Virus record (IMG/VR): IMGVR_UViG_3300042516_002835
Coordinates: 1 to 27,459 of that record
Source: a virus
Reading direction: 5' to 3' (one strand)
DNA: 27,459 nucleotides
Position numbers and translations under genes: made by a program. Shown one piece after another: positions 1 to 27,459 of this stretch. How positions within the stretch are numbered: position 1 is the stretch's first letter; each line of letters begins with the position of its first letter. The notes beneath the pieces were generated by a model that saw nothing but the letters and a program-made list of their open reading frames with translations, had not been told where the DNA came from and made no database searches.

Positions 1-2
1 CA

Positions 3-755
3 TACATTCACAGAGTGTATAGAATGGGTATGACACCTTATTTCTGGGAAGATTATATTAATGGTAAAGATACCATTATATTACGCCGCGAACCTTACTT
101 TGAAACATCTCACATCATGCAAAAAACTCCATTGCATGAAACATGGCATAAGATGTATGATTTGCCTTATAATAAGGAAAAGGACTTACCTGAATTATAT
201 ATGAATATGATTCAAACAGAAATGCCTATCACTTGGAATAGACAAAGACCAATCTTATTGCTACATACAAACGGAGGTCCTTTAATGGATGGTGCTCCAA
301 TCTATGCTTGGTCTAGAGATATGCCTAGATATGTTGCTGAAGCTATTGTTCAACAATTTGGACAACAATACCACATCATTCAGATTGTAAAACACCAATC
401 TCAAGGTATCCAATCGCCAATGGTTGAAGTAGTAGATAGACAAATGTCAAACTTTGAATTATTCTCATTAGTAAGAGCATCAGCAAAAAGAGTATTAATT
501 GACTCTTGTTTACAACACGCAGCTGCAGCTTATAAATTACCATCTACAGTATTATGGATTGGTACCCACCCAGAAATGTTTGGTTATTCAATGCATACAA
601 ACATCGTAGCAAAAGAGCCTGTTGGTAATGTTAAAAAGGTAGACGCTTCGTATTTTGACTATTCTTTAGATGGTCAGTTCCACGAATGCCCTTACAACAG
701 CCCAGAGGAAATGTTTGATGTGAATGAGATTATCAAGGCGATAAATAAAAACTAA
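3..755 (+). CDS. GT9-like (heptosyltransferase-type) glycosyltransferase, 5' partial
   Basis: The frame is open to the window edge with no stop upstream of the first GTG/ATG codons, so the N-terminus probably lies outside the window; about 250 residues are visible. The C-terminal half resembles the ADP-heptose:LPS heptosyltransferase (GT9, GT-B fold) pattern: a strand ending in RPILLLHTNGG, a helix around YAWSRDMPRYVAEAIV, then VLIDSCLQHAAAAYKLPSTV followed by LWIGTHPEMFGY. In GT9 this region binds the nucleotide sugar. The role would be transfer of a sugar to an unknown acceptor (virion protein, host surface glycan or modified DNA base). Its stop codon overlaps the next start by one base, so the two genes are translationally coupled. 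The glycosyltransferase fold is fairly likely; donor and acceptor cannot be read from the sequence. Confidence 0.6.
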   Translation, partial: YIHRVYRMGMTPYFWEDYINGKDTIILRREPYFETSHIMQKTPLHETWHKMYDLPYNKEKDLPELYMNMIQTEMPITWNRQRPILLLHTNGGPLMDGAPIYAWSRDMPRYVAEAIVQQFGQQYHIIQIVKHQSQGIQSPMVEVVDRQMSNFELFSLVRASAKRVLIDSCLQHAAAAYKLPSTVLWIGTHPEMFGYSMHTNIVAKEPVGNVKKVDASYFDYSLDGQFHECPYNSPEEMFDVNEIIKAINKN

Positions 756-1444
756 TGCACGTTATATATCGTATAAGCGATACAGGCTATCTAAAAGATA
801 AGCCTGACTACATTAACAATCGAAATTGTTTTGAAAACGCTTTAAGAACATTTAATAAAGCATATTGGTGGGTTATTGCTGATAACGTTAGTGATGAAAC
901 CAAAGAATATCTCAACAGCAAAGTAAAAACAATAGAATATGTTAGTGTAGGACACGGTGCAGGAACATTTAATCTTGCTCTAAACTTTGCTTTAGCACTT
1001 CCTGATCCAAATGAAGTAGTTTATTTCTTAGAAAATGACTACCTACACAAGCCCGAAGCAGATAAAATACTAGAGGATGGACTGGATTTAGGATTTGATT
1101 ATACAACTGCATATGACCATCCAGACAAATATCTTAACCCAATAGAGGGTGGAAATCCATTTTGTAGTGGGAGGGCAGAGGATACTAGAGTATATTTAGG
1201 CGAACATTGCCATTGGAAATTGACAAACTCAACAACAATGACGTTTGCGGCAAAGTTAAAAACATTGAAAGAAGATGAGGAAATATTGCGTAAGTGGACT
1301 AAAACCACTCACCCATACGACTTTCAAATGTTTATGGAATTAAAACAAAAAGGTAGAAGATTAGCATCATCAATACCTGGATATTCAACACATGGTGAAA
1401 CACAATGGTTAACACCATTAACAAACTGGAAACAAGAGTTATGA
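755..1444 (+). CDS. GT-A-like glycosyltransferase of phage type
   Basis: A 229-residue protein with features of a small GT-A-fold transferase: an N-terminal strand (VIYRISDTG), a central VVYFLENDYLH segment where the acidic ENDY could act as the metal/nucleotide-sugar DXD motif, then a conserved-looking TTAYDHPDKYLNP segment, a TNSTTMTFA stretch and a C-terminal IPGYSTHGETQWLTPL. I recall this overall pattern from phage and algal-virus proteins usually annotated as glycosyltransferase or hypothetical; that is memory, not a search. The start overlaps the preceding stop (TAATG) and its own stop overlaps the next start (ATGA), so the three genes form one coupled unit. The substrate is unknown. 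Confidence 0.6.
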   Translation: MHVIYRISDTGYLKDKPDYINNRNCFENALRTFNKAYWWVIADNVSDETKEYLNSKVKTIEYVSVGHGAGTFNLALNFALALPDPNEVVYFLENDYLHKPEADKILEDGLDLGFDYTTAYDHPDKYLNPIEGGNPFCSGRAEDTRVYLGEHCHWKLTNSTTMTFAAKLKTLKEDEEILRKWTKTTHPYDFQMFMELKQKGRRLASSIPGYSTHGETQWLTPLTNWKQEL

Positions 1445-2190
1445 AACAATTAGCAGCATTTATTATCGAAGATAGATTCTTCGAAGATTTTGGTAAAACA
1501 TGTAGTGATCATTTTAAGCACCTTCCTAAAGGTACTGATTTATATGTTTATACATCCGATGAGCACGTAGAAAAATATACGGAACAATTAAGTAAAAACA
1601 AACTAAAAGCAACATTTTTACCTTACAACAAAAATATTGAAACCCCAATATCGATTAAGTACATACCAGGATTAGAGCAGTTATTAAAAGATGAACGTAT
1701 GAAATCTCTATTTAATATGTGTATGGTTATGACACAACCTGATTTCTGGAAAGACTATTTCGGTTATGAGCGCGTATTAATATTCCAACGCGACACAGCA
1801 GTATTGAGAGGTGGTATTGAAGGTTTCTTTGATTATGATTATGTAGGTGCACCATGTTATAATTTTGTTAAAGACCAAACAATACAAAATGGTGGTTTTA
1901 GCCTACGCAATCCACGAGTAATGGAATACATTTGTCGTATGTATGGATGGAATACAGATTTACAAGATATGATGGTAGTGGGTCAGTACTCATCAGCATC
2001 ATTCTTTGCTGAAGATATATTCTTCTGTTTACGTATGATTAAATATAATGCTGGTAAATTAGCTCCACTAGACGTATCACAGCGCTTTAGCGTTGAATCT
2101 AGATTCGCTTTAGGAACGCTTGGTTACCACAGAATAGATACTTACCTTACAGAAGACGAACAAAAGCAAATTAAAGAACAGTATAAATAA
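1441..2190 (+). CDS. DUF5672-like putative glycosyltransferase
   Basis: I place the start at ATG 1441 (249 residues), not at the upstream in-frame ATG 1405, because 1441 forms an ATGA overlap with the preceding stop, matching the coupling seen one gene upstream. The protein shows the hallmarks I associate with DUF5672: RVLIFQRDTAVLRGG (an FQ-D-T motif), then FDYDYVGAPCYNF, then NGGFSLRNPRVMEYIC and a FFAEDIFFCLRM acidic motif. DUF5672 proteins sit among polysaccharide and glycosyltransferase genes and are thought to be GT-A-like. Together with the two upstream genes this makes a three-gene sugar-transfer cassette. The exact reaction is unknown. Confidence 0.65.
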   Translation: MKQLAAFIIEDRFFEDFGKTCSDHFKHLPKGTDLYVYTSDEHVEKYTEQLSKNKLKATFLPYNKNIETPISIKYIPGLEQLLKDERMKSLFNMCMVMTQPDFWKDYFGYERVLIFQRDTAVLRGGIEGFFDYDYVGAPCYNFVKDQTIQNGGFSLRNPRVMEYICRMYGWNTDLQDMMVVGQYSSASFFAEDIFFCLRMIKYNAGKLAPLDVSQRFSVESRFALGTLGYHRIDTYLTEDEQKQIKEQYK

Positions 2191-2203
2191 CGGTTTTTAC
2201 AAA

Positions 2204-2217
2204 TTTGATATATTTAT
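2204..2217 (+). promoter_or_regulatory. Candidate late promoter (ATATTTAT element)
   Basis: ATATTTAT lies at 2210-2217, with 25 bases between it and the ATG at 2243; no recurring -33 element is visible. It is one of seven copies at a similar position before structural or other unit-leading genes in this window. The leader after it is A-rich with no Shine-Dalgarno. The late-promoter role is inferred from repetition and position only. Confidence 0.45.
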
Positions 2218-2242
2218 ATACAGTAAACAAAAAACAAAAAAC

Positions 2243-2509
2243 ATGACATTATTAGTAATCCTAATCATCGTTGCCGTAGTAGCAGTATTCGTTGCTATGA
2301 AAACTGGTAAAGTAAAAGATGCAAACAACAACAACATTCCTGACGCTATTGAAAAACCAATCGAAGAAGTTAAGGAAGTAGTTAAAGAAGTTATTGAGAA
2401 AGTAAAAGCTCCTAAAGCACCAAAGGCGCCACAAGCACCTAAAGCTCCAGTTGCTAAACCAGCTGCAAAAAAACCAGCATCAAAAACAAAAGCTAAAAAA
2501 GCAAAATAA
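2243..2509 (+). CDS. Small membrane-anchored protein with Lys/Ala/Pro-rich tail
   Basis: This 88-residue protein is not recognised as a named family. Residues 2-19 are an uninterrupted hydrophobic segment (TLLVILIIVAVVAVFVAM), best read as an N-terminal membrane anchor. It is followed by KDANNNNIPDAIE, which resembles the Ca-binding DxDxDGxPD loop of thrombospondin type 3/dockerin-like repeats but with Asn at most positions. Next comes a charged helix (EEVKEVVKEVIEKVKA), then KAP repeats and an AKKPASKTKAKKAK tail that looks like a histone H1 tail. The gene follows a candidate late promoter and leads into small genes before the tail module. The tail could bind DNA or polyanions at the membrane; function is unknown. 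Confidence 0.75.
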   Translation: MTLLVILIIVAVVAVFVAMKTGKVKDANNNNIPDAIEKPIEEVKEVVKEVIEKVKAPKAPKAPQAPKAPVAKPAAKKPASKTKAKKAK

Positions 2510-2512
2510 TAT

Positions 2513-2974
2513 ATGGAAAAGATCAGTTTAAAGCTATCTGAGTTTTATCAATTAGACGCTGAATTAAATGGCGTTGTAAACCAACAAACAGGTGAAAAAT
2601 TATCTAATGGTTTGTTGAGTGAAAAAGTTAAATTAACAACTAAATATTGGTTATCTGATTTAGCTAAGAAAGTAGCTGTTGAAAAAGAAGCTGTTGAAAA
2701 AGTTAAAAATGAACTTATTCAAAAGCATGGTGAAGCAGATGCACAAGGCAACATCAGCATTCCGTTCTACGCTAACGAACAAGTTGACGAAGAAGGTAAT
2801 GTAATTTCACGTGAAGTAAATCCTAAATTTGTTGAATTCCAAAACGAATTTAACTTATTATTAGAGGAAGAACGTGAATTAGAACATAAAGGTTTTAAAC
2901 TTGAAGAATTAGAAAGCGTAGAATCAGATGACAACTACCCAGTATTCTTCAAATTGATTAAAGTTGATGAATAA
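2513..2974 (+). CDS. Acidic helical phage protein, unrecognised
   Basis: A 153-residue protein rich in Glu and Lys, predicted by eye to be mostly helical: a heptad-like stretch around residues 50-75 (DLAKKVAVEKEAVEKVKNELI) and another near residues 105-130 (FQNEFNLLLEEERELEHKG). The middle part (GNISIPFYANEQVDEEGNV) looks like a beta hairpin. The layout recalls small phage proteins annotated DUF1617, which sit near tail genes, but I cannot confirm that. It starts three bases after the preceding gene and its end overlaps the next start, consistent with co-translation in the pre-sheath cluster. Confidence 0.7.
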   Translation: MEKISLKLSEFYQLDAELNGVVNQQTGEKLSNGLLSEKVKLTTKYWLSDLAKKVAVEKEAVEKVKNELIQKHGEADAQGNISIPFYANEQVDEEGNVISREVNPKFVEFQNEFNLLLEEERELEHKGFKLEELESVESDDNYPVFFKLIKVDE

Positions 2975-3200
2975 AATTTCAGAAATATTTCAGGCGTGGG
3001 TAGCTGCGGCTAACCCCACGTCTGATCAACTTTCTATAGCTCAACATAGATCAAATATATGTGATGGTTGCGAACATAAAACTTATGTTAAAGCAATCAA
3101 TTCATTTACATGTGGTAAATGTGGATGTCCATTAAGTAAAAAAGTATTTTCACCTAAAACTGGTAAAGAAGCTTGCCCATTAGCTAAATGGGAATTATAA
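2967..3200 (+). CDS. Small Cys-rich zinc-ribbon-like protein
   Basis: I choose ATG 2967 (77 residues) over the in-frame TTG 2964. The protein carries CDGC near residue 32, then CGKCGCPL near residue 49, and a final ACPLAKW motif, an arrangement suited to one zinc ribbon (Cys pairs separated by about 15 residues). Phage proteins with this C..C / CGKCGCPL / CPL pattern are common near structural genes, but no role is established that I know of. It overlaps the upstream gene by eight bases and is followed after ten bases by the coiled-coil gene at 3211. Confidence 0.75.
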   Translation: MNKISEIFQAWVAAANPTSDQLSIAQHRSNICDGCEHKTYVKAINSFTCGKCGCPLSKKVFSPKTGKEACPLAKWEL

Positions 3201-3210
3201 TAAAATCGTT

Positions 3211-3477
3211 ATGGCAAAACTTACACAAGAAGAAATTCAACAAATTAAAGAATTACAGCAAAAATACGACCAAACCGTGTTTGAGTTAGGTTCACTTGAA
3301 GCACAAATTATAGTACTTAACGCTCAGATCGATAAATTGAACGAAGAAAAACGCAATTTAGTTTCAGATCTTAACACAGTTGGTAAGAAAGAATCGGAAC
3401 TAGTCAAATCACTACAGGAAAAGTACGGTACTGGCAGCATTGATGTGGAGTCCGGAGAAATAACACCTGCTCAGTAA
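3211..3477 (+). CDS. Small coiled-coil protein
   Basis: An 88-residue protein; residues 5-70 form a nearly continuous heptad coiled coil (for example EIQQIKELQQKYDQTV and IIVLNAQIDKLNEEKRNLV). The C-terminus (GTGSIDVESGEITPAQ) is a short non-helical tail. No enzymatic motif is visible. Lying just before the sheath gene, it may be a minor virion or assembly protein; this is inference from position. The start is preceded by GTT (GTTATG), a context that recurs at several starts in this window. Confidence 0.7.
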   Translation: MAKLTQEEIQQIKELQQKYDQTVFELGSLEAQIIVLNAQIDKLNEEKRNLVSDLNTVGKKESELVKSLQEKYGTGSIDVESGEITPAQ

Positions 3478-3505
3478 TAGCTCTGCGGTTTATAGTTGTT
3501 TTTAG

Positions 3506-3513
3506 ATATTTAT
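3506..3513 (+). promoter_or_regulatory. Candidate late promoter before the sheath gene
   Basis: ATATTTAT at 3506-3513, 44 bases before the sheath ATG at 3558, is the longest spacing of the set. It lies in an 80-base gap with no other gene. The role is inferred from the repeated motif. Confidence 0.45.
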
Positions 3514-3557
3514 TATTAGGTCAATCCTATTAAAATTTTCAAAAACAATTATAAAAA

Positions 3558-5306
3558 ATGGCAGAACAAATTTTATCTCCTGGTGTATTCCAAAATGAAT
3601 CTGACCAATCTTTAGTACAGCAAGGTATACAAGGCACCTCAACAGCCGTTGTTGGCCCTACAGTGTTAGGTCAACCGTATGTTCCAACCTATGTAACTTC
3701 TTACAGCGAGTATGCGTCTAAATTCGGAGAAACATTTAAGAGTGGTAGCTATTACTACGAGTATTTCACGTCAATGGCTGCAAGAGATTTCTTCCAAAAC
3801 GGCGGTCAAACATTACTAGTAACTAGAATCATAAGTGATAGTGGTAGTACTTCAGTAAGTACTTACGCTTCAGCTAGTGTAAATGCCTTTGGATACCTTC
3901 CAAATACTCCACTTACATCTTCATTCCAACTTGAAACATTAGCTTGGGGTGATGAAATGAATAACACTTCTAGCTTAGCTGGTGGTGCTTTAGCAAGTGG
4001 TAGTGCAAAGAACGTTCGTTGGGAAGTAACGCAAGTAGCTCCAACTTTAGGTACATTTACTCTATCAATTCGTCAAGGTGACGACAACACAACACAACCT
4101 AACTACATTGAAACATGGCCTAACTTATCATTAGACCCAGCATTACCTAACTTTATCTCTCGTGTAATTGGTGATATTAAACCAGTTTACAGAGTAGACG
4201 TTGATGGTAGCCCGTATATTGATTATACTGGTTCTTATGCTAATGCTTCTCAGTTTGTTCGTATTAAATCAGTTGCAACTCCACAAATCGATTCTATCGA
4301 TAACAGCGGTGCTTATAAAGCTACTCAATACAGTGGTAGTTTACCAGCAACTGGTAGTGGTTCATTCGGTGGTTCATTTGCAGGTGGCTTAGTAGCTACA
4401 ACTACTGAACAATTAATGAACGAAAACATTACAGCAACTAATATTCAAGGTTTCTCTGGTGCTAACTACACAGCTGCTTTCAACTTATTAGCAAATAAAG
4501 ATGATTACAGATTCAATGTGTTATTAGCTCCTGGTATTAGCTTTGATACTATAGGAAATGCATTATCAACTATGATTTCAACAGCTGAAGGTCGTGGTGA
4601 TGCAATTGCACTTGTAGATACTAAGAAATACGGTGCTGTTGTTTCTACAGCTGCTACAGCGGCTGCTGGACAAAACAGCAACTACGCAGCTACTTACTGG
4701 CCTTGGGTTCAGTTATTTAGCTCTGGTTTAGGTAAAACCGTTTGGGCTCCTCCAACAACTGTAATGGGTGGTGTTTTAGCATTCAACGACCAAGTTGGTG
4801 CTGAATGGTTCGCTCCAGCAGGTTTAAATCGTGGTGGTGTTCCTTCAGTATTAAGAGCTGAAAGAAAATTAACTCAAAACGATCGCGATACATTATACAA
4901 TGCAAATGTTAACCCATTAGCTACATTCCCTGGAAATGGTGTTGTAGTATTTGGTCAGAAAACATTACAAAAGAAATCAACAGCACTTGACCGTGTAAAC
5001 GTTCGTAGATTGTTGATTGCATTGAAAGACTTCATTGGTCAAGTAGGTAATAACTTAGTATTTGAACAAAATACTGCAGTTACTCGTAACCGTTTCTTAA
5101 GCCAAGTTAACCCTTATTTAGATTCAGTAGTACAAAGACAAGGTTTGTATGCTTACAAAGTTGTAATGGATGAATCAAACAACACACCTGATGTAATCGA
5201 CAGAAACCAATTAGTAGGTCAGATTTATATCCAACCAACTAAGACAGCTGAATTTATTATATTAAACTTCAACGTATTACCTACTGGCGCTACATTCCCT
5301 GCATAG
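3558..5306 (+). CDS. Contractile tail sheath protein (T4 gp18-like)
   Basis: A 582-residue sheath subunit that polymerises around the tail tube and contracts on infection. The N-terminus has the typical LSPGVFQNE start and an early TAVVGPTVLGQP / VTSYSEYASKFG segment, then YYYEYFTSMAARDFFQNGGQ. The conserved C-terminal sheath domain shows NPLATFPGNGVVVFGQKTL, DRVNVRRLLIALKDFI, then VFEQNTAVTRNRFLSQVNPY and a final strand TAEFIILNFNVLPTG. The length is slightly below T4 gp18. It leads the tail operon and is followed by the tube gene, the standard myovirus order. The central part (about residues 90-280) is Ser/Gly/Thr-rich and probably the variable protruding domain. Confidence 0.96.
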   Translation: MAEQILSPGVFQNESDQSLVQQGIQGTSTAVVGPTVLGQPYVPTYVTSYSEYASKFGETFKSGSYYYEYFTSMAARDFFQNGGQTLLVTRIISDSGSTSVSTYASASVNAFGYLPNTPLTSSFQLETLAWGDEMNNTSSLAGGALASGSAKNVRWEVTQVAPTLGTFTLSIRQGDDNTTQPNYIETWPNLSLDPALPNFISRVIGDIKPVYRVDVDGSPYIDYTGSYANASQFVRIKSVATPQIDSIDNSGAYKATQYSGSLPATGSGSFGGSFAGGLVATTTEQLMNENITATNIQGFSGANYTAAFNLLANKDDYRFNVLLAPGISFDTIGNALSTMISTAEGRGDAIALVDTKKYGAVVSTAATAAAGQNSNYAATYWPWVQLFSSGLGKTVWAPPTTVMGGVLAFNDQVGAEWFAPAGLNRGGVPSVLRAERKLTQNDRDTLYNANVNPLATFPGNGVVVFGQKTLQKKSTALDRVNVRRLLIALKDFIGQVGNNLVFEQNTAVTRNRFLSQVNPYLDSVVQRQGLYAYKVVMDESNNTPDVIDRNQLVGQIYIQPTKTAEFIILNFNVLPTGATFPA

Positions 5307-5322
5307 GGGATGTAGTTGCTTA

Positions 5323-5330
5323 ATATTTAT
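5323..5330 (+). promoter_or_regulatory. Candidate late promoter before the tube gene
   Basis: ATATTTAT at 5323-5330 (AATATTTAT in context), 26 bases before the tube ATG at 5357. Tube protein is needed in high copy, so its own late promoter would make sense; the evidence is motif recurrence only. Confidence 0.45.
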
Positions 5331-5356
5331 TAATAGCAATTAAACAATAACATAAA

Positions 5357-5842
5357 ATGGCTGTATTATCACCAAATGAAATAATGTTCACCGCGTTTGA
5401 ACCTAAAGTTCAGAATCGTTTTATCATGTACATCGATGGTATTCCTGCGTACTTGATTAAATCAGCTGCTGCTCCTGGATTCGAAGCTGGTGAAATTGTT
5501 TTAGATCATATAAACGTTTATCGTAAAGTTAAAGGTAAGGTACGTTGGAGTGACATGACTTTAGGCTTATACGATCCTGTAACACCAAGTGGTGCTCAAG
5601 CTGTAATGGAATGGGCTCGTTTGGCACACGAATCAGTAACTGGCCGTGATGGTTACTCTGATTTTTACAAGAAAGATTTAACTTTAGATATTCTAGGTCC
5701 TGTAGGCGATATCGTAGGTGAGTGGATTATTAAAGGTGCTTATTGCAAAACAGCAACCTTTGGTGAATACGATTGGGCTAACGAAGCTGCAATCAACTTA
5801 TCAGTAACAATCGCTATGGATTACTGCGTATTGAACTTCTAA
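5357..5842 (+). CDS. Tail tube protein (T4 gp19-like)
   Basis: A 161-residue protein, almost the same length as T4 gp19 (163). It shows the tube-fold pattern: FEPKVQNRFIMYIDGIPAYL, SAAAPGFEAGEIVLDHINVY, KVRWSDMTLGLYDPVTPSG, then a C-terminal GEWIIKGAYCKTATFGEYDW and a final strand INLSVTIAMDYCVLNF. Hexameric rings stack to form the inner tube that delivers DNA. It lies directly after the sheath gene and is followed by a strong hairpin terminator, so sheath and tube can be expressed separately from the downstream chaperone and tape-measure genes. Confidence 0.95.
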   Translation: MAVLSPNEIMFTAFEPKVQNRFIMYIDGIPAYLIKSAAAPGFEAGEIVLDHINVYRKVKGKVRWSDMTLGLYDPVTPSGAQAVMEWARLAHESVTGRDGYSDFYKKDLTLDILGPVGDIVGEWIIKGAYCKTATFGEYDWANEAAINLSVTIAMDYCVLNF

Positions 5843-5868
5843 TTATATTTCAATATCTTTTTAGATAA

Positions 5869-5899
5869 GGCGTCTGCTTTGGCAGATGCCTTTCTTTTT
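5869..5899 (+). terminator. Rho-independent terminator after the tube gene
   Basis: Stem GGCGTCTGC (5869-5877) pairs with GCAGATGCC (5882-5890) across a TTTG loop with one G-T wobble, followed by the T-rich tract TTTCTTTTT (5891-5899). It lies 26 bases after the tube stop and just before the next candidate promoter. Confidence 0.85.
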
Positions 5900-5902
5900 C
5901 GT

Positions 5903-5910
5903 ATATTTAT
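5903..5910 (+). promoter_or_regulatory. Candidate promoter before the tail assembly chaperone
   Basis: ATATTTAT at 5903-5910 lies 23 bases before ATG 5934, immediately downstream of the terminator. It can also be read as TATATTTA (5902-5909) with TTTG at 5878-5881 exactly 20 bases upstream, close to the Bacteroidota -33/-7 layout, but that TTTG is the terminator loop and may be chance. Confidence 0.45.
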
Positions 5911-5933
5911 ATATATAAAACAAATAAAAGTTT

Positions 5934-6677
5934 ATGGCTGAATTAAAAATTCCAACAGAAATCGTTTCGTTACCTTCAAAAGGTTTATTGTATCCTGAAA
6001 CATCCCCATTATCTAAAGGACAAGTAGAAATGAAGTATATGACAGCTAAGGAAGAAGATATCCTTACTAATACTAACTTCATTCGTCAAGGTACTGTTAT
6101 TGACAAACTATTACAAGCACTAATTGTAACACCAATCGACTACAATGAACTGTTAATTGGTGATAAAAACGCAATATTAGTTGCTGCTCGTGTGTTAGGT
6201 TATGGTAAAGATTATTCTTTTACCTATAATGGTAAAGAAGTATCGGTTGACTTATCAACACTAGAAGATAAAGTAATTGATGAATCACTATACACTCGTG
6301 GCTCAAATGAATTTAACTTTACATTACCACACTCAGGTAATAATATTACATTCAAACTATTAACACATGGTGATGAACAAAAGATTGAAGCTGAAATTAA
6401 AGGTTTACAAAAAGTAAATCCAAACCAATCTACAGATGTTACTACACGTTTAAAACACATGATCACTTCAGTTGAAGGTAAACGTGAAGCTAAAGACGTT
6501 CGTGAGTTTGTTGATAATTACTTAATTGCTAAAGACGCAAGATCATTACGTGAGCATTACAGTAAAATCCAACCTGACATCAATTTAGTTTATAAGCCAG
6601 AAGATGATAGTTATGTAGGGGAGGGCATAGCTATACCGATTTCTCTTAACTTTTTTTGGCCTGACTCCGGACTATAG
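5934..6677 (+). CDS. T4 gp26-like tail assembly chaperone, upstream frame
   Basis: A 247-residue protein whose N-terminal half matches the pattern I associate with the T4 gp26-like baseplate family: EIVSLPSKGLLYPETSPL, then MKYMTAKEEDILTNTNFI, VIDKLLQALIV, and DKNAILVAARVLGYGKDY. It sits between the tube and tape-measure genes, the position of the tail assembly chaperone pair (lambda G/GT) in most long-tailed phages. The chaperone would coat the tape measure during tail assembly. The zero-frame ends shortly after a run of seven T (6651-6657) with a short, unremarkable tail (WPDSGL), while a conserved-looking reading frame without its own usable start continues in another frame. A programmed frameshift is therefore likely (see the next two features). 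An ATATTTAT element precedes the gene. Confidence 0.8.
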   Translation: MAELKIPTEIVSLPSKGLLYPETSPLSKGQVEMKYMTAKEEDILTNTNFIRQGTVIDKLLQALIVTPIDYNELLIGDKNAILVAARVLGYGKDYSFTYNGKEVSVDLSTLEDKVIDESLYTRGSNEFNFTLPHSGNNITFKLLTHGDEQKIEAEIKGLQKVNPNQSTDVTTRLKHMITSVEGKREAKDVREFVDNYLIAKDARSLREHYSKIQPDINLVYKPEDDSYVGEGIAIPISLNFFWPDSGL

Positions 6678-6924
6678 ATTATTACTATTTAACCAAATTC
6701 ATGAAATCGTATTTCACGGAAATGGTGGTTATGATTGGGATACTGTTTATAATATGCCAATATGGTTACGTTTATTTACGTTCAATAAAATGAAAGAACA
6801 TTACGATAAACAAGCCGAAGAGCAAGAAAAAGCCAATAATCTACTTAAAAATAAACAAAACAAGGAAATAGCAAAACCAAACATTGCTCAACCAACATAC
6901 AAAGTAAAGGCGCCTAAAAAATAG
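6631..6924 (+). CDS. Frameshift extension of the tail assembly chaperone (GT/gp51-like), no own start
   Basis: In the frame +1 (equivalently -2) relative to the upstream gene, codons are open from 6631 to TAG 6922-6924. The region reads GLTPDYRLLLFNQIHEIVFH, then NGGYDWDTVYNMPIWLRLFT, a charged helix (NKMKEHYDKQAEEQEKANN) and a Lys/Pro tail. The aromatic-rich NMPIWLR motif looks like real protein and resembles the second chaperone component of myophages. No ATG, GTG or TTG precedes the conserved part; the first ATG (6754) lies inside the motif. The simplest reading is a fusion made by ribosomal frameshifting at 6651-6657, giving about 329-330 residues. The alternative is a homopolymer error in the sequence. 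The stop codon is embedded in a terminator hairpin. Confidence 0.7.
   Translation, partial: LYRFLLTFFGLTPDYRLLLFNQIHEIVFHGNGGYDWDTVYNMPIWLRLFTFNKMKEHYDKQAEEQEKANNLLKNKQNKEIAKPNIAQPTYKVKAPKK
6651..6657 (+). other. Putative slippery site for programmed frameshift
   Basis: Seven T in frame as AAC TTT TTT TGG. Skipping one T (+1), or slipping back two bases with Phe-tRNA re-pairing on TTT (-2), moves ribosomes into the downstream chaperone frame. The only G-rich stretch nearby, GGGGAGGG (6618-6625), lies about 25 bases upstream and is unusual in this SD-poor genome; whether it stimulates slippage is unknown. Confidence 0.6.
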
Positions 6925-6932
6925 GCGCTTTT
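6910..6932 (+). terminator. Rho-independent terminator overlapping the chaperone stop
   Basis: Stem GCGCCTA (6910-6916) pairs perfectly with TAGGCGC (6922-6928) around an AAAAA loop, followed by TTTT (6929-6932). The stop codon TAG of the downstream chaperone frame is part of the stem. The short T tract makes it weaker than the one after the tube gene. Confidence 0.7.
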
Positions 6933-6933
6933 A

Positions 6934-6941
6934 ATATTTAT
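6934..6941 (+). promoter_or_regulatory. Candidate late promoter before the tape measure gene
   Basis: ATATTTAT at 6934-6941 (AATATTTAT in context), 19 bases before ATG 6961 and directly after a terminator hairpin, so the tape-measure unit can start here. Confidence 0.45.
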
Positions 6942-6960
6942 ACGGCGCAATAATTAAAAT

Positions 6961-9168
6961 ATGCCAACACCAGAAGAACAATTAAAAAACGTCGGACAAA
7001 TCCAGCAAGCTTTAGAAGATGGATTTAGAAGCTTAACTCTCAGCATCCAAAACGTTGCTGAAGAGATAGGAGAAGCAACTGATAATCTTGTCACTTTTAA
7101 TACTATAGCAAAAGATATAACAAGAACAGTAAGATCAATAAGTAAGGCGAACGAAGATTTAATTAGTAATCAAGTAAAATTAAATAAAGGTCAATTAGAA
7201 TCGAAAAAAATTCAACAACAAATTGACCAAATAGAAGTTAAAAGGTCAATTTCTCAAAAAAGACTTAATTCTCTTCAAACGGAATTAAATGATGCTTTAG
7301 CATCATCAAGAATAACAACTGCTGAAGTAGCAGAAAAACAAGCAATAATAGCTAATTTAACAGCAGAAATAGCTCGATCTACTCAAGAAGTTACAAATGA
7401 ATATGAAAAACAACTAAAAGAAGCAGAAAAAATAGAAGGAGTAATGGGTAATTTAGGCAGTATTGTAAAAGGCCTAAATAAAATTCCTATACTAGGTAAT
7501 CTTATCAATAGTGAAAAGGTTTTAGAAAAAATGCAGGAAACTGCTGCTAAAACAAAAAATACCTTTGCCGTAATGGCTACTGGTATACTTGAAGTAGGAA
7601 AAAGTATTGCTAAAGGTTTAGTTGATCCTTTAACTGTAGCTACTTTTCTTATAAATAATCTTTTAAAAGCTAATAAACAAAATGTAGAATTAGGTAAAGA
7701 ATTAGGAAAAGATTCTTATGCTTATAGAGAAAATTTAGCAGCAGCTGCTCGATCTAGTAGTAACTTAAATGTTACAACTTCTAATTTAGTAGAAGCTTAT
7801 AGTCAGATATCTCAAACAACTGGATTCGCTTATGAATTTACAGCTGACCAACTTGAAACACAAATTAAATTAACTAAACAAGTTGGACTACAAGCAGAGG
7901 AAGGTGCTCAAATACAACGTCTTGCTGTATTAACCGGAAAAACATCTGAACAAACATATCAATCATTTATTAAAGGATTAGTAGCAACAAGAAATCAACT
8001 TAAAGTTGGTATTAATCTTAAAGCTACATTAGCTGAAGCTACAAAAGTATCAGGTCAGTTAGCTGCTAATTTAGGATATAACCCAGAAAGGATAGCTAAA
8101 GCAGTTGTTGCTACTAAGGCATTTGGTATGACCTTAGATCAAGTAGCTAAATCTGGAGAAGCTTTATTAAATTTTGAATCATCAATTGAAAGTGAATTAA
8201 AAGCTGAATTAATAACAGGTAAACAGATTAATTTAGAAAGAGCAAGAGCAGCAGCTTTAGTAGGAGATCAAGTAGCATTAGCAGAAGAATTAGCAGCAAA
8301 TGTAGGAAACTCAGCTGAATTTGCTGAAATGAATGTTATACAACAGAAATCTTTAGCAGAAGCTGTTGGTATGACAACTGATGAGTTAGCTGAAACTTTA
8401 AGAAAAAGAGAAGAAGCTATAAGACAAGGAAAATCATTAGCTCAAATAACTGAAGAAGAAGCTACAGCAGCCCTTGAAAGACAAACAATACAAGATAAAT
8501 TTAATGCTACTATATTAAAATTACAAGATATAATTGTCAACTTAGCAGCAGGTCCTTTAGGAGATTTAGTTTCAGGTTTTGCAAGTTTATTAGATAATGC
8601 TCTTGTTTTATATCCAATAGTAGGAGCTATAGGAGGAATATTAGTTGGGAAAATGGTAACAGGTATTTTCTCATTTGGAAAAGGATTAATAGCTGCTATC
8701 CCAAAAATGGCATCCTTACTAGGTTTATCTTCAGCTAACGCTGTAGCTAATATAACCGCTGCCGAAGCAGTCTCACTTGGCTTTGCTACTGTAGGTATAA
8801 TAGCAGGAATAGTAGCTGCTGTTTCAGCCATGAATAGTGCTACTAGTGAAGCAGCAGCTAATACTCAACAAGTAAAAGACGGTATAGCACCTTCAAGTAA
8901 AGGTCCATTTACTATTACCGATGCTTTTGGAGCCACAGCAATCACCGCTAATGGTGATAGCTTAGCAGTATCTCCTAATGTTACCAATGGTGGAGATAGT
9001 GGATTAATGACCGCAATCAACGAATTAAGAAACGCAGTAAACGCGTTAGCTACTAAACCTACACCAGCAATGGCAATACAAGTAGGCGCAGAAAAATTAG
9101 GTGAAATCGTTGGAAGACAATCAGAAACTGGTACTAACCAATACAAAAACGCATATAGACTAGCATAA
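6961..9168 (+). CDS. Tail tape measure protein
   Basis: A 735-residue protein between the chaperone and baseplate genes. Residues about 1-160 are long amphipathic helices and coiled coil (for example QLESKKIQQQIDQIEVKR). The middle is Ala/Lys-rich helical. Around residues 540-625 there are hydrophobic helices (LYPIVGAIGGILVG; FATVGIIAGIVAAVSAM) typical of tape-measure segments that enter the host membrane. The C-terminus (KGPFTITDAFGATAITANG, then SLAVSPNVTNGGD) is a pattern I recall from other phage tape measures. By the usual rule of about 0.15 nm per residue the tail would be roughly 110 nm. The leader has a candidate late promoter and a terminator upstream. No lysozyme domain is seen here; that function appears on the hub protein. 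Confidence 0.9.
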   Translation: MPTPEEQLKNVGQIQQALEDGFRSLTLSIQNVAEEIGEATDNLVTFNTIAKDITRTVRSISKANEDLISNQVKLNKGQLESKKIQQQIDQIEVKRSISQKRLNSLQTELNDALASSRITTAEVAEKQAIIANLTAEIARSTQEVTNEYEKQLKEAEKIEGVMGNLGSIVKGLNKIPILGNLINSEKVLEKMQETAAKTKNTFAVMATGILEVGKSIAKGLVDPLTVATFLINNLLKANKQNVELGKELGKDSYAYRENLAAAARSSSNLNVTTSNLVEAYSQISQTTGFAYEFTADQLETQIKLTKQVGLQAEEGAQIQRLAVLTGKTSEQTYQSFIKGLVATRNQLKVGINLKATLAEATKVSGQLAANLGYNPERIAKAVVATKAFGMTLDQVAKSGEALLNFESSIESELKAELITGKQINLERARAAALVGDQVALAEELAANVGNSAEFAEMNVIQQKSLAEAVGMTTDELAETLRKREEAIRQGKSLAQITEEEATAALERQTIQDKFNATILKLQDIIVNLAAGPLGDLVSGFASLLDNALVLYPIVGAIGGILVGKMVTGIFSFGKGLIAAIPKMASLLGLSSANAVANITAAEAVSLGFATVGIIAGIVAAVSAMNSATSEAAANTQQVKDGIAPSSKGPFTITDAFGATAITANGDSLAVSPNVTNGGDSGLMTAINELRNAVNALATKPTPAMAIQVGAEKLGEIVGRQSETGTNQYKNAYRLA

Positions 9169-9175
9169 CAATCAA

Positions 9176-9183
9176 ATATTTAT
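9176..9183 (+). promoter_or_regulatory. Candidate late promoter before the baseplate unit
   Basis: ATATTTAT at 9176-9183 (AATATTTAT in context), 24 bases before ATG 9208. No further copy at this spacing is seen before the baseplate genes at 9523-15682, which are nearly contiguous and may be read through from here. Confidence 0.45.
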
Positions 9184-9207
9184 ACGAAACATTAAATAAA
9201 ATAAACC

Positions 9208-9513
9208 ATGGGATTATTAGAAAAATTATCTACTGACGGCACATTAAGTTTGAGAGGTGGACAACCTGCAAACTTTGGTGTTAACCCAGTGCCACCAAAC
9301 TCTTTACACAACCTATACTCAGTTGATGGTAACCCTGATGTAACTTGGAGATTAATTAATAGAAATCTTCCAATGAAACCTCAACCATCAAACATGGATG
9401 AATTGGATCCAATTGCTCCAAATTTATCACCAGTTGGAGTAGTATCACAAGTGTATAAGTCTAAAACAGGCCGCAGATACAGAGATTTAGGACCTATAGA
9501 CGGACGTTATTAA
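9208..9513 (+). CDS. Small putative virion protein, unrecognised
   Basis: This 101-residue protein is not recognised. It is Pro/Asn/Leu-rich with little predicted helix (RGGQPANFGVNPVPPNSLHN; MKPQPSNMDELDPIAPNLSP) and ends in SKTGRRYRDLGPIDGRY. There is no signal peptide or membrane segment. It is the first gene after the tape measure and lies nine bases before the 670-residue baseplate candidate, so a small baseplate or tube-end component is plausible from position alone. Confidence 0.65.
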   Translation: MGLLEKLSTDGTLSLRGGQPANFGVNPVPPNSLHNLYSVDGNPDVTWRLINRNLPMKPQPSNMDELDPIAPNLSPVGVVSQVYKSKTGRRYRDLGPIDGRY

Positions 9514-9522
9514 TATTATTGA

Positions 9523-11535
9523 ATGCCGTTAATTGACCTACAAACCGATTTAAAATCACTTAAATACGGGCAAGACAGGCCTGGAGGGGGATTTAGTGGT
9601 CAACCTTTCATAGTAACAAATCCAAACGGTGCTACTAATCTTAGTGTTGGTCCTAACAGTATTTTGCGTTTAGTAGGAATAAATAATATTCCTGCTATAC
9701 CGAATATATCTTCTCAACTTAATAGAAGCAGAATAGGCCAATTTGTTAATCAAGTACTTTACGATGATACTTTTATTAGAGGAGGTGCTGCTGGATCTAT
9801 TCAAACATCACTAAACGATTTATTTCGTATTGGTGCTTTTATGACCTCACTTCCTAGAGGTCCTTTGTTTATTGCAAAGCAAGTTGGATTACAATTATCT
9901 AACCCTAGATTAGAAGTACCCAAAAACATATTTAACATTGCTTCAGGAGCACCTGGTAACGTATTGTCTGTAGGAACAAATGGTTTATTACAGCCAACCC
10001 GTTTATACAATTTAGGTATTAATACATTAGCTCAAGTCCCTGCAAATGCATTTGGCATCCACTTTAATAGACATGGTTTATTACCTGTACAATCAGATGC
10101 TAGCAAATATGAAGCTGTAGTTACAGCTAATAACGACATAAACGGATCTTCTAAAGCTAATAGATTAGTAGGATTAACTACTAAATTTAAATTAGGTGAT
10201 AGAACACTTAATCAAACTACTAATAGAAGAGTATTAAACACTATAAGCCAAGCTATTACTACATTTACAGGAATACCAATAAACATCAAACCACAGGATT
10301 TAATTATTGATGATTATGCTGCTGGTCCTAATTCTGTTTATGGTATTGGTCGTACTACTATTAACAGATATAGTAATACTGAAGACGGATATAACATAGG
10401 CTTATTAACAAGATTTAGCAGCCAGTATGCTGGTAAAACAAGAGATCAAAGTGGTATTCCTCAAGCAGTAAATCTTTCTGAAAGAAGAGGAGTAGGAAGT
10501 AATGCAATATCAAATTATTCTACTGATATTTCTTCATTAAATGGTTATTTATTTAATGAAAGAGACGCTAATGGCAATATAACAAATTTAAGTGATGCAA
10601 ATGATATCTCTTTAGTAAGTATATCTGATGCCTTTGATAATAACTCAATAAATTTAGCCGCAAACCCAATATTAAAAACATATCAGACTTTAAAAGGCCA
10701 AATTGATAAAACAACAAACATATCACAAGAAATTCCATTTGTTTCTGGTGGTTATTCTACTTCTACATATAAAGCAACTATATCAACAAAATCTAATATA
10801 ATACAAAAATCAAATGGATTTAAATACTATGGTAATGCTAAACTAACTGATAGTGGTAGTAGAAAAGAATATGATAATACTAATTTATTCTCTAGAGAAG
10901 ATGCTGGAATAATGAGTGTATTATTTAGAGCAGTAAACCCATTTGGGCAACCAGAATATGATCCCAAAATAAACATGAATACCAACGAACAAAGATGGAT
11001 ATTCTCAGCATACATGAATAACTATAAAGATGATTTTAATGCTACTTGGAATGAAGTAAATTATGTTGGACGATCAGAAAGTTTTTACATTTACAATAAA
11101 TTTAAACGTAGTGTGTCTTTTAGTTTAAAAATTCCTTGCTTTAATAAAACACAATTGTTTGAAAAACACAGAGCATTAGGCCAATTAGCTTCAGTAACTG
11201 CTGGTAGTTATAGAGATGGATTATTATTAAGTGGTGTTCTACTTAAAGTAAATGTGGGTAATTACTTAAAAGGTGAATATGCTGTATTAAATAGCTTAAA
11301 TTACAGCATACCAGATGAAGCTTCATGGGATATATCAGATGATGCTTTATTATCAATGTATCTTGATGTTAGTATTAATTTAACTATAGTACATAAAGCA
11401 TTACCTCAATACCAACAAGCAAATGGAACATCTGGATTCTTTGGTTACCTACCAGATCCAGTCAATTCAACAGATAGAACAAAAGGATTTATCACATCAG
11501 ATGATATAGTAAATAAGTTTCAAAAAGATCAATAA
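9523..11535 (+). CDS. Large baseplate / tube-end structural protein, unrecognised
   Basis: A 670-residue protein rich in Asn, Ser and Thr. The first two thirds look low in secondary-structure signal and variable. The last third is better ordered: NEQRWIFSAYMNNYKDDF, then WNEVNYVGRSESFYIYNKFK, RSVSFSLKIPCFNKTQLFEK, a helix LFEKHRALGQLASVTAG, and LNSLNYSIPDEASWDIS. The sequence VGRSESFYIY...SVSFSLKI followed by a SLNYSIPDE..W pattern recurs in baseplate-region proteins of large myophages, and the spacing suits a tube initiator or baseplate-tube connector (T4 gp48/gp54 position). I cannot assign it to a T4 gene. Its end overlaps the gp53-like start by one base, so it is translated with the baseplate genes. 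Confidence 0.6.
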   Translation: MPLIDLQTDLKSLKYGQDRPGGGFSGQPFIVTNPNGATNLSVGPNSILRLVGINNIPAIPNISSQLNRSRIGQFVNQVLYDDTFIRGGAAGSIQTSLNDLFRIGAFMTSLPRGPLFIAKQVGLQLSNPRLEVPKNIFNIASGAPGNVLSVGTNGLLQPTRLYNLGINTLAQVPANAFGIHFNRHGLLPVQSDASKYEAVVTANNDINGSSKANRLVGLTTKFKLGDRTLNQTTNRRVLNTISQAITTFTGIPINIKPQDLIIDDYAAGPNSVYGIGRTTINRYSNTEDGYNIGLLTRFSSQYAGKTRDQSGIPQAVNLSERRGVGSNAISNYSTDISSLNGYLFNERDANGNITNLSDANDISLVSISDAFDNNSINLAANPILKTYQTLKGQIDKTTNISQEIPFVSGGYSTSTYKATISTKSNIIQKSNGFKYYGNAKLTDSGSRKEYDNTNLFSREDAGIMSVLFRAVNPFGQPEYDPKINMNTNEQRWIFSAYMNNYKDDFNATWNEVNYVGRSESFYIYNKFKRSVSFSLKIPCFNKTQLFEKHRALGQLASVTAGSYRDGLLLSGVLLKVNVGNYLKGEYAVLNSLNYSIPDEASWDISDDALLSMYLDVSINLTIVHKALPQYQQANGTSGFFGYLPDPVNSTDRTKGFITSDDIVNKFQKDQ

Positions 11536-11843
11536 TGAATCGCTACGAAAACGCAGTCATATTAAAAACTCCAAATACGAATCGTCCGTATTATAAAGGT
11601 AGATATTATCCTAATATTCCTTTATCTGATACTGATGTGTATGTTATTACAACTGTAGGAGATAGACTTGATTCCCTGGCTTTTTCTTATTATCGTGATG
11701 CTACCTTATGGTGGATAATATCTGTAGCAAACAACAATATTACCAGAGGTGCTTTATATCCAGCCCCTGGTACTCAATTAAGAATACCAACTGATATAAG
11801 TAATATTTTAGAACTATATAATCGCTTTAATCAAGCCAGATAA
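11535..11843 (+). CDS. Baseplate wedge protein with LysM-like domain (T4 gp53-like)
   Basis: A 102-residue protein. The N-terminal part (RPYYKGRYYPNIPLSDTDVY) precedes a LysM-like module: YVITTVGDRLDSLAFSYYRD, then LWWIISVANN and a C-terminal PAPGTQLRIPTD. T4 gp53 contains a LysM-fold domain and joins wedges around the hub; this protein is about half its length and seems to retain mainly that core. The VGDRLDSLAFxYYxDxxLWWII signature is characteristic of gp53-like proteins in many myophages. It sits between the putative connector and the hub/lysin gene, with one-base overlap upstream and four bases to the next gene. Confidence 0.8.
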   Translation: MNRYENAVILKTPNTNRPYYKGRYYPNIPLSDTDVYVITTVGDRLDSLAFSYYRDATLWWIISVANNNITRGALYPAPGTQLRIPTDISNILELYNRFNQAR

Positions 11844-11847
11844 TGTT

Positions 11848-14800
11848 ATGTCAATATTTAGAAATACTTTCCAACAAGATATTAGGGCGCAATTAGAAAA
11901 ACGCCAGGAGGCGATGGTAACACGTACTCCTAAAGTTATTCAATACTTGAATTCTCGTAATTCATGGATTAGATTATCTTCTAGTGTTAATGTTGGTGGT
12001 AGTGCTAATTTAGCCAAAAATAACGTTTTATTAGGTGGTGCTTTAGATTATCAAGTAGTAAACGGAAAAGATGTTTATGCTTTAAGACAAGGTGTTGGCC
12101 AAGGCAATGAAGCTTATTCAAATTTCACTCCATCAGGCCCACCACATAGATTAGGTACTAGACCAATGCCTGGTATTACTAACATGGATATTAAATCTAA
12201 ATCAGCATATGGTTCACTAAGAGAAGCAACAATCAATTTCATTTGTTGGGATATTAGACAATTAGAAGATTTAGAATTATTATATATGCGTCCTGGCTAC
12301 ACAGTACTTGTAGAATGGGGATGGTTACCTTATTTAGATAATAAAAGTAATTTGATAACAACATTACCTAACTTTTATGATATTTTAAATAAAGGGGTAA
12401 CAAATAGAACAACTATATTTAAAGAATTATACGATAAAAGTACTAATTCAGGAGGTAACTACGATGCTATGTTTGGATACGTTAAAAACTACCAATGGTC
12501 AGCTCGTGAAGATGGAGGATACGATTGTCAAACAACAATTATATCAACAGGTGAAATTATTGAATCATTAAAGGTAAATTTTGTATTGCCTGACTTAACT
12601 AGGCTTAATAGTTCTACTCCTAACGGTATTGGATTTCTAGATGCTGAATTTTCAGATCAGGGTAATATTCCTCCAAAGGATTGGAAAAAATATTATGAAA
12701 AAAATACATTAGCTGGAACATGGGCTGAAGCTTATAATAAATTATTAGATACTAAAGTATATAGAACTAACAATGGACCTTCAACACCAGGAACAGTATT
12801 ATCTGCTAATTCAGTCTTTAAAGATAAATATTATATTACTATTTTACCTGGCCTTAAATCAATAAATTCAAATAACCAAGATAGCTTATCAGGAAATAGT
12901 GTTACTCAAGTATACATTACTTTAGAGGCGGCATTTGATGTTATAAACAAATATATTTTACCTAAAGATAGTCAAAAACATCCATTAATGGAACTTTCTT
13001 TAGATACTGAAGGATATTCAACAGGTGTTTCTGAATCATTATTATGTGTAGCACACCCAACCCAAGTATCAGTAGACCCATCAGTATGTTTAATTAAAAG
13101 TCCTTTATGGTATGATAGTGGAGGTATATTATATGCAGTAAGTGGAGCTGCAGCAACAAACCCACAGCTAAAAGCTGATGCTATTAAAAAAGCAGCAGAT
13201 GATTATATATCTTTATATGATGCTACAAAAGTAAGCGCTAACCAAACTAATTATCTTGCATTTGAAGCAGCAATTAAAGCAATAACTAATATTACTGAAT
13301 ATCAACAGATTAATAATGTGTTAGGAGCAAGAAATATTCGTTTTTATCTTTCAAATCTACGCCCTTCGGGAGGGGTATTAGGTTTACAAAATGGTATTTA
13401 TACTGCTACCTTTGATCACTTAGAAAAGGTTATAGGATTACAAATAACAAAAAATGTTACTTTTGGTAGTGGTACATTAGATAAGGCAGATGTTATCGTC
13501 CCTGCAGGTACTCCACCACCACCAAGCCCAACCACATCATTATCTATCTCTTCTATATCAAAAGCAATAACTAACCTAGAATTACTTAAAAATATAACTC
13601 AACCTTATTTCTTAGATAAGGGATATGGATATGATGAATTAGGAGTTATAAAAAATATTTATATTAATTTAGATTTTCTTTATAAACAATCTCTTGATTC
13701 TAACCTTGAATCATCAGATAATAAGGAAAAAAATGAAATTAGCTTATACAAATACTTAAAAAGTATAATGTCTGCTGTACAAACAGCTATAGGTAATGTT
13801 AGCAATTTTGAAATACATGTAGACCCAATAGATAATAAAGCTAGAGTAATAGATGTTAACTATACTGGAGCTAAAAGTGCAGCTAATTTATTTAAACTAC
13901 AAGTACATAACCTAAATTCAGTTGTTAGAAAGTATTCATTACAATCACAAATATTTCCTGAACAGTCAGCTATTATAGCTATTGGTTCACAAGCAAAAGG
14001 TGGTCAATTAGGTATGCAAAACAATACTATGATTGACTTTAATAAAAGTATAACTGATAGAATTATACTGGAAAAAGCATTTCCTGATGGAAAGAACATT
14101 AATGACCCAATTGATGGATTAACCAACATTGCAAGTAATTTAGGAAGTATAATTGATTTATTTGGGAGTTTATCTGTACCCAATGCAAAATCATCTACAT
14201 TATCATCAAAACCAAACCCTCAATCAGTAACTTCTACATCAGGAACTGATTTAAATACATTATTTGCTAGCTCAAAAAATAATTTAAGAGATTTAATAGT
14301 ATATTTCCAATCAATAACTAATTCACCGGGTGCTAATAGAAATATTATTCCTATTAAATTTTCATTTGAAATGGATGGAATTGGTGGTTTAGTAATAGGT
14401 CATTTATTTGAAATAAACGATGATATATTACCTAGTGGGTATAAAGGAATAGGCACTGGTTCTAAATTAGCACAAACAGTAACTGGTATTGGGCATAGTA
14501 TTGGAAGTGGAGATTGGACTACTAAGATAGATGCTCTAAATATTATTCTAGGAAGCAAATCAGGTCCATCTTTTGAATCTTTAAATTTACAAGCATTAGT
14601 AGAGCAATCATTTAGAAGTGCTTTTGATCCTACAACTATAATTTCAGCTCGCCCAACAGTAGCTAGCAAAATAGCATCATTTGGTAGTGTATCTACATTT
14701 GTACCTTTAGGGGCAAGACCATTATTAGATCTTATTGCATACACTGAAGGAACAGCAGGTGTAAGCCAAAATGGATATGACATTATAGTAGGATATAGAA

Positions 14801-15210
14801 AAATAGATGAATGGAATCCAAATTATACAGGCAACCATCCTGACAGATTTATTCCAGGTTTATCTACAGCAGCTGGTAGATATCAGTTTGTAGTGGGTAC
14901 TTGGAATGGATTAGGATTTGGGGCTTTTAATCAAGAAAATCAAGATAGAGGAGGATGGAAATTAATTACAAATACAGGTTTTACTGCTCGAGATGCTACA
15001 GATGTTTTTACTATAGCTAAATCTCAAATACAAAACAACCAAATAAACATCACAGCTAATCCTAAATTTTTAACATTCTTGGATAAAACATATCAAATAT
15101 GGGCTAGTTTACCTAATAGTAAAGGACAATATGTTGATTCTGAGCAAGGAGGAGCTTTTACAAAGGAAGAAGTTTATGGTATATTCATTGAAGCAATAAA
15201 GAAATATTAA
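11848..15210 (+). CDS. Baseplate hub protein with C-terminal GH104-like tail lysin domain
   Basis: A 1120-residue protein. N-terminal segment around residues 110-160 reads KSKSAYGSLREATINFICWD and RPGYTVLVEWGWLPYLDN, typical of large-phage hub proteins. A region near residues 830-890 (KFSFEMDGIGGLVIGHLFEI, then GTGSKLAQTVTGIGHSI) resembles the hub domain preceding the puncturing part. The C-terminal 160 residues match lambda endolysin R (GH104 lytic transglycosylase): LLDLIAYTEGT with catalytic-type Glu967, NGYDIIVG, STAAGRYQFVVGTWN, NQENQDRGGW, then YQIWASLPNSKGQY. This domain would cut peptidoglycan during tail penetration, the role of the GH24 domain in T4 gp5. The start is preceded by GTT. 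No beta-helix repeats are obvious, so the needle may be encoded elsewhere. Confidence 0.85.
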   Translation: MSIFRNTFQQDIRAQLEKRQEAMVTRTPKVIQYLNSRNSWIRLSSSVNVGGSANLAKNNVLLGGALDYQVVNGKDVYALRQGVGQGNEAYSNFTPSGPPHRLGTRPMPGITNMDIKSKSAYGSLREATINFICWDIRQLEDLELLYMRPGYTVLVEWGWLPYLDNKSNLITTLPNFYDILNKGVTNRTTIFKELYDKSTNSGGNYDAMFGYVKNYQWSAREDGGYDCQTTIISTGEIIESLKVNFVLPDLTRLNSSTPNGIGFLDAEFSDQGNIPPKDWKKYYEKNTLAGTWAEAYNKLLDTKVYRTNNGPSTPGTVLSANSVFKDKYYITILPGLKSINSNNQDSLSGNSVTQVYITLEAAFDVINKYILPKDSQKHPLMELSLDTEGYSTGVSESLLCVAHPTQVSVDPSVCLIKSPLWYDSGGILYAVSGAAATNPQLKADAIKKAADDYISLYDATKVSANQTNYLAFEAAIKAITNITEYQQINNVLGARNIRFYLSNLRPSGGVLGLQNGIYTATFDHLEKVIGLQITKNVTFGSGTLDKADVIVPAGTPPPPSPTTSLSISSISKAITNLELLKNITQPYFLDKGYGYDELGVIKNIYINLDFLYKQSLDSNLESSDNKEKNEISLYKYLKSIMSAVQTAIGNVSNFEIHVDPIDNKARVIDVNYTGAKSAANLFKLQVHNLNSVVRKYSLQSQIFPEQSAIIAIGSQAKGGQLGMQNNTMIDFNKSITDRIILEKAFPDGKNINDPIDGLTNIASNLGSIIDLFGSLSVPNAKSSTLSSKPNPQSVTSTSGTDLNTLFASSKNNLRDLIVYFQSITNSPGANRNIIPIKFSFEMDGIGGLVIGHLFEINDDILPSGYKGIGTGSKLAQTVTGIGHSIGSGDWTTKIDALNIILGSKSGPSFESLNLQALVEQSFRSAFDPTTIISARPTVASKIASFGSVSTFVPLGARPLLDLIAYTEGTAGVSQNGYDIIVGYRKIDEWNPNYTGNHPDRFIPGLSTAAGRYQFVVGTWNGLGFGAFNQENQDRGGWKLITNTGFTARDATDVFTIAKSQIQNNQINITANPKFLTFLDKTYQIWASLPNSKGQYVDSEQGGAFTKEEVYGIFIEAIKKY

Positions 15211-15211
15211 G

Positions 15212-15682
15212 ATGAGAGTACCAAAAAATAAAATAAAAACAGGCAAGTATACCTCAGGTGGTGAATTTGTTGAATTATTAACAAACCAACCATACCAAGG
15301 ATATTACTATGAAATAAATAATAAATTTTATATTGGTAAAGAATTTAATACTAATGCAGCTGAATTGATACGAGTACAACAACAAAATCAATTATATAAT
15401 CAGTCTCGAAGTACAGCATTATTTTCATTTATATCAGGAATTGCATCACAAGCATTAACTTCTCCTCGTGTAGCAGGAATACCAGCCCAAACTGAAGCAA
15501 CAATAAGATATTTCTCTCAACAAACCAATGTGAATCCAATTACAATAAAAGAGATAAGTAAAGAAACTTACGATTCACTACAAGGAAATTCTTTATATAG
15601 AACTACATTTATAGGACCCAACCAAACAGAAGACCAAGCTGAAAGAGAAATGCCTGGTTTAAAGGCTTTTTTGTCAGTCTAG
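15212..15682 (+). CDS. Putative virion protein after the hub gene, unrecognised
   Basis: This 156-residue protein is not recognised. The N-terminus is basic (MRVPKNKIKTGKYTSGGEFV), followed by YQGYYYEINNKFYIGKEFN, a beta-rich patch; then a Gln/Asn-rich helix and a mildly hydrophobic stretch (TALFSFISGIASQALTS). The C-terminal part is helical/charged. It starts one base after the hub stop, so it is co-expressed with the hub and is probably a baseplate or needle-associated component, by position only. Confidence 0.65.
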   Translation: MRVPKNKIKTGKYTSGGEFVELLTNQPYQGYYYEINNKFYIGKEFNTNAAELIRVQQQNQLYNQSRSTALFSFISGIASQALTSPRVAGIPAQTEATIRYFSQQTNVNPITIKEISKETYDSLQGNSLYRTTFIGPNQTEDQAEREMPGLKAFLSV

Positions 15683-15701
15683 ATTTTTAGTCTTATATTT
15701 C
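15671..15701 (+). promoter_or_regulatory. Candidate host-type promoter (Bacteroidota -33/-7) for the replication module
   Basis: TTTTTTG ends at 15673, then 20 bases, then TATATTTC at 15694-15701, which matches the Bacteroidota TAnnTTTG -7 element except its last base, with TTG as the -33 element. The gene start is 18 bases downstream. It sits at the boundary of tail and replication genes, where a switch to host-type transcription makes sense. Confidence 0.4.
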
Positions 15702-15718
15702 ATTCAAATAAAAAGGTT

Positions 15719-17002
15719 ATGTTTTACATTATTGAACGTTCAGACCAGCTAGAAAAGCTGGGTAGTTTTGGGGACTGTTTCGTCAGTTTCATCCCCAAAA
15801 ACAACAAATACCATCCTGCATTAACTGATTTAAGTTTAGTTTACGTTAGGGATCTTATCAGAACTAAAGGATTTATGCTGTGTATTAATCACAGTGAGTC
15901 ATTTGGTTTAAGTAAAGAAAAAGTTGAATGGTGGTTAGTTAATAACACACAAAAGATGTGGGTGCTAGATAAGAAAGAAGCACTATATTATTTCAATAAA
16001 CCACATAAACTATTTGATGTAAATTTCATTCAGCACACACATAAAGTACCAACTAATTGTAGTGAATTTTACAACAGCAAACATTATGCTTTACCTAATG
16101 TTAATTGCTTAATACCAATCAGCAAACATTATGAAGAGTGGGAAAATACATTTAGCGAGGTATTACCACTGATTCAATCATTCACACCAACTATCCAATT
16201 TGATTTTAACAATAATCATACATCTAATGTATTCTATCAGCTCGAATCAAACGGTATAAAGCTCAATAAAAATTGTTTCATCGATTATTACCAAAGCAAG
16301 ATACCCCACCCAGAATTCAATTTATCTCGCGGAAAAATATACACTCAATACAATCTATATACAACAACATCGCGTCCATCTAACACATTTAACAGCATTA
16401 ATTTTGCAGCACTAAACAAAGATGATGGCGAACGTATGTGTTATCAACCTGAAAATGATATGTTTATTGAAATGGACTTTCAGGGTTATCATCCACGACT
16501 AATTGGTGAATTAATTGGTTTTAATTTTCCTAAAGATAAAAACACATATGATGTATTAGGTGAACTATTAGGCGTAGATAAACAAGCAGCTAAAGAATTA
16601 ACATTCAAACAGTTATATGGTGGTGTATGGAGTGAATATCAATCCAAACCATTCTTTAAGGATGTAAATATGTTTGTAGATGATATGTGGGATACGTACC
16701 AATTTGGAGGAAGATATGAAACTGAAAATAGAACATTCGTATCTGATGCTGACATTAATAGAAATAAACTATTCAATTACATCGTTCAGAGCAAAGAAAC
16801 ATCAACTAATGTTATGTTATTAGAAAAAGTACTTGATTATTTAAAAGATAAAAAAACAAAAATCGTATTATACACCTATGACGCGTTTCTATTTGATTAT
16901 AGCAAAGAAGATGGCGACATATTGCAAGATATAACAGAAATACTTGAATATCCTGTAACTATCAAACAAGGTAATACATATCACGGTTTAACTAAAATAT
17001 AA
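15719..17002 (+). CDS. Compact divergent family A (Pol I-type) DNA polymerase
   Basis: A 427-residue protein with family A motifs at roughly correct spacing. Motif A is IEMDFQGYHPRL with Asp253 (E. coli Pol I D705). The O-helix is K288-x3-K292-x3-F296-x3-Y300-GG, the spacing of R754-K758-F762-Y766. Motif C is LYTYDAF with Asp388 (D882). Upstream, TTTSRPSNTFNSINFAAL matches the T.TGRLSS..PNLQN region. Oddities: the steric-gate Glu is His258, the HDE of motif C is YDA, and motifs A to C span 135 residues instead of 177. The N-terminal 190 residues may be a degenerate exonuclease fold (the expected D-x-E is absent). It is probably the replicative polymerase since SSB, recombinase, FEN and helicase follow, but it could be a specialised or inactive relative. 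Confidence 0.8.
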   Translation: MFYIIERSDQLEKLGSFGDCFVSFIPKNNKYHPALTDLSLVYVRDLIRTKGFMLCINHSESFGLSKEKVEWWLVNNTQKMWVLDKKEALYYFNKPHKLFDVNFIQHTHKVPTNCSEFYNSKHYALPNVNCLIPISKHYEEWENTFSEVLPLIQSFTPTIQFDFNNNHTSNVFYQLESNGIKLNKNCFIDYYQSKIPHPEFNLSRGKIYTQYNLYTTTSRPSNTFNSINFAALNKDDGERMCYQPENDMFIEMDFQGYHPRLIGELIGFNFPKDKNTYDVLGELLGVDKQAAKELTFKQLYGGVWSEYQSKPFFKDVNMFVDDMWDTYQFGGRYETENRTFVSDADINRNKLFNYIVQSKETSTNVMLLEKVLDYLKDKKTKIVLYTYDAFLFDYSKEDGDILQDITEILEYPVTIKQGNTYHGLTKI

Positions 17003-17008
17003 ATATTT

Positions 17009-17428
17009 ATGATAGATAATATATACTTCGATTTGAACAAATTATTTTGCACATTTACTAAGCTTGAAGACCTAGAGAACATTGTTTCTACTATTAATCG
17101 TCGTCACGCAATCTTATACAATAAGATATTCATTCTTGAATCGCCTCAGAGCGATGAATTGATGTGCACATACAACATCGACACAGCTAATTCAGCTGAT
17201 ACACCACTACCAAACACAATATTATTACACCGCAAAAAGGAATCAAATACCTTATACACAATCAATGCTCTTAATACATTAATTAAATCATTGAATAACG
17301 GTGTGTTAGATACAAAGTATATCGTTAATTGGCACGACTATAAAAATAGTATATTGCTAACCAACGGTCCTGATTTACGCAAATTAGACACGGCAATCTA
17401 TAAGATTATAGATTTGTCTGCTCACTAG
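17009..17428 (+). CDS. Unknown protein between polymerase and SSB genes
   Basis: This 139-residue protein is not recognised. It is Asn/Leu/Ile-rich, has no Cys cluster, nucleotide-binding loop or membrane segment, and looks like a mixed alpha/beta domain (NRRHAILYNKIFILESPQ; NTLYTINALNTLIKSLNNG; YIVNWHDYKNSILLTNG). It starts six bases after the polymerase stop and precedes ssb by about 50 bases, so co-regulation with replication is likely. Its ATG overlaps an AATATTTAT motif, too close to act as a promoter for this start. It may be a small replisome accessory protein; this is a guess from position. Confidence 0.65.
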   Translation: MIDNIYFDLNKLFCTFTKLEDLENIVSTINRRHAILYNKIFILESPQSDELMCTYNIDTANSADTPLPNTILLHRKKESNTLYTINALNTLIKSLNNGVLDTKYIVNWHDYKNSILLTNGPDLRKLDTAIYKIIDLSAH

Positions 17429-17460
17429 TTTGGTAGTCTAAATAAGCGTTCGTACATTCA
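17429..17460 (+). promoter_or_regulatory. Weak candidate host-type promoter before ssb
   Basis: TTTG (17429-17432), then 20 bases, then TACATTCA (17453-17460), which has two mismatches to TAnnTTTG. It lies in the 52-base gap before the SSB gene, whose product is needed in high amount. Weak evidence. Confidence 0.25.
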
Positions 17461-17480
17461 AGTTATAAAATAAAACAGTT

Positions 17481-18314
17481 ATGGATTTAAATCTAGCAAA
17501 GCAGAAGCTTGCCGCTGCTCAGAACAAAGGCGGCCAACAACGTGAGAAAATCGATTACACAAAGATTTTCTTTAAACCAAAACCAGGTAAATATGTAGTT
17601 CGTATTCTACCTAACAAGTACGATAAGGCATGGCCTATTCGTGAAGTACAATTCCACTATGGTTTCTCTAAAGGACCAATTTTAGCATTATCAAACTGGG
17701 GTGAAGCTGATCCAATTGCGGATTTCGCTAAAACACTTCGTAAATCATCTGACAAAGAAGATTGGCAATTAGCTAAAAAAATCGAACCAAAATCTCGTTA
17801 TTTCGCTGCAGTAATTGTACGTGGTGAAGAACATTTAGGTGCTCGTTTGTGGGAGTTCGGTAAATTAACAAATGATCAATTAGTAGGAATTGCTGCTGAT
17901 GAAGATTATGGTGATTTTACAGACATTACTGATGGTAGAGATTTTACTATTGATGCAACTGAAGATATCATTGCAGGTAGAAAAGGTATTAAATGTAACA
18001 TTCGTGTTAAACCTAAAACTACACCAATTTCAGAAGATGCTGCTTTAGTAGAAAAGTTACTTAACGAACAACCTGATATCTTGGGTATTAATCGTAGATA
18101 CACTTACGATCAGTTAAAAGATGTGTTAACTAAATGGTTAAATCCTGAAGAGGAAGCAGCCGCTACCGAAGCTCCAATCGCATCTAAAGATGAAGATGAG
18201 GAAGATGATTTCTTAACAGAAATGAACAAACCAGTAGCACCAGCTTACTCTCTAGAAGTACCTGCAGCTAAAACTAGCAACGCAGATAAATTTGATAACC
18301 TATTTAACGACTAA
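17481..18314 (+). CDS. Single-stranded DNA-binding protein (T4 gp32-like)
   Basis: A 277-residue protein with the gp32 arrangement. A short basic N-terminus (LNLAKQKLAAAQNKGGQQ) would be the cooperativity domain. The OB-fold core contains IDYTKIFFKPKPGKYVVRIL, then EVQFHYGFSKGPILALSNWG and SRYFAAVIVRGEEHLGARLW. The C-terminus is highly acidic (SKDEDEEDDFLTEM) and ends in KFDNLFND, the kind of tip that recruits replication and recombination partners. The length is close to T4 gp32 (301). The Cys/His zinc site of T4 gp32 is not seen. It coats ssDNA at the fork; the gene is followed two bases later by the UvsX-like recombinase, its usual functional partner. Confidence 0.85.
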   Translation: MDLNLAKQKLAAAQNKGGQQREKIDYTKIFFKPKPGKYVVRILPNKYDKAWPIREVQFHYGFSKGPILALSNWGEADPIADFAKTLRKSSDKEDWQLAKKIEPKSRYFAAVIVRGEEHLGARLWEFGKLTNDQLVGIAADEDYGDFTDITDGRDFTIDATEDIIAGRKGIKCNIRVKPKTTPISEDAALVEKLLNEQPDILGINRRYTYDQLKDVLTKWLNPEEEAAATEAPIASKDEDEEDDFLTEMNKPVAPAYSLEVPAAKTSNADKFDNLFND

Positions 18315-18316
18315 TC

Positions 18317-19399
18317 ATGGCAAAAAGTAAAGACAGCTTAACGACTGTAGTATCAGAATCGTTAAAAAAATCATTTAACATTGATGCGTTTAAGAAATCT
18401 AAATTCTTAGATCAATCAGTTAAATTTAAACCACAAAGATGGATTAAACTGTCTGAAGCTTTCCAAGATGTCATTTCATTACCTGGTATTCCGATGGGCC
18501 ACATCTCCTTATTACGTGGTCACTCGGATACTGGTAAAACAACAGCAATGTTAGAGGCAGCAGTAGCAGCCCAAAAAATGGGTATTCTACCTGTCTTTAT
18601 CATTACTGAGATGAAGTGGAACTGGGAACACGCTCAACAAATGGGATTCGAAATGGAACCTGTAGTTGACACTGAAACAGGTGAAGTGATTGATTATAAA
18701 GGATTCTTCGTTTATGTAGATAGAGGATCACTTAATACAATTGAAGACGTAGCAGCATTTATAGCTGATATGTTAAGCGAACAAGCAGCAGGTAAATTAC
18801 CATTTGACTTATGTTTCTTCTGGGATTCTGTAGGATCTATTCCTTGTAGATTATCAGTTGAATCTAATAAGAACAACAATGAGTGGAACGCTGGAGCTAT
18901 GTCTCAACAGTTTGGTAACTTTATCAATCAGAAAATTGTATTATCACGTAAAGAAAACCAACCGTATACTAATACGATGGTATGTGTTAATAAGGTGTGG
19001 GTTGCAAAACCAAATTCACCAATGGAACAGCCTAAAATGAAAAATAAAGGCGGTGATACAATGTTCTTTGATTCCTCACTTGTAGTAACATTTGGTAATA
19101 TTTCAAACAGTGGTACTAGTAAGATTAAAGCAACTAAAGACGGTAAAGACGTTGAATTTGCTAAACGTACTAAAATATCAGTTGATAAAAACCACGTTAC
19201 AGGTGTTCAAACAAAAGGTACTGTTACAATGACAGTTCACGGTTTCATTGCTGACGATAAGAAAGCAATTGACCTATATAAGAAAGAACATTCTAAAGAT
19301 TGGTTACAAATTCTAGGTTCAGCTGACTTTGACGTTGTTGAAGAAGATGAAATGGAAGAAAATTTTAAAGAAGTAAATTTAGTAGATGTCGAAGAGTAA
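18317..19399 (+). CDS. uvsX: UvsX/RecA-like recombinase
   Basis: A 360-residue RecA-fold ATPase. Walker A is GHSDTGKTT at residues 68-76; the catalytic-Glu/strand region reads PVFIITEMKWNW; Walker B lies in FDLCFFWDSVGS; an ordered MSQQFGNFINQKIV segment and the L2-like region MKNKGGDTMFFDSSLVVTFG follow. The N-terminal SFNIDAFKKSKFLDQSVKF resembles UvsX proteins. It forms filaments on ssDNA for recombination-dependent replication and repair, with the gp32-like SSB encoded just upstream. The C-terminus is acidic (EEDEMEENFKEVNLVDVEE). It overlaps the next gene by 14 bases. UvsX rather than cellular RecA is favoured by size and neighbourhood. Confidence 0.88.
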   Translation: MAKSKDSLTTVVSESLKKSFNIDAFKKSKFLDQSVKFKPQRWIKLSEAFQDVISLPGIPMGHISLLRGHSDTGKTTAMLEAAVAAQKMGILPVFIITEMKWNWEHAQQMGFEMEPVVDTETGEVIDYKGFFVYVDRGSLNTIEDVAAFIADMLSEQAAGKLPFDLCFFWDSVGSIPCRLSVESNKNNNEWNAGAMSQQFGNFINQKIVLSRKENQPYTNTMVCVNKVWVAKPNSPMEQPKMKNKGGDTMFFDSSLVVTFGNISNSGTSKIKATKDGKDVEFAKRTKISVDKNHVTGVQTKGTVTMTVHGFIADDKKAIDLYKKEHSKDWLQILGSADFDVVEEDEMEENFKEVNLVDVEE

Positions 19400-20414
19400 A
19401 TATGAACAATTACTCACTAACGTACAACCAGACATCAGAAAAGAACTAAGCTCAATTTTAATCATAGACGGCCTCAATACATTCTTGAGGTCGTTTACTA
19501 TGATTAATCATATAAACCCAGATGGACATCACATCGGCGGACTCACTGGCTTTTTAAAGTCAATAGGTTATGCTATCAGAATGGCTGATCCAACTAAAGT
19601 AGTTATTGTATTTGATGGTGTAGGTGGTTCAAACGCTAGGAGAAATCTGTTCCCAGCATATAAAGCAAATCGTAATGTTAATCGCATGACGAATTATTCC
19701 ATTTTTCAGTCTAAAGCTGAAGAACAGGAAAGTATTAACAATCAAATGGAACGCTTAATCCAATACCTTAAGTGTTTACCTGTTACTGTTATCAGCATTG
19801 ATGGATTAGAGGCAGATGATATTATTGGTTATTTAGCTAATAAATTTCAGGCGCATGATGAAACGCAAAACGTAACTATTATGTCTGCTGATAAGGACTT
19901 CCTACAACTAGTATCAGATAAAGTAAACTGCTATTCTCCTACTAAGAAGAAAGTATACACACCAAAAGACGTACTGGAAGAATATGGCGTTACAAGTCAA
20001 AACTTCCTTAACTACAAGGTGTTGATGGGAGATTCAAGTGATAATATACCTGGTGTTACTGGTTTAGGACCTAAAAAACTATTCAAACTATTTCCAGAAT
20101 TAGCAACGGATGCTCAGCTAACAGTAGAAGGTATCATTACTAAAGCAGCAGAAAATATCAACGAAAATAAATTATATTTGTCTGTTGTAGAAAGACGCCA
20201 CCAATTATTTATTAATCATCAATTGATGTCTTTGAATGGTAGTTTCTTATCACCAGAAAATAAACAACTAGTTAAAGAAGCATTTACCAATTCTTATGAA
20301 TTAAATATACCGATATTCCTTCAATTGTATCATAATGATAGATTAGGTGAATCTATTCCCAATGTACAATCGTGGTTATCACAATTATTTGGTTATCCAA
20401 ATTCCTTTAAATAA
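19386..20414 (+). CDS. FEN-type 5'-3' exonuclease / RNase H (T4 rnh-like)
   Basis: A 342-residue protein with the PIN/FEN nuclease acidic motifs in order: ILIIDGLNTFLRSF, then VVIVFDGVGGSNARRNLFPA (the Arg/Lys arch region follows in YKANRNVN), SIDGLEADDIIGYLA, IMSADKDFLQLVS, and the helix-hairpin-helix GDSSDNIPGVTGLGPKKLFK. It would remove RNA primers and flaps on the lagging strand, a task needed because the polymerase encoded nearby lacks this domain. The length is a little above T4 RNase H (305). It overlaps the recombinase gene and is followed by a small unknown gene and the helicase. Confidence 0.9.
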   Translation: MSKSKYEQLLTNVQPDIRKELSSILIIDGLNTFLRSFTMINHINPDGHHIGGLTGFLKSIGYAIRMADPTKVVIVFDGVGGSNARRNLFPAYKANRNVNRMTNYSIFQSKAEEQESINNQMERLIQYLKCLPVTVISIDGLEADDIIGYLANKFQAHDETQNVTIMSADKDFLQLVSDKVNCYSPTKKKVYTPKDVLEEYGVTSQNFLNYKVLMGDSSDNIPGVTGLGPKKLFKLFPELATDAQLTVEGIITKAAENINENKLYLSVVERRHQLFINHQLMSLNGSFLSPENKQLVKEAFTNSYELNIPIFLQLYHNDRLGESIPNVQSWLSQLFGYPNSFK

Positions 20415-20435
20415 ATTTAGACAAACAAATAAGTT

Positions 20436-20651
20436 ATGGAACAACAAACAGGAGAACTAACCGTAATGCAAAGGTTAAGATTAGAAATACAAAATTATTG
20501 CGGAGATCAAATTTTTAAAGACATATATCAAGATTTATTTGATAAAGCAATACAGGATGATATTGAACAAATAAAAGATGTTTATGATAGAGGTAAAGAA
20601 AATGCACCCTTAAACTTATCACTATTTTTTGAAGTCCCTGATAATAAATAA
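20436..20651 (+). CDS. Small unknown protein before the helicase gene
   Basis: This 71-residue acidic protein is not recognised. It looks mainly helical (VMQRLRLEIQNYCGDQIFKD; YQDLFDKAIQDDIEQIKDVY) with a short C-terminal tail (LNLSLFFEVPDNK). No nucleotide-binding or metal motif is visible. The start has the recurring GTTATG context. It lies 18 bases upstream of the replicative helicase, so it could be a helicase-associated or regulatory factor; this is inferred from position only. Confidence 0.6.
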   Translation: MEQQTGELTVMQRLRLEIQNYCGDQIFKDIYQDLFDKAIQDDIEQIKDVYDRGKENAPLNLSLFFEVPDNK

Positions 20652-20669
20652 AAATTAAACAAGTTACGA

Positions 20670-22046
20670 ATGACAACTCTCCAAAAATTAAATCAGTACG
20701 GACCCGTATTCCAAGTAAAAGTATTAGGAGCTTTATTAACACAAAGACAATTCCTAATTAACATTATAGATTCACTCGATTCAGAATACTTTGAATCATC
20801 AGCACACAAGTGGGTTATTGAGTATATTCAAAAATACTTTAGTGAATATCACACAACACCAACTGTAGAAACATTATCTATTGAAGTAAAGAAGATTGAA
20901 AATGAAGTACTAAGAATATCAATTGCTGAGGCGCTAAGAGAAGCATATAAAATGTCTGATCAAAGTGATCTAGAATGGGTTGAAAATGAATTTAGTACAT
21001 TCTGTCGTAACCAGCAAGTTAAGAAAGCAATTTTAGGTTCGGTTCAGTTACTTGAAATGAATGATTTTGAAAGTATCTTACAGCTAATCAGTAAAGCAGT
21101 TAATGCAGGTGAAGATAAAACAATAGGATTGGATTATAACTTAGATATCGAAGCTAGATACCGTGAAGATGATAGAAACTGTATTCCATTCCCTTGGCCT
21201 GTATTTAATGAAATAACACAAGGTGGTTATGGTAAAGGTGATTTAGTATTAGTATTCGGCAATCCTGGAGGTGGTAAGTCATGGGCTATTACAGCAATGG
21301 GAGCTTATGCCGCAGCATTAGGGTATAATGTAGTACACTATTCACTTGAATTAGGTGAAGGTTATGTTGGTAAAAGATACGATGCTATTTTCTCTGGTAT
21401 TGATGTTGATAAACTACATTTACACCGTAAAGAAGTAGATGAAATTGTAGGTAAAGTAAAAGGTAAGGTTATTATCAAAGAATACCCACCTAAGAGAGCA
21501 TCATTCGATGTAATTGAAGCACACTTACAACAATTAGAACATCAAAATGACTTTAAACCAGATTTAATCATTATTGACTATCTAGATTACATGCGTACAC
21601 GTTCTAGAAAAGAACGTAAAGAAGAAATTGATGATGTTTATGTTGCTGCTAAAGCATTCGCTAAAGAAAAAGGTATACCTGTAGTATCACCATCACAAGC
21701 AAATAGAGGCGCTGCTAAATCAGATATCATTGAAGGTGATAACGCAGCTGGTTCATATGAAAAAATTATGATTGGTGATATTATATTATCATTAGCTCGT
21801 AAACGTAAAGATAAAATTGAAGGAACTGGCAACTGGCATATTATGAAAAATCGTTATGGTGCTGATGGTATGACATTTAGATCTAGAATTAATACATCAA
21901 ATGGATATATTGATATAGATCAAAGCCCAGTTGATGACGATGATATTGAAACTGGTTCCCAAAATAAAGCTGTGAACGATTTTTCAAGTGTGGGTGCAGA
22001 AGAAAGGCAACTTCTCCAACAAAAGTTTTTCAAACTTGATTCTTAG
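20670..22046 (+). CDS. DnaB-like replicative helicase (T4 gp41-like)
   Basis: A 458-residue RecA-fold hexameric helicase. The N-terminal domain (about residues 1-150) is helical as in DnaB/gp41. Walker A is GNPGGGKS at residues 197-204, preceded by NEITQGGYGKGDLVLVFG. The catalytic region VVHYSLELGEGYVGKRYDAI fits motif H1a, Walker B is LIIIDYLDYM, and the motif H3-like VVSPSQANRGAAKSD and arginine-finger region IMKNRYGADGMTF follow. It unwinds the fork on the lagging strand. No primase is encoded in this window, so it must be supplied elsewhere. A candidate promoter and the thioredoxin gene follow directly. Confidence 0.92.
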   Translation: MTTLQKLNQYGPVFQVKVLGALLTQRQFLINIIDSLDSEYFESSAHKWVIEYIQKYFSEYHTTPTVETLSIEVKKIENEVLRISIAEALREAYKMSDQSDLEWVENEFSTFCRNQQVKKAILGSVQLLEMNDFESILQLISKAVNAGEDKTIGLDYNLDIEARYREDDRNCIPFPWPVFNEITQGGYGKGDLVLVFGNPGGGKSWAITAMGAYAAALGYNVVHYSLELGEGYVGKRYDAIFSGIDVDKLHLHRKEVDEIVGKVKGKVIIKEYPPKRASFDVIEAHLQQLEHQNDFKPDLIIIDYLDYMRTRSRKERKEEIDDVYVAAKAFAKEKGIPVVSPSQANRGAAKSDIIEGDNAAGSYEKIMIGDIILSLARKRKDKIEGTGNWHIMKNRYGADGMTFRSRINTSNGYIDIDQSPVDDDDIETGSQNKAVNDFSSVGAEERQLLQQKFFKLDS

Positions 22047-22068
22047 ACAAGGTATATACTATATTTAT
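22036..22068 (+). promoter_or_regulatory. Candidate promoter before thioredoxin
   Basis: TTG at 22036-22038, then 21 bases, then TATATTTA (22060-22067; TAnnTTT pattern). The same bases contain the recurring ATATTTAT (22061-22068). The thioredoxin ATG is 19 bases downstream. It could be a host-type promoter or the phage late element. Confidence 0.4.
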
Positions 22069-22087
22069 AACTACAACAACAAAAATT

Positions 22088-22348
22088 ATGATAAAGGTTA
22101 AACGATTCACGGCTACATGGTGTGGCCCATGTAAAGTTCTTGCTCCTGTATTCGAACAAATACAAGCAAGTTTTCCAGATGTTACATTCGAAACAATAGA
22201 TGTTGACGAAAATAGAGAAGCGGCACAAGAAAATTTTGTAACCTCAATTCCTACCGTTATATTTGAGAAAGACGGAGTAGCAAAACAACGTTTTACTGGT
22301 GCTCAACCAAAATCTATATACATAGATACTATTAACTCACTAAAATAA
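22088..22348 (+). CDS. Thioredoxin
   Basis: An 86-residue minimal thioredoxin. The active site WCGPC is at residues 11-15, preceded by FTATW, with PVFEQIQASFPDVTFETIDV following and the cis-Pro loop VTSIPTVIF. It lacks the extra N-terminal strand/helix of the E. coli protein (108 residues), as expected of phage thioredoxins and glutaredoxins. The gene lies 13 bases before a class II ribonucleotide reductase with a C-terminal Cys pair, so it most likely re-reduces that enzyme. Confidence 0.93.
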   Translation: MIKVKRFTATWCGPCKVLAPVFEQIQASFPDVTFETIDVDENREAAQENFVTSIPTVIFEKDGVAKQRFTGAQPKSIYIDTINSLK

Positions 22349-22361
22349 AAATTAAAAGAAA

Positions 22362-24212
22362 ATGGATGTAACGCAAGAAATTCTTAGCGAAATTACAACG
22401 TACATGAAGTACGCTAAGTATGTGCCTGAATTGAAAAGAAGAGAAACATGGGAAGAACTAGTTACGAGAAACAAAGAAATGCATCAAACTAAATTTCCAC
22501 AACTAAAAAATGAAATCGAAGAAGCTTATAGATTGGTCTATGCTAAGAAAGTATTACCATCAATGCGTAGCTTACAGTTCGCGGGTAAGCCCATTGAACT
22601 TAATAATGCTCGTATATTTAATTGCAGTTTTCTGCCTATTGATGATTGGCGCTCGTTCAGCGAAATAATGTTCTTATTATTGAGCGGATGCGGAGTAGGA
22701 TACTCAGTACAAACACATCACGTAGATCAACTACCTGAAATTAAGGTACCAACCAAACAAAAAAGATACCTAATAGGCGACAGTATTGAAGGATGGGCTG
22801 ATGCTGTGAGAATGCTTTGTAAAGCGTATTTTACGGGTGCTCCTTTGCCTTTATTCGACTTTAGAGACATTAGAGCTAAAGGCGCTCAGTTGATCACTGT
22901 AGGTGGTAAAGCACCTGGTCCTGAACCATTAAAAGAATGTTTATTCAATTTACAAAAAGTATTTGATCGTAAACAAAACGGTGATAAATTAACATCAATC
23001 GATGCTCATGATATGGCTTGCCATATTGCAGATGCAGTATTATCTGGTGGTATCAGACGTGCAGCATTAATCTCATTATTCAACTTGGATGATGAAGCAA
23101 TGTTAACTTGCAAATTCGGAAATTGGTGGGAAGAAAATCCACAAAGAGGACGTGCTAACAACTCTGCAGTTGTAATGCGTCATAAAATTGATGAAGAAGA
23201 ATTCTTCAAATTATGGAAGAAAATTGAATTAAGTGGATCTGGAGAACCAGGTATCTACTTCAGCAATGATAAAGATTGGGGTACTAACCCATGTTGTGAA
23301 ATTGCTTTACGCCCTTATCAGTTCTGTAACTTATGTGAAGTAAACGTTTCAAATGTTGAATCACAAGAAGATTTAAACGAAAGAGTACGTGTAGGTGCCT
23401 TTATTGGTACATTACAAGCAGCATATACTGACTTCCATTACTTAAGAGAAATCTGGCGTAAAACAACTGAAAAAGACGCTTTACTAGGTGTTGGTATGAC
23501 TGGTATTGGTTCAGGTGTAATTTTAAATTACGACTTAAAGAAAGCAGCTGATTTAGCTAAAGAAGAAAATGCAAGAGTAGCTGATATCATTGGTATTAAT
23601 AAAGCAGCTCGTGTAACTACAGTTAAACCATCAGGTACTAGTTCATTAGTATTAGGTACAGCAAGTGGTATTCATGCTTGGCACAATGATTACTACATCA
23701 GACGTATTCGTGTAGGTAAGAATGAAGCTATCTATTCTTACTTAGCAGCTAACCACCCCGAATTAGTAGAAGATGATTTCTTCAAACCAACAATTCAAGC
23801 TGTAATTTCAGTACCACAACGTGCTCCACAAGGATCAATTTTAAGAACTGAAAACGTAATTGATATGTTAGAGCGTGTTAAACGTTTCAACGTACAATGG
23901 GTTAAAAAAGGTCATAGAAAAGGTGCCAACACAAACAACGTATCTGCTACAGTATCAATTCAAGAAAATGAATGGGAACAAGTAGGACAATGGATGTGGG
24001 AAAATAGAAATACATTCAATGGCTTATCAGTATTACCTTACTTTGGAGGTAGTTATACACAAGCTCCATTCGAAGATATTACTGAAGAAAAATTCAATGA
24101 GATGGCTCAACATCTACATTCAATTGACTTAAGTAAGGTTGTTGAATTTAGTGACGAAACTGCACTAATGGATCAAGCAGCTTGTGCTGGTGGTGCATGT
24201 GAAATTGTATAA
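22362..24212 (+). CDS. Class II (adenosylcobalamin-dependent) ribonucleotide reductase, monomeric RTPR type
   Basis: A 616-residue reductase that makes dNTPs for phage DNA synthesis. Key residues fit Lactobacillus leichmannii RTPR: Cys88 in ARIFNCSF (its C119); N309-x-C311-x-E313 in TNPCCEIALR (N406, C408 thiyl, E410); Cys322 (C419, same spacing of 11); PSGTSSLVLGTASGIHAWH; and a C-terminal CAGGACEIV with Cys608 and Cys613 (the shuttle pair C731/C736, same spacing). It is about 120 residues shorter than that enzyme. No small subunit or activase gene is visible, in line with class II chemistry; cobalamin would come from host or environment. Thioredoxin is encoded just upstream. Confidence 0.9.
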   Translation: MDVTQEILSEITTYMKYAKYVPELKRRETWEELVTRNKEMHQTKFPQLKNEIEEAYRLVYAKKVLPSMRSLQFAGKPIELNNARIFNCSFLPIDDWRSFSEIMFLLLSGCGVGYSVQTHHVDQLPEIKVPTKQKRYLIGDSIEGWADAVRMLCKAYFTGAPLPLFDFRDIRAKGAQLITVGGKAPGPEPLKECLFNLQKVFDRKQNGDKLTSIDAHDMACHIADAVLSGGIRRAALISLFNLDDEAMLTCKFGNWWEENPQRGRANNSAVVMRHKIDEEEFFKLWKKIELSGSGEPGIYFSNDKDWGTNPCCEIALRPYQFCNLCEVNVSNVESQEDLNERVRVGAFIGTLQAAYTDFHYLREIWRKTTEKDALLGVGMTGIGSGVILNYDLKKAADLAKEENARVADIIGINKAARVTTVKPSGTSSLVLGTASGIHAWHNDYYIRRIRVGKNEAIYSYLAANHPELVEDDFFKPTIQAVISVPQRAPQGSILRTENVIDMLERVKRFNVQWVKKGHRKGANTNNVSATVSIQENEWEQVGQWMWENRNTFNGLSVLPYFGGSYTQAPFEDITEEKFNEMAQHLHSIDLSKVVEFSDETALMDQAACAGGACEIV

Positions 24213-24214
24213 AA

Positions 24215-24283
24215 ATGAGTCATGATAATCTAGTACAAAACATAATAAGTGGAATGTACGGAAGCATAAAAGGAAATAGATGA
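24215..24283 (+). CDS. Tiny 22-residue ORF coupled to the DUF5522-like gene
   Basis: Two bases after the reductase stop, an ATG opens 22 codons (MSHDNLVQNIISGMYGSIKG...) that end in a TGA overlapping the next ATG (ATGA). Coupling and filling of an otherwise empty gap are the only support. It may merely be a translational relay or leader. Confidence 0.3.
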   Translation: MSHDNLVQNIISGMYGSIKGNR

Positions 24284-24486
24284 AACAGTTTATCGAAAAT
24301 GTAGATTATTATATGGAGGGAGAGCGCGTGATTTTCACTGCGCTTTTCCACATTAAACGTGGCCAATGCTGTGGTAATGGATGTAGACACTGTCCCTTTA
24401 CCCCAAAACATACTAAAGGAAAGGTGGTAGTGTCAGAAAAAATACTTAAATTCATACATAATAATTTTAACAATGGATCCAAATAA
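24280..24486 (+). CDS. DUF5522-like small Cys-rich protein
   Basis: A 68-residue protein with the core TALFHIKRGQCCGNGCRHCP, matching the DUF5522 signature (T..YH..RG.CCG.GCRHCPY) that I associate with Bacteroidota genomes. The four Cys plus His suggest a bound metal. No function is established that I know of. Its AAGGAAA upstream is one of the few Shine-Dalgarno-like stretches in this window. Presence in a phage suggests capture from a host. A hairpin-forming segment lies inside the gene (24323-24344), probably without function. Confidence 0.75.
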   Translation: MKQFIENVDYYMEGERVIFTALFHIKRGQCCGNGCRHCPFTPKHTKGKVVVSEKILKFIHNNFNNGSK

Positions 24487-24634
24487 AATGCACGAGCGAG
24501 TGCTCGAAATACAGAAAAATATGTCTGCAGCAACACCAGAACAACAAACAGCGATGTTAGGTGAATTACTCGAATTAGCATCAAAGACAGAACAAGCACT
24601 ATCAGAAGTAAAATTAGATACAGATGAAGAATAA
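24473..24634 (+). CDS. Small acidic helical protein, 53 residues
   Basis: Start ATG 24473 overlaps the preceding gene by 14 bases; the alternative ATG 24488, one base after that stop and with an A-rich leader, would give 48 residues. The sequence is a single amphipathic helix-like stretch (MHERVLEIQKNMSAATPEQQ, then MLGELLELASKTEQALSEVK) with an acidic end (DTDEE). It overlaps the next gene by 11 bases. Not recognised; the tight overlaps support it as a real gene. Confidence 0.5.
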   Translation: MDPNKMHERVLEIQKNMSAATPEQQTAMLGELLELASKTEQALSEVKLDTDEE

Positions 24635-24833
24635 CTTAGAAGGTATATTAACTGTTATTGGTTTACTTATGTTAGTAGTTATGTTATTAGGACTTCCACT
24701 ACAGTTATTGTGGAATTGGTTAATGCCAAGTATATTTAATTTAAGGTATATTACGTTTTGGGAAGCAGTGGGACTAAACACAATTGCAAGTATTCTATTT
24801 AGATCAAATATAAACATAAAAAAAGATAATTAA
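24624..24833 (+). CDS. Small phage membrane protein
   Basis: A 69-residue protein with one long hydrophobic segment (about residues 8-30, ILTVIGLLMLVVMLLGLPLQ), then LLWNWLMPSIFNLRYITFWE and a second, weaker one (AVGLNTIASILF). The NWLMPxIFxLxxITFWxAxGLxxIxxILF pattern recurs in short proteins of many large phages; its role is unknown. It does not look like a holin followed by an endolysin, since no endolysin gene is adjacent. It ends one base before queD. Confidence 0.7.
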   Translation: MKNNLEGILTVIGLLMLVVMLLGLPLQLLWNWLMPSIFNLRYITFWEAVGLNTIASILFRSNINIKKDN

Positions 24834-24834
24834 C

Positions 24835-25296
24835 ATGGCAAAGTTTCAATCAACAAAGTTGTTTGACGGTTTCAGTACAGTATTCCGTCAATGGAAAGCA
24901 GAAGGTACCCACTGCAGATTCCTTCACGGATATGGAGTATCATTTAGAGTATGGTTCGAAGGTGAACTAGACGAACGTAATTGGGTTTGGGACTTTGGAG
25001 GTATGAAACGTGCTAAAAATACTATTGATGGTAAAAACCCTAAAGAATGGATGGACTATATGTTTGATCACACTACAATTGTAGCTACAGATGATCCAGG
25101 CATTGGTGGATTTAGAACAATGAATGAATTAGGTATTATCCAGTTAAGAGAATTAGAAGCTGTTGGTGCTGAACAGTTTGCCAAGTACATTTTTGAAAAA
25201 CTAAACACATTCGTTCAAGAAGAAACTAGTGGTAGAGTTAGTGTTGTGAAAGTAGAATTCATGGAACACGCTAAAAATACCGCTATCTATGAGTAA
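24835..25296 (+). CDS. queD: QueD-like 6-carboxytetrahydropterin synthase (PTPS family)
   Basis: A 153-residue PTPS/QueD-family protein that in the known pathway converts dihydroneopterin triphosphate to 6-carboxytetrahydropterin, the second step toward preQ0. Catalytic-type Cys27 and His31 lie in THCRFLHGYG; LDERNWVWDFG and FDHTTIVATDDP (Asp78, His79) match the family, as does the C-terminal VEFMEHAKNTAIYE with Glu144. Compared with E. coli QueD (zinc ligands H16, H31, H33), H33 is Tyr33 and the N-terminal AAH motif is STVFRQW, so two zinc ligands seem missing. It overlaps the next gene by eight bases and leads the queD-dpdA-queC cluster. Confidence 0.85.
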   Translation: MAKFQSTKLFDGFSTVFRQWKAEGTHCRFLHGYGVSFRVWFEGELDERNWVWDFGGMKRAKNTIDGKNPKEWMDYMFDHTTIVATDDPGIGGFRTMNELGIIQLRELEAVGAEQFAKYIFEKLNTFVQEETSGRVSVVKVEFMEHAKNTAIYE

Positions 25297-25576
25297 GAAA
25301 CTTGAAAAAAACCTAGAAAAAGCACGTCGCAAGATGCTTCGTGAAGAATATCGTCAATCCAACCCACACCACAGTGAAGGTTTATGGGAGGAATTGAATT
25401 TAGAAAACAACAGCTACTGGGATGTGGACTATTTAGAAAAAGTAAATGCTAAAACTAATCAAGGTATTAAATACTGGGAGAAAAGATATGCTAATGCCTC
25501 AAGTTGGCTAGGAAAATGGTATTGTCAAATTAGAATCGATAAATTAAAAGAAAAACTACACCACTATGAAAATTAG
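25289..25576 (+). CDS. Basic helical protein within the 7-deazaguanine cluster, unrecognised
   Basis: A 95-residue protein rich in Lys, Glu, Trp and Tyr. The N-terminus is a basic helix (KKLEKNLEKARRKMLREEYR); the middle (PHHSEGLWEELNLENNSYWD) is His/Trp-rich; the C-terminus has KYWEKRYANASSWLGKWYCQ and ends in KEKLHHYEN. There is no known motif. It overlaps queD by eight bases and the dpdA-like gene by eleven, so it is translationally locked into the modification operon and may assist it. Function is unknown. Confidence 0.65.
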   Translation: MSKKLEKNLEKARRKMLREEYRQSNPHHSEGLWEELNLENNSYWDVDYLEKVNAKTNQGIKYWEKRYANASSWLGKWYCQIRIDKLKEKLHHYEN

Positions 25577-26351
25577 TCATGAGCTGCCTTTAGATTTAAT
25601 AAAGTATGCTTACAAATGGAATGATTATGATTATTGTCTTCCACATTTGATTGATCAATATGATGAATATAGAAGCTTCTTCGAATATTCTCGCCTACAA
25701 AGACGCTTCATTATCATGGATAATGGATTGTTCGAGGGAGTAGAACATACAACTGAAGATTTATTAGAAAAAATTAATCTGGTACGCCCAAACATATTCA
25801 TTGTCCCTGATGCTTGGAACGATTCTACAACAACACTTCGCAATGCTAAGAGTTGGATGATAAACTACAAACAACATCTACCAGAAGAAGTAAATCTAAT
25901 GGCTGTATGTCAGGGTAGTGATATGGGAGAACTAATTACAACATACCAAACATTAGTTGATTTAGGTTATACTCACATCGCATTTAACCATTCAAGTATT
26001 GCATATCAGAAAGAATATGAAGGTATGGACCATTTAAAAGCAGCAATGTATGGTAGAATGGAATTTATTAGACGTTTAGTTGCGTCTAATACTATTAGAA
26101 AATCACATTATCACCACCTATTAGGATGTTCATTACCACAAGAATTCATGTCATATAAAGATTGGGCATTTGTTAGATCAGTAGATACGTCTAATCCAAT
26201 TTTAGTTGGAGCTGAAGGACAAAGATATAGTGATAGTGGCTTAACATGGAAACCAAAAGAAAAGCTTGAACATTACTTTGAGAAAGATTTGCACGGGCAG
26301 ATAGAAGATATTATATTCAATATCAACATGTTTAAAAAATTTATAAAATAA
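25566..26351 (+). CDS. dpdA: DpdA/TGT-like DNA guanine transglycosylase
   Basis: A 261-residue protein with the tRNA-guanine transglycosylase-superfamily pattern, shorter than tRNA TGT (about 375). RFIIMDNGLFEG (Asp52) takes the place of the TDSGGFQ base-binding motif; NIFIVPDAWNDSTTTLRNA, AVCQGSD (Gln116-Gly117) and YTHIAFNHSS follow; YHHLLGCSLPQEF and VRSVDTSNPILVG place Asp207 where the TGT nucleophile Asp lies. No CxCxxC...H zinc site is present. In phages such proteins (DpdA) exchange guanine in DNA for preQ0 or derivatives. Flanking queD- and queC-like genes strongly support that role over tRNA modification. Confidence 0.8.
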   Translation: MKISHELPLDLIKYAYKWNDYDYCLPHLIDQYDEYRSFFEYSRLQRRFIIMDNGLFEGVEHTTEDLLEKINLVRPNIFIVPDAWNDSTTTLRNAKSWMINYKQHLPEEVNLMAVCQGSDMGELITTYQTLVDLGYTHIAFNHSSIAYQKEYEGMDHLKAAMYGRMEFIRRLVASNTIRKSHYHHLLGCSLPQEFMSYKDWAFVRSVDTSNPILVGAEGQRYSDSGLTWKPKEKLEHYFEKDLHGQIEDIIFNINMFKKFIK

Positions 26352-26358
26352 AAACGTT

Positions 26359-26559
26359 ATGACAGAATTTATTTCACTTTATGATTATTTAGGTAGAGCA
26401 GCAGGTAAAGAATTAGGTAAACAGGTAGCAGAAGTTGCAGCAGCATCTAGAATACCATGCAAAACAAGACAAGTATCAAACACAAAATATGCTGGTCCTG
26501 TTATGTTATATCCAAGAATATTTTTAGAGTTATATTTTATAGCACATAATAACGCTTAA
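26359..26559 (+). CDS. Small unknown protein between dpdA and queC
   Basis: This 66-residue protein is not recognised. It begins FISLYDYLGRAAGKELGKQV, an Ala/Gly-rich helix, continues with CKTRQVSNTKYAGPVMLYPR and ends with an aromatic hydrophobic stretch (IFLELYFIAHNNA). The GTTATG start context is present. Position between dpdA and queC suggests a link to DNA modification, but nothing in the sequence shows it. Confidence 0.6.
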   Translation: MTEFISLYDYLGRAAGKELGKQVAEVAAASRIPCKTRQVSNTKYAGPVMLYPRIFLELYFIAHNNA

Positions 26560-26574
26560 ACGGGAGTAAGCGTT
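26551..26574 (+). terminator. Hairpin upstream of queC (possible weak terminator)
   Basis: AACGCTTA (26551-26558) pairs perfectly with TAAGCGTT (26567-26574) around loop AACGGGAG, overlapping the stop of the preceding gene. Only TTT follows the G/C part and then TAATAAG, so termination would be weak. It does not show the expected preQ1-riboswitch A-rich tail. Confidence 0.35.
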
Positions 26575-26612
26575 TAATAAGTAAATACAATCCCAAAATA
26601 AATTCATTTTAA

Positions 26613-27459
26613 ATGAAAAAAGCAGTTTTATCATTATCAGGTGGTATGGACAGTAGTTCATTATTGTTACACCTATTAGCTAACGGCTATGAAGTAACAG
26701 CATTAGGTTTCGATTACGGTCAAAAACACAAAGTAGAATTAGAGCGTGCTACATCATTAGTACAGTATCTAAATACTAACAGATTAACACACACAGATCA
26801 TGTTCCTGGAGGGTTTGTTCAAGCATTTCCTGTAGTAAAATTTCAAATCATCAAATTGGATGGTTTATCTCAGCTATTAAATTCATCGTTAGTTGAAGGT
26901 GGACAAGATGTTCCAGAAGGACATTACGAACAAGACAACATGAAAGAAACAGTTGTACCTAATCGTAACAAAATATTCAGTTCATTGATTCAAGCTGTAG
27001 CATTATCAGTTGCAACTAAAAACATTGGTGATGATTGTGCTGTAGGAGAGCCAGTAGCGATTGCAATGGGTATTCATGCTGGTGATCATGCTATTTATCC
27101 TGATTGCAGACAAGAGTTCCGTGATGTTGATTTTGAAGCATTTAAAGCAGGTAATTGGGATGCTGATTTAGTATACCATTATACTCCATATCTTGAAGTT
27201 AATAAATTTGACATCTTAGAGGACGGGCAAAGATCTTGTAATATCTTGGGTCTTGATTTTGATGAAGTATATAGACGTACTAATACATCTTATAAACCAA
27301 TTTACTACTGTCAAGGAGATGAATATGGTGAATGGTATTCTGATTATAAATCAGCAGCATCAGTAGAGCGTATTGAAGCATTCATTAAATTAGGACGTCC
27401 TGATCCTGTAGCATATGCTGACGAAACAGGTCCTGTAACATGGGAAGTAGCTAAGGCTC
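26613..27459 (+). CDS. queC: QueC-like 7-cyano-7-deazaguanine (preQ0) synthase, 3' partial
   Basis: The frame runs to the window end (282 complete codons); the stop lies beyond it. The N-terminus has the ATP-pyrophosphatase PP-loop SGGMDS at residues 9-14. Further QueC features are LGFDYGQKHKVELERA, VPEGHYEQDNMKETVVPNRN, HAGDHAIYPDCRQEF and ERIEAFIKLGRPDPVAY. QueC converts CDG to preQ0 using ATP and ammonia. In the zinc region only Cys233 (E. coli C188) remains; the positions of C197, C200 and C203 read Asp244, Ser247 and Ser250. Its length already exceeds E. coli QueC (231). QueE and GTP cyclohydrolase would have to be encoded elsewhere or by the host. Confidence 0.88.
   Translation, partial: MKKAVLSLSGGMDSSSLLLHLLANGYEVTALGFDYGQKHKVELERATSLVQYLNTNRLTHTDHVPGGFVQAFPVVKFQIIKLDGLSQLLNSSLVEGGQDVPEGHYEQDNMKETVVPNRNKIFSSLIQAVALSVATKNIGDDCAVGEPVAIAMGIHAGDHAIYPDCRQEFRDVDFEAFKAGNWDADLVYHYTPYLEVNKFDILEDGQRSCNILGLDFDEVYRRTNTSYKPIYYCQGDEYGEWYSDYKSAASVERIEAFIKLGRPDPVAYADETGPVTWEVAKA

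Follow-up and report, generated by a model that had tools for sequence, protein, structure and literature searches.

The window, the whole 27,459-base stretch analysed here (positions 1-27,459 of IMG/VR record IMGVR_UViG_3300042516_002835), carries on its + strand a short putative tail assembly chaperone gene of the T4 gp26-like TAC-N type (5934-6677; 247 aa), which matches PHROG 150. Its frame, referred to as frame 0, runs from the ATG at 5934 to a TAG at 6675-6677, and the protein ends in ...ISLNFFWPDSGL* (NFFWPDSGL). The candidate shift site TTT_TTT_T (consensus TTT_YTT_T; 6651-6657, + strand) is split over the frame-0 codons TTT (6651-6653) and TTT (6654-6656) and the T of TGG (6657-6659), with the stop 8 codons past the first slip codon. 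This T7 is the sole run of at least seven T on the + strand of the window. A second frame, in the +1/-2 register, opens at 6631 behind a TAG (6628-6630), encodes YNMPIWLRLFT and closes with a TAG at 6922-6924; its first ATG comes at 6754, already within the conserved domain, with a CTG at 6661 as the one other NTG. The frame-0 reading thus confirms what the sequence-only reading had noticed, a gp26-like gene ending at 6677 just past the T7, and the open frame that it had described, with no ATG, GTG or TTG before YNMPIWLRLFT, is indeed present and its peptide matches relatives in tblastn searches. From GGC (6658-6660) to the TAG at 6922-6924, the +1 frame would supply an 88-aa extension (6658-6924, + strand), which resembles a gp51-like C-terminal domain of a long chaperone (TAC-NC) and has homologues at the equivalent place. 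Translated as one chain, the predicted fused long product (5934-6924, + strand; ...PISLNFFGLTPDYRLLLF...) comprises 329 aa and is collinear with a cyanophage -1 fusion. A conserved Shine-Dalgarno (SD)-like element, GGGGAGGG, is found 25 nt before the first slip codon (6618-6625, + strand).

The locus was expected to lie between the tube and tape measure genes, and it does. The tail tube protein (5357-5842, + strand; PHROG 4542, E 3.7e-19) is 67% identical to the product of the gene at the same place in Flavobacterium phage immuto, and the tape measure protein (6961-9168, + strand) shows 26% identity over ~600 aa (E 5e-37) to an immuto protein annotated as tail tape measure. The sheath and tube genes lie upstream of the chaperone locus and the tape measure gene downstream, an order also seen in immuto. 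Since none of the 28 window genes has a GGAG, GAGG or AGGA motif before its start, the earlier description of the host as SD-poor was correct. Farther along, a 1120-aa protein (11848-15210) has an endolysin-like region near its C-terminus (PHROG 90, E 1.2e-15) and is probably a fusion of baseplate hub and lysozyme.

The short form matches the baseplate hub family PHROG 150 (E 1.9e-8) and is 59% identical to a baseplate hub subunit of immuto. T4 gp26 and gp51, which are paralogues, both match PHROG 150 and PF12322; the window protein itself did not reach PF12322, which its RM378 and SP-15 relatives did. For the short form, AF2 gave a model with pLDDT 90, whose Foldseek matches include predicted baseplate hub and hub-assembly proteins of the T4-like kind, that of SP-15 included; among solved structures, its best match is a weak one to 2ob9, the HK97 tail assembly chaperone (probability 0.51, E 0.88). 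The extension, modelled apart from the short form, is predicted to be helical (AF2, pLDDT 76), and this model gave no useful fold match. At the profile level, the extension aligned with the cyanophage gp51 extension with a probability of 92-95%, compared with 0.2% for a reversed control; directly against T4 gp51 it reached a non-significant 0.2-0.6%, and a combined +1/-1 extension profile reached 89%. The extension of locus L093 matched the baseplate hub assembly catalyst family PHROG 634 with an E of 4.7e-4. In hhalign comparisons the +1 fusion is collinear over its full length with the -1 fusion (97.5-98.4%, E 5e-12 to 6e-15), and the -1 fusion with T4 gp51 (98.3%, E 1.7e-14). The direct comparison of the +1 fusion with T4 gp51 was not significant (0.06-0.2%), so that the link runs through the cyanophages. 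These profiles show the predicted products to be collinear with the gp26/gp51 pair and, by way of cyanophage gp26/gp51 and T4 gp51, identify the two as putative tail assembly chaperones, short and long, of a T4-like phage. The label gp26-like stands and can be specified as short tail assembly chaperone, with the +1 product as the likely counterpart of T4 gp51.

Conservation of the second frame and place of the switch

We compared the locus in two groups of relatives. Loci carrying the short form make up the clade-1 sample, 80 from IMG/VR and 11 from genome contigs, to which the window and three phage records were added; clade 2 is a second, distant clade of 80 IMG/VR loci, one of which is the same contig as L094. 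The non-redundant sets hold 84 loci for clade 1 and 50 for clade 2, and scans with the SP-15 and RL2RES proteins yielded one further locus each. The +1 peptide alone retrieved by tblastn immuto (2e-15), Microcystis phage Mel-JY01 (2e-10) and LR756508 (2e-6), each at the equivalent place and, by its coordinates, in the +1 register. The downstream homologue lies in the +1 register in all 91 clade-1 loci with a detectable extension, the window and the three phage records included, and in 80/80 clade-2 loci. The heptamer is TTTYTTT in 92/92 clade-1 loci and TTTTTTT in 80/80 clade-2 loci, that is, in all 172 loci scored, with the TTTCTTT variant in nine, among them the isolate immuto. Elsewhere in 84 genes of this family, in-frame TTTYTTT occurs only twice. 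The second frame, which overlaps the 3' end of the short gene and has no start of its own, is thus kept among relatives. The complete immuto and Mel-JY01 genomes each have one place for the short form and one for the extension, and therefore no second, in-frame long gene was found in these two genomes. Taken together, these alignments, in which the T-site and both frames persist, show that the two frames form one conserved unit at the level of sequence.

Codon choice marks where the switch occurs. In clade 1, synonymous positions 5' of the heptamer vary freely, and just past it the Pro codon is CCT in 82/84 loci (263/706 gene-wide) and the Asp codon is GAC rather than GAT at 74:1 (314:1188 gene-wide); the corresponding figures in clade 2 are 50/50 for CCT and 47:1 for GAC. 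The +1-frame residues after the site are G at 94%, L at 98% and T at 88%. Because this dual-coding constraint begins at the heptamer and not at the frame-0 stop, which lies 5-9 codons 3' of the site in relatives, the comparison shows that the switch falls within TTTYTTT. On the same grounds, a slip at the frame-0 stop (CTA_TAG) was rejected. A -1 frameshift was discarded as well, its register being wrong.

GenBank records treat the extension differently. ORFs annotated within it begin at an internal or non-canonical start in immuto (L002, 6839-6949) and Mel-JY01 (L003, 6737-6973), and most of the conserved extension domain is missing from the immuto annotation. Annotation in GenBank and metagenomes can thus drop the conserved chaperone extension or start it at the wrong ATG.

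Shift direction, slip codon and rival explanations

We consider it highly probable, from the sequence comparisons, that the locus is one tail assembly chaperone gene from which a programmed +1 ribosomal frameshift gives short and long products. The earlier claim of a frameshift-fused tail chaperone pair is thereby supported. We compared three ribosomal models by hand against the sequences: a +1 slide at the first codon, a +1 slide at the second codon and a -2 shift. All loci scored, down to the distant relatives, have a pyrimidine after TTT, and those distant relatives that lack the exact heptamer keep UUU plus Y (LR756508 TTT_CTA, SP-15 TTT_CAC, GXN1 TTC_TTT_CGT and RM378 TTT_TGG). With a slide from the first UUU to UUY, the sequences of the main clade, clade 2, LR756508, SP-15 and RM378 are all accounted for; for GXN1, an equivalent +1 slide is possible one codon later. 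A second-codon slide (YUU to UUU, prfB type) fits the main clade but not LR756508. In the 84 and 50 non-redundant loci, the first codon of the site is always TTT and never TTC, for which the chance is ~1e-10 and ~1e-9, respectively, given the genes' own codon usage and assuming an independence that the loci do not fully have. A first-codon slide needs UUU, as UUC cannot re-pair, and the second-codon model leaves this absence of TTC unexplained. Re-pairing in the distant relatives and the invariant first codon therefore favour a +1 shift as most likely, with the first UUU as the probable slip codon.

The sequence-only reading had left the direction as +1 or -2. The register holds, and a -2 shift at the same programmed site, in which the P-site tRNA of the second codon would move back two bases and add one residue (LNFFFGLTPD), appears unlikely next to +1. 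A -2 frameshift has been reported for phage Mu. The T7 permits perfect re-pairing, the T always present at the third position of the first codon would be expected with -2 too, and at TTTCTTT the tRNA-Leu could pair with UUC through a G-U pair, so that -2 fits the main clade's own sequences. It is mainly the distant relatives that disfavour it, since GXN1 (TTC TTT CGT) and LR756508 (TTT CTA TTC) would require mismatched re-pairing, whereas both fit +1; in addition, known cases of -2 are far fewer than those of +1 (PMC5009743). For immuto, the predicted junction peptide is ...VSFFGLTPEYR or ...VSFLGLTPEYR under +1 and ...VSFLFGLTPEYR under -2. The corresponding tryptic junction is FFPEDGPDGGVDIPIGVSF-X-GLTPEYR, where X would be F for a first-codon +1 shift, L for a second-codon +1 shift and LF for -2.

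Transcriptional slippage on the T7, which would yield a mixture of mRNAs with altered T counts and a fusion without any ribosomal shift, is suggested by the presence of the only + strand T7 of the window in an A+T-rich phage. However, the nine TTTCTTT relatives, immuto among them, keep the same frame relation with a longest run of three T, which excludes slippage by RNA polymerase and makes this explanation highly improbable. These relatives also bear on the T7 that had been named as the shift site: the heptamer stands, but seven T are unneeded and the signal is TTT_YTT_T.

It is equally improbable that the downstream frame is an ordinary overlapping gene read from its own start, such as CTG 6661 or an internal ATG like that of the immuto annotation, with no fusion. 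The GGAGG-like element upstream, the frequency of CTG as a +1 codon (a consequence of CCTGAC) and the separate ORFs annotated by GenBank in immuto and Mel-JY01 would speak for such a gene. Nevertheless, ATG, GTG and TTG are missing from the open segment in 34/84 clade-1 and 57/80 clade-2 loci, CTG is missing in L003, L034, L035, L093 and L095, the annotated immuto ATG removes most of the conserved domain, and no start codon of the window lies within SD range of the G-rich element. Such a gene would also leave the invariant TTTYTTT of the upstream frame unexplained. Finally, an error of sequencing or assembly in this homopolymer of a metagenome contig, with a real gene that is continuous, can be dismissed almost entirely, since the register is identical in all loci of the two samples (91/91 and 80/80), in sequenced isolates and in TTTCTTT variants without a homopolymer, and six T, or a continuous gene, was seen in no relative examined.

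Whether the A site holds TTT/CTT or the TGG that follows, its codon is a sense codon, and YTT is followed by UGG, UAC or UUC. We found no conserved downstream RNA structure by shuffling (mean z-scores of -0.7 and -1.0 downstream, -0.3 in the control), nor by ungapped RNAalifold. A GGAGG-like sequence, the G-rich element, occurs in 59/84 clade-1 loci compared with 93/3078 control windows (3%), and its distance to the first slip codon there is mostly 23-26 nt. In clade 2, 75/80 loci have it at exactly 23 nt. Glu codons at the element in clade 1 are GAG rather than GAA at 81:17 (235:1303 gene-wide), and GGG is also strongly over-used. This synonymous conservation suggests a role at the RNA level. 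A distance of 23-26 nt is too far for the known prfB-like or dnaX-like roles, and pairing of the element with downstream sequence gave no signal (z -0.28). Synonymous selection on the element (window 6618-6625; equivalents in L009-L097 and L197-L276) is seen even though the phage's own genes lack SD motifs, and a conserved SD-like element in such a lineage is a testable oddity.

In the +1 mechanism that we propose, most ribosomes would pass TTT_TTT_TGG in frame 0 and terminate at 6675-6677, which would yield the short chaperone. In a minority, tRNA-Phe (anticodon GAA) on UUU beside a pyrimidine would slide +1 and re-pair on UUY, and the shifted ribosomes would enter GGC CTG ACT to make the 329-aa long form with its gp51-like C-terminal domain. 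If lambda gpG/gpGT is a guide, the tape measure may be coated by many short and few long copies, which would recruit the tube protein. The +1 direction, UUU as the slip codon, the efficiency of the shift and the chaperone activity are what we infer from these alignments and analogies.

As for the hosts, four genome bins have an above-cut-off prfB match without an in-frame stop, the host assignment of these bins being unsure. In bin G001, the source of phage contig L089, the prfB-family match (L282) contains 8 in-frame TGA codons, which suggests that the host of this bin reads TGA as an amino acid. L089 itself has no sign of TGA reassignment and may be misbinned.

Comparison with known frameshift systems

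The locus resembles the lambda G/GT type of tail chaperone frameshift (Xu, Hendrix and Duda 2004; reviewed in PMC5009743) in that the gene lies between tube and tape measure, the short product ends just past the site, the C-terminal extension is in another frame and the two frames lie as one unit ahead of the tape measure gene. Lambda, however, shifts -1, the usual direction, whereas the register of the window locus demands +1 (or -2). The window proteins are members of the T4 gp26/gp51 family, and no relation to lambda G showed up in the Pfam and PHROG scans. The review PMC5009743 described G-T frameshifting as conserved among long-tailed phages, with T4 as the exception. According to papers that cite it (PMC10885494, PMC12846349), the work of Vladimirov, Gautam and Davidson (Virology 2022) then identified the chaperone genes of T4-like phages and a two-gene mechanism. 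The short form is like gp26 and the long form like gp51, linked by PHROG 150 and by collinearity through the cyanophage profiles; in T4, as these papers relate, the two forms come from two separate genes without a frameshift, whereas the window phage would use one gene and a +1 shift. That gp26/gp51 explains the exception made for T4 has already been published by Vladimirov et al. 2022, as cited there.

A further comparison is with the -1 sister clade, which includes cyanophage S-SSM7, Aeromonas phage phiAS5 and cyanophage-type loci, and in which gp51 follows gp26 in the -1 register. PolyT -1 signals in T4-like TAC-N genes are cited in PMC12846349. The site is NNT_TTT_TTC in 81/81 of these loci, with a GAGG ~11 nt upstream (GAG:GAA 72:8 compared with 550:1323 gene-wide). 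Both clades would shift at homologous Phe-Phe codons near the end of gp26 and share the extension domain. They differ in that the -1 loci have T_TTT_TTC and the GAGG at ~11 nt, whereas the window clade has TTT_YTT_T, a +1 register, GGAGG at 23-25 nt and almost never a preceding T. A T precedes the site in 81/81 loci of the -1 clade but in 2/92 clade-1 and 0/50 non-redundant clade-2 loci, so that the +1 clades appear to avoid making the -1 heptamer T_TTT_TTY. The X_XXY_YYZ pattern, with a -1 register and T_TTT_TTY, does not describe the +1 loci, as the register is +1 in all of them. GenBank annotates gp26 and gp51 as two separate genes in the cyanophage-type loci (L111, L114-L194; e.g. S-SSM7 gp51). 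The two sister clades, which would shift in opposite directions at these two codons and also follow contrary rules for the base in front, constitute a natural experiment on what sets the direction.

The bacterial prfB signal for +1 shifting is YTT_TRA_C with an SD just upstream (PMC3711429). TTT_YTT_TGG_C matches YTT_TNN_C, and a P-site slide from YUU to UUU is possible. The window site differs in having the sense codon UGG instead of a stop, no autoregulation, a much more distant SD-like element and an extra invariant UUU upstream; neither an in-frame A-site stop nor an SD a few nt upstream is found in the window clade. Influenza A PA-X is made by a +1 shift at UCC_UUU_CGU (PMC3498833), likewise with P-site tRNA-Phe on UUU, a pyrimidine next and a sense A-site codon, a likeness most visible in TTC_TTT_CGT of Streptococcus phage GXN1, but on eukaryotic ribosomes and in unrelated proteins. 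Listeria phages PSA, A118 and A500 shift +1 at CCC (PMC5009743). These are also structural or tail genes of phages, but the codon is CCC_UGA and the proteins are others. In the tail genes of the haloarchaeal myovirus HSTV-2, a +1 shift has reportedly been predicted.

No report of the +1 type in the gp26/gp51 family was found in the literature searched, although Vladimirov et al. 2022, known to us through citing papers, could mention one. As far as that literature goes, the +1 sense-codon version conserved in a large clade therefore appears new, while the T4 gene duplication and the -1 type are already published, as the citing papers record. The locus offers a deeply sampled candidate, with well over a hundred relatives, for a +1 programmed frameshift at sense codons of bacterial viruses, a class that according to PRFect (PMC10885494) has no known general motif. 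The earlier expectation of an unusual variant holds against other phages; within its large clade, the arrangement would be standard and not specific to this contig. We tentatively suggest, as a possibility short of an even chance, that making the long chaperone by a +1 shift at the pure sense-codon site UUU_YUU_U, without a stop or downstream structure, is standard in a large clade of phages that are T4-like and infect SD-independent hosts, that GGAGG 23-25 nt behind the slip codon may help as a new kind of element, and that at the Phe-Phe codons shared by the sister clades the direction of shifting has switched, either from -1 to +1 or the other way round.
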